This document shows positions 1-40,853 of a stretch of DNA of 40,853 bases, in pieces (the first letter of the stretch is position 1; every line of letters starts with the position of its first letter). The position numbers were made by a program, and so were the translations under genes. Origin of the DNA: Hamadaea tsunoensis DSM 44101 (GTDB lineage: Bacteria > Actinomycetota > Actinomycetes > Mycobacteriales > Micromonosporaceae); NCBI RefSeq assembly GCF_000428945.1, contig NZ_AUAX01000045.1, forward strand, positions 1-40,853, in the 5' to 3' direction. The notes under the pieces were generated by a model. The model worked only from the letters and a program-made list of their open reading frames with translations. It was not told the DNA's origin and searched no databases.

Positions 1-365
1 AGTCCTCACCGTCATCCGCGACCTGTTCCGCCGCCTGCCCGAACACCTGACCAAAACAGTGACCTGGGACCAAGGCGTCGAAATGGCCGAACACCACCAC
101 ATCCAACTCGCCACCGACTGCCGGGTCTACATCTGCGACCCGCACTCACCCTGGCAACGCGGCACCAACGAAAACACCAACGGCCTACTACGCGACTACT
201 TCCCCCGCGGCCGCTTCGACTTCCGCACCATCGACCAAGCCGGCCTCGACGTGGTCGCCGACCAACTCAACCGGCGACCACGCCAAACCCTCGACTGGGA
301 CACCCCCACCGAACGCCTCAACCAACTCCTACTTGCACCCACCGGTTGAAACCACCGGGGCAATT
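1..365 (+). mobile_element. IS30-family insertion sequence, right end
   Basis: The transposase 3' end plus a short non-coding tail. The exact terminal inverted repeat cannot be fixed without the other end. The tail runs directly into a right half-palindrome of the window's 70-bp repeat family. This suggests, by inference, that the IS entered the centre of a palindromic element. Confidence 0.6.
2..349 (+). CDS. IS30-family transposase, C-terminal part (5' end outside window)
   Basis: This is the last 115 residues of a DDE transposase; the open frame runs in from the left edge. Two IS30 hallmarks are visible: WDQGVEMAEH, holding the second catalytic Asp, and CDPHSPWQRGTNENTNG, where the Glu of NEN is the third catalytic residue. 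The ending (YFPRG, then a stretch like LNRRPRQTLDWDTPTE) is also typical of the family. The frame is intact to its stop, so nothing here says the element is dead. The rest of the gene and the left end of the IS lie outside the window. The IS right end must fall between about 349 and 378, because a chromosomal repeat arm starts at 379. Orientation is toward the M48 protease gene, so the two genes converge. Confidence 0.9.
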   Translation, partial: VLTVIRDLFRRLPEHLTKTVTWDQGVEMAEHHHIQLATDCRVYICDPHSPWQRGTNENTNGLLRDYFPRGRFDFRTIDQAGLDVVADQLNRRPRQTLDWDTPTERLNQLLLAPTG

Positions 366-378
366 GCCCGGAATGCCA

Positions 379-398
379 GTACATTCGCGCAAGATCGT
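379..398. repeat. 70-bp palindrome family, isolated right arm next to IS30
   Basis: The sequence at 379-398 matches the right arm seen in intact copies (GGACATTCGCGCAAGATCGT) except for one base. The preceding bases (gaatgcc) resemble the centre of other copies. No matching left arm lies upstream in the window because the IS30 element occupies that position. The left arm is predicted just beyond the far end of the IS. Confidence 0.75.
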
Positions 399-429
399 CG
401 AGAAGTGGGGGTCGAAAAAGTGGGAAGGG

Positions 430-2355
430 TCAGGAGGGGGAGAGGGCGGTCAGGGGTGGGAGCGGCGCGTGCAGGAGCGAGCAGACCGTGCGGAGGAGTT
501 CCGACTCGGCCACCGTCAACCGGCCGTCCTGGCCGATGACCGCCACCGCCGCCTGGACGACCAGCGACTTCTCCGCCGGGGCGAGGGCGTCGAGCCGGTC
601 CCAGACCGCTTCGAGTTCCACGACACCACGCGGCGGCGTGTAGGCGGCGGGCTGTCCGGGCAGCGCCACGGCGGCACCGGCGGCGTACGCGGCCGACGCG
701 TCCTCGGCGGACGAAGCGCCCTCGGCCGCCAGCACGGCGAGGAGGGTCGAGACGGCCGGCACGGACTCCGCGATCGAGCGGGATCCCATGCGCCACTGCG
801 ACTTCGGGCGTACGGCGTCCTGCAGGTCCGACAGCAGCAGCCGGGACAGGCAGTACTCGAAGGCGGTGATCCGGCCGTCGGCGTGGATCATCGCGAAGAC
901 GTTCTGCAGGAACGCCTCCTGCTGTTCGCGGGGCAGCCCGCGCAGAGCCGGGAAGGCGATCTGCGCCAGCGGCAGCCGCAGTTGCGGGTCGAGCGCGGCG
1001 AGGACGCCGCCCTCGTGCCAGGCCGCTTCGGCCAGCCGCTGACCGGCGTGCTGGGCGAGCACCGCGTGCTGCGCCGCGCGCGCCTCGGGGTCGGCCGCCA
1101 GCATCAGGCCGAGCAGCACCGGCGCCGCCGTCGCGGTGGACCGCGCCCGGTCCAGCACCGCGTCCGGAATCTCGCCCAGGATCTCCGACGCCCGCTGGTA
1201 CGCCTCGTTCGTCGGCGCCGCGATCTGGCCGACGACGCCGGCCGAGTCGACGCGTACCGGGCGGGGCTGGGCGGGGACGGGCTGGGCCGGCGCGGACGCG
1301 AAGCCGAGCGCCACGTCCTCGGCCAGGCCCGACGGCGGGCTCGCGGCCCACTGCCGGGACAGGTTGTCCAGCTGGCCCGGGTCGAACGACGGTTCGAGCA
1401 CCTTGATCCGGTCCAGCAGCGGCGGGTGCGTGGCGAACAGCGAGCTCGCCTTGTGGCCGGAGCCGAAGAGCATGTGGCCGACCTCGTCCCGGCGGGCGCT
1501 CTTGATCTGCGAGCCCTCGGTGAGGCCGGCGATCTTCTTCAACGCGCCGGCGATGCCGGCGGTCTGCCGGGTGAACTGCACGGCCGAGGCGTCGGCGAGG
1601 TACTCGCGCTGCCGTGACACCGACGCCTGGATGATCTGCCCGGCGATGACGCCGATGAATCCGGCGACCAGGAGCGCGATGCCGATGAACGGCAACGGGT
1701 TGCCGCCGCCGTCCTTGTTGTCGCGGTTGCGGTTGCCGCCGCTCAGGAAGCCGAACTGGAGCATCCAGCGGCCGACGACGGTCAGGAACAGGATGCCGAA
1801 CAGCAGGCCCATGAGCCGGATGTTCAGGCGCATGTCGCCGTTGACGACGTGGCTGAACTCGTGGGCGATCACGCCCTGCAGTTCGTCGCGGTTGAGCCGC
1901 TCCAGGGTGCCGCGGGTGACCGCGACCGCCGCGTCTGACGGCGACCAGCCGGCCGCGAAGGCGTTGATGCCGTCCTCGTTGGGCAGCAGGTACACCTCGG
2001 GTACCGCGACGCCGGAGGCGATCGCGATCTCCTCGACCACATTGCGCAGCCGGCGCAGCTGCGGGTCCGTCGTGTCCTGGGGCACGAGCACGCCGCCGAG
2101 CTCCAGGGCGACCTTCCCGCCGCCGCCGCGCAGGCTCGCGGTCCGGAAGAGGCTGGCCAGCCCGATCGCCGCGGCGGTCAGCACGCTCACGGTGACGGCG
2201 GTGCCCGCCAGTTGCGCAGGATCGTCGTACGCGCGGAAGGCCACGACGGCGACGATGTCCACGACCAGGACGATGCCGATGACGGCGGCGACGAAGAGCA
2301 GCACGAGCCGCGCCGACATCCGGCGTACGCGCTGCTGGCGTGCGAAGAAATCCAT
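430..2355 (-). CDS. M48 family (HtpX-like) membrane zinc metalloprotease
   Basis: A 641-residue integral-membrane endopeptidase. Two membrane segments lie near residues 17-38 and 45-70. The zinc site HEFSH is at residues 165-169, followed by two more hydrophobic segments (about 180-200 and 222-245) that split the catalytic domain as in HtpX. A later Glu in REYLAD is the expected third zinc ligand. About 300 residues follow the protease domain, far more than HtpX (about 290 in total). Two stretches in this tail, ending in HADGRITAFEY and GQDGRLTVAE, look like EF-hand/TerB-type helical repeats; that reading is inference. The gene starts 3 bases after the stop of lemA, so the two are co-transcribed. 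LemA/M48 pairs are widespread and point to membrane-protein quality control; the substrate is unknown. Confidence 0.9.
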   Translation of the reverse strand: MDFFARQQRVRRMSARLVLLFVAAVIGIVLVVDIVAVVAFRAYDDPAQLAGTAVTVSVLTAAAIGLASLFRTASLRGGGGKVALELGGVLVPQDTTDPQLRRLRNVVEEIAIASGVAVPEVYLLPNEDGINAFAAGWSPSDAAVAVTRGTLERLNRDELQGVIAHEFSHVVNGDMRLNIRLMGLLFGILFLTVVGRWMLQFGFLSGGNRNRDNKDGGGNPLPFIGIALLVAGFIGVIAGQIIQASVSRQREYLADASAVQFTRQTAGIAGALKKIAGLTEGSQIKSARRDEVGHMLFGSGHKASSLFATHPPLLDRIKVLEPSFDPGQLDNLSRQWAASPPSGLAEDVALGFASAPAQPVPAQPRPVRVDSAGVVGQIAAPTNEAYQRASEILGEIPDAVLDRARSTATAAPVLLGLMLAADPEARAAQHAVLAQHAGQRLAEAAWHEGGVLAALDPQLRLPLAQIAFPALRGLPREQQEAFLQNVFAMIHADGRITAFEYCLSRLLLSDLQDAVRPKSQWRMGSRSIAESVPAVSTLLAVLAAEGASSAEDASAAYAAGAAVALPGQPAAYTPPRGVVELEAVWDRLDALAPAEKSLVVQAAVAVIGQDGRLTVAESELLRTVCSLLHAPLPPLTALSPS

Positions 2356-2358
2356 CGC

Positions 2359-2961
2359 TTAGAACTGGACCTTCGGCGCCTGGCGGGCGGCCGGGTCCTC
2401 GGTCTCGAACAGGGCGGCCGGCGTGAAGCCGAACATCCCGGCGACCATGCTGGACGGGAACACCTCGCGCTTGTTGTTGTAGCCCATGACCGAGTCGTTG
2501 TACGCCTGCCGCGCGAACGCGACGCGGTTCTCGGTCGAGGTGAGCTCCTCCGACAGCTGCATCATGTTCTGGTTCGCCTTGAGGTCGGGGTACGCCTCGG
2601 CGACGGCGAACAGTCGGCCCAGGGTCTGCGTCAGCATGTTCTCGGCCCCGCCGAGCTGCTGCATCGCGGCCGGGTCGCCCGGATTCGCGGTCGCGGCGGC
2701 CTGCGCGGTGACCGCACCCGTACGCGCGGCGATCACTGCTTCCAGCGTCTCGCGCTCGTGCTTGATGTAACCCTTGGCCGTCTCGACGAGGTTCGGGATC
2801 AGGTCGTGGCGCCGGGTCAGCTGCACGTCGATCTGCGCGAACGCGTTCTTGTACCCGTTGCGCGCCCGGACGAGCCCGTTGTAGATCGAGACCAGCCAGC
2901 CGACGATGACGACCAGGATCAGAACCAGACAAACGGCACCGATCGCATATTTCATGAGCAC
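2359..2961 (-). CDS. lemA: LemA family protein
   Basis: A 200-residue protein with one N-terminal membrane segment (about residues 5-24) and a helical-bundle domain facing outward. Family signatures are visible: YNGLVRARNGYKNAFAQIDVQL, with the segment RRHDLIPNLVETAKGY, then a central helix containing the asparagine-rich ANQNMMQLSEEL. Length and domain order are normal for LemA. It is the first gene of the pair with the M48 protease (3-base gap). The family's biochemical function is not settled; a scaffold or adaptor role for the protease is an inference from this frequent pairing. Confidence 0.92.
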   Translation of the reverse strand: MLMKYAIGAVCLVLILVVIVGWLVSIYNGLVRARNGYKNAFAQIDVQLTRRHDLIPNLVETAKGYIKHERETLEAVIAARTGAVTAQAAATANPGDPAAMQQLGGAENMLTQTLGRLFAVAEAYPDLKANQNMMQLSEELTSTENRVAFARQAYNDSVMGYNNKREVFPSSMVAGMFGFTPAALFETEDPAARQAPKVQF

Positions 2962-3030
2962 TTCCTCAGCTCGGGGCCCGGTCTTCCGACCAGAACTCGG
3001 GTCCTAAGCCTAGGCTGCCACGTCCAGCCG

Positions 3031-3639
3031 TCATACTTCAGCGACTACATCGGCGTACTCCCAGCGTGGGAGGCGTTCGCTCCAGGCGTCCGGTCCCGGC
3101 CGGCCGATGTTGACGACCAGCAGGGACCGCCAGCCCGACTCGGCGAAGAACTCGCCGTCCACCCCGGCGTTGTCGAATCCGGCCATCGGTCCCGCGGCCA
3201 GCCCGGCAGCGCGTACGCCGAGAATGAAGTAGCCGGCCTGGAGTGTGGCGTTGAAGCGGGCCTGGGCCTCGGCCACCGACTGCTCGGTGTAGTAGTCCTT
3301 GACCCAGGGCTTGTGCGGGAACAGGGTGGGAAGCTCGGCGGGGAAGCCCGGATCGGCGGCGAGGATCGCGACGAGCGGCGCGGTCGCGGTCTTGTCGCGG
3401 TTGCCGCTGGACAGGTGCGGCAGCAACCGGGTCCGCGCGGCCGCGCTGCGGACGAGCAGAACCCGCAGCGGCTGGCTGTTGTACGCCGTCGGCCCCGAGC
3501 GGATCAGGTCGTGGATCGCCTGGACGTGTTCGGGCCCGACGGGCTCGTCGGTGAAGCTGTTGGCCGTACGCGCGGCCCGGAACAGCAGGTCCTGGGCCGC
3601 GGTGTCGAGGGCGAGCGCGGCCGCGACGGCACTGGTCAC
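3031..3639 (-). CDS. Nitroreductase family protein, RutE/malonic semialdehyde reductase-like
   Basis: A 202-residue FMN-dependent oxidoreductase. The N-terminal RTANSFTDEPV and the FMN-binding region SGPTAYNSQPLRVLLV match the RutE/HadB-RutE branch of nitroreductases, as does the C-terminal ESGWRSLLVVNIGRPG. The GTG start at 3639 is chosen because it overlaps the stop of the upstream flavin reductase gene (GTGA), which implies translational coupling. Longer in-frame starts would run far into that gene. The partner could supply reduced flavin. No other pyrimidine-degradation (rut) genes are nearby, so a role in uracil catabolism is not supported here. The true substrate is unknown. Confidence 0.82.
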   Translation of the reverse strand: MTSAVAAALALDTAAQDLLFRAARTANSFTDEPVGPEHVQAIHDLIRSGPTAYNSQPLRVLLVRSAAARTRLLPHLSSGNRDKTATAPLVAILAADPGFPAELPTLFPHKPWVKDYYTEQSVAEAQARFNATLQAGYFILGVRAAGLAAGPMAGFDNAGVDGEFFAESGWRSLLVVNIGRPGPDAWSERLPRWEYADVVAEV

Positions 3640-4166
3640 GCGTCGGCCTCGCCGATCCGGTGGTAGCCGCCGTCGTGGTAGAGCAGCGGCGCGGCGTTCG
3701 TGTGGTGGCCGGTGATCGGCCGGGCGAGCACGATCGCGTGGTCGCCGACATGGACCCGGTCGATCACCTCGGCCACCAGCGTGGCCGCGACCCCTTGCAG
3801 CAGCGGCATTCCGTACGGGCCACGGCGCCACGTGGCGGTGTCGGCGAACCGGTCGATCCCGCGGGTCGCGAAGTTGCGCGCCAGCGCCCGCTGCCCGGCG
3901 GCGAGGACGTGCACGGCGACGTGCGGCGCCCGCTCCACCGTCGGCCAGCTGGTCGAGTCGCGGTCGAGGCAGAAGGAGACGATCTGCGGCCGCAGCGACA
4001 CGGAGGTGAAGGAGGTCGCCGTGAAGCCCACCTGCGGCAGCCCGGCGGTGGGTGGCGCGGTGACGACGGTGACGGCGCTCGCGTGCCGCCGCAGCAGGTT
4101 CAGAAAGAGGTGAGGGTCGATGCCTGCCGGGCTGAGCCCGGCGTCAGGTTCGGCCGTGAGGGTCAT
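3636..4166 (-). CDS. Flavin reductase family protein (RutF/HpaC-like)
   Basis: A 176-residue flavin:NAD(P)H reductase-like protein with the split-barrel FMN-binding fold. The family core is visible: SAVTVVTAP, then GFTATSFTSVSLRPQIVSFCL (residues about 47-68) and FATRGIDRF. The C-terminal half has the DHAIVLARPITGHHT strand seen in two-component monooxygenase reductases. It is first in a two-gene operon with the overlapping nitroreductase. A 29-bp perfect inverted repeat lies about 62 bp upstream, between this gene and the divergent VOC gene, and may control both directions. Confidence 0.85.
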   Translation of the reverse strand: MTLTAEPDAGLSPAGIDPHLFLNLLRRHASAVTVVTAPPTAGLPQVGFTATSFTSVSLRPQIVSFCLDRDSTSWPTVERAPHVAVHVLAAGQRALARNFATRGIDRFADTATWRRGPYGMPLLQGVAATLVAEVIDRVHVGDHAIVLARPITGHHTNAAPLLYHDGGYHRIGEADA

Positions 4167-4227
4167 GAGACCAACGCCTCCTCGTTAGGGGTACTTCCGA
4201 CCCTAGCAGGGCGAGCGCTCAATGTCA

Positions 4228-4256
4228 CCATATCCTATGGGAGTACTAGGATATGG
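4228..4256. promoter_or_regulatory. Palindromic operator candidate between divergent genes
   Basis: The arms CCATATCCTA and TAGGATATGG are perfect inverted repeats of 10 bases with a 9-base centre. They are AT-rich in a GC-rich region and sit between the divergent flavin reductase and VOC genes. Symmetry and position suggest a repressor or activator dimer site. The arm TAGGAT could also act as a -10 for the VOC gene. The regulator is unknown; no regulator gene adjoins. Confidence 0.6.
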
Positions 4257-4334
4257 GATTCTCTCCTTACCTATCTTCGATGGATGTCGGTCTCCCGGGA
4301 ACCCCTGAATCCGCGGCGGCCTACCGTGGTGACC

Positions 4335-4733
4335 ATGACATCGCGCGTACGCCAGCTCCGCCTCGTCGTCACCGCCGACGATTACGACGCCGCCCTCCGC
4401 TTCTACCGGGACGTCCTGGGTCTGGAAGAGGAGGCCGCGTTCAGCTCCGAGGGCGGCCACGTCACGATCCTGGACGCCGGCCGGGCCACGTTGGAGATCG
4501 CCGACCGCCGGCACGCGGACTACATCGACTCCGTCGAGGTAGGACGGAGGGTCGCGGGCCCGATCCGGGTCTGCTTCGAGGTCGCCGACGCCGAGGCGGT
4601 CACCGACTCCCTCGCGGACGAGGGCGCGACCGTGGTCGCCGCGCCGGTGGAGACGCCGTGGAAGTCGCTGAACGCGCGGCTCGACGGCCCGGCCGGACTG
4701 CACCTCACGATCTTCCAAGAGCTCGAGCAGTGA
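4335..4733 (+). CDS. VOC superfamily (glyoxalase/bleomycin-resistance fold) protein
   Basis: A 132-residue single VOC module pair: RQLRLVVTADDYDAALRFYRDVLGL at the N-terminus and a second beta-alpha-beta-beta-beta unit beginning IRVCFEVADAEAV near residue 75, closing with LDGPAGLHLTIFQ. Family members are metal-dependent lyases, dioxygenases or drug-binding proteins; here the second module ends in HLTIFQELE, with Glu in the usual metal-ligand area. The ATG at 4335 is preferred over upstream in-frame starts because those overlap the divergent promoter region. Substrate unknown. Confidence 0.85.
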   Translation: MTSRVRQLRLVVTADDYDAALRFYRDVLGLEEEAAFSSEGGHVTILDAGRATLEIADRRHADYIDSVEVGRRVAGPIRVCFEVADAEAVTDSLADEGATVVAAPVETPWKSLNARLDGPAGLHLTIFQELEQ

Positions 4734-4742
4734 AGGCGCATT

Positions 4743-4765
4743 AAAGATCCTTTTTAAGATCTTTT
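4743..4765 (+). terminator. AT-rich hairpin after the VOC gene
   Basis: AAAGATC (4743-4749) and GATCTTT (4758-4764) form a 7-bp stem with an 8-base T-rich loop, 10 bases after the VOC stop and followed by further T residues. It may be an intrinsic terminator. The stem is weak (two G-C pairs), so the assignment is tentative. Confidence 0.35.
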
Positions 4766-4911
4766 GTCCTGGGTTCGTCGATCTCACCTCCGCTCCTCCC
4801 GCGGGAGACCGCTCCGGCCCCTCCGCTGCGCTCCGAGGCCTCCACTGCCAGGTTTCGCGGGCGACGCATCCTTCGCCGTCGCCCGGTCACCGTCCACGAG
4901 GGACTGTTGCG

Positions 4912-4981
4912 ACGATCTTGCGCGTATGTCCCGAATTTCGTACGTTGTATCTGGAATGCCCGAACATTCGGCTCTTCACCC
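4912..4981. repeat. 70-bp palindrome family, copy with decayed right arm
   Basis: The left arm at 4912-4931 matches ACGATCTTGCGCGAATGTCC with one change. The centre is again 30 bases (4932-4961). The right arm starts correctly (GAACATTCG, 4962-4970) and then becomes unrelated sequence. The missing continuation (cgcaagatcg) is found 500 bases downstream at 5484, after a second GAACATTCG. The copy therefore looks split rather than merely mutated. Confidence 0.75.
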
Positions 4982-5020
4982 GTATGTGTGGGTGCTCCGT
5001 CGCGGACGCGTACCGCCGCG

Positions 5021-5136
5021 ATGATCGAGGTGGGTTTCTGGTCGTGCGGCGAAGATCGAGGTGGCGTTCCGGCTGTCCTGGCGACCAGAACCCCGCCTCG
5101 ATCTTCGTATCACGACCGGCAACCCACCTCGATCAT
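5021..5136. repeat. Long inverted repeat, 49-bp arms with an 18-base loop
   Basis: 5021-5069 and 5088-5136 are inverted copies of each other with 7 mismatches in 49. Each arm itself holds two related units built on GATCGAGGTGG, so the structure is nested. No convincing ORF lies across it. It occupies part of the 800-bp convergent gap 4734-5535. A transcript in either direction would fold into one long hairpin. Confidence 0.8.
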
Positions 5137-5272
5137 GCAGCCAGACCCTGAAGGCCAAGGGCCGTGGGACACCGTTTCATCCGGGCGACGGTAGACGGCA
5201 GTGCATGGCACGAATCGCCGGCGCATAAGCGTGCGGTGTTCGCCGCCGACCGGCAGCGGGCAGTGCCCACCA

Positions 5273-5384
5273 GCCTTGATCATGTCACTTATATATGTCG
5301 AAATCCGGTCGCCGCAACATATATGAGTGACATGATCACGGCCGAGCGGTCCACTTCGACATATACGCGCGACATGATCAAGGC
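5273..5384. repeat. Nested inverted repeats built on TGATCATGTC
   Basis: An inner pair, 5277-5298 and 5317-5338, has 22-base arms with one mismatch and an 18-base loop. A third related arm at 5357-5384 pairs with 5273-5300 over 28 bases with 5 mismatches. The arms contain AT-rich cores (ATATATGT), unusual in this genome. The 16 bases at 23538-23553 are the exact inverse of part of the third arm, so the unit is dispersed. Confidence 0.8.
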
Positions 5385-5474
5385 CGGCGGGGCGATCGGC
5401 CGATCTACCCCCGGAACTGCCAGGCGTACGCGGACCGCCCGGCCGACGCGACCCACACAAGCCACCGGAGTGCC

Positions 5475-5494
5475 GAACATTCGCGCAAGATCGC
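5475..5494. repeat. 70-bp palindrome family, isolated right arm
   Basis: 5475-5494 matches the right arm of intact copies with two changes (GAACATTCGCGCAAGATCGC). It lies just before the end of the LuxR gene. It is probably the displaced second half of the element that begins at 4912, since GAACATTCG is present at both break points (4962-4970 and 5475-5483). Confidence 0.7.
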
Positions 5495-5535
5495 CGGAAG
5501 TGGCGGGCGCGGGCAGGGCGGGGGAGGGGGATCGG

Positions 5536-8235
5536 TCAGGGTTCGCGTTGGGCCAGTTCGGCGCGGCCGCTGACCCCGAACCGGCGGTACAGGCGGGTCA
5601 GGTTCGCCTCGACGGCCTTCACCGACAGGTGCAGCGACGTCGCGATGGTCCGGTTGCTGGCGCCGTCGCGGAGGAGTTCGAGGAGGCGGCGGTCGAGGTC
5701 GCCGATCGGACCGTCGGCGGGGTCGAGCTGGTCGAGCGCCTCCTGCGTGTGGACCAGCCAGGGCGCGCACCCCGCGTCCTCGAAGATCCGGACCGCGTCG
5801 GCGAGCGCGGCCCGGGCGGCGGCGCGGCGGCGGGCCCGGCGTTCCAGGGCGGCCAGCGTCAGCCCGCACCGCGCGATCTCCAACGGGTACGCGTGCCCCG
5901 GCGCCATCAGCGTACGGAGGCGTTCGGCGGCTGCCCGCGGATCGCCGGTGGTCCCGTCCAGCAGCGTCTGTACGCGTTCCAGCCCCAGCGTGACGATGTG
6001 CCGCCCGTGCCGTTCGGCTTCCCGGCGGCCGTCGGACAGGACGGCGGCGGCGGACGCGTACTCGCCGGACAGGACGAGGGCTTCGGCGAGGTCGGCGTGG
6101 AACAGGATCATCGCCGGATCCAGGTAGCCCAGGTCGCGCAGGAGGTCCCGGCCGAGGGCCAGCCGCCGGGCGGCTTCGGCGGGGCGGCGGCGGATCAGCT
6201 CGACGCGGCCGAACAGGATGTGCGCGTACGCCTCCCATTCCGGGTCCTGTGTGGACTCGGCGGTGGCGGCGGCCGTTTCCAGGGCCTCGATGGCGACGTC
6301 GAGCGTGCCGGTGTTGAGGGCGGCGGCCCCGCGCAACGTGAGGCCCGCGGCGGGCGGCAGGTCGATGTCGGCCCACAGCATGGCGGCCAGCGCCCCGGCG
6401 TCGGCGGCGTCCCGGCAGCGGCCCGCGCGCTCGTAGGTGGACGCGGCGATGTAGAGCACCCGGCCGAGGTCGCGCGTACGCCCCGCCCGTTCGACGTCGG
6501 CCCGCAGCTGCTGGATGGTGGCGATCGCACCGGCCGTGTCGCCCCGGCGGAGCAGGACGACGGTCTGCGCCTGGCGTACCCAGACGATGGCGTCGCTCAG
6601 CGGGCGGCCCTCGGCCAGCCGGGCGGCCTCCGCGAGCGCGGACAGCGTGCCGCCGGTGTCGCTCTGCATCTCGTTGGGCACCAGCACGCCCAGCGTCTCG
6701 ATGAGCACGTCCACGTCGCCGCAGGCGCGGGCCAGCCGCAGCGCCTCGTCCATCTCGGCGACCGCCGCGTGGAAGCCGCCGACCCGCGCGATCGTCTCGA
6801 CGCGTACCCGGGCCACGCGGGCGGTCAGGACCAGGTCGCCGGCCGCGTCCACCGACGCCGCGTCCAGCAGCTCGTACACCGCCTGCGGGCCGGCCCCCTC
6901 CAGGTCCGCGAGCAGCAGCCGGGCGCGTACCCGGGCGGCCGGGTCCGCCGTGCGCAGGATCGCGGCGCAGTCGGCCCGGGCCGCCGCGCCCAACCCCGCC
7001 GACACGGCGTACGTCGCCGCCTCCAGCAGGCGCTGCACGGCCAGAGCCTCATCCGTCGTACGCGCTGCCGCGAGCCTGCTGAGCGTCGCGGCCGTGCCGG
7101 GGGCGCCCCGGCCGGCGGCCAGCTCGGCGGCGTGGGCGATCTCGTCGGCCAGGGCCGGATCCCGTTTCGTGGTCGCGAGTGCCTGATGCCGGGCGCGTTC
7201 CACCGGATCGGCGACCAGCCCGGCGAGGCGGGCGTGGGCGGCCTGCCGGGCGCGGGGCGGCGCGTCGCCGTAGACCAGCTCGGCCAGCAGCGGGTGGCGG
7301 AAACGCAGGCCGCCGTCGGGCTCGCCGACGAGGATGCCCGAGGCCAGCGCGGCGGACAGGCCCGGATCGCGTTCGCGGAACAGCTCCCGGCCCGGTCTCG
7401 CCGCCGCGGCGACCTGCAGCAGCACCGGGCGGGTGGCGGCCGGCAGCTCGCCCAGCCGCTCGGCGAGCAGGCCGCGCAGCCGGTGCGGGACGGGCAGCGG
7501 GTCGAGGTCGTCGACGCCGCCGGTCGGCCGGCTGGCCCGCGCGAGTTCCAGGGCGAACAGCGGGTTGCCGCCGCTGGCCGCGCAGATCCGGTCGAGCACC
7601 GCGTTCACCGGCGGCTCCGGTACGCGCGCCCGCACGACCTGGGCCACGGCCGAGGCCGACAGTCCACTCAGGACGATCTCGTCGACCGGTGCCGGGATCA
7701 GTCCGGCCCGGTCGTCGCCGGACTCGGGCTCGTTGACCGACAGCTGGGTGGCGATGACGCGTACCCGGGAGTTTTCCAGGCGGCGGGCGGCGAAGGCGAG
7801 AACCGCGGCGCTGGCCGGATCGACCAGCTGGGCGTCGTCGATGACCAGCAGGACCGGCCGGCGGGCCGCGAGCCCGCGCAGCAGCTCGACCACGGCGACG
7901 CGGATCGCGAGCTCGTCGGTGGCGGTGGCCGGGGTGACCCGCAGGAGCGCGCTGTCGAGGGCCTGGCGCAGGTGGTCGGGGAGCAGCTCGGCGGGCTCGG
8001 TGGACAGCGGGCCGAGCAGGTCGAGAAGGGCGAGATAGGGCAGGCCCGCCTCGGCGGCGGTCGGCTGCGTCCGCAGGACCAGGTCGCCGGCGGCCGCGGC
8101 GTGCTGGGCGATCGCCGCGAGCAGGGTGGACTTGCCGATGCCGGCCGGCCCGCGCAGCAGGACACCGCCACCTTCGGCGATGCGCCGCAGGCCACGGCGC
8201 AGCTCGTCCTCCCGCCCGACGAAGATCGATGCCAC
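5536..8235 (-). CDS. LuxR-family large ATP-binding (LAL) transcriptional regulator
   Basis: An 899-residue regulator. The order is: an N-terminal AAA/NTPase module starting FVGREDELRRGL, with Walker A GPAGIGKST (about residues 29-37) and Walker B PVLLVIDDAQLVD; a long central region of TPR-like helices; and a C-terminal LuxR helix-turn-helix (GASNRTIATSLHLSVKAVEANLTRLYRRF). This layout and length are standard for LAL/MalT-type regulators. The GTG start at 8235 places FVGRE at the N-terminus as in homologues; a longer frame upstream reads into low-complexity sequence. It ends in the repeat-rich convergent gap. The downstream neighbour on its 5' side is the M4 protease, same strand. Its inducer and targets are unknown. 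Confidence 0.9.
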   Translation of the reverse strand: MASIFVGREDELRRGLRRIAEGGGVLLRGPAGIGKSTLLAAIAQHAAAAGDLVLRTQPTAAEAGLPYLALLDLLGPLSTEPAELLPDHLRQALDSALLRVTPATATDELAIRVAVVELLRGLAARRPVLLVIDDAQLVDPASAAVLAFAARRLENSRVRVIATQLSVNEPESGDDRAGLIPAPVDEIVLSGLSASAVAQVVRARVPEPPVNAVLDRICAASGGNPLFALELARASRPTGGVDDLDPLPVPHRLRGLLAERLGELPAATRPVLLQVAAAARPGRELFRERDPGLSAALASGILVGEPDGGLRFRHPLLAELVYGDAPPRARQAAHARLAGLVADPVERARHQALATTKRDPALADEIAHAAELAAGRGAPGTAATLSRLAAARTTDEALAVQRLLEAATYAVSAGLGAAARADCAAILRTADPAARVRARLLLADLEGAGPQAVYELLDAASVDAAGDLVLTARVARVRVETIARVGGFHAAVAEMDEALRLARACGDVDVLIETLGVLVPNEMQSDTGGTLSALAEAARLAEGRPLSDAIVWVRQAQTVVLLRRGDTAGAIATIQQLRADVERAGRTRDLGRVLYIAASTYERAGRCRDAADAGALAAMLWADIDLPPAAGLTLRGAAALNTGTLDVAIEALETAAATAESTQDPEWEAYAHILFGRVELIRRRPAEAARRLALGRDLLRDLGYLDPAMILFHADLAEALVLSGEYASAAAVLSDGRREAERHGRHIVTLGLERVQTLLDGTTGDPRAAAERLRTLMAPGHAYPLEIARCGLTLAALERRARRRAAARAALADAVRIFEDAGCAPWLVHTQEALDQLDPADGPIGDLDRRLLELLRDGASNRTIATSLHLSVKAVEANLTRLYRRFGVSGRAELAQREP

Positions 8236-8308
8236 CGGCAAAGTCTGCCGCGAATCGCGCCCGCGCGCGACCACCTTACGGGTCGCGCGCGGGCCTCGAC
8301 GGCGTCGA

Positions 8309-10498
8309 TCAGCCGAGAGAAACGTCATCGAGCAGGAAATCGGTCGCGAGGTACTGGTCCTCGGTGCCGAGGAACTTGACGGTGACGGTCTGGCCGGCGT
8401 ACGCGGACAGGTCCAGCGAGCGCAGGACGTAGCCGCCACCGGCGTTGGCGTTGCTCCAGGTCTGCTTGGTGACCCCGTTGACCTGGACCTTGAGGGTGTC
8501 GTACGCGGTCGAGCCGGACTCCGCGGTGGTCACCGAGAGGTAGTACCGCAGGGTCCCGCCGGCCGGCACGGTGACGGTCTGGGAGATGGACTCCGAGTAC
8601 GCGTACCCGTAACCCAGCAAGTAGGCGAAGTAGCTGCCGCCGTGCGCGGTGCCGCCGTAGCTGCCGTTGGAAATCGTGTAGGTGTTGCCGGTCCAGCCGG
8701 TCGTCCCCGACTCGAAGCCGCCGTTGACGATCGCGTTGCCGCTCGGCGGCGGGCTGCTCGTCGGGCTCGTGGTCGGGCTGCTCGTCGGGCTGGTGCTCGG
8801 GCTGGTGCTCGGCTGCGGGCTGGCCGACGGGCTCGTGCTCGGCTGCGCGCTGCCGGTCGGGGACGGCAGGGCCGAGCCGACGCTGACCGCCGCCCACGCA
8901 ACCGAGACCTGCCAGTACTCGACGCTGCTCGCGCCGTACAGGTCCTTGGCCGCGTTGAGGGTGGCCGTACGCGCGCTCGCGTAGTTGGTCGTCGACGTCA
9001 TGTAGACCGTCAGCGCCCGGTACTCGATCGCGGCCGCCTTGTCCCGGCCGATGCCGGCGACGGTGGAGCTGTTGCAGGTGACGCCGTTGTGCGAGCGGCC
9101 GCCGATCGTCTTCGCGCCGCTGCCCTCGGACAGCAGGTAGAAGAAGTGGTTGCCGATGCCCGACGAGTAGTGCACGTCGAGGTTGCCGACGCCCGAGTAC
9201 CAGCAGCCCTTGGAGGCGCCGTCGAGGGTCGGGTCGTCCATCCGCCGCAGCGCGCCGGCGTTGCCCACCGACCAGTTGATCTTCTCGCCGATGTAGTAGT
9301 CACCGGGGTCGGCCGAGTTGTTCGCGTAGAACTCCACGACCGTGCCGAAGATGTCGCTCATGGACTCGTTGAGGCCGCCGGACTCGCCGGAGTACTGCAG
9401 CCCGGCCGTGTTCGACGTGACACCGTGGGTCAGCTCGTGGCCGGTCACGTCCAGCGACACCACCGGGGTGCTGCTGTTGGACGAGTTGCCGTCGCCGAAC
9501 ACCATGCAGAAGCAGCTGTCCTGCCAGTACGCGTTGAGCAGGTTGCTGCCCACGTGCGCGTACGCGGTGGCGCCCACGCCGTCGCCCCGGATGCCGGAGC
9601 GGCCGAACGTGGCCTTGTAGTAGTCCCAGGTCTTCGACAGGCCGTAGTTCACGTCCACGCCGGCCGTCGCCCGGTCGGTCTTCGCGCCGTTGCCCCACAC
9701 GTTGTCGGAGTCCGTGTACAGGGTCGCCCCCGACGACGGGCTGTTCTCCGAGGCGCCGTGCGAGTCGTAGATCTTCGTGTTGCCGCGTACCGGGTCGGTC
9801 ATGGTGTAGGAGCCGCCCGACTGGGTGGTGTCGAGCGAGACCTGGCCGACCAGCAGGCTGTTGCCGGTGCCGGTGACCTCGTGGATGAGCTCGTAGTTGT
9901 CGATCACCGAGCCGCTGTCCGCGTCGGTCACGACCATCTCCCGGGTCAGGTGCCCGGTCGCGTCGCTACCGTCGACAGTGGACCGGTACGCCAGCCGCGG
10001 CACGCCGGTCACGGCGTACACGACCAGGTCGGCCTGGGTTCCGCGGTGCTTCTGGCCGTGCCGGGCGTGGCCAGGAGCGGCGGCCAGGGCCTGCTGGCGC
10101 GTGATCTTCGGCGTCTCCGAGGCGAGATTGATCGACCCGGCGTACGCCCAGTCGCTCGTGCGGATCGAGCCGTCGGCCCCGCGGTGCACGACGAGATCGC
10201 CGCCCACCACCGGGATGCCCGCGTAGGTGCGGTCGTAGCGAACGTGGCGGCTGCCGTCCGAGTCGACGGTCACGTCCTTGGCCACCAGGCGTTCCCGGGA
10301 ACCGAGCCCCAGCGCCTTCGCGACCTGCGCCGCCTCGCTCCCGGCCACCCGCAGCGCCTCCCCGCGCTGCTGGACGGACAGGAAGCGGGGCGCGACGGTC
10401 GCCTCCCGCGCGGCGGTCGTGGTGGCCTGCGCCAGCCCCACCCCGCCGAGTGTCAGCACAGCGGTCGCGGCGACCGCGACCACGGCTCTGCGTGACAT
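8309..10498 (-). CDS. Secreted M4 family (thermolysin-like) metallopeptidase with C-terminal accessory domain
   Basis: A 729-residue exported endopeptidase. A signal peptide occupies about residues 1-26 (RR then a hydrophobic core, AQA). A propeptide of FTP/PepSY type runs to about residue 215. The catalytic domain has HELTH at 354-358 and the downstream zinc ligand in GGLNES (E378), with the catalytic His region in HYSSGIGNHFFYLL. After the M4 C-terminal helical domain comes a Pro/Ser/Thr linker of SPSTSP-type repeats, then a C-terminal beta-sandwich of about 130 residues (NGGFESGTTGW start, DDVSLG end) resembling carbohydrate- or surface-binding modules of secreted actinobacterial proteases. 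Probably a nutritional extracellular protease; substrate not known. Confidence 0.93.
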   Translation of the reverse strand: MSRRAVVAVAATAVLTLGGVGLAQATTTAAREATVAPRFLSVQQRGEALRVAGSEAAQVAKALGLGSRERLVAKDVTVDSDGSRHVRYDRTYAGIPVVGGDLVVHRGADGSIRTSDWAYAGSINLASETPKITRQQALAAAPGHARHGQKHRGTQADLVVYAVTGVPRLAYRSTVDGSDATGHLTREMVVTDADSGSVIDNYELIHEVTGTGNSLLVGQVSLDTTQSGGSYTMTDPVRGNTKIYDSHGASENSPSSGATLYTDSDNVWGNGAKTDRATAGVDVNYGLSKTWDYYKATFGRSGIRGDGVGATAYAHVGSNLLNAYWQDSCFCMVFGDGNSSNSSTPVVSLDVTGHELTHGVTSNTAGLQYSGESGGLNESMSDIFGTVVEFYANNSADPGDYYIGEKINWSVGNAGALRRMDDPTLDGASKGCWYSGVGNLDVHYSSGIGNHFFYLLSEGSGAKTIGGRSHNGVTCNSSTVAGIGRDKAAAIEYRALTVYMTSTTNYASARTATLNAAKDLYGASSVEYWQVSVAWAAVSVGSALPSPTGSAQPSTSPSASPQPSTSPSTSPTSSPTTSPTSSPPPSGNAIVNGGFESGTTGWTGNTYTISNGSYGGTAHGGSYFAYLLGYGYAYSESISQTVTVPAGGTLRYYLSVTTAESGSTAYDTLKVQVNGVTKQTWSNANAGGGYVLRSLDLSAYAGQTVTVKFLGTEDQYLATDFLLDDVSLG

Positions 10499-10642
10499 GT
10501 CGTGTTCCTCTTCCGGGCCCGGGTCAGGGGGTTGGCGTCCACGTCTGTGAACGGCCGGTGTACGGGCCCGGAAGGAACGTAGAACCGTATCGACGGTTGT
10601 CAGAAGCAGGGCAAGGGGCGGTCAAGGGTCCCGCAGGGGAGA

Positions 10643-11635
10643 TCACCTATCGGCGGTAGGGGAACCCCACGACGCGTACGCGGCGCGCAGCGCGGCCCGG
10701 TTCTCGGGCTGGCTGAGCACGTTGTCGCTGTCGGCCCACTGGTCGATGGGGCCGAGGTCCACCGGCAGGCTGCGCAGCCGGGGATCGCGGATGCCGGCCC
10801 GGTGCCGCTGGACCAGATCGGCCCGGATCGTCCGGACCGGACGGTCGAAGAAGGGTTCCGTCGCCGGGGCGCCGTTCAGCCGGTCGGCCACCGCGCAGAT
10901 CGCGGCCTCCCGGTCCCGCCAGTCGTCGGCGAACACGCCGCTCAGGTCGAGTTCGACCGGCAGCAGCTTCTCGCGCCACTTGGCGTACGGCGGCCATTTC
11001 CGGTGCAGCAGGTACGCCAGCCGCATCAGATCGCCGCCGATCCGCGCGCTGATCAGGCGCGACTGCGTCTCCTGCCCGGTCGTCGCGCTCCGCCCGAGCA
11101 TCGGCAGCCGCCCGCCGATCCGGGCCCACGCCGAAGCGACCACGTAACACTCGACCTCGGCGGGGTACCAGGCGAGCCGCTCGCGCAGCGGGGCCAGCCC
11201 CTGGGTGGCGTCGACGAAGACGGTCCCGGCGGTCACCTCCAGCACGGCCTGCCCGGTCAGCATCAGCCAGTCGATCGGCCCCCACGGCGTACGCGGATCC
11301 AGGGTGAGCCGGTCCCGCGCGAAATCGTCCACTGTGTCCACGGACACCCGGTGGGACTCCGACTGGTCCCACGTGACCGGGAAGCGTACGGGGTGGCCGT
11401 CGAACTCGTCGGGCAGCCGCTCGTCGAGCAGCGCCCGGATCTCGGCCACGGCATCGGGTTCGTCGACGAGGATGGTGAGCCGGCAGCCCCAGTCGTGATC
11501 CCGGCTGCGGTCGTCGTCCGTGCCCAGCACGTCCGAGCCGGACCCCAGGCGGCCGGCCGCGTACGCGTACCGCTCGATGATCGGGGCGACGACCTGGTCG
11601 TGGAAGGCTTGCGCCAGTTCGGTTCCGTTACGCAC
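10643..11635 (-). CDS. DUF4037 nucleotidyltransferase-like protein
   Basis: A 330-residue cytoplasmic protein. The N-terminal GSGSDVLGTDDDRSRDHDWG resembles a nucleotidyltransferase G-S-x-x-x-D-x-D core, with Asp/His residues for metal binding. The C-terminal part is helical (DUF4037 region, RIGGDLMRLAYLLHRKWPPYAKWRE). The GTG at 11635 is chosen because it begins VRNGTELAQAFHDQVVAP, in line with the domain start; the longer frame overlaps the divergent promoter region. It is divergently oriented to the beta-lactamase-fold gene at 11740. Function unknown; kanamycin-nucleotidyltransferase-like folds suggest nucleotide transfer, unproven here. Confidence 0.8.
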   Translation of the reverse strand: MRNGTELAQAFHDQVVAPIIERYAYAAGRLGSGSDVLGTDDDRSRDHDWGCRLTILVDEPDAVAEIRALLDERLPDEFDGHPVRFPVTWDQSESHRVSVDTVDDFARDRLTLDPRTPWGPIDWLMLTGQAVLEVTAGTVFVDATQGLAPLRERLAWYPAEVECYVVASAWARIGGRLPMLGRSATTGQETQSRLISARIGGDLMRLAYLLHRKWPPYAKWREKLLPVELDLSGVFADDWRDREAAICAVADRLNGAPATEPFFDRPVRTIRADLVQRHRAGIRDPRLRSLPVDLGPIDQWADSDNVLSQPENRAALRAAYASWGSPTADR

Positions 11636-11739
11636 GCACCAGTATGCAACGTTTCCCGGCCGGGGGGCGTCATGACTATGGCGGGCTGGATCATGCCCGG
11701 TCCGCCGCCTCACGGGGTTCACAACCAAAGGAGAAGCGC

Positions 11740-12777
11740 GTGACCGCTCAGTTGAGCCGCCGGACAGCCCTCGCGTTGGGTAGCGTCGCAGCCGGAGCCG
11801 CCGTCGTCGGGACGGCCTCACCCGCTCTGGCAGAGGAGGGCACCGTGCCCGCTGGGACGACCACCACCCCTGTCCCGTCGACCAACAAAGTCACCACTGC
11901 CATCGGCCGGGCGTACCGGACCGCCGCCACGGCCGCCGGGGGCACCTGGAACTCCTTCATCACCGTCGCCGGGTCGGACGGGGTCGTGCGGACCGCCGTG
12001 GACACCGCGGCCGACGTGGTGGTGGAGGCGTACAGCGTCAACAAGATCGCGGTCGCCACCGCGGTACTGGACAAAGTGGACCGGGGCCTGCTCAGCCTCG
12101 ACCAGCAGATCGAGGTCAGCTCGGCCATCGTCATCCCGGGCGGCGACGGCATCTTCTCGCTCGACGGCGCGTACCCGAGCCTGGTGACGGTCGGCCACGC
12201 CCTCGCGGCCCTGCTCACCGTCTCCGACGACACGGCCGTACGCCTCTGCGGACTGGTCGCGCCCGCGCTGGAGATCAACCAGATCCTGGTCGACAAGGGC
12301 TTCCCGCTGACGCAGGTGCAGCCGGTGGCCAACCCGAACCGCTTCTACCTGGGCACGTCGACCGCGCGCTCGACCCACGGCATCCTGCAGGCCCTCGCCG
12401 CCGGTACGCTCCTCAGCCCCTCGTCGACCGAGTACCTGCTCACCGTGCTGCGCTCGCCGATCGCGTTCACGGACGGCATCCGCCGGACGATGTCGGGCGA
12501 CGAGCGGGCCCGGATCGCCACCAAGGCGGGCTGGTTCGACGACGGCGGCCGGGGCGAGGCGGGCATCGTGTTCGACGCGTCGGGTGCGCCGTCGCTGACC
12601 TACGCGATGTTCTCGTTCGGCCAGGCGGACCCGGCGAACTTCGGTGCCACGCACCCGGCCGTGCAGGCCCGGGCCACGATGGGCCGCCAGTTCCTGGACA
12701 TCCTCGGTGCCGCCGCCGGTACGCCGCTCGCGATCAAGCGGAAGGCGCCGGTCCGCCGCCTCACGAACGGCAACTGA
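11740..12777 (+). CDS. Tat-exported serine hydrolase of class A beta-lactamase fold
   Basis: A 345-residue exported protein. A twin-arginine leader (SRRTALALG, cleavage near ALA, residue 31) follows a GTG start with AAAGGAG 8 bases upstream. Penicillin-recognising motifs are visible but altered: SVNK at 99-102 (SxxK), SDD at 162-164 (usually SDN) and KAG at 262-264 (usually KTG or KSG). No clear class A omega-loop ExxLN motif is seen. The altered third and fourth motifs make true beta-lactamase activity doubtful; a DD-peptidase-like or other serine esterase is possible. The gene is followed by a hairpin and a 70-bp palindrome. Confidence 0.82.
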   Translation: MTAQLSRRTALALGSVAAGAAVVGTASPALAEEGTVPAGTTTTPVPSTNKVTTAIGRAYRTAATAAGGTWNSFITVAGSDGVVRTAVDTAADVVVEAYSVNKIAVATAVLDKVDRGLLSLDQQIEVSSAIVIPGGDGIFSLDGAYPSLVTVGHALAALLTVSDDTAVRLCGLVAPALEINQILVDKGFPLTQVQPVANPNRFYLGTSTARSTHGILQALAAGTLLSPSSTEYLLTVLRSPIAFTDGIRRTMSGDERARIATKAGWFDDGGRGEAGIVFDASGAPSLTYAMFSFGQADPANFGATHPAVQARATMGRQFLDILGAAAGTPLAIKRKAPVRRLTNGN

Positions 12778-12792
12778 CCGTCCCCCTCCCCT

Positions 12793-12813
12793 CGATCGGA
12801 CGCCGTCCGATCG
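12793..12813 (+). terminator. Hairpin after the beta-lactamase-fold gene
   Basis: CGATCGGAC and GTCCGATCG are perfect 9-base inverted arms with a 3-base loop, 15 bases after the stop at 12777. There is no T-run, as is common for actinomycete terminators. It precedes the 70-bp palindrome at 12839, so this convergent gap holds two stem-loops in series. Confidence 0.6.
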
Positions 12814-12838
12814 TCCGGGGTGCGCCCGTCAAGGTGCG

Positions 12839-12908
12839 ACGATCTTGCGCGAATGTCCCAAAATTCGCGGCTTATGCCGGAATAGCCCGGACATTCGCGC
12901 AAGATCGT
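12839..12908. repeat. 70-bp palindrome family, intact copy
   Basis: Perfect 20-base arms (ACGATCTTGCGCGAATGTCC and its inverse at 12889-12908) flank a 30-base centre that is itself partly palindromic (ATTCGCGGC against GCCGGAAT). The copy lies between two genes that end toward each other (12777 and 12995). A bidirectional terminator role is likely but is inference. Confidence 0.9.
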
Positions 12909-12994
12909 ACGAGAAGGCCGGGGCCCCGGGGCGGGGCGGGGGCGTGGCGAGTGGGGGCGTGGCGAGAGGGGGCGGGGCGGGAGAGGGCGGGGCG

Positions 12995-14287
12995 TCAGGG
13001 GCGGCGGCGGCGGCAGGTGCGCGCCGGGGTGCGGACGTGTTCCGGGCCGGTGGGCGGGATCGGGAACGTCGGCAGGACCGCCGCCATCGAGAACGCCGCC
13101 GGGGTCGCGAACATCTGGGTCACCCACACCGAGGGCTCGTGCCGGGCCGCACCGAGGCCGGCGACCTCGGCGGACGGGGCTTCCGTGGTGGTGGCCGCGG
13201 CCAGGCCCAGGGCGGCCGGCCGGCGGTCGACCGTGAGGACCGGTCCGTCCGGGACGGGGGCCGCGCCCAGCCCGGCGCCGACGCCCAGCACGTCCTCGGC
13301 TGCTCCGTCCTCGCCCGGTGCGTCCACGGTCGTCTCGGCGGTGGCCGGACCGGGGGCCGCGGATCTGGTGAGGCGGCGCATGCCCGCCCAGGCCACGAGG
13401 CCGATCGGGATGATCAGCCAGCACGACAGGACGCGGTACCCGAGCACCGCCACGGCCGCCGAGGCGTTGCTGGCCCCGGCGCCGACGAGACCCGCGAGCA
13501 GGCCGGTCTCGATGACGCCGATGCCGCCCGGGGTCAGCGGGATCTGCCGGATGACCTGCACGGCGAGGTAGGTCGCGGCGACGGCCGTCACCGGCAGCGA
13601 GACGTGGAACGCGTGCAGCACCGCCACCAGGCAGATCAGGTCGAACAGCCAGTTGACGATCGCGAAGTACAGCGCCGCGAGCCAGTGCCGCGGTGCGATC
13701 TGGTGGGCCGCGGTGACGAGCGGTTCGAGACGCGTACCGGGGCGGGGCCGCCACAGGCGCCACACGAGCGCGACGACGACCGCGGCGGCCAGCGTGGTCC
13801 CGGCCAGCAGCTTGATCGGCACGACCCCGGAGACCGCGCCGCCGATCAGGTAGAGCACGCCGAGACCGACGAACGACATGAGCCCCGAGAGGATCATGAC
13901 CGCCATCGCGACCGGCTTGCTCGCGCCCTTGGCCCGGAACTGCTGGAACGCCCAGCCGGCCGAGACCGCCGAACCCGCGGGCAGGCTGATCGCGATGGCC
14001 GAGCGGCTGACCGTGAGGGCCATCGAGAACGGCATCGACATGCGTACGCCGAACGCCTTCAGCAACCGCCGCTGCTGGCGGGCGAACATGCCCAGGGAGG
14101 CGAGTTCGGCGAGGGCGGCGACGGCCATCCAGCCGGTCGAGGCGGAGTGCGCGGCGAGCACGACATCGCCGAGATCGGGAACTTTGCCCCGGAGTACGAA
14201 GTACACGAGTGCGGCTGCGGCGAAGTAGAACGCCCACCGCAGGTATTTGCGGACCGGGCGTGCCGCCACGGCCGCCTCACTCACCAC
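12995..14287 (-). CDS. Lysylphosphatidylglycerol synthase TM region/UPF0104 flippase-like membrane protein
   Basis: A 430-residue polytopic membrane protein. Hydrophobic segments begin at YLRWAFYFAAAALVYFVL and recur about eight times. The family's signature near the end of the membrane domain, IRQIPLTPGGIGVIETGLLAGL, is clear. This domain (as in AglD/MprF N-termini) is associated with lipid or lipid-linked sugar translocation. After about residue 310 there is a 120-residue Ala/Pro/Thr-rich cytosolic tail with no recognised domain, ending in an Arg-rich stretch. The GTG at 14287 has GGAGGA 7 bases upstream, which decides the start over the longer frame. It faces the beta-lactamase-fold gene across a palindrome. 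Confidence 0.82.
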   Translation of the reverse strand: MVSEAAVAARPVRKYLRWAFYFAAAALVYFVLRGKVPDLGDVVLAAHSASTGWMAVAALAELASLGMFARQQRRLLKAFGVRMSMPFSMALTVSRSAIAISLPAGSAVSAGWAFQQFRAKGASKPVAMAVMILSGLMSFVGLGVLYLIGGAVSGVVPIKLLAGTTLAAAVVVALVWRLWRPRPGTRLEPLVTAAHQIAPRHWLAALYFAIVNWLFDLICLVAVLHAFHVSLPVTAVAATYLAVQVIRQIPLTPGGIGVIETGLLAGLVGAGASNASAAVAVLGYRVLSCWLIIPIGLVAWAGMRRLTRSAAPGPATAETTVDAPGEDGAAEDVLGVGAGLGAAPVPDGPVLTVDRRPAALGLAAATTTEAPSAEVAGLGAARHEPSVWVTQMFATPAAFSMAAVLPTFPIPPTGPEHVRTPARTCRRRRP

Positions 14288-14400
14288 GCCAGCGTCCTCC
14301 GCCCCCCGGCCCGCTCGCAAGATCGGATGACGCGAAACACATCCCCTGGCAGACTGAGCAGCGTGGCGGGACCACGCTGAGAACGCGACAGGAGTGCCTG

Positions 14401-14667
14401 ATGGCCGAGAGCCCGAAGCAGATGACCGACGACCAGATCCTCGCCCACATCAACGAGCTGGAGGCCGAGGAGCGCCTGCTGCGCCAGAACCTGGGCGCGG
14501 GCCGGCTGAGCGTCGAGGAGGAGCAGGCCCGGCTGGCCGCCCTCGAGGTCGAGCTCGACCGCAGCTGGGACCTGCTGCGCCAGCGCCGGGCCAAGGCCTC
14601 GGCGCACCAGAACCCCGACGACGCGCAGGAGCGCCCGGCCGTCCAGGTCGAGAACTACGAGGGCTGA
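14401..14667 (+). CDS. DUF2630 family protein
   Basis: An 88-residue acidic, mostly helical protein. ILAHINELEAEERLLR and the following RLAALEVELDRSWDLLRQRRA predict a coiled-coil hairpin, the whole of this small actinobacterial family. The ATG at 14401 has ACAGGAG upstream. Its last 13 bases overlap the 3' end of the convergent DUF2277 gene. Function unknown. Confidence 0.85.
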   Translation: MAESPKQMTDDQILAHINELEAEERLLRQNLGAGRLSVEEEQARLAALEVELDRSWDLLRQRRAKASAHQNPDDAQERPAVQVENYEG

Positions 14668-14876
14668 CGACCGGCGCGTACCTGCAGGGAACCCAGGAGT
14701 TCGGCGGTGGCCCGGGTCACCGCCGCAACGGCGGCGTCGAACGCCTCGGCGTTGTGGGCGGCCGGCGCGCGGAAGCCCGAGATCTTGCGGACGTACTGCA
14801 GGGCCGCTGCCCGGATGTCCTCCTCGGTCACGAGCTCCTGGAACGGCGGGCGCAGGGTCTTGATGCTTCGGCACAT
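14655..14876 (-). CDS. DUF2277 family protein
   Basis: A 73-residue protein, MCRSIKTLRPP at the N-terminus, then the conserved EDIRAAALQYVRKISGFRAPA segment that defines the family. The length is normal. It converges on the DUF2630 gene, overlapping it by 13 bases, and is separated by 17 bases from the start of the divergent GH20 gene, so the promoter of each must lie in or beside the other. No function is known. Confidence 0.87.
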   Translation of the reverse strand: MCRSIKTLRPPFQELVTEEDIRAAALQYVRKISGFRAPAAHNAEAFDAAVAAVTRATAELLGSLQVRAGRQPS

Positions 14877-14893
14877 GCCCCGATTATCTGCCT

Positions 14894-16324
14894 ATGATCA
14901 CGCGCATGCTGCCCCGCGCGCTGCTGCCCGCCCCCACCCGCGTCACCTGGCTGGAGGGCAGCTGCGCCCTCACCGGCGTCACCGCCCCGCCCGCGATCGC
15001 CGAACTCGCGTACGAGCTGCTCGGGCTGTCGTCCGGGCCCGGCCTCACCGCCCGGATCGTCGACGATCCGAGCCTCGGGGACGAGGGCTACCGGCTCAGC
15101 GCCCGGCCCGAGGGCATCATCGCTGAAGCCGCCGCGGAAGCCGGCCTGCGCTGGTCCCTGCAGACCGTGCGCCAGCTGCTCTCCCCCGGGGAGTACGCCA
15201 TCCCCGCGGTCGAGATCGAGGACATCCCGAGAATGGGCTGGCGGGGGGCGTTGCTCGACGTCGCCCGGTGGTGCCATCCGATCGAGTTCGTGCACAAGTT
15301 CGTCGACGAGATGGCGATGCACAAGCTGAACACGCTGCATCTGCACCTGACCGACGATCAGGGCTGGCGGTTCGAGGTCAAGGCGTACCCGCGGCTGACC
15401 GAGGCCGGCGCCTGGCGTCGCGAATCGAGCCTCGGCCCCGGCCGGGACGGGAAGTTCGACGGTCGTCCGCACGGCGGCTTCTACACCCAGGAACAGCTGC
15501 GCGACCTGGTCGCCTATGCGGCCCGGCGAGGCGTACGCGTCCTGCCGGAGATCGATCTTCCCGGGCACATGCAGGCGGCCGTCTGCGCGTACCCCTGGCT
15601 GGGAAACCTGGACGAGCAGCTGGAGGTACGCACGGCCTGGGGCATCTCGGAGCACGTTCTGAACACCGACGACGCGACGCTCGACTTCGCGCGGACGGTG
15701 CTGGACGAGGTCGTGTCGGTGTTCCCGTTCGAGTACGTGCACCTGGGCGGGGACGAGGTGCCGCTGACCGAGTGGCGGGCGAACCCGCGGGCCCTGGCCC
15801 GGGTCGCGGCCGAAGGGCTCGGCGGCGTGCACGAGCTGCTCGGCTGGTGGACGGCCCGGATGGGCGAGCACCTGGCCACCCACGGCCGCAGGATCGCCGG
15901 CTGGGACGAGCTCGTGGACGCGGCTCCGCCGGCCGACACGCTGATCTTCGCCTGGCGCGGCGCCGAGCGTGTCGACGCGGCCCTCGCGGCGGGGCATCAG
16001 GTGATCGCGGTTCCGCAGGAATACGTCTACCTGGACTGGCCGCAGACCGACGATCCGCGCGAGCCGCTGGCCATCAGCCAGCCGCCGACCCCGCTGGAGC
16101 GCGTCTACGGGTTCGATCCGCTGCGTCCGGGCGTCCTCGGTACGCAGGGAATGCTCTGGAGCGAGTACACGCCAACCCCCGACCTGGTCGAATGGCGGGC
16201 CTGGCCCCGGCTGGCGGCGCTCGCCGAGGTGGCGTGGTCCGGGCGTTCAGCGGATTTCGAGGAGCGGCTCGCCGCCCATCTGCCCCGCCTCGCCGCCATG
16301 GGCGTCAATTATCACCGATTCTGA
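14894..16324 (+). CDS. GH20 beta-N-acetylhexosaminidase
   Basis: A 476-residue glycoside hydrolase that removes terminal GlcNAc/GalNAc. A short N-terminal beta domain leads into the GH20 barrel: RGALLDVARW, HLHLTDDQGWRFEVKAYPRL, LPEIDLPGHMQAA, and the catalytic pair in HLGGDEVP (D287-E288), followed by WDELVD and the C-terminal GTQGMLWSEYT. Catalysis is substrate-assisted through the N-acetyl group. No signal peptide is seen, so it probably acts inside the cell on imported chito-oligosaccharides or on recycled wall muropeptides. The secreted chitinase 20 kb away fits the first use, but the two are not linked as an operon. Confidence 0.93.
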   Translation: MITRMLPRALLPAPTRVTWLEGSCALTGVTAPPAIAELAYELLGLSSGPGLTARIVDDPSLGDEGYRLSARPEGIIAEAAAEAGLRWSLQTVRQLLSPGEYAIPAVEIEDIPRMGWRGALLDVARWCHPIEFVHKFVDEMAMHKLNTLHLHLTDDQGWRFEVKAYPRLTEAGAWRRESSLGPGRDGKFDGRPHGGFYTQEQLRDLVAYAARRGVRVLPEIDLPGHMQAAVCAYPWLGNLDEQLEVRTAWGISEHVLNTDDATLDFARTVLDEVVSVFPFEYVHLGGDEVPLTEWRANPRALARVAAEGLGGVHELLGWWTARMGEHLATHGRRIAGWDELVDAAPPADTLIFAWRGAERVDAALAAGHQVIAVPQEYVYLDWPQTDDPREPLAISQPPTPLERVYGFDPLRPGVLGTQGMLWSEYTPTPDLVEWRAWPRLAALAEVAWSGRSADFEERLAAHLPRLAAMGVNYHRF

Positions 16325-16360
16325 TCACCCGTACGCCGCCGGGCGCTTTACGCTGATCAC

Positions 16361-16735
16361 GTGGCGTACCGGCTGCTGGCCGAGGCGACGATGGTGGTGC
16401 ACTTCGTCGTCCTGGTCTACCTGCTGATCGGCGGCTTCCTGGTCTGGGTCTGGCCGTGGGCCATCGTCCCGCACCTCGCCATGGTCACGTGGGGCGTGAG
16501 CAGCACGGCTCTTGGCTGGCACTGTCCACTCACGATGCTGGAGGACTGGGCGCGACGGCAGTCGGGCGGTCCCGGGCTCACCACCGGCTTCATCGACCAC
16601 TACATCACCGGCGTGCTGTACCCCCAGCGATATGTGGCCTTGGTGCAGATCTTCATCGGCCTCGTCGTCGCGTTCTCCTGGGCCGGCGCCTACGTTCGGT
16701 GGCGTCGCGTACACGCACCGTCCTCACTCGTTTGA
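16361..16735 (+). CDS. DUF2784 family membrane protein
   Basis: A 124-residue protein with three or four membrane helices (MVVHFVVLVYLLIGGFLVW, AIVPHLAMVTWGV, and a C-terminal VALVQIFIGLVVAFSWAGAYVRW). The conserved family motifs are visible: HCPLTMLEDWARR in the middle and GFIDHYITGVLYP before the last helix. It starts with GTG 36 bases after the GH20 stop and could be co-transcribed with it. No function is established. Confidence 0.87.
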   Translation: MAYRLLAEATMVVHFVVLVYLLIGGFLVWVWPWAIVPHLAMVTWGVSSTALGWHCPLTMLEDWARRQSGGPGLTTGFIDHYITGVLYPQRYVALVQIFIGLVVAFSWAGAYVRWRRVHAPSSLV

Positions 16736-16831
16736 GGGATGAATTCGCCCAGCTCATAGGGTTTTGGCCGCCCCGATGTGCCAGGGTTATCAGCATTGAT
16801 GGCGATTTGCTTGGTTATGCCGCCGCAACTC

Positions 16832-16847
16832 TGTGATGTGGATCACC
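16832..16847. promoter_or_regulatory. CRP-like binding site upstream of the wall-hydrolase-like gene
   Basis: TGTGATGTGGATCACC fits TGTGA-N6-TCACA at 9 of 10 positions and contains a perfect GTGAT/ATCAC inverted repeat. It lies 45 bases before the ATG at 16892. In mycobacteria and streptomycetes, Crp controls genes for lysozyme-like resuscitation factors, which makes the placement meaningful. Binding is inferred only. Confidence 0.5.
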
Positions 16848-16891
16848 AAGAGAAGCTGGGCAGTCGCGTTTCCCCTGGTTAAGTTCGACCG

Positions 16892-18904
16892 ATGCGCCCC
16901 CAGCATGACCCCCAGGATTCATCCGTGTCGTCATGGCTCGACGCGTTGCGTACGCCGTCGCCCCGCGAATCGGAGTGGGCCGACGTCCCGTTCTGGGAGC
17001 CGCCGGCAACCGCGCCGGATCCGGCGGAGATCATCGACTCGACGGCTGAGGACCTGCCCAGCGTGGGCAGCGGCTGGGAAGAGCCCGCGGCCGGCCCGCT
17101 CGACAGCACCGAGCCGGTGGTGGCGTTCGTCGAACCGGGCACCGCCGCGGAGTCCGGCGTCGAGTCGCGGGGAGCTGCCGGCGGCACCGGGCCGGTGTCC
17201 GAGCCTGCTTCCTCCGTCGAGCCGTCCGGGATGTCGGCTGGGGCGCGCCGGTCGCGCTCGGCGGACGCGACCGTGGTGTTCGACCGGGTCGGGCGGCTGC
17301 CGGCGCAGCGGCCCGCGGGCAAGCCGGGCCAGCACCGGCTAGCCAAGGGAACCGCCGCCGAGAGCGCTCCTTCCCCGGAGCCGGTCAAGGGCGCTTCCCC
17401 GAAGGGGGCAGCCCAGGAATCCGCCAAGAGTGCTGGGGGCAAGGACTCCGCCAAAGGTGCTTCCGGCAAGGGTGCTTCCGGCAGGGAGAAGGACGGCAAG
17501 GGGCGCGCGAGTCTGCCGTCCGTGTCGCTGCTCTCGCCGTCCGGGTTCTTCACGACGCTGCCGCCGGGCGTGATCCCCCCGGTGCCGGCGAAGCCCAAGC
17601 CGACCGCGAAGAAGGCGGCCCCGCAACCAGCCTCCCAACCGGCCCCCCAGCCGGCGAAGGACGCCCCACAGGCGATCACCGCGCCGGAGAAGCACGCCGA
17701 ACTGCCGTCCGCCGAGCGGCCCGCACTGACCGCCGGAGACGCGCTGCGCCGCACGACCGGCGCGCACCGGGCGGTCACCGGGGACGCGCGGCGGTCGCGC
17801 TCACTGGCCGACACCGGGCCGCGGCGGGCGATCGAGGCGGCCCCCGGCGTGCCGGACCGGCCGGCGATCGAGGCAGCGGGCGCGCCTGCGGCCATCGAGA
17901 GCACCGGTGCGGCCGTCGAGAGCGCGGGGGCGCGCCGGGCCGTCGAGGCGGCGCGTGAGCGTACCGGGTCGCATCGGGCCATCGGCTCGTCCACGTCCTC
18001 GTGGCAGGCACCGGAGAAGAAGAACCGCGCCAAGGGCCCGGGCCGGCACTCCGTCGAGGCGCTGAGCTTCACCGCCGAATTCGAGGCGATCGCCCGCGAG
18101 ACCACCCGCGAGTTCGAGGAGACCGCCGAGCGGATGGGCGTCGAGCCGACCCGGCACCTGCGCGCGGCCGGCCCGCTCACCCCGGGCCTCGCTCCGCTGC
18201 GGGCCGTACGCGGCTCGGCGAAGATCGGCCGGCTCGTGGCGCTCGGGCTCGTGGCCCTGCTGGGCGTGGGCGCGTTCGCCGCCCGGCCGAAGCACGAGGA
18301 TCCCGACGTGGCCGCCCGGCTGGCCGCCGACCGCAGCGCCGCCACGGCCGCGGACCGGTCGCTCGACCGGACGCCGGCGTCGGCGAGCGCCAACCCGATG
18401 TCGACCGCGGCCGCCACGACCAAGCCGTCCGCGTCCGCGTCCGCCTCGCCGAAGGCCGGCCCGACCAAGGCTCCGCTCGTCGCCGGGCTCGACCGGATGC
18501 AGATGGACAACGCGCAGACGATCGTCCAGGTGGGACAGAAGCTCGGCATCCCGAAGAGGGGCCTGATCGTCGCCATCGCGACGGCGATCCAGGAGAGCAA
18601 CCTCTACAACCAGGCCAGCTCGGCGGTGCCGGAGTCGCTCAACTACCCGCATCAGTACTCGTCGGTCGACTACGACTCGGTCGGGCTGTTCCAGCAGCGT
18701 ACGAGCATGGGCTGGGGGACCGTGAAGCAGATCATGGACCCGGTCTACTCGGCGACCAAGTTCTACAACGCGCTGAAGCAGGTCTCCGGCTGGCAGGGCA
18801 TGGCGATCACCGTCGCCGCCCAGACCGTGCAGGGCTCGGCGTTCCCCGACGCGTACGCCCAGCACGAAGGGGTCGCGACGACGGTCGTGAACGCCCTGAC
18901 CTGA
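16892..18904 (+). CDS. Membrane-anchored protein with extracytoplasmic lysozyme-like domain
   Basis: A 670-residue protein in three parts. Residues 1 to about 440 are low-complexity and probably disordered and cytoplasmic, rich in Ala, Pro, Ser and basic residues, with degenerate RRAIEAA/RRAVEAA repeats around 310-365. One membrane segment follows (IGRLVALGLVALLGVGAFA, about 444-463). After a Ser/Ala/Lys linker, the C-terminal 140 residues form a domain common in actinobacterial wall proteins: IVQVGQKLGIPKRGLIVAIA, then IQESNLYN with a Glu placed like the catalytic Glu of lytic transglycosylases, and VGLFQQR. Activity on peptidoglycan is likely by fold but not proven. The long cytoplasmic tail is unusual and suggests partner binding. 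A CRP-like site lies upstream. It ends one base before the convergent oxidoreductase gene. Confidence 0.78.
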   Translation: MRPQHDPQDSSVSSWLDALRTPSPRESEWADVPFWEPPATAPDPAEIIDSTAEDLPSVGSGWEEPAAGPLDSTEPVVAFVEPGTAAESGVESRGAAGGTGPVSEPASSVEPSGMSAGARRSRSADATVVFDRVGRLPAQRPAGKPGQHRLAKGTAAESAPSPEPVKGASPKGAAQESAKSAGGKDSAKGASGKGASGREKDGKGRASLPSVSLLSPSGFFTTLPPGVIPPVPAKPKPTAKKAAPQPASQPAPQPAKDAPQAITAPEKHAELPSAERPALTAGDALRRTTGAHRAVTGDARRSRSLADTGPRRAIEAAPGVPDRPAIEAAGAPAAIESTGAAVESAGARRAVEAARERTGSHRAIGSSTSSWQAPEKKNRAKGPGRHSVEALSFTAEFEAIARETTREFEETAERMGVEPTRHLRAAGPLTPGLAPLRAVRGSAKIGRLVALGLVALLGVGAFAARPKHEDPDVAARLAADRSAATAADRSLDRTPASASANPMSTAAATTKPSASASASPKAGPTKAPLVAGLDRMQMDNAQTIVQVGQKLGIPKRGLIVAIATAIQESNLYNQASSAVPESLNYPHQYSSVDYDSVGLFQQRTSMGWGTVKQIMDPVYSATKFYNALKQVSGWQGMAITVAAQTVQGSAFPDAYAQHEGVATTVVNALT

Positions 18905-18905
18905 T

Positions 18906-20600
18906 TCAGGACACCATCACCGAGAGGGTGTGCCAGCCGGTCGCCCCGTCGGGGAAGGGCGTCTGGCGCTTCTCCGGCTGGACCGCGCCGGTCGTGTCGG
19001 TCGCGCGTACGCGCAGGCTGTGGCCGCCGGTCCGGGCCTGCCAGGTCAGCCGCCACTGCACCCAGGTGTCGGTGGACGGGACGGGCAGCAGTTCGGCCGG
19101 CATCCACGGGCCGTCGTCGGCCTGCACCTCGACGGCGCGGACACCCCGGTGCTGCGCCCACGCGACCCCGGCGACGGTGACCGGCCCGGCGGTCAGCCCG
19201 GTCGCGAACGGAGCGGGCTTGTCGATCCGGGAGCCCGTCTTGACCGGGGCCCGCCGTGCCCAACCCCGCTTCACCCAGTACGCGTCGTAAGCGTCGAATG
19301 TGGACAGTTCCAATTCCGTCACCCACTTGCAGGATCCGGCGTACCCGTAGAGGCCGGGGGTGAGCATGCGTACCGGGTAGCCGTGCTCGGGCGGGAGCGG
19401 CCGCCCGTCCATCGCCACGGCGAGCATGCCGTCGCGGCCGTCGAGAAGGACCTCGGTGGGCGTACCGATGGTCATGCCGTCCACGGACCGGGCGACGACC
19501 TGGTCGGCGCCGGCCCGCACGCCCACGGCCCGCAGCAGCCCCGCCACCGGTACGCCCAGCCAGCGGGTCGTGCCGATGTACGGCCCGCCGACCTCGTTGG
19601 AGACGCAGTTCAGGGTGATGTCGCGCTCGATCAGGCCGCGGTCGAGCAACTGTCCGAAGTCGAGGGTCGTCGGGTGGTCGACCAGGCCGTGAACGGTCAG
19701 CCGCCAGCGGTCGACGTCGATCTGCGGGACGGTGAGCGCGGTGTCGACACGGTAGAACTTCCCGGCCGGCGTGTAGAAGTCCGGCGTCGTGACGCGCGGG
19801 CCGGCCGGTTCCTTCGGCGCCGGAAGCGCGAGGTTCTCCCGCGAACGGGCCGCGGCGCCGCCCTTCGCCCGCTGGATGACCCCGGCCGCGCCGCCCGCGA
19901 CGACCGCGGCTCCGCCCACGACCCCGGCCGCCACCAGAAACCCCCGCCGCGACCCGCCGCCCTTGACCCCGCCGCCCTTGACCCCGTCGCCCGCGGCCCC
20001 GTCGCCTGCGGGCGCCCCGTCCTTGATCCCGTTTGGATCAGGGAAATCACCCGAATCTTGGCCCAAGATTACGTGCGAATCCCTGATCCAAACGGGATCT
20101 TGGGGACCGGGACCGGGGGCGGGGGCGGGACCGGGGGCGGGGGCGGCGGGAGCGGGGGGAGCCGGTAGGCGGGGGCGGAGGTAGGCGAGGGCGGCTACCG
20201 CGACCACGCCGGCCACCAGTGCGGGAACCACGTCGAAGGGCTGGGCCGCCGGGCGGGTCAGCGCCGCGAACACGCCGACCGCGCCCAGCAGCCCCATCGC
20301 GCACAGCCCCGCGAGTGGCCGGCGCGACGCGAGCATCCCGGCGAGCATCGCCAGGATCACGAGCACGATCCCGATTCCCAGGAGCAGCAACGGTTTGTCG
20401 CGCGTACCGACGGTGCGGACGGCGTACTCCTTGACCGGGGTCGGGGTCGCGTCGATGATCGTGCCGCCGATCGTGACCAGCGGCGACGACTCCGGACGGA
20501 CGATCGCCGCCACGAGCAGCGCCGACGCGAGCCCGAGTCCGGCGGCGAGGAGACCGCTCAGGGCGGCGTACGCGCCCCGAGCGGTCGGGATCAGTCTCAT
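18906..20600 (-). CDS. Membrane-bound molybdopterin oxidoreductase, sulfite oxidase family
   Basis: A 564-residue protein. The N-terminus has four membrane helices (about 11-33, 70-92, 97-113, 122-143). A Pro/Ala/Gly linker follows, then a 25-residue segment encoded by a palindromic repeat (residues 168-192), a Gly/Asp linker, an RR-containing fifth hydrophobic segment (SRRGFLVAAGVVGG) and the extracytoplasmic catalytic domain. Its molybdenum-ligand Cys is C332 in ITLNCVSNEVGG, with IGTTRWLGV after it and the dimerisation-like C-terminal beta domain to the end. No heme domain or YedZ-like partner is present. The start overlaps the end of the fasciclin gene by 4 bases, so the two are coupled and probably SigK-controlled. 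The natural substrate is unknown; oxidation of sulfite or reduction of oxidised methionine are options from the family. Confidence 0.87.
   Translation of the reverse strand: MRLIPTARGAYAALSGLLAAGLGLASALLVAAIVRPESSPLVTIGGTIIDATPTPVKEYAVRTVGTRDKPLLLLGIGIVLVILAMLAGMLASRRPLAGLCAMGLLGAVGVFAALTRPAAQPFDVVPALVAGVVAVAALAYLRPRLPAPPAPAAPAPGPAPAPGPGPQDPVWIRDSHVILGQDSGDFPDPNGIKDGAPAGDGAAGDGVKGGGVKGGGSRRGFLVAAGVVGGAAVVAGGAAGVIQRAKGGAAARSRENLALPAPKEPAGPRVTTPDFYTPAGKFYRVDTALTVPQIDVDRWRLTVHGLVDHPTTLDFGQLLDRGLIERDITLNCVSNEVGGPYIGTTRWLGVPVAGLLRAVGVRAGADQVVARSVDGMTIGTPTEVLLDGRDGMLAVAMDGRPLPPEHGYPVRMLTPGLYGYAGSCKWVTELELSTFDAYDAYWVKRGWARRAPVKTGSRIDKPAPFATGLTAGPVTVAGVAWAQHRGVRAVEVQADDGPWMPAELLPVPSTDTWVQWRLTWQARTGGHSLRVRATDTTGAVQPEKRQTPFPDGATGWHTLSVMVS
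20025..20099. repeat. 75-bp palindromic element inserted in frame in a coding sequence
   Basis: Outer arms 20025-20044 and 20080-20099 are perfect 20-base inverted repeats (GATCCCGTTTGGATCAGGGA). An inner perfect palindrome AATCTTGG-c-CCAAGATT sits at the centre with two 9-base spacers. The length, 75 bases, is a multiple of 3. Read on the minus strand it has no stop and encodes D168-I192 of the molybdopterin oxidoreductase, between two low-complexity linkers. A sister copy of the same length lies at 23827-23901 in a non-coding gap. Confidence 0.92.
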
Positions 20601-21217
20601 GACGGCATCAGGACGCCGTCGACGATGTAGACGATCGCGTTCTGCGTCTGGACGTTGCCGCAGACGACCGTCGCCGTACCGTTGACCTTGAAGTTCTCGC
20701 CGCTGCCCGTGACCGTCAGGTTCTGGCCTTCGAGCGTCTTGTGCGTACCGGCGAGCTGGTCGGGCGTGATCTTCCCGGCCACCACGTGGTAGGTGAGGAT
20801 CTTCTTCAGGGTGGCCTGGTCGGCCAGGACCTTGTCGAGATCCGCCTTCGGGATCTTGGCGAAGGCGTCGTTGGTCGGCGCGAAGACCGTCAGCTCGGGC
20901 GCGCTGTTCAGCGTGTCACCGAGGTTGGCCTTGCCGACGGCAGTGACCAGGGTGGACAGCGCGGGATTGCCCGAGGCGGCGGTCGCGACCGGTACCTTGG
21001 CCATCGCGTCGAAGCTGCCCGGGTTGGACGCGTCGGTCGGCACCGAGGAACACGCCGGGCCGAACGGCTCGCTCATGGAGCTGGAAGCCGACGCCGACAT
21101 GGCGGGCGCGGCGCTCGAGCCGGTGGCCTCCGTGGCGGCGTTGGAGCTGCACGCGGCCAGGGCCACGGCGGCCGCACCGGTGGCGAGTACGGCGGCGAAC
21201 TTGCGCTTCGTGTTCAT
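20597..21217 (-). CDS. Fasciclin (FAS1) domain lipoprotein
   Basis: A 206-residue exported lipoprotein. The signal ends in a lipobox (ALAACSS, Cys at about 22). A short Ala/Ser linker is followed by one FAS1 domain: NPALSTLVTAVGKANLGDTLN, the H1 motif LTVFAPTNDAFAKIP, then ILTYHVVAGKIT and the closing NAIVYIVDGVLMP. In Mycobacterium tuberculosis the FAS1 proteins MPT70/MPT83 are main SigK targets, and here sigK is next door. A SigK-like promoter (CCAGCC-N15-CCGAATA) lies 42 bases upstream. It is translationally coupled to the molybdopterin oxidoreductase. Its role is likely surface adhesion or a structural one. Confidence 0.92.
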   Translation of the reverse strand: MNTKRKFAAVLATGAAAVALAACSSNAATEATGSSAAPAMSASASSSMSEPFGPACSSVPTDASNPGSFDAMAKVPVATAASGNPALSTLVTAVGKANLGDTLNSAPELTVFAPTNDAFAKIPKADLDKVLADQATLKKILTYHVVAGKITPDQLAGTHKTLEGQNLTVTGSGENFKVNGTATVVCGNVQTQNAIVYIVDGVLMPS

Positions 21218-21258
21218 GGATCGGTCCCCTCTGGTGCTGTGATCGTGCTGACACCAGG

Positions 21259-21286
21259 TATTCGGGACCGATCCAGGAAAGGCTGG
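21259..21286 (-). promoter_or_regulatory. SigK-type promoter for the fasciclin gene
   Basis: On the minus strand: CCAGCC (21286-21281), 15 bases, CCGAATA (21265-21259). It has the same -10 and identical spacing to the element before sigK, and differs from it by one base in the -35. The form agrees with the mycobacterial SigK consensus as I recall it (CCATCC and CCGAATA). Confidence 0.7.
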
Positions 21287-21313
21287 GTGCAAATCCCAGC
21301 AATCTCCAAAAAA

Positions 21314-22012
21314 TCAGGTCATAGGCACTTGAGCCACCATGGGCAGCGTCGGCTTCGCCGAGCCCCCCGCCGGCTCCACGGTCATCCCCAGCACGTCCGT
21401 CCCGCGTATCCCGTCCAGATAGCGCGTGGTCGAGGTCGCCCCGGCCGCCATCGTCAGCGCAGGCTGCTGGTGCTCACCCTGGATCATCCACAGCTCGTAC
21501 GCCTTGCCGGTGCCCGGATCCGTAGCGTCGCTCACGACCACGACGGCCGCGTCGTTGGCCGGGGACATCACCACCGTCATCTTCCCGCCGCCGGTGATGG
21601 CGCTGACGCGTACCGTCGCGTCCGGTGCGGACAGGACCTTCTCGATGCGCTCGGCCGGGCGTACGCGGAAATCTTGAATGGCCCAGGTGACACCCGCGGT
21701 GAGCAGGACGAGGACCGCGGCGGCGGCGGCGAGCATGGCAGTGGTGCGATGCCGCCAGCGCGGCGCGGGCGGGCGGCGCGGCGGGGTCTGACGGGTCTGC
21801 CGGACGCGGGACAGCACGTGCGCGCGCAACCGCGGCGGCGGCACGGACCAGGTGTCGTCGGCCAGCCGGGCGGCGGCCTCGCGCAGCTCGGCGACCTCGG
21901 CGGCGCAGCTGGCGCAGGTGGCGAGGTGGCGGTCGAACACCGCACGGTCGGCGTCGTCCAGCGCGTCCAGCACGTACGCCCCCGTGAGCAGGTGGATGTC
22001 GTCGGTGGTCAT
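21314..22012 (-). CDS. rskA: Anti-sigma-K factor (RskA-like)
   Basis: A 232-residue membrane anti-sigma factor. The cytosolic N-terminus has a zinc-binding anti-sigma motif, HLATCASC (H-x3-C-x2-C, about residues 29-36). One membrane helix follows (about 92-112, AAAAAVLVLLTAGVTWAI), then an extracytoplasmic RskA domain (YELWMIQGEHQQPALTMA near residue 170). The ATG overlaps the sigK stop by 4 bases (ATGA), so the two are made together. It should hold SigK inactive until regulated proteolysis releases it. Confidence 0.93.
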   Translation of the reverse strand: MTTDDIHLLTGAYVLDALDDADRAVFDRHLATCASCAAEVAELREAAARLADDTWSVPPPRLRAHVLSRVRQTRQTPPRRPPAPRWRHRTTAMLAAAAAVLVLLTAGVTWAIQDFRVRPAERIEKVLSAPDATVRVSAITGGGKMTVVMSPANDAAVVVVSDATDPGTGKAYELWMIQGEHQQPALTMAAGATSTTRYLDGIRGTDVLGMTVEPAGGSAKPTLPMVAQVPMT

Positions 22013-22662
22013 CGCGCCACCTCCACTCCGAGGCAGTCACGCAACCGGATCAGCCCGTCCCGCATGCGTGTCTTGATCGTGGGCAGGCCGGCGTCGAGCA
22101 GCTGGGCGACCTCCCGGTAGGTGTACCCGCGGTAGTACGCCAGCGTGATCGCCTCGCGCTGCAGATCGGTGAGCGTACGCAGGCAGCGCCGGACCAGTTG
22201 CCGTTCGAGCCGCCCGTCGACCTCGTCGGCCACCTCGTCGGCAGGGGTGGCGGCGGGCGGCGGGGCCAGCTTCTGCACGCGGTCCGCGGCGGCCTGCTCG
22301 GCGCGTACACGGTCGACGGCGCGGCGGTGCGTGATCGTGAAGATCCATGCCGTCGCGGAACCCTTGCCGGCGTCGAACCGGCTGGCGGTCCGCCACACCT
22401 CGACGAGCACCTCCTGCGCCACCTCCTCGGCCTGGGCCGGATCGCGCAGTACGCGTCTGGCCAGCCCGAACACGCGGGGGGAGATCAGATCGTAGAGGCG
22501 GGCGAAGGCGTCCTCGTCCCCCCGTGCGACCAGGCGCAGCAGGGCCGCCGGATCACCCGGGGCCGTCGCGTCGGCCCCCACCGGCGCGGAGTCGTACGCG
22601 GACTCGTACGCCCCCGTCGCGGGCTCATGCGCCACCCGGAGTCGTCGTTTCTCACTCGGCAT
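22009..22662 (-). CDS. sigK: ECF RNA polymerase sigma factor SigK
   Basis: A 217-residue ECF sigma factor. Region 2 reads DAFARLYDLISPRVFGLARRVLRD to WIFTITHRRAVDRVR, and region 4 reads LTDLQREAITLAYYRGYTYREVAQLL, with the helix-turn-helix following. Pairing with an RskA-type anti-sigma and a FAS1 gene assigns it to SigK. The ATG at 22662 is supported by its promoter: the -10 CCGAATA ends 6 bases upstream, so transcription should begin at or next to the start codon (leaderless mRNA). The gene is likely autoregulated. Confidence 0.92.
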   Translation of the reverse strand: MPSEKRRLRVAHEPATGAYESAYDSAPVGADATAPGDPAALLRLVARGDEDAFARLYDLISPRVFGLARRVLRDPAQAEEVAQEVLVEVWRTASRFDAGKGSATAWIFTITHRRAVDRVRAEQAAADRVQKLAPPPAATPADEVADEVDGRLERQLVRRCLRTLTDLQREAITLAYYRGYTYREVAQLLDAGLPTIKTRMRDGLIRLRDCLGVEVAR

Positions 22663-22668
22663 ACCTCG

Positions 22669-22696
22669 TATTCGGCGCGGCCGGTCGCCCGGATGG
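22669..22696 (-). promoter_or_regulatory. SigK-type autoregulatory promoter of sigK
   Basis: On the minus strand: CCATCC (22696-22691), 15 bases, CCGAATA (22675-22669), then ATG 6 bases on. It is an exact match to the SigK consensus as I recall it, and matches the fasciclin promoter in -10 and spacing. It sits between sigK and the divergent yaaA. Confidence 0.75.
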
Positions 22697-22727
22697 GTCC
22701 GCGGGACCTCCGGACTAAGCTGCTGAC

Positions 22728-23474
22728 GTGCTCGTTCTCCTGCCACCTTCGGAGGGCAAGGCCGCCGTTGCGACCGGACCCGCCCTCGACCTCGCCGGAC
22801 TGAGCTTCCCGGAGCTGAACCGGGCGCGGACGCGTACGCTCACCGCGCTGGTCAAGCTGTGCGCCCGCAAGCGGCCCGGCCCGGCCCTCGAAGCGCTCGG
22901 GCTCTCGTCGGGCCAGACCGGCGAGGTGGAGAAGAACGCCGGACTCAAGGACGCGCCGACGATGACGGCGGCGGAGCTCTACACCGGCGTCCTCTACGAC
23001 GCCCTCGAACTCGCCACGCTCCCGCCCGACGCGTCGGCCGCCGCCGCCGACGCGATCGTCATCTCCTCCGGCCTCTGGGGCGGCGTACGCCTCACCGACC
23101 GCATCCCGTCCTACCGCTGCTCGATCGGGGCGAACCTGCCGCCGCTGGGCGGGCTGGCCGCCTTCTGGCGCAAGCACCTCTCGCTGCCGGCCGACGGCCT
23201 CGTCCTCGACCTGCGCTCCTCCGCGTACGCGGCCATGTGGACACCGCCGGCCGACCGGACCGCGACCGTGCGGGTGCTCCACGAGCGGGCCGGAAAGCGT
23301 ACGGTCGTCAGCCACTTCAACAAGGCGACCAAGGGCCGGCTCCTCCGCGACCTGCTGATCGCCGGAGTACGGCCGTCGACCCCGGCGGAACTGGCCGGGG
23401 CGCTGCGCGACCTCAAGTACACGGTCGAGGAGGCGCGGCCGGGCGCCCTGGACGTCATCGTCCACGAACTCTGA
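22728..23474 (+). CDS. yaaA: Peroxide stress protein YaaA (DUF328/UPF0246)
   Basis: A 248-residue cytoplasmic protein. It opens with the family signature LVLLPPSEGK, and carries the middle YTGVLYDALEL, the ISSGLWGGVRLTDRIPSYR segment and the C-terminal SHFNKATKGRLLRDLL. The Escherichia coli homologue limits free iron under peroxide stress and has a DNA-binding fold. The length is normal. It diverges from sigK, with starts 65 bases apart, so the SigK promoter overlaps its own control region. Confidence 0.93.
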   Translation: MLVLLPPSEGKAAVATGPALDLAGLSFPELNRARTRTLTALVKLCARKRPGPALEALGLSSGQTGEVEKNAGLKDAPTMTAAELYTGVLYDALELATLPPDASAAAADAIVISSGLWGGVRLTDRIPSYRCSIGANLPPLGGLAAFWRKHLSLPADGLVLDLRSSAYAAMWTPPADRTATVRVLHERAGKRTVVSHFNKATKGRLLRDLLIAGVRPSTPAELAGALRDLKYTVEEARPGALDVIVHEL

Positions 23475-23482
23475 CCGTCACG

Positions 23483-23518
23483 GGCCTGCTCGAAGGCCTG
23501 CTCGAAGGCCTGCTCGGG
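23483..23518 (+). repeat. Three 12-bp tandem units
   Basis: GGCCTGCTCGAA occurs twice in direct succession, then a third time with a changed end (GGCCTGCTCGGG), starting 9 bases after the yaaA stop. It opens the 650-bp gap 23475-24124, which holds no convincing gene and is mostly repeats. Confidence 0.7.
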
Positions 23519-23529
23519 GGCATGATCAT

Positions 23530-23618
23530 GAGGAGCGCCTTGATCATGTCGCGTCCAATCGGCAAGGAAGCGCTCTCCCGCCGAATGGACGTTACTTGAT
23601 CACGTCGAGGCGCCCTCC
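23530..23618. repeat. Imperfect inverted repeat containing TGATCATGTCGCG
   Basis: The left part (23530-23562, TTGATCATGTCGCGTCCA core) pairs with 23581-23618 (TGGACG and TTGATCACG) with several mismatches and small gaps. The segment 23538-23553 is the exact inverse of part of the third arm in the repeat at 5357-5384, which links the two gaps 18 kb apart. Confidence 0.6.
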
Positions 23619-23726
23619 TGCGCCGGAATGGCGCGACATCATCATGGGGAACCTCGCCGAGTAGCTGTGGGCGGGGTGGCCGGCGGTGATCGAGTACCCG
23701 GAAGCTGTAGAAGTGGATCTCCATTG

Positions 23727-23792
23727 CTTGATCAAGAGCCGGGGATCTGCAAAAACGGGCCGTTTCTGACAGTATCCGGGTACTTGATCAAG
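23727..23792. repeat. 66-bp imperfect palindrome with CTTGATCAAG ends
   Basis: CTTGATCAAG at 23727-23736 recurs at 23783-23792. The interior halves also pair (CCGGGGAT with ATCCGGG, AAAACGG with CCGTTT). The element adjoins, on its left, another TGATC-containing stretch. It is a further member of the palindromes crowding this gap. Confidence 0.65.
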
Positions 23793-23820
23793 CCGACGCC
23801 CCGCGCGCGCCCACAACCGC

Positions 23821-23907
23821 CCCCAAGATCCCGCTTGGATCAGGGATCTCCACGTAATCATGGCCCAAGATTCGGGTGATTTCCCTGATCCAAGCGGGAT
23901 CTTGGGG
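23821..23907. repeat. Sister copy of the 75-bp coding palindrome, with 26-bp arms
   Basis: Perfect 26-base arms (23821-23846 and 23882-23907) extend the same 75-base core (23827-23901) seen inside the oxidoreductase gene at 20025-20099. The core aligns best in inverted orientation, with roughly nine tenths of bases identical, including the 9-base spacers. A GGGGCC-type tract follows on the right in both places. No gene overlaps this copy. Confidence 0.9.
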
Positions 23908-23970
23908 CCGGGGCCGGGGCCGGGGCCGGGGCCGGCGCTGGGGCGGGGGCCGGGGCCGGCGCTGGGGCGG
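23902..23970 (+). repeat. GGGGCC low-complexity tract
   Basis: Iterated GGGGCC and GGGGCGG units directly follow the palindrome. A similar GGGACC/GGGGCG tract follows the in-gene copy at 20100-20160, where it encodes the Pro/Ala/Gly linker. The tract may belong to the mobile unit. Confidence 0.6.
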
Positions 23971-24124
23971 GTGTGGTCGTGAAACATGGGTGAAACGTTT
24001 GAACGGGGGGAGAAAGTTCCCCGTGAATCATTGACGAACTAGGATCTTATACTCATCATTATGGACAAGTGTCGATGGGCCTATCGCACCCCTTCCTGAT
24101 CCCCCGTCCGGAAAGGAGTAGCCC

Positions 24125-24535
24125 ATGACCGGGGTCTACGGAGAAGTGTCCTGGTTCTGCTGCGGCAGCTCGTGGGGCCCGTGCGGCACCGCCGGCCACG
24201 GCGCCTGCGGCACCTGCAACTCGGGCAGCTACCAGCACGCCTGGCCGAACACGTCGGACGCCTGCCACGCCATCACGAACCCCGAGGCGTGCGGCACCAG
24301 CCTGTCGCGGCGCGGCTGCGGCTTCAAGCACTACACCACCAACCGCTGCACGGGCGCCAAGATCGGTACGACGATCGCCGACTGCGGGCCGCAGACGGAC
24401 CTGTTCTGCGGCGAGACGTCGTGCTGCGGTTCGGTGTGCGGGTCGAATCGGCTGATCGACCTCACTCCCGCCGCCTTCAGCGCCATCGCGAGCCTGTCCA
24501 ACGGGCTGCGGCCGGCGTACGTGGATGTGGTGTGA
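24125..24535 (+). CDS. Cysteine-rich double-psi beta-barrel (RlpA/barwin/expansin-like) protein
   Basis: A 136-residue protein with 14 cysteines (12, 13, 20, 28, 31, 47, 56, 65, 75, 87, 95, 100, 101, 105). Double-psi barrel features are visible: NPEACGTSL near residue 55, GTTIADCGP at 81-89, and the closing IDLTPAAFSAIASLSNG (111-127), which matches the end of RlpA and expansin-type domains. So many cysteines imply a disulfide-rich extracytoplasmic protein, yet the N-terminus (MTGVYGEVSWFCC) has no signal peptide. AAAGGAG 7 bases upstream supports this ATG. The stop lies one base before the next gene, which has a Tat leader, so export as a passenger is conceivable. Carbohydrate or wall binding is likely by fold; enzyme activity unknown. 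Confidence 0.75.
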   Translation: MTGVYGEVSWFCCGSSWGPCGTAGHGACGTCNSGSYQHAWPNTSDACHAITNPEACGTSLSRRGCGFKHYTTNRCTGAKIGTTIADCGPQTDLFCGETSCCGSVCGSNRLIDLTPAAFSAIASLSNGLRPAYVDVV

Positions 24536-24536
24536 G

Positions 24537-25115
24537 ATGGACCGTCGCGCTCTGCTCACCTCGGCCGTCCTGGCCGGCGCCACCGCGTTCGGCTCGCTCG
24601 CACCGGAGACGGCGTTCGCGCAGGCCGCCGCGCAGCCGGTCCAACCGGGCGAGAAGGACCCGAACTTCGCCGAGGGCCGGGTCACCGGCCTCGTCGACAC
24701 GATGCTGATGGTCACCGGCTCGGACAACACGTTGTGGCGCATCAGGATCACGCAGGGGACGAGCATCTGGAAGCTGCGTCCGACCACATTGGACAAAGTC
24801 GCCGTCGGGGACGGGCTCTACGCCCGCGGCGCGCGGCTCGCCGACGGCACGCTCGCCGCCGACGCGGTCTGGGTGAACATCGTCAACCTCCAGGTGCACA
24901 TCGCCGCCCTCAGCCGCAACACCATCCACTTCGACCACCGCGGCAAGCGCGTCGTCGGGCACGTCGTACCCGGCACGTCCGCGGCGGTCTACAACGGGAC
25001 GCCCGCCATCGGCGACATGTCGATGGTCCAGGTCGGCAAGCACGCCCAGGTCATCGGCGCGTGGCTGCCCGACACCAACGAGATCGAGATCGCCACCCTG
25101 CACACTTCCGCCTAG
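24537..25115 (+). CDS. Tat-exported protein with DUF5666-like beta-rich domain
   Basis: A 192-residue exported protein. A twin-arginine leader (MDRRALLTSAVLAGATAFG, cleavage after about AFA at residue 30) is followed by a beta-rich region with DUF5666/OB-like strands: EGRVTGLVDTMLMVTG, then VGDGLYARGARLADGTLAADAVWVNI, and a second half of similar pattern (GKRVVGHVVPG, VGKHAQVIGAWLPDTNEIEIATLH). It starts one base after the Cys-rich protein's stop and is followed by a MauE-like gene, so the three form one unit. No catalytic motif is seen. It may chaperone or co-export the Cys-rich partner (inference). Confidence 0.72.
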   Translation: MDRRALLTSAVLAGATAFGSLAPETAFAQAAAQPVQPGEKDPNFAEGRVTGLVDTMLMVTGSDNTLWRIRITQGTSIWKLRPTTLDKVAVGDGLYARGARLADGTLAADAVWVNIVNLQVHIAALSRNTIHFDHRGKRVVGHVVPGTSAAVYNGTPAIGDMSMVQVGKHAQVIGAWLPDTNEIEIATLHTSA

Positions 25116-25163
25116 GCACCCGGCCGGGTGCGGCCGGCCGGTCCGCTCACTCGAGGACGGACC

Positions 25164-25964
25164 ATGACTTCGCTGCAACCCATCCTGCTCGCCGCGGTCC
25201 TGCTCTGGTCCGCGCGGCTCAAGACTTTCAGCAAGTACGCCGAGTCCAGCGCCCGGCGTTCGCCCCTGGCCCGGCTGCTCGGCGACCGGCGGGCCGTGCC
25301 GGCGTACCGGGGCGTGGGGGTGATCGAGGCGGCGGTCGCGGTGCTGCTGCTCGTCCGGCCGTCGATCGGCACCTGGGCGTGCGCCGCTCTCGGCGTCGGC
25401 TTCGTCGCGTACCTGGCGTACGGGCGGCTGTTCGCGAAGGAGGCGTCCTGCGGCTGCATGTCGGCCCAGCCGTCGCCGATCCGGGCGCGCAGCTTCCTGC
25501 GGGCGTTCCTGGTGATCGCCCTGGCGCTGGTCCCGGTCCCGGTCTCGCTCGCGGGCGCCGGCCTGGTCGTCGCCGAGGCGCTGCTGTTCGCCGCCCTGTC
25601 GACCGAACTGGACCGGCACTGGCTGGTGCCGCTGCGCCGGCTCAAGGCCCGGTGGACGCATCCGCTCGCGTCGCCCGGCGACTTCCCCGTTCCCGTCGCG
25701 TCGTCCGTGGAACAGCTCCAGCGCAGTTCGGCGTACCGGGAGCTCGCCCCGAGCCTGCGCTCGGACCTGCGTGAGCATTGGGACGAGGGGGAGTGGCGGC
25801 TGCTGCTCTATTCGGTGACCCACGCGGGCGTGCCGGCGTCGGTGGTGTTCGCGGTGCCGCGGCTGCGGTACGCGCCCACGGACGTACGCGCGGCCGTCGT
25901 GGCGGAGTCGGGGGAGACCCTGGCCACCCTCCACTCCGCCGCCCAACCCGAGTACGCGATCTGA
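25164..25964 (+). CDS. MauE/DoxX-like redox-associated membrane protein with C-terminal extension
   Basis: A 266-residue protein. Residues 1-155 hold four membrane helices (PILLAAVLLWSARLK; IEAAVAVLLLV; ACAALGVGFVAYLAYG; FLRAFLVIALALVPVPVSLAGAGL) and, between helices 3 and 4, a CGC motif (EASCGCMS) as in MauE, which helps form disulfides in methylamine dehydrogenase. About 100 soluble residues follow, with no recognised domain and no further Cys. It is the third gene of the unit, 48 bases after the Tat protein. The pairing of a MauE-type protein with a 14-Cys protein suggests a dedicated disulfide-formation system. Confidence 0.75.
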   Translation: MTSLQPILLAAVLLWSARLKTFSKYAESSARRSPLARLLGDRRAVPAYRGVGVIEAAVAVLLLVRPSIGTWACAALGVGFVAYLAYGRLFAKEASCGCMSAQPSPIRARSFLRAFLVIALALVPVPVSLAGAGLVVAEALLFAALSTELDRHWLVPLRRLKARWTHPLASPGDFPVPVASSVEQLQRSSAYRELAPSLRSDLREHWDEGEWRLLLYSVTHAGVPASVVFAVPRLRYAPTDVRAAVVAESGETLATLHSAAQPEYAI

Positions 25965-26219
25965 GGTGGAATTCCTTGCGGCCGGCCCCGCGCGGATGTT
26001 GACGAGGCGTGACGAAGCCATCGTCCGTTCGTGCGGGGCGGCCTGCCGGAGTGGGTGGACAGAGGTGGACGAGCCGGAATCAATCCGTGGAATGTGTCGG
26101 GTATTTGAACGGCCGATGGCGTGACCGTGCCCCGATGGGGGGTTGTGAAGCTCACCGCTCGGCGCGACTCTCGTGGATGGCCGTGTATCGCGTGGCCACG
26201 GGGCCGGGGGGAGGGTGCA

Positions 26220-28523
26220 ATGGCTCGCAGCTCCGCCGGGCCCGGTGCCGCCCGGGCGGATGTGCCGGGACACGCCCGGCGCAACCTGTTCCGCTCGATC
26301 CGCATCCAGCTCATGCTGCCCGTCGTCATCGCGACCCTGGCGCTGTGGGCGTTCGGCCTGGTCGAGACCCGTCAAGCCGTCGCGACCTCGCGGGCGGCCG
26401 GCAATTCCCGGATCCTCGCCGGCGCCCTGACCGCCACCGTGCGGCTCAACCACCAGCTCGAGCAGGAGGTCGCCGAGACCTCGGACCTGTTGCTGCGCAA
26501 CGGAAAGGGCGAGCAGCTCCTGGTCGCCCAGCAGGCGCGGACCGACGCGGCCCTGGCGGCGTACCAGTCGGCGAGCGAGGCCGCGTCCCGGGTGTCGTCG
26601 ACCGTGGCGGCCGCCTTCGACCGGGCCCGCAACGAACTCGCCGGCCTCGCCCGCATCCGGGACAACGCGCTGCATCCCCCGGCCAGCCTGGCCAATCCGG
26701 ACGGCAACTCGCCCGAGGTGGTCTACGACGAGCTGACCCAGTCGCTGGTCTCGGTGGCGGAGAGCATCTCGATCGAACCGGTGTCGCCGGAGCTGATCGC
26801 GAACGCGCGGGTGGTCGCGATGCTGGCGGCGGCCGAGCACCGCGGCGCCCAGGAGCGGGCGCTGCTGCGCGACGTCTTCGCCCGCGACCGGTTCATGACC
26901 GGCGAACTCGCCCGGCTCGGCCAGCTGCGCGGGTCCGAACTGGACCGCCTGGCCCAGATGCGCAGCATCGCCGACCAGCCGGTCAACGCCCGCTACATCG
27001 AGCTCGTCAGCGGCACCGACGTCGACCAGGCCCGGATCATCCTCGATGCCGCGCTGCAGGCCGACTCGAAGCCGTCGGCCCTCGACGTCGACCCGGACAC
27101 GTGGTACATCGCCCAGACCAACGCCCTGCGCCGGCTCTTCCTGTTCCAGATGGAGATCATCACCACGCTGGAGAACGACGCCGCCCGGATCGAGGCGAGC
27201 GCGCGCAACCAGTCGGTGCTCACCTCGGCGCTCACCGCGACGGCGGTGTCGGTCACCTTCACGGCCGCCGTGCTGCTGGTGTCGCGTACCAGCCGGCGGC
27301 TGCGCAGCCTGCGGCACACGGCCCAGACCGTCACCGCGGCCGAACTCCCGGCGGCCATCGCGGCGGTCACGGCGGCCCCGAGCCCCGACACGGTACGCGC
27401 GGTCGCCAGCGCCTCGGCCGACCGGGCCGACGCGGAGCTGGCCGCCGGCCGGGACGAGATCGGCGAGCTGGCCGGGGCCGTCGGCGCCCTGCACCGCCAG
27501 GCCGTACGCCTCGCGGCCGACCAGGCCCTGCTGCGCCTCGACGTGGCCCGGATCTTCGTCGCGCTGTCCCGGCGCGGCCAGACCCTGGTGCACCGGCAGT
27601 TGCAGCTGCTGGACGAGTTCGAGCGGATCGAGACCGACCCGGACACGCTCGGCCGCCTCTTCCAGCTCGACCACCTGGCCGCGCGTATGCGCCGCAACGA
27701 GGAGAACCTGCTCGTGCTGGCCGGCGCCGACCCGGGGCGTACGTTCGCCGCGCCGCAGCTGCTCAGCGACATCGTGATGGCGGCGGCCTCCGAGATCGAG
27801 GAGTACGACCGGATCGACGCGTCCGCGGTCACCGAGGCGTGGGTCGACGCGTACGCGGTCAGCGATCTGGTGCACCTGCTGGCCGAGCTGCTCGAGAACG
27901 CCGCGATCTTCTCGCCGCCGTCGACCCGTGTCCAGGTGTCCACGCACCGGACGATCGACGCGCTGACCCTCACCATCTACGACCACGGCATCGGTATCCC
28001 TGCCGAGCAGCTGAACCGGATCAACGAGCAGCTGGTCCAGCCCGTGACCCTGACCAGCGAGCTCGCGAGCCGGATGGGCCTGCTCGTGGTCGCCCGGCTC
28101 GCCCAGCGCCTCCAACTGCGCGTCGAGCTGCGCAGCGGGGCCAGCACCGGCACCGCCGCCGTGGTCAGCCTGCCGCCACGACTGCTGGCGCCCGCGCACA
28201 TCGTGCGCCAGCGGCTGGCGGACAAGCAGCAAGCCGAGTCCCGGACGGCCGCGGAGATCCCGCTGCCCTCGATCGGCACCGTCTCCACCCTGCGTACGAC
28301 CCCGGTCCGGGGTCGCGCTCCGGTCGCGATCGCCGAATCCGGTCTGCCGCAACGGTCACCGGGTGGCGCGCTCGCGCCCGACCTGACCGAGTCCGGCCCG
28401 CCGGCCCGGCCGTCCCTGGCGCCCGGCGTACTGGATCCGGAACTGGCCCGGGCCCGGCTGTCCAGCCTGGCCTCCGGCCTTGCCGCAGCCCAGCGGCAGG
28501 TCGTTCCGCCGCCCTGGCCCTGA
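26220..28523 (+). CDS. Sensor histidine kinase-like protein with NIT domain (conservon CvnA type)
   Basis: A 767-residue membrane protein. Membrane segment 1 is at about 31-50, then an extracytoplasmic nitrate/nitrite-sensing (NIT) helical domain to about 330, membrane segment 2 at about 336-357, a HAMP-like linker and a histidine-kinase ATPase: N box AELLENAAIFSPPS and G box DHGIGIPAEQLNRIN. The dimerisation region LFQLDHLAARMRRNEENLLVLAG is that of Streptomyces CvnA proteins. A Pro-rich tail follows. GGGAGG lies upstream of the ATG. A roadblock gene follows as in conservons, but CvnC (DUF742) and the CvnD GTPase are absent here. Confidence 0.87.
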   Translation: MARSSAGPGAARADVPGHARRNLFRSIRIQLMLPVVIATLALWAFGLVETRQAVATSRAAGNSRILAGALTATVRLNHQLEQEVAETSDLLLRNGKGEQLLVAQQARTDAALAAYQSASEAASRVSSTVAAAFDRARNELAGLARIRDNALHPPASLANPDGNSPEVVYDELTQSLVSVAESISIEPVSPELIANARVVAMLAAAEHRGAQERALLRDVFARDRFMTGELARLGQLRGSELDRLAQMRSIADQPVNARYIELVSGTDVDQARIILDAALQADSKPSALDVDPDTWYIAQTNALRRLFLFQMEIITTLENDAARIEASARNQSVLTSALTATAVSVTFTAAVLLVSRTSRRLRSLRHTAQTVTAAELPAAIAAVTAAPSPDTVRAVASASADRADAELAAGRDEIGELAGAVGALHRQAVRLAADQALLRLDVARIFVALSRRGQTLVHRQLQLLDEFERIETDPDTLGRLFQLDHLAARMRRNEENLLVLAGADPGRTFAAPQLLSDIVMAAASEIEEYDRIDASAVTEAWVDAYAVSDLVHLLAELLENAAIFSPPSTRVQVSTHRTIDALTLTIYDHGIGIPAEQLNRINEQLVQPVTLTSELASRMGLLVVARLAQRLQLRVELRSGASTGTAAVVSLPPRLLAPAHIVRQRLADKQQAESRTAAEIPLPSIGTVSTLRTTPVRGRAPVAIAESGLPQRSPGGALAPDLTESGPPARPSLAPGVLDPELARARLSSLASGLAAAQRQVVPPPWP

Positions 28524-28607
28524 GGCGGCCTCCACCCCGCACCGATCCCCACCATCGCCCGCAGCCGGCCCCGGCCGCGCGGGTGACGCACAGATTGCGA
28601 ATGACTG

Positions 28608-29033
28608 ATGTCCGAACTGACCGACCGCATCGCCCCCACCGATCCGGCCAACCTCGACTGGTTGCTGACCTCGTTCGCCCGCCGGGTCCCGCACGTCGTG
28701 TACGCGCTGGCCGTCTCCGTCGACGGGCTGACCCTCGCCAGCACCGAGGGCCTGCCGCCGGACGAGGCCGACCAGCTCTCCGCCATCACCAGCGGCCTCG
28801 TCAGCCTCGTCGTCGGGGCGGCCCGGTGCCTGAAGACCGAACGCGTCCGGCAGACCGTCGTCGACATGGATGGCGGCGTCCTGCTCGTCATGGCGGTCGG
28901 CGACCGGGCGCAGCTGGCCGTGCTCGCCTCGCCCGGCTGCGACCTCGGCCAGACCGGCTACGAGACGGCCCTGCTCGCCCAGCGGGTCGCCGCCGCCCTC
29001 GAACCCGGCGCGCGCGTACCGGGCCAGCTATGA
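28608..29033 (+). CDS. Roadblock/LC7 domain protein (CvnB type)
   Basis: A 141-residue cytosolic protein consisting of one roadblock/LC7 fold: NLDWLLTSFARRVPHVVYALAVSVDGLTLASTEGL, then ADQLSAITSGLVSLV and GVLLVMAVGDRAQLAVLAS. In conservons this protein binds the small GTPase CvnD and the kinase. Here the next gene, overlapping by 4 bases (ATGA), is a TAXI solute-binding lipoprotein. The usual DUF742 and GTPase partners must be supplied from elsewhere or dispensed with. Confidence 0.9.
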   Translation: MSELTDRIAPTDPANLDWLLTSFARRVPHVVYALAVSVDGLTLASTEGLPPDEADQLSAITSGLVSLVVGAARCLKTERVRQTVVDMDGGVLLVMAVGDRAQLAVLASPGCDLGQTGYETALLAQRVAAALEPGARVPGQL

Positions 29034-29989
29034 GAACTCGTCTCGCCGCCCTGCTCGCCGTGGTGCTGTTCGCCGCGGGCGGGTGTGCCCAGGCCAAGCT
29101 GGCGCCGCAGCGCTGGCACGGCGGCGAGATCACGATCGGCACCGGGCCGACCAACGGCGTCTTCAACCAGCTGGGCGGCGGGTACGCCGACGTCATCAAC
29201 CGGCACATGACCGGCTTCGAGGCGACGGCGGTGCCGACGAACGGGGCGGGGGAGAACCTGACCCGGCTGACCAAGGGCGACGTGGACGTGGCGTTCACGT
29301 TCGCCGACGTGGCCGCCGACGCCGTGAGCGGCACGGGCGCGTACGCGGGGACGCCATTGCAGATCCGGGCGCTGGGCCGGGTCTTCAACAGCTACACCCA
29401 CCTCGTGGTACGCAGGAACGCCGGGATCACGAAGATCGAGGACCTCCGCGGGAAGCGCGTCGGTACGGGACCGGCCGGCTCCGGTACCGAGGAGGTGGCG
29501 CTGCGGGTGATGGCGGCCGGGAAGGTCGGCCTCGGCGACATCACGCGTACGTCGGCGTCGCTGAACGGGATGACCGACCTCATGCAGCAGAACAAGCTCG
29601 ACGCGATGTTCTACTCGGCCGGCCTGCCGACCGTCGGCATCACCGCGATGATGAGCCGGCTGCCGGGCCAGCTCGCGCTGCTGCCGCTCGACGGCATCCT
29701 GCCCGCCCTGCAGAAGGCCCATCCGGGCGTCTACACGGCCGGTGTGATCCCCAAGGCGGCCTACAACCTGCCGGCCGACGTCGCCACGATCGCGGTGCCG
29801 AACATGATCGTGGTGGCCGCCTCGCTGCCGGACGACATCGCGTACCAGCTGACGAAGATGCTCTTCGAGTACACCGACGAGCTGGAGGCGGTGCATCCCG
29901 AGGGGAAGAACATCCACAAGGACGTCGGCGCTCAGACCGACCCGGTGCTGCTGCACCCGGGCGCGAAAATCTATTTCGCGGGCGGCTGA
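29030..29989 (+). CDS. TAXI family TRAP-type solute-binding lipoprotein
   Basis: A 319-residue exported lipoprotein (lipobox LFAAGGC, Cys19). TAXI family features are visible: ITIGTGPTNGVFNQLGGGYADVIN at the N-terminus, NGAGENLTRLTKGDVDVAF, and DLRGKRVGTGPAGSGTEEVA. These proteins capture small acids such as glutamate for TRAP transport. No TRAP membrane subunits follow. The start overlaps the roadblock stop (ATGA), so it is translated with the conservon pair. It may serve as a ligand-sensing partner for the NIT kinase instead of a transporter part (inference). Confidence 0.9.
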   Translation: MRTRLAALLAVVLFAAGGCAQAKLAPQRWHGGEITIGTGPTNGVFNQLGGGYADVINRHMTGFEATAVPTNGAGENLTRLTKGDVDVAFTFADVAADAVSGTGAYAGTPLQIRALGRVFNSYTHLVVRRNAGITKIEDLRGKRVGTGPAGSGTEEVALRVMAAGKVGLGDITRTSASLNGMTDLMQQNKLDAMFYSAGLPTVGITAMMSRLPGQLALLPLDGILPALQKAHPGVYTAGVIPKAAYNLPADVATIAVPNMIVVAASLPDDIAYQLTKMLFEYTDELEAVHPEGKNIHKDVGAQTDPVLLHPGAKIYFAGG

Positions 29990-30009
29990 GATCGCGTTAT
30001 GGTGGTGGC

Positions 30010-30060
30010 ATGAATCCTCAGCAGAGCACGACGACGCCGGACCTCCCGGCGTTGTGTTGA
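30010..30060 (+). CDS. Leader peptide with three Thr codons (16 residues)
   Basis: The short frame reads MNPQQSTTTPDLPALC and stops at 30060, 96 bases before the ThrRS-like gene. Three consecutive ACG codons (30028-30036) lie inside the first arm of a leader hairpin. A GGTGG stretch precedes the ATG but the ribosome site is weak. The arrangement matches amino-acid attenuators, with Thr as the sensed amino acid. Confidence 0.7.
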   Translation: MNPQQSTTTPDLPALC

Positions 30061-30109
30061 TCTGCTGACCATGGCTTTCAACGGCTCCGGGCCTTCGCCC
30101 GGAGCCGTT
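30034..30109 (+). promoter_or_regulatory. Transcription attenuator controlling the ThrRS-like gene
   Basis: Three alternative pairings are visible. Hairpin 1 is ACGCCGG (30034-30040) with CCGGCGT (30046-30052), overlapping the Thr codons. The antiterminator is CCCGGCGTTG (30045-30054) with CAACG...CCGGG (30079-30091, 3-base bulge). The terminator is a perfect 12-base stem, 30080-30091 with 30098-30109, with a CCTTCG loop. A ribosome stalled at the Thr codons would open hairpin 1 and favour the antiterminator. Confidence 0.72.
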
Positions 30110-30156
30110 CGGCTTTCCGGAACGGGCCCGCGCCGCCCGCATCCAAGGAGAGCGTC

Positions 30157-31383
30157 ATGTCCGACCACCGGCGGCTCGGCCGCGAACTCGAACTCTTCCA
30201 CTCCGACCCGCTCGTCGGCGCCGGCCTGCCGATCTGGCTGCCCGCCGGGGCCGCCGCGCGGCACGCGGTCGAGGAGTACATCCGCGAGGCCGAGCGTCTC
30301 GCCGGCTATCAGCACGTCTACTCGCCGCCCCTGGCCAAACGCGAGATGTACGCGCGCAGCGGGCATCTGGCGAAGTTCGGCGACGACATGTTCCCGCCGT
30401 TGTCCAGCGGCTCCGATATGGACGATCACGACGAGGGTGAGCCGCTGATGCTGCGGCCGAGCCTGTGCCCGCATCACGCCATGGTCTTCGCCAGCCGGGG
30501 CCGCTCCTACCGCGAACTGCCTCTGCGGATCGCCGAGATCGGCGGCATGTACCGGGCCGAGCGCTCCGGCGTCCTGGGCGGGCTGTCCCGCGTACGCGCG
30601 ATCTCGCTCAACGACGCGCACGTGTTCTGCCGGCCCGAGCAGGTCGGCGACGAGGTGGCCCTGGTACTGGGGATGATCCGCGAAGCCCAGTCCGTGCTGG
30701 GCTTCGCCGCCGACGGCTACCGCCTCTCGCTGCGCGGGGACTCGTTCCTCGGCGAGCCCGAGGTGTGGGACGAGGCCGAAGGGCTGCTCCGCGACGCGCT
30801 CGACGCCTGCGGCCTCGCCTTCGAGGAGGCGCCCGGCGAGGCGGCCTTCTACGGACCGAAGATCGACGTCCAGATCTCGGACGCGGCCGGGCGGCCGTTC
30901 ACCCTCGCCACCATCCAGGTCGACTTCGCGCAGCCGGAGCGGTTCGATCTCGCGTACACCGACAGTGACGGAGTCAAGCGGCGGCCGGTCATGGTGCATC
31001 GCAGCGTGATCGGGAGCCTGGAGCGGTTGTTCGCCCACCTGATCGAGGTCCACTCGGGAGCCTTCCCCGCGTGGTACGCCCCGGTGCAGCTCGCGGTGGC
31101 GCCGGTGGGCTCCGACCAGGCGTCGGTCGCGCACGCCTTCGCTTCCGGCGCCCTGCGCGCGGGGTTGCGGGTGGAGGTGGTGGAGGACGGATCGCTGGGA
31201 TCGCGTATCCGGGGGGCCGTGCAGCGGAAGATCCCCTACGTCGCGGTGATCGGGGCGCAGGAGGCGGCCGACGGCTCGGTGTCGTTGCGCCTGCGGGACG
31301 GGCGGTCGGTACCGGCCCAGCCGGCGGCCTCGGCGCTGTCCCACATCCTCGACGTGGTCGCCACCCGCTCCCTATCCCTCTGA
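30157..31383 (+). CDS. Threonyl-tRNA synthetase-like protein lacking N-terminal editing domains
   Basis: A 408-residue class II synthetase core; bacterial ThrRS is usually about 640-680. The TGS and editing (N2) domains are absent: the protein starts at the catalytic domain (ELELFHSDPLVGAGLPIWLPAG). Catalytic motifs are kept: motif 2 YRAERSG...LSRVR, zinc ligands Cys in RPSLCPHH, His in NDAHVFC and His in MVHRSVIGS, and motif 3 GSLERLFAHLIE. The C-terminal anticodon-binding domain is present (APVQLAVAPVGS). AAGGAG precedes the ATG. Without editing it cannot clear Ser-tRNA itself. It is probably a second, inducible or inhibitor-resistant enzyme, under the Thr attenuator. Confidence 0.88.
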   Translation: MSDHRRLGRELELFHSDPLVGAGLPIWLPAGAAARHAVEEYIREAERLAGYQHVYSPPLAKREMYARSGHLAKFGDDMFPPLSSGSDMDDHDEGEPLMLRPSLCPHHAMVFASRGRSYRELPLRIAEIGGMYRAERSGVLGGLSRVRAISLNDAHVFCRPEQVGDEVALVLGMIREAQSVLGFAADGYRLSLRGDSFLGEPEVWDEAEGLLRDALDACGLAFEEAPGEAAFYGPKIDVQISDAAGRPFTLATIQVDFAQPERFDLAYTDSDGVKRRPVMVHRSVIGSLERLFAHLIEVHSGAFPAWYAPVQLAVAPVGSDQASVAHAFASGALRAGLRVEVVEDGSLGSRIRGAVQRKIPYVAVIGAQEAADGSVSLRLRDGRSVPAQPAASALSHILDVVATRSLSL

Positions 31384-31385
31384 CC

Positions 31386-31477
31386 CCGCCTTTCCGACGA
31401 TCTTGCGCGAATGTCCGGACTTTTCGGGCATTCGCCGCGATTTTTGGGACATTCGCGCAAGATCGTCGGAAAGGCGG
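31386..31477. repeat. 70-bp palindrome family, intact copy with extended 31-bp arms
   Basis: Perfect arms 31386-31416 and 31447-31477 flank a 30-base centre. The inner 20 bases of each arm are the family sequence (ACGATCTTGCGCGAATGTCC); the outer 11 are local symmetry. The copy starts 3 bases after the ThrRS-like stop and ends 13 bases before the convergent HEFCHH gene stop, so it fills the gap. It should form a very stable stem in either transcript. Confidence 0.92.
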
Positions 31478-31489
31478 CTCGGGAGCGGG

Positions 31490-32194
31490 TCAGCGGGAGG
31501 AGAGGTAGCGGAGTCCTTTGCGGAGGTACGCGCGCGGGTTCGTGTCGACGTGGCTCGACCACGCCACGGGGTCGTCGCGCAGATGTGCGTGGTACGCCAG
31601 CCCGTACCCGAACATCGGCTCGGTCAGGTAGCCGAGCCGGGACGCCTGCCACCCGGACGATCCGGCGCCGAACTGCAGGGCCGCGTTGGCCGCGAAGATG
31701 CCGAAGCCGAAGAAGATCGTCGCGAGATCCGTCAGCGGCTCGTGGTCCCGGCGGTCGGGCGCGATCCGGCCCTCGCCGAGCAGCCGGTGGTGGCAGAACT
31801 CGTGCGCGATCGTGGCGACGAGGGCCATCGGCCGGGCGAGCTGGCGTATGTCGATGCTGATGACGCCGAGGCCGTTCTGGATCCGGTACTCGCCCGCGGC
31901 GCTGCGGCTCGTGCGGTACGCCCCTGGCAGCCCGGGCGCGGGGTCGTCCGGTTCGGACAGTTCCACCGCGAACGTGGTCGGGTCGACGCCCATGCGGCGC
32001 CGGACGAACTCGACGACCCGGCGCAGATCGTCGACCGAACCCGTGTACGTGCCCGGGAAGAAGTCATCGGTGGGCAGGATCAGCTGGCCCCGCAGGGCGG
32101 GTTCGCCGAATTCGCGTACCAGCCAGTCGAGGGACTCCTCGATCCAGACCTGCTCCTGCGGGCGTACCGGGCAGCGGGCCGGGAACAGCCTCAT
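31490..32194 (-). CDS. Predicted zinc-peptidase-like protein (HEFCHH motif)
   Basis: A 234-residue protein of no family I can name. The ATG at 32194 overlaps the stop of the upstream lactonase gene (ATGA). HEFCHH at 131-136, in ATIAHEFCHHRLLGEG, fits the HExxH zinc-protease site, with possible third ligands among the later Asp/Glu residues (DRRDHEPLTDLATIFFGFGIF). A hydrophobic stretch follows this motif (about 153-170) and may be part of the fold. No signal peptide. Activity is predicted from one motif only. Confidence 0.72.
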   Translation of the reverse strand: MRLFPARCPVRPQEQVWIEESLDWLVREFGEPALRGQLILPTDDFFPGTYTGSVDDLRRVVEFVRRRMGVDPTTFAVELSEPDDPAPGLPGAYRTSRSAAGEYRIQNGLGVISIDIRQLARPMALVATIAHEFCHHRLLGEGRIAPDRRDHEPLTDLATIFFGFGIFAANAALQFGAGSSGWQASRLGYLTEPMFGYGLAYHAHLRDDPVAWSSHVDTNPRAYLRKGLRYLSSR

Positions 32195-33201
32195 GACAGC
32201 GCGGGCAGGATGCACGCCGCGCCGGGCACCTCCGCCACGACCGCCGGCGACCGCGGGATTCCGGTCGCCGGGTCGATCCGCAGGGCGGTCACGGTGTTCG
32301 AGTCCTGGTTCGCGACGTAGACGAAGTCACCGACGATCTCGAAGTGCCGGGGCCACGCGCCGCCGGTCGGGACGTCGGCCAGCGGGGTCAGCGTCTCCCC
32401 GGTCACGGCGAACACCGTGAGGCAGTCGGCGCCCCGGTTTCCCATGTAGACGAACCGGCCGTCGGCCGAGCACCGGATGTGGCTGGGATAGTTCGTCTCC
32501 ACCGCCGTCACCGTCCCCGGTACGCTGCCCAGCTCGGACAGCCCGCCGGGCCTGACCCGGCAGACGCGTACGCTGGAATCGAGCTCGCCGGCGACGTAGG
32601 CGAGACCGTTCGACGGGTGGAAGGCGATGTGCCGCGGGCCGCAGCCGGGCGTGAGCGGGCTGGCGCCGAGCGGCTGGACGGCGCCGTCGGAGCTCAGCGC
32701 GTACTCGTGGACGGTGTCGGAGCCGAGGTCGCTGACGAAGAAGGAGCCGCGCTCGGGCCGGTACGCGATCTGGTGCGCGTGCGGGCCGGCCTGCCGCTCC
32801 GGGTGGGGGCCGCTGCCGCGCAGGGTGAGCAGGTCGCGGCGGGCGGCCAGGGAGCCGTCGGCGGCGATCGGGTGCACCGAGACGCTGCCGCTGGTGTAGT
32901 TGGCGATGATCAGGAATGATCCACTGGGGTCGACCACGAGATGGCACGGGTCCACGCCGCCGGTCCACTCCTCGCCCAGCGCCACCAGCCCCGTCTCGGT
33001 ACGCGCGAACGCCAGCGCGCCCCCTGTGGACTCGCTCACGGCGTAGAGGCGGTCGCCGGCGGGATTCCACGCGAGGAACGAGGGATCGACTGCCGTCGTC
33101 CTCGTGAACGTCTCGACGAGCGCGCCGGTGATCGGGTCTGCATCGAAGACGGCGATTCCCTCGCCGGGTTCGGACGTGTAGCCGCCCACGTAGATCAGCA
33201 T
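32191..33201 (-). CDS. Lactonase family seven-bladed beta-propeller (6-phosphogluconolactonase Pgl-like)
   Basis: A 336-residue cytosolic beta-propeller. It starts LIYVGGYTSEPGEGIAVF and repeats the blade pattern: PSFLAWNPAGDRLYAVSE, DPCHLVVDPSGSFLIIANY, GPHPERQAGPHAHQIAYRP, GCGPRHIAFHPSNGLAYVAG and WPRHFEIVGDFVYVANQ. The signature GPHAHQ and the HIxFHP strands mark the Pgl/YbhE family, which hydrolyses 6-phosphogluconolactone. No other pentose-phosphate gene is near. It overlaps the HEFCHH gene by 4 bases, and the MmyB-type regulator is 9 bases upstream, so the three may form one transcript. Confidence 0.9.
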   Translation of the reverse strand: MLIYVGGYTSEPGEGIAVFDADPITGALVETFTRTTAVDPSFLAWNPAGDRLYAVSESTGGALAFARTETGLVALGEEWTGGVDPCHLVVDPSGSFLIIANYTSGSVSVHPIAADGSLAARRDLLTLRGSGPHPERQAGPHAHQIAYRPERGSFFVSDLGSDTVHEYALSSDGAVQPLGASPLTPGCGPRHIAFHPSNGLAYVAGELDSSVRVCRVRPGGLSELGSVPGTVTAVETNYPSHIRCSADGRFVYMGNRGADCLTVFAVTGETLTPLADVPTGGAWPRHFEIVGDFVYVANQDSNTVTALRIDPATGIPRSPAVVAEVPGAACILPALS

Positions 33202-33210
33202 GCGGCCAGC

Positions 33211-34047
33211 TTAGTGGGCGACGGTGTCCGGCGCCGTGGCGGTCCAGCTGGCCAGCAGGCCGAGCCGCTCCGCGCTCGCCGATCCGGCCGCCGCCGTGAA
33301 CACCACCAGCATCTGCTCCGCGTCGCCCGCCGGTGCGAGCGTCTCGTAGGCCAGGTCGAGGTCGCCGACGATCGGATGCCGTAGGAGCTTGCGCCCGAAC
33401 GTCTTCTCCTTGACCTCGTGGCGCGCCCACAGCTCGCGGAAGAGATCATCCTTCATGGACAGCTCGCCGACGAGCGCCGCGAGCTGCGGATCGTCCGGCC
33501 TGCGCCCCGCCGACAGCCGCAGGACCGCGACCGTCTCGGCCGCGACCCGCGGCCACTCGCGGTAGAACCCGCGCGCCGCCGGGTCGAGGAACGCCTGGTA
33601 GGCGGCGTTGCGCCGGGTCCACGTCGAGAAACCCAGCACCGCGTCCGCGAGATCGTTCCAGGCCAGCACGTCCATCCGGTGCCCGAGCACGAAGGCCGGC
33701 GCGTGCGTCATCAGCTCCACGACCCTGTGCAGACCTTGGCGTACGCGTTGCGGGCCGGCCTTGATCCGAGGACTCTTCACCGGGCGTACCAGGTTGCGCA
33801 GGTGGGCCCGTTCGGTGTCGTCCAGCCGCAGGGCTCTCGCGATCGCGTCCAGGACCGCGTCCGACGCGCTGGGGCTGCGGCCCTGCTCCAGGCGTACGTA
33901 GTAGTCGACGCTGACCCCGGCGAGCTGCGCGACCTCCTCCCGCCGCAGTCCCGGTACGCGTCGCCGGCCGTATTCGGGCAGCCCCGCCTCGGCCGGGTTC
34001 AACCGGGCGCGGCGCGTACGCAAGAACTCTCCGATTTCCTGATCCAC
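33211..34047 (-). CDS. XRE-family regulator with MmyB-like ligand-binding domain
   Basis: A 278-residue transcription factor. The N-terminal helix-turn-helix reads IGEFLRTRRARLNPAEAGLP, RVPGLRREEVAQLAGVSVDYYVRLEQGRSP. The C-terminal MmyB domain (about 105-260) carries FVLGHRMDVLAWNDLADAVLGF and the REWPRVAAETVAVLR segment. Such regulators in actinomycetes usually sit divergent from a single SDR gene and bind fatty acids or related ligands. That is the layout here. An inverted repeat in the shared gap is the likely operator. Confidence 0.92.
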   Translation of the reverse strand: MDQEIGEFLRTRRARLNPAEAGLPEYGRRRVPGLRREEVAQLAGVSVDYYVRLEQGRSPSASDAVLDAIARALRLDDTERAHLRNLVRPVKSPRIKAGPQRVRQGLHRVVELMTHAPAFVLGHRMDVLAWNDLADAVLGFSTWTRRNAAYQAFLDPAARGFYREWPRVAAETVAVLRLSAGRRPDDPQLAALVGELSMKDDLFRELWARHEVKEKTFGRKLLRHPIVGDLDLAYETLAPAGDAEQMLVVFTAAAGSASAERLGLLASWTATAPDTVAH

Positions 34048-34080
34048 CTGATCAGTGTGCCCGGTCGCCCGCGGCTGAAC

Positions 34081-34093
34081 CTGGTACTGCCAG
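34081..34093. promoter_or_regulatory. Inverted repeat between the MmyB regulator and the SDR
   Basis: CTGG-TACTG-CCAG is a perfect short inverted repeat in the 102-base gap between the two divergent starts. Location and symmetry suggest the binding site of the neighbouring regulator. A CCTAGGTTG stretch follows and may hold the SDR -10. Confidence 0.5.
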
Positions 34094-34149
34094 ACCTAGG
34101 TTGAGTTCGGCCCTGGGTACACCCTGGGAACCGGCAGATGCTTCTCGGC

Positions 34150-34914
34150 ATGACGAACTACGAGAACCTCAGCGGCCGCGTCGCGGTCGTCACCGGCGCG
34201 GCGAGCGGCATGGGTGCCGCCACGGCCGACCTGCTCGGCGCCGCGGGCGCGAACGTCGTGCTGCTGGCGCGCCGGGCCGCGGTCATCGCCGAGCGGGCCG
34301 AGAAGATCGTGGCGGACGGCGGCCGGGCGCTGGCCGTGGCCACCGACGTCACCTCGCCCGAGGCGGTCGCGTCCGCCGCCGAGCGGATCCGCGCCGAGTT
34401 CGGCCGGGTCGACCTGGTGGTCAACAGCGCCGGGGTCATGCTGCCCAACCCGATCGAGGACGGCCGGTCCGACGAGTGGCAGCGGATGATCGACACCAAC
34501 TTCACCGGCGTCCTCAACGTGATCCGGGCTTTCACGCCCGACCTGCTCGCGGCAGCGGCCGACGGGAAGCCGGCCGATCTGGTGAACATCTCGTCGATCG
34601 GGGCGCACGTCGCCTTCCCCACGTTCGCCGTCTACGGCGCCACCAAGGCGGCGCTGACGCACCTGTCGGCCACTCTGCGGACGGAGCTGGGGCCGCGCGG
34701 CGTACGCGTGACGAACCTGGAGCCGGGGCTCACGGACACGGAGCTGTCCGACCACATCTCGAACCCGGAGATCTCCGGAATGGTGGGGCAGATGTTCGAC
34801 GCGCTCGGCGGCCTGTCGGCGGCGGAGATCGCGGACCTGGTCGGCTACATCGTCAGCCGCCCGAAGCACGTCAACCTCCGCCAGGTCATCGTCCTCCCGA
34901 CGGCGCAGGCCTAG
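34150..34914 (+). CDS. Short-chain dehydrogenase/reductase (SDR)
   Basis: A 254-residue classical SDR. The cofactor motif TGAASGMG (about 15-22) follows VAVVTG. D in VATDVTS, the NSAG motif, the catalytic Ser in NISSIGA and the active-site YGATK (Y-x3-K) are all present. The ATG at 34150 gives the usual short lead before the glycine motif; an alternative ATG at 34138 would add four residues and cannot be excluded. The substrate is not predictable. It is probably repressed or activated by the divergent MmyB-type regulator. Confidence 0.9.
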   Translation: MTNYENLSGRVAVVTGAASGMGAATADLLGAAGANVVLLARRAAVIAERAEKIVADGGRALAVATDVTSPEAVASAAERIRAEFGRVDLVVNSAGVMLPNPIEDGRSDEWQRMIDTNFTGVLNVIRAFTPDLLAAAADGKPADLVNISSIGAHVAFPTFAVYGATKAALTHLSATLRTELGPRGVRVTNLEPGLTDTELSDHISNPEISGMVGQMFDALGGLSAAEIADLVGYIVSRPKHVNLRQVIVLPTAQA

Positions 34915-34955
34915 TGAGTGGCCGACGACAGCAGGTCCCGCTCACGCCGGGCCGC

Positions 34956-35071
34956 GTGAGGCGGAAAGCCGTGACCCGCGGTGTTCGGCAGTGCAAGATC
35001 TGCAAGCGCTTGCGCTTGAGGATCTCTGCGCTGACGGGCACCGCATAAGGGGTCGCGGCTTTCCGCCTCAC
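34956..35071. terminator. Long bidirectional hairpin between convergent genes
   Basis: Arms 34956-34977 and 35050-35071 are 22 bases with one mismatch (GTGAGGCGGAAAGCCG core). The interior also pairs in part (GCAAGATC with GATCTCTGC; AAGCGC with GCGCTT). It fills the gap between the SDR and the chitinase gene and resembles the other gap palindromes in size and placement, but is unrelated in sequence. Confidence 0.7.
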
Positions 35072-35088
35072 CCGGCAACTCGGCCTAA

Positions 35089-36483
35089 CTACCCTTGGTA
35101 CTTCGCGATGACTCGGGTGAAGTCCCAGGCGTTCTGGCCGATGCCGCTGCACGTGTCGTCGTTCGGGTAGCCGCCGCCGGCGCAGGGCCGGTCGCGGTTG
35201 GCCGACCAGAACGTGAAGCGGGCGAGGTGGTGCTGCTGCGCGTACGCGAGCATGGTGTTGAAATCGGCGACCGTGACGGTCTCGTTGGCGTCGGTGATCC
35301 CGTTCATCGACGAGATTCCGGAGTGCCGGTACGCCTGGTCGTCGGTGTAGCCGTAGCCGTTCTTGACGGCGTTCTTGAGGCCCTCGGCGGCCTGGACCGT
35401 CAGCGAGCCCATGTTCTGGCCGGCCGCGCCGAAGTCGAACGGCATGATGGTCCAGCCGTCGACGGTCAGGCCGGACGCGTGCGCCCTGTTGATCATCGAC
35501 GTGTCCGGGCCGGTGCGGTCGCTCGGGAAGGTCACGTACACCGTCAGGTTGGGGTTGTTGGTCTTCACGGTCTTCAGCGCGTCGATCGTGCGCTGCTGGA
35601 GCGTGGCGTTGTTGTAGACCGTGCCCTCGATGTCGATGTCGATCGCCTTGAGCGAGTACGCGTTGATCACCTGCTGGTACGCGCTCGCCAGCGCCGAGGC
35701 GCTGCTGCACGTCTGTTCCAGCCACGGTCCGCTGGCGCCGCCGAAGCTGATGGCGACGTCACCGCCGGCGCCCCGGATGTTGTTGATCGTGGTCTGGTCG
35801 GCGCCGCCGGTGAGCGGCCGGGAACCGTCCCACAGCGGCGTACAGGCGCCGTTGGACAGCATGAACGCCATCGTGAACCACTTGACCCCGGTGGCGGTCA
35901 TGATCGTGCGGGGGTCGGGCAGGTTGCCCCAGCCCAGGTACGCGTACGGAGCCGCACCCATGGCCGGGTTGCCGGTCGGCGGCGGGGTGGTGGTGCCACC
36001 CGGCAGGGTCCACTGCTGGTTGGCGCTGCCGGCGCAGTCCCAGATCTGCAGCCGCGTCCCGTCGGCCGAGCTGGGCCCGGTCGCGTCGAGGCAGCGGCCG
36101 GAGCCGGTGTTGACGAGCTGCGTACCCGACTGGGTCCATTTCTGGGCGTTGGTGCCGTTGCAGTCCCAGAGCTGGATCTTCGTGCCGTTGGCCGTGCCCG
36201 CGCTGGTCACGTCCATGCACTTGCCGAGCGCCCGGAGCGTGCCGTCCGTGCCGGTGGTCCACGACTGGGCGGCGGTCCCGTTGCAGGTGTACAGCTGGAT
36301 GGCGGTGCCGTTGGCGGTGCTCGCCGCGGCGACGTCCACGCACTTGCCGCCGTAGCCGGTGATGGCTCCGGTGGCGGCGGACGCCGGGGTGGCCACCGTG
36401 AGCAGCGCGCCGGCCATGGCGACCGCGAGCACGGGTAAGGCCACCCGCCGGCGGATACGGGCCGCCGGTAGTTTGTCGTTCAT
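35089..36483 (-). CDS. Secreted GH18 chitinase with N-terminal ricin-type (CBM13) module
   Basis: A 464-residue exported hydrolase. The signal peptide spans about 1-36 (ends ATPASAA). A ricin-B-type trefoil (about 37-160) shows three repeats of the KCxD...GTxxQLxxCNG...QxW type. A TTPPPTG linker leads to a GH18 domain starting YAYLGWGN, with the catalytic DxDxE as DIDIE (D282, D284, E286). It cleaves beta-1,4-GlcNAc polymers, with the trefoil holding the substrate. The ATG at 36483 starts a normal leader. Three 35-bp repeats lie upstream, and the ROK regulator diverges from it. Confidence 0.92.
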   Translation of the reverse strand: MNDKLPAARIRRRVALPVLAVAMAGALLTVATPASAATGAITGYGGKCVDVAAASTANGTAIQLYTCNGTAAQSWTTGTDGTLRALGKCMDVTSAGTANGTKIQLWDCNGTNAQKWTQSGTQLVNTGSGRCLDATGPSSADGTRLQIWDCAGSANQQWTLPGGTTTPPPTGNPAMGAAPYAYLGWGNLPDPRTIMTATGVKWFTMAFMLSNGACTPLWDGSRPLTGGADQTTINNIRGAGGDVAISFGGASGPWLEQTCSSASALASAYQQVINAYSLKAIDIDIEGTVYNNATLQQRTIDALKTVKTNNPNLTVYVTFPSDRTGPDTSMINRAHASGLTVDGWTIMPFDFGAAGQNMGSLTVQAAEGLKNAVKNGYGYTDDQAYRHSGISSMNGITDANETVTVADFNTMLAYAQQHHLARFTFWSANRDRPCAGGGYPNDDTCSGIGQNAWDFTRVIAKYQG

Positions 36484-36525
36484 GAGGATGCTCCCAGGGG
36501 GCGGTGTGGGGGAAACCGATTTCGA

Positions 36526-36630
36526 TGAGCGCTCGCGCGAAGAGCGGGAGTGCGGTCGGTTGAGCGCTCGCGCGAAGAGCGGGAGTGCGGTCGGTTGAGC
36601 ACTCGCGCGAAGAGCGGGAGTGCGGTCGGT
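36526..36630. repeat. Three tandem 35-bp repeats in the chitinase/ROK intergenic region
   Basis: Units at 36526-36560, 36561-36595 and 36596-36630 are identical except for one base in the third. Each holds GCTCGCGCGAAGAGC. They start 43 bases upstream of the chitinase ATG, so they are in its leader or promoter. The 334-base gap 36484-36817 otherwise holds only the AT-rich operator below. Confidence 0.93.
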
Positions 36631-36739
36631 CGCTCGACGGGCCGGCCGGGCAGTGCCGGTACGCGAGCGAGGGTGCAACTTCGCGGGGAGCCTGGCCCGC
36701 CGGGCGAGGTGACCGTCGGCAGAACATCCACGCGCCTCT

Positions 36740-36774
36740 ACTTCGAGACTTATTTCATACCATAAACTCGAAGT
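36740..36774. promoter_or_regulatory. AT-rich operator candidate upstream of the ROK gene
   Basis: ACTTCGAG (36740-36747) and CTCGAAGT (36767-36774) are perfect inverted arms. The 19-base interior is AT-rich and itself roughly symmetric (TTAT...ATAA). It is 44 bases from the ROK ATG and stands out in a GC-rich background. ROK regulators bind such sites, so auto- and chitinase regulation is plausible. Confidence 0.55.
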
Positions 36775-36817
36775 GTTCGGGCATCCTGATCTTCCAGGGC
36801 TGGTAAGGAGTGCGCAC

Positions 36818-38074
36818 ATGGTGGCAAGACGCGCGACGGTGAGGGACATGCGCCGGTCCAATCGCGCCGTGCTGCTCTCGAAGATCTACCTCGACGGCCC
36901 GCTGAGCAGGCACGAGCTGACCCAGCTGACGGCCCTCTCGCCGGCCAGCGTCAGTACGCTCGTCGCGGAGTTCCTCGACGAGGGCATCGTCGAGGAGGCC
37001 GGCTCGGTCGAGTCCGACGGCGGGCGGCCGCGCGTACTGCTGCAGGTGGCGCCGACCTTCGGGCACGTCATCGGGGTGGACGTCGGCGAGACCCGGGTGA
37101 CCGTCGAGCTGTTCGACATGTCGATGGCCGCGCTCGCCAAGGCCGACTACCCGATCGAGCGAGCCTCACTGGCCCCGCAGACCACGGTCAAGCACATCCT
37201 CGACGGCATCGCGGCGGTCTCCGCCCAGGCCGGCGTCGACCCCGGCGACATCCTCGGCGTGGGCGTCGCCGTCTCCGGCGTCGTGGACTCCGGCGACGAC
37301 GGTCTCGTCCACGCGCAGACGCTGGGCTGGGACGGCGTACCGCTGCGGTCGATGCTGCGGGCCGGCACCGACATCCCGATCCACATCGACAACGGCGCCA
37401 AGACGCTCGGCCAGGCCGAGATGTGGTTCGGCGCCGGCCGGGGCGTCCAGCACGCCGTCATCGCGCTCGTCGGCTCCGGCGTCGGCGCGGCCGTCGTCGC
37501 GGGCGGTGCCAGCTACCGCGGCTCGCGGAGCTCCGCCGGCGAATGGGGGCACACGACGATCGCGTACGGCGGCCGCCAATGCCGTTGCGGTGCCAAGGGG
37601 TGCCTGGAGGCGTACGTCGGCGCCGAGGGGATCCTGGACCGCTTCCGGGACGCCAACTCCGGCCGGGTCGCCGAGGGCATCGACGAGGAGTCCGCGATCG
37701 GTGCGATCATCGCGGCCGCGGAGTCGTCGCGTACGGCGGAGAAGGTGCTGACCGAGACGGTGGGCTACCTGGGCGCGGGCATCGCCACGCTGGTGAATCT
37801 CTTCAACCCGGAGCGGATCGTGCTCGGCGGGTGGGCCGGGCTCGCGCTGGGCTCGCGCTGGCTGCCGGAGATCCGCGCGGCGGCGGGGGAGCACGCGCTG
37901 CGGCGGCCGTTCTCGCAGACCGAGATCACGCTCTGCCAGCTGGGCCCGGACGCGGTGGCGCTGGGCGCGGCGACCCTGCCGGTGGCGAAGCTGCTGTCCG
38001 ACGGCGGCGTCCGCGCCGCCCGCGGTGACCTCGACCCCGTCCGCGGCCCCCGCGTCCGCCTCATCACCGCATAA
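36818..38074 (+). CDS. ROK family transcriptional regulator
   Basis: A 418-residue repressor-type ROK protein. The N-terminal winged helix-turn-helix (NRAVLLSKIYLDGPLSRHELTQLTALSPASVSTLV) precedes a sugar-kinase-like domain: VIGVDVGETRV, then GSGVGAAVV and the zinc-binding CRCGAKGCLEAYVG. The full kinase Asp motif is replaced (IHIDNGAKTLGQAE), as in NagC/Mlc types. The ATG at 36818 has TAAGGAG 7 bases upstream, which decides it over the longer frame. Located between two secreted glycoside hydrolases, it probably senses a sugar such as GlcNAc. Confidence 0.9.
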   Translation: MVARRATVRDMRRSNRAVLLSKIYLDGPLSRHELTQLTALSPASVSTLVAEFLDEGIVEEAGSVESDGGRPRVLLQVAPTFGHVIGVDVGETRVTVELFDMSMAALAKADYPIERASLAPQTTVKHILDGIAAVSAQAGVDPGDILGVGVAVSGVVDSGDDGLVHAQTLGWDGVPLRSMLRAGTDIPIHIDNGAKTLGQAEMWFGAGRGVQHAVIALVGSGVGAAVVAGGASYRGSRSSAGEWGHTTIAYGGRQCRCGAKGCLEAYVGAEGILDRFRDANSGRVAEGIDEESAIGAIIAAAESSRTAEKVLTETVGYLGAGIATLVNLFNPERIVLGGWAGLALGSRWLPEIRAAAGEHALRRPFSQTEITLCQLGPDAVALGAATLPVAKLLSDGGVRAARGDLDPVRGPRVRLITA

Positions 38075-38098
38075 CCCCAGCGCGGCCCCCTCCTAGCG

Positions 38099-38168
38099 AC
38101 GATCTTGCGCGAATGTCCGGGCATTCCGGGCGTACGCCGCAGAATGCGGGACATTAGCGCAAGATCGT
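38099..38168. repeat. 70-bp palindrome family, intact copy
   Basis: The left arm 38099-38118 is the exact family sequence; the right arm 38149-38168 differs by one base (ACATTAGCGC). The centre is 30 bases and partly symmetric (GCATTC with GAATGC). It lies between the convergent ROK and GH30 genes, 24 bases after one stop and 13 before the other. Confidence 0.92.
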
Positions 38169-38181
38169 CGGGATCAGGGTG

Positions 38182-40032
38182 TTACGGGGTGGTCCACTTC
38201 TGGTTGGCGGCCACGGTGCAGTCCCAGATCTGCAGCGGCGTGCCGTCCGCGGAGCTGGGGCCGGTGGCGTCGAGGCATTTGCCCAGCGCGCGGATCGTGC
38301 CGTCGGTGCCGACCGTCCAGGATTGGGCGCCGGTGCCGTTGCAGTCGTAGATCTGGACCTTCGTGCCGTTGGCACTGCTGCCCGAGGCCACGTCGAGGCA
38401 CTTGCCCAGCGCGCGGATCGTGCCGTCGGTGCCGACCGTCCAGGTCTGCGCGGTGGAGCCGTTGCAGGTGTAGAGCTGCACCTGCGTGCCGTTGGCGCTG
38501 TTCGCGCCGGCCACGTCGACGCACTTGCCGCCGTAGCCGCTGATCGCGCCGACGTGCGAACCGCCGCCGCCGCCCGAGCCCGGCGTACCGGCCCAGGTGA
38601 AGGTCGCCGACGTCTTCGTGGGCAGCGAGTAGGTGAAGGACTGGTTGCCCCAGTTCACCTTGATCGACTGCGTGCTCCCCGTGCTGTTGTACGCGATCAG
38701 AGCCTTGCTGCCGTCCGGGTTCTTCCACGCCACGTTGGGTACCGAGGTGTTGGCGGTGGAGTCGATGCGTACCGCGCCGGGCTTCACGAACTTGGTGAGG
38801 TGGCCCATCGTGTAGTACTCGATGGTGTAGTCCACCTGCCCGCTGCGTGAATCTCCGTTGTGGACGGTGACGAGGCCGGTGCAGGTGCCGCAGCCGCCGT
38901 TGTGCGGGCCCATGTTCTGGTCCACGGCGAGGCTCCACTTGATCCAGCTACGGCCCCAGTTGCGGGTGTAGTCGATCAGGTTGCGCATGTCCTCGTCCTG
39001 CTGGTTGGCGATCCACGTGCCGCCCGAGTGCTCGGTGTCGTACGCGTTGATCCCGTTCTGGTTGTGCACCGTCGTCTGCTCGGTGACGTTGCCGCCGTAG
39101 CCGTGCCACGCGATGCCGCCGAAGTTCGGGTCGTTGCGGATGGCCGTGTCGTTGACGAGCGGGGCGACCCACGTGTCGTAGGTGTCCCAGTTCCAGTCGC
39201 CGACCAGCACCTTCGTGTCCAGCCCGTTGCTGTGCAGGGCCGGGAAGAGGCCGTTCTTGAGGAAGTACTGGATGCCGGCCGTGTTCCACTGCATCGACGG
39301 GTAGCCGGCGCAGCAGGTCGGCTCGTTCTGCGGGGTCACGTAGTCCACGTGCACGCCCTGTGCGGCGTACCCCTGGATGTACTTCGCGAAGTACTGGCCG
39401 TACATCGTGTAGTACTGCGACTGCAGCCAGCCCTGGCTGAAGTTGTTGTTGTCCTTCATCCACGCGGGCGCGGACCACGGCGAGGCCATGACCTTCAGCT
39501 GCGGGTTGAGGCTCTTCGCCTGCTTCGTCAGGGCGATCACGTCGACGTCCCGGTTGAGCGAGAAGTCGTTGATGTCGCAGCACGTGTCGTCGTACGAGTA
39601 GCTCGACCGGGCCAGGTCCGACGAGCCGAGGACGTTGCGGGTGAAGCTGACGCCGATGCCGTTCGTCGGGCTGTAGAGCTTGGTCATGACGTCGTTCTGA
39701 GCCGACTGCGACAAGGCGCCGCTGCCGTGGATGAGCCACGCGGCGGTGTCCGTGAACGAGGCGCCGGCGCCTTCGAACTGCTGGTAGGTGGTGCCCTCGT
39801 TGACCGTGATCGTCTGGTTCGCCGAGCCGCTCGTGGCCGCGAAGGCGATCGGCGTCTGCTGCTGCAGGCCCCGGGTGACGGTCCGGCCGCCGGAGTCCGA
39901 GGTCGTGGTGAGCCAGATGTTGACCGCTTCGCCGGCCGCGTACGCACCGGGCGGGGGTGCGAACGCCACGGCGGCGAAAACGATGAGGAGCGCCGCACCG
40001 AACGGGCGAGCCCCTCTTCTCCGGAAGGACAT
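38182..40032 (-). CDS. Secreted GH30 family glycoside hydrolase with C-terminal ricin-type (CBM13) module
   Basis: A 616-residue exported hydrolase. The signal peptide ends near AYAA (about residue 32). The GH30 barrel starts YQQFEGAGASFTDTAAW; the acid/base Glu is E237 in TPQNEP and the nucleophile E334 in YDTEHSGG, with MASPWSAPAWMKDN between. A beta-sandwich follows, then a glycine linker and a CBM13 trefoil in three repeats, the last two almost identical in DNA. Family members cleave beta-1,6-glucan, glucosylceramide or glucuronoxylan; the DTCCDINDF and CCAGYP cysteines fit the secreted fungal-wall (beta-1,6-glucanase) branch, tentatively. Its promoter is back-to-back with that of the sugar ABC gene. 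Confidence 0.9.
   Translation of the reverse strand: MSFRRRGARPFGAALLIVFAAVAFAPPPGAYAAGEAVNIWLTTTSDSGGRTVTRGLQQQTPIAFAATSGSANQTITVNEGTTYQQFEGAGASFTDTAAWLIHGSGALSQSAQNDVMTKLYSPTNGIGVSFTRNVLGSSDLARSSYSYDDTCCDINDFSLNRDVDVIALTKQAKSLNPQLKVMASPWSAPAWMKDNNNFSQGWLQSQYYTMYGQYFAKYIQGYAAQGVHVDYVTPQNEPTCCAGYPSMQWNTAGIQYFLKNGLFPALHSNGLDTKVLVGDWNWDTYDTWVAPLVNDTAIRNDPNFGGIAWHGYGGNVTEQTTVHNQNGINAYDTEHSGGTWIANQQDEDMRNLIDYTRNWGRSWIKWSLAVDQNMGPHNGGCGTCTGLVTVHNGDSRSGQVDYTIEYYTMGHLTKFVKPGAVRIDSTANTSVPNVAWKNPDGSKALIAYNSTGSTQSIKVNWGNQSFTYSLPTKTSATFTWAGTPGSGGGGGSHVGAISGYGGKCVDVAGANSANGTQVQLYTCNGSTAQTWTVGTDGTIRALGKCLDVASGSSANGTKVQIYDCNGTGAQSWTVGTDGTIRALGKCLDATGPSSADGTPLQIWDCTVAANQKWTTP
38270..38443 (-). repeat. Near-identical internal duplication in the CBM13 module of the GH30 gene
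   Basis: The 50 bases from 38270 recur 123 bases (41 codons) later at 38393 with a single change. They encode consecutive trefoil lobes (WTVGTDGTIRALGKCLD). Such DNA-level identity points to recent duplication or gene conversion between lobes. Confidence 0.8.
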
Positions 40033-40209
40033 GCGAGTATGCCTTTCTTCGGGATGGGCCAGTGCCGTCCCACGCCGTTCCGGCCGGCGTCTTGGCGTCG
40101 GCGATGGGGCGTACCTCGCGGGAAACCCGCAGCTCGCGGGCACGTCACTGGGTCGGCCGTCGATCGCCCTGCCCGGCGTACATCAACGGCAGTCAACTGA
40201 TGGCGAAAC

Positions 40210-40245
40210 TGTAAACACGGTGTTCTGAACAAGTCAACGCTTGAC
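40210..40245 (-). promoter_or_regulatory. Divergent GH30 promoter and shared operator candidate
   Basis: GTCAA-CGC-TTGAC (40233-40245) is a perfect inverted repeat. Its left half gives a -35 TTGACT for the GH30 gene, with a weak -10 TTTACA 16 bases on (40215-40210). A second short repeat, AACACGGTGTT, is at 40214-40224. One dimeric regulator could cover both -35 regions. Confidence 0.4.
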
Positions 40246-40269
40246 AGCCAGGTTGATCAGAACTTAAAT
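40241..40269 (+). promoter_or_regulatory. Promoter of the ABC sugar-binding lipoprotein gene
   Basis: TTGACA (40241-40246), a 17-base spacer and TTAAAT (40264-40269) fit a housekeeping promoter well. It is 62 bases from the ATG at 40332. Its -35 is the right half of the inverted repeat at 40233-40245. Confidence 0.6.
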
Positions 40270-40331
40270 CGCATCACGAAATAAGCCCTGACACGTCCCC
40301 GTCCCCGGGCTGCCCCTGAAGGGAAGTATTG

Positions 40332-40853
40332 ATGCGCACCATGCATAAGGTCGGCATCGCGGTGATCGCCACCGCACTGGCCGCCACCACCGCCGCGTGC
40401 GGTTCGAGCAACGACTCCGGATCCAGCTCCGGTGGCAAGATCAAGCTGACTATTTCGACGTTCGGTGAGTTCGGGTACAAGGATTTGTACACCGAGTATC
40501 AGGCGTCGCACCCGAACATTGAGATCGTGGAGCGGGTCACGAAGACCGAGGATGCGCAGAAGAATCTGGCGGCGCATCTGGCGACGGGTTCGGGGGCCGC
40601 GGATATCGAGGCGATCGAGGAGGGCTGGATCGGTCAGTTCACCGCGCAGCCGTCGAAGTTCTATAACTGGGCTGATTATGGTGGCTCGGAGATCAAGTCG
40701 CAGTGGCCGGCGTGGAAGTGGCAGCAGGCGACGGCGGCGTCGGGTGAGACGATCGGTCTGGGTACGGATGTCGGTGGTATGGCGATGTGCTACCGGCGGG
40801 ATCTGTTCCAGCAGGCGGGTCTGCCGGCGGATCGGGATGCGGTGTCGAAGTTG
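40332..40853 (+). CDS. ABC transporter sugar substrate-binding lipoprotein (3' end outside window)
   Basis: The first 174 residues of a family 1 extracellular solute-binding protein. The lipobox TAAC puts the lipid anchor on Cys23. The start of the binding fold is KIKLTISTFGEFGYKDLYTEYQASHPNIEIVER, then LAAHLATGSGAADIEAIEEGW. From about 40445 the codon use changes: GAT, GGT, TAT and AAT become common, unlike the first 35 codons and the neighbouring genes. The sugar is unknown; GH30/GH18 products are likely. Permease genes should follow beyond the edge. Confidence 0.88.
   Translation, partial: MRTMHKVGIAVIATALAATTAACGSSNDSGSSSGGKIKLTISTFGEFGYKDLYTEYQASHPNIEIVERVTKTEDAQKNLAAHLATGSGAADIEAIEEGWIGQFTAQPSKFYNWADYGGSEIKSQWPAWKWQQATAASGETIGLGTDVGGMAMCYRRDLFQQAGLPADRDAVSKL

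Follow-up and report, generated by a model that had tools for sequence, protein, structure and literature searches.

A 75-bp palindromic element found within a gene of Hamadaea tsunoensis DSM 44101 probably represents a REP/REPIN-like family of non-autonomous palindromic repeats that is kept 3' of genes and is rarely translated as an extra loop. Each copy would be composed of two inverted REP-like arms, each an imperfect palindrome of the form GATCC-cgttt-GGATC, arranged around an inner hairpin. Copies would be gained and lost over time, spread by an enzyme acting in trans, and would survive best behind genes, where a strong two-way RNA hairpin at the 3' end (terminator or mRNA end protector) would do little harm. 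Rarely, a copy would enter a gene at a loop or linker and be translated as an extra, probably disordered and tolerated loop, and slippage micro-repeats beside the hairpin would probably enlarge the insert further.

Two copies in the analyzed window

The window, i.e. the entire stretch of 40,853 nucleotides that was analyzed, contains two copies of the element, one within a gene and one between genes. The relevant features are:

18906..20600, - strand: host gene of copy 1, a molybdopterin oxidoreductase (Oxidored_molyb, PF00174) whose N-terminal part is predicted to form a series of helices
19959..20168, - strand: linker of the host protein, approximately residues 145-214, in which the element lies between Pro/Ala/Gly-rich stretches
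20025..20099, + strand: 75-bp copy 1 of the element, in the orientation that puts the CACCCGAATC half first; its frame 0 on the - strand corresponds to oxidoreductase residues 168-192
22728-23474, + strand: YaaA-family gene, upstream neighbor of copy 2
23827..23901, - strand: element copy 2, in a tandem gap, with arm pairing out to 23821-23907
23902..23970, no strand assigned: G-rich micro-repeat flank of copy 2, GGGGCC-type, resembling the C-rich left and G-rich right flanks of the family
24125-24535, + strand: small ORF with a sub-threshold DPBB_1 match, downstream neighbor of copy 2

These two copies had been described in an earlier sequence-only reading of the window, and they are present at the positions given there, each with perfect 20-base arms. 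Copy 1 and the reverse complement of copy 2 agree at 68/75 positions, in keeping with the identity of about nine tenths in inverted orientation that had been claimed. The inner palindrome comprises 17 bases, AATCTTGGCCCAAGATT, i.e. two complementary 8-base arms around one base. Copy 1 runs in frame and without a stop through the open reading frame at 18906-20600 (- strand), in which it encodes residues 168-192, DPVWIRDSHVILGQDSGDFPDPNGI; the Oxidored_molyb Pfam domain of the same protein covers residues 289-442. A scan of the window against Rfam at gathering scores gave no match. On the strand of the host gene, between 18906 and 22746, the oxidoreductase adjoins genes of the fasciclin-domain, RskA-type anti-sigma and ECF-type sigma kinds.

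Copy number in the genome

With up to 3 mismatches allowed, the arm pattern had 547 matches in the 9.48-Mb genome and the reversed control pattern had none; a limit of 2 mismatches left 493. With two arms per copy, the genome thus carries about 270 copies of the element, and the earlier suggestion of a dispersed element, which would have failed had the genome held the two window copies alone, was borne out. In 1,014,264 bases of genomic stretches we collected 146 full and 9 partial copies, and 143 of the 146 full copies are exactly 75 bp long. This sample of the approximately 270 copies combines exact arms from the first contigs, the 40 best BLAST places and the matches of two left-half patterns, and leans to intact copies, with decayed ones under-represented. 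Contig C22 starts within an element copy (L320:1-66), a sign that assembly breaks may occur at hairpins of this kind.

Position relative to genes

Genes in the sampled stretches were called with a custom codon-model gene caller, which is not a standard program; called genes cover 881,766 of the 1,014,264 bases (~87%). The 146 full copies were distributed over 71 convergent, 56 tandem and 8 divergent gaps, 7 positions overlapping a gene end, 3 positions within genes and 1 at the end of a stretch, convergent or tandem gaps thereby holding 127 of them. Relative to the available intergenic sequence, convergent gaps were enriched (71/135 intergenic copies for 21% of intergenic bases, p 3e-16) and divergent gaps were depleted (8/135 for 35% of intergenic bases, p 6e-16). 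Copies lie close to the 3' ends of neighboring genes, at a median distance of 36 nt and within 80 nt in 181 of 198 measurements, and in tandem gaps 45 of the 56 copies are closer to the 3' end of the upstream gene. High copy number, extragenic position mainly 3' of genes and rarity in divergent gaps, all characteristic of REPIN/REP families, were thus found for the element.

Structure and variation of the element

Column counts of 104 and 143 copies, together with two folds, revealed an inverted doublet of REP-like palindromes forming a hairpin, again as in REPIN/REP families. The RNA folds had energies of -54.9 and -63.2 kcal/mol (z -8.5 and -9.0), and copy 2 folded into a single stem across 23821-23907. 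Pairing often extended beyond the 75 bases, the outer pairs 0/76 and -1/77 being A-T or T-A in 84/104 and 88/104 copies, respectively. Complementarity between the arms is only partly kept: pair 8/68 was T-A in 64 of 104 copies, C-G in 16, C-A in 15, T-G in 8 and C-T in 1. Arm covariation was considered as proof of RNA function and set aside as weak.

The 143 copies comprise 130 distinct sequences, with 37 of the 75 sites invariant and 16 sites at which the minor share is at least 10%. Polymorphism is concentrated in the right half, with hardly any variation in the left half. In the C1-C8 sample the exact left arm was present in 75/79 copies and the exact right arm in 19/79, and the 19 copies with the exact right arm had 0.37 mismatches to the consensus in the left half and 3.47 in the right half. 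For all 143 copies the corresponding values were 0.15 for the inner left and 2.98 for the inner right part, these being biased by the copies that had been chosen by their left half. A near-invariant left half next to a polymorphic right half is not predicted by simple master copying and counts against the REP/REPIN-like interpretation. Among the variable sites, 51 of 55 pairs show all four combinations, with a median r2 of 0.01.

Sister elements in related genomes

Outside its own genome, with 493 sites at 2 mismatches, the arm pattern found single stray sites in 3 of 299 other genomes of the family and in 5 of 393 other genomes of the class. The element therefore seemed confined to its own genome, a view that was overturned by a covariance model, which detected sister types in the genus mates and in a genome of another genus (G012). 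This model was built from 16 copies and applied to 61 genomes, with up to 73 candidates scored per genome and stricter filters; it often counts one palindrome on both strands, so that places are fewer than matches. Among the candidates scored, matches numbered at least 53 in G001, 70 in G002 and 69 in G003, the three genus mates, and at least 35 in G012; G009, G011 and G019 had 2, 1 and 3, and 53 of the 61 genomes gave none.

Reading of 40 matches showed the sister type of the genus mates to be GCGC-TGGATCAGGGATC..CGAATCTTGGNCCAAGATTCG..GATCCCTGATCCA-GCGC. In all three mates examined, this sister element combines other outer arms with the same 57-nt core. The core, TGGATC..GATCCA, was located in 142 of 143 copies of the own genome and invariably measures 57 nt there; of the 52 mate matches, it was located in 37, and 35 of these have the same length. 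The type of G012, GATCACGTCTGGTTCGGGGAA.., is more distant and, by eye, shares 17/21 letters with the arm of the own genome.

Placement of the sister copies was evaluated in two 400-kb blocks of G001, in which 23 copies comprised 13 in convergent, 5 in tandem and 1 in divergent gaps, 2 overlapping a gene end and 2 within genes, at a median of 35 nt from gene 3' ends. Their density of approximately 1 per 35 kb, as in the own genome, is possibly inflated, the blocks having been picked for known matches. In other mate stretches, fetched around matches, 29 hits comprised 13 in tandem, 10 in convergent and 1 in divergent gaps, 3 overlapping a gene end, 1 within a gene and 1 at an edge.

Possible gain and loss at orthologous gaps

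We compared 102 orthologous adjacent gene pairs between stretches of the own genome and of the mates; the same own gap may be included in the comparison with more than one mate. Neither an own nor a sister copy was present in 85 of the 102 pairs. Nine of the pairs shared with G001 had an own copy, one of them also a sister copy; two pairs shared with G002 had an own copy only, and one pair shared with G003 had both. A sister copy only was seen in five pairs (two in G002, three in G003).

Ten of the gap comparisons were read by eye. In two cases the counterpart of an own gap is nearly empty: a gap of 205 nt measures 16 nt in G001 and 18 nt in G002, and one of 135 nt measures 10 nt in a relative, here with weak orthology (38% and 57% identity). 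Several orthologous gaps of the mates are occupied by other hairpins, including ones of GATCAGGG or GATCACGG type, and two gaps carry in each species its own type of the element. Judged from these comparisons, occupancy differs between species, and the same gaps tend to hold some hairpin. A second hairpin family was observed in G001, of the kind GCGGATCACGGTTATGCA..TGCATAACCGTGATC, which fills gaps where the own genome has the element (block 6300001, 69126-69235 and 94166-94327).

Since the mates carry other hairpins in several orthologous gaps, the 3'-end hairpin itself may be the selected feature. In the corresponding alternative, the copies would be selected two-way terminators or protectors of mRNA 3' ends that spread by duplication and gene conversion without present transposition. 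Such an origin would account for the placement by stop codons, the avoidance of divergent gaps, the strength of the hairpin, the frequent presence of a different hairpin in the mates and the four-way combinations at 51/55 site pairs, which look as if variants had reassorted between copies. It is disfavored by the nearly empty orthologous gaps (205 compared to 16 and 18 nt; 135 compared to 10 nt, the latter with weak orthology), by the in-gene copies, which are senseless as terminators, and by arm pair 8/68, which is broken in 16/104 copies and T-G in 8/104. We regard this alternative as unlikely, and favor a REP/REPIN-like repeat family.

Copies within genes

Three of the sampled copies of the own genome reside in genes. 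Besides the oxidoreductase of the window, the hosts are an AtuA-family gene (PF07287 and AtuA_ferredoxin) and a short-chain dehydrogenase (PF00106). The copies have a common reading frame and orientation, with the peptide DPVWIRDxHVIxGQDSGDFPDPNGI. The element had been proposed to enter genes without breaking them, and this was upheld by the homologues of all three host genes, none of whose aligned rows shows the segment (106 rows for the oxidoreductase, 9 for the dehydrogenase, 19 for AtuA). The 106 oxidoreductase rows include paralogues, and a few of them are incomplete or unreadable at the linker; no row shows the segment, and the case of distant orthologues all carrying the 25 residues did not arise.

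The clean 75-bp gap that had been anticipated in relatives was not found. Relative to two genus mates the insert of the oxidoreductase measures 58 residues, its residues 138-236 spanning 99 residues here compared to 41 in the homologues of G003 and G002. For the dehydrogenase the corresponding region has 131 residues compared to 55-61 in 9/9 homologues, an insert of 70-76 residues, and for AtuA it has 106 residues compared to 62-96 in 18/19 homologues, the remaining row being incomplete. The inserts thus exceed 25 residues, because low-complexity flanks accompany the element. In predicted models, the insert of the dehydrogenase falls into a low-confidence stretch (residues 60-122), and pLDDT is below 50 at residues 170-188 and 190-214 of the oxidoreductase; the inserts of both proteins are probably disordered.

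Three further in-gene copies were found in the genus mates. Those in an ABC transporter of G003, DPRWIRDQGRILVQDSTENPDPG, and in an AMP-binding enzyme of G001, ITDLGRILAQDSTQIPDP, are both in frame 0; the third, a weak copy, lies close to the C-terminus of a G001 protein whose FtsX match is sub-threshold, and is in another frame. Frame 0 is thus used by 5/6 in-gene copies (3/3 in the own genome, 2/3 in the mates), with the peptide pattern (DPxW)I(R/T)DxxxIxxQDSxxxPDP. Two properties would make an in-gene copy translatable, namely a length of 75, which is divisible by 3, and a frame 0 that is open on either strand in nearly all copies: on the two strands, it was free of stops in 141/143 and 143/143 own copies. 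Of the other frames, one was open in 141/143 copies, one in 50/143 and two in none; in 37 sister cores, frame 0 was open in 35 and 35, and the next frames in 30 and 25. As several frames are open, the agreement of 5/6 copies is only suggestive, and selection for the coding frame was rejected as an explanation, 5/6 being too few when more than one frame is open.

These copies bear on a further alternative, namely that the element is a selfish coding palindrome like the Rickettsia palindromic elements (RPEs), with in-frame insertion into genes as its main niche and the intergenic copies secondary. The in-frame presence in unrelated genes with a recurring peptide is as described for RPEs (5/6 copies in frame 0; homologues of the three own genes insert-free), and the opening of frame 0 on both strands in nearly all copies and host genes that match enzyme or transporter families are likewise as expected from it. 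The large in-ORF share of RPEs was not found, however: only 3/146 own copies are in genes although called genes make up ~87% of the sequence, with 127/146 in convergent or tandem gaps, and the further open frames (141/143, 50/143) weaken the agreement of 5/6. The RPE-like picture drawn in the sequence-only reading is hence not supported as the main habit of the element, and we consider this alternative highly improbable. Hairpins are abundant in high-GC genomes, but an artefact, i.e. a chance or generic GC-rich hairpin belonging to no family, is refuted with near certainty by the arm counts in the window (4 seen compared to 0.01 expected by chance) and in the genome (547 compared to 0 for the reversed pattern).

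Relation to known repeats and search for a mover

REPs lie 3' of genes, in convergent as well as unidirectional gene pairs, and some GTAG- or CGTC-tagged copies lie within ORFs, many of them coding for 20 to 30 residues (PMC3733652). The element is similar to these tagged REPs in its 3'-of-gene placement and occasional in-ORF copies, and differs in the tags, GTAG being near the element ends in 0/143 copies and CGTC/GACG near an end in only 4/143. The main text of PMC3733652 contains no mention of Actinobacteria, Streptomyces or Micromonospora. In the cited papers, REP families are associated with RAYT, except for CGTC REPs, which have no known enzyme (PMC3733652, PMC3116915, PMC8049555). REPINs, in which REP doublets form hairpins, are described from Pseudomonas, E. 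coli and others (PMC3116915, PMC8049555); the element differs from them in that RAYT-type PF01797 was unmatched in its genome, in that its left half is more conserved than its right half, and in its flanks of C-rich and G-rich micro-repeats.

A Y1/RAYT-type transposase (PF01797) gave no match in the own genome at E <=10, in an assembly of 68 contigs and 99.5% completeness in which a gene may have been missed; in the control, 10/14 genomes had matches, 6 of them above the cut-off. RAYT was consequently rejected as the mover. Perfect 20-base arms provide the terminal inverted repeats expected of a MITE. Target-site duplication was not convincing, the best of 13 offsets giving 9/146 copies compared to 3.9 in shuffled sequence at 3 nt, and 1/146 compared to 0.0 at 8 nt. 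Neither a viral carrier (exact arm in 0 IMG/VR contigs) nor a plasmid carrier (no match at 1e-5) was detected.

RPEs measure ~150 bp and lie in ORFs in nearly half of the cases (PMC10969869). Compared by description, the element shares with them the in-frame palindrome in unrelated genes with a recurring peptide, and is distinguished by its 75 bp and its 3/146 in-gene copies. PARCELs are palindromic coding repeats in tandem arrays, associated with membrane proteins (PMC2996958); like them, the element is a 75-nt, 25-residue coding unit of palindromic DNA, but its copies are dispersed singly and mostly non-coding. By analogy, the element resembles REPINs in build and placement and has occasional RPE-like coding copies, without being a proven member of these systems.

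A literature search for dispersed palindromes in actinomycetes and for RPE-type elements, with subscription papers mostly outside its reach, returned no description of this family; the earlier remark that none is described in actinomycetes thus holds within the literature searched and extends no further. Tentatively, the family could be part of an undescribed actinobacterial superfamily of REP-like hairpins, occurring in all members of the genus examined, with a cousin type in a second genus, that would spread without a Y1 transposase, change its whole outer arms lineage by lineage on a 57-nt core and occasionally become a coding insert via a frame open on both strands. A family this dense in high-GC actinomycetes, with no match to a Y1 transposase, would point to another route of hairpin spread, and co-evolution of lineage-specific arms with some factor would be directly testable on the fixed core. 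The placement 3' of genes would offer a test case for transcript ending in these bacteria, and in-frame copies with insert-free homologues would amount to natural experiments on the addition of a loop to functional enzymes.

Flanks and neighboring repeats

In the first 40 nt, the left flanks of the copies have a C content of 0.47-0.59 and the right flanks a G content of 0.46-0.60, in convergent and tandem gaps alike; 49 element-free convergent gaps had no such skew. The sister copies of the mates have flanks with a similar bias (left 0.39-0.46 C, right 0.43-0.45 G). Micro-tandem arrays were present in 66/272 flank windows, compared to 8/264 control windows and 17/272 shuffles. The GC-rich micro-repeats are probably products of slippage beside the strong hairpin.

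Element gaps, counted without the element itself, contained the half-unit GGGATCTTGG 20 times over 20,964 bases, compared to 4 occurrences over 77,903 bases of the remaining gaps. Two loci with the element halves apart, by 370 and 540 bp, were read for a parent transposon with the same ends; other repeats and no called gene lie between the halves; units similar to the TTGATCA type fill these split-half loci (C2 207490-207954 and C1 202053-202680). Further TTGATCA-type repeat units are present in the gap of copy 2 (window 23510-23800). A repeat with the word GAGATCGACGAACC occurs in 18 gaps of the own-genome stretches, with related letters at C2 207490 and C3 493451.
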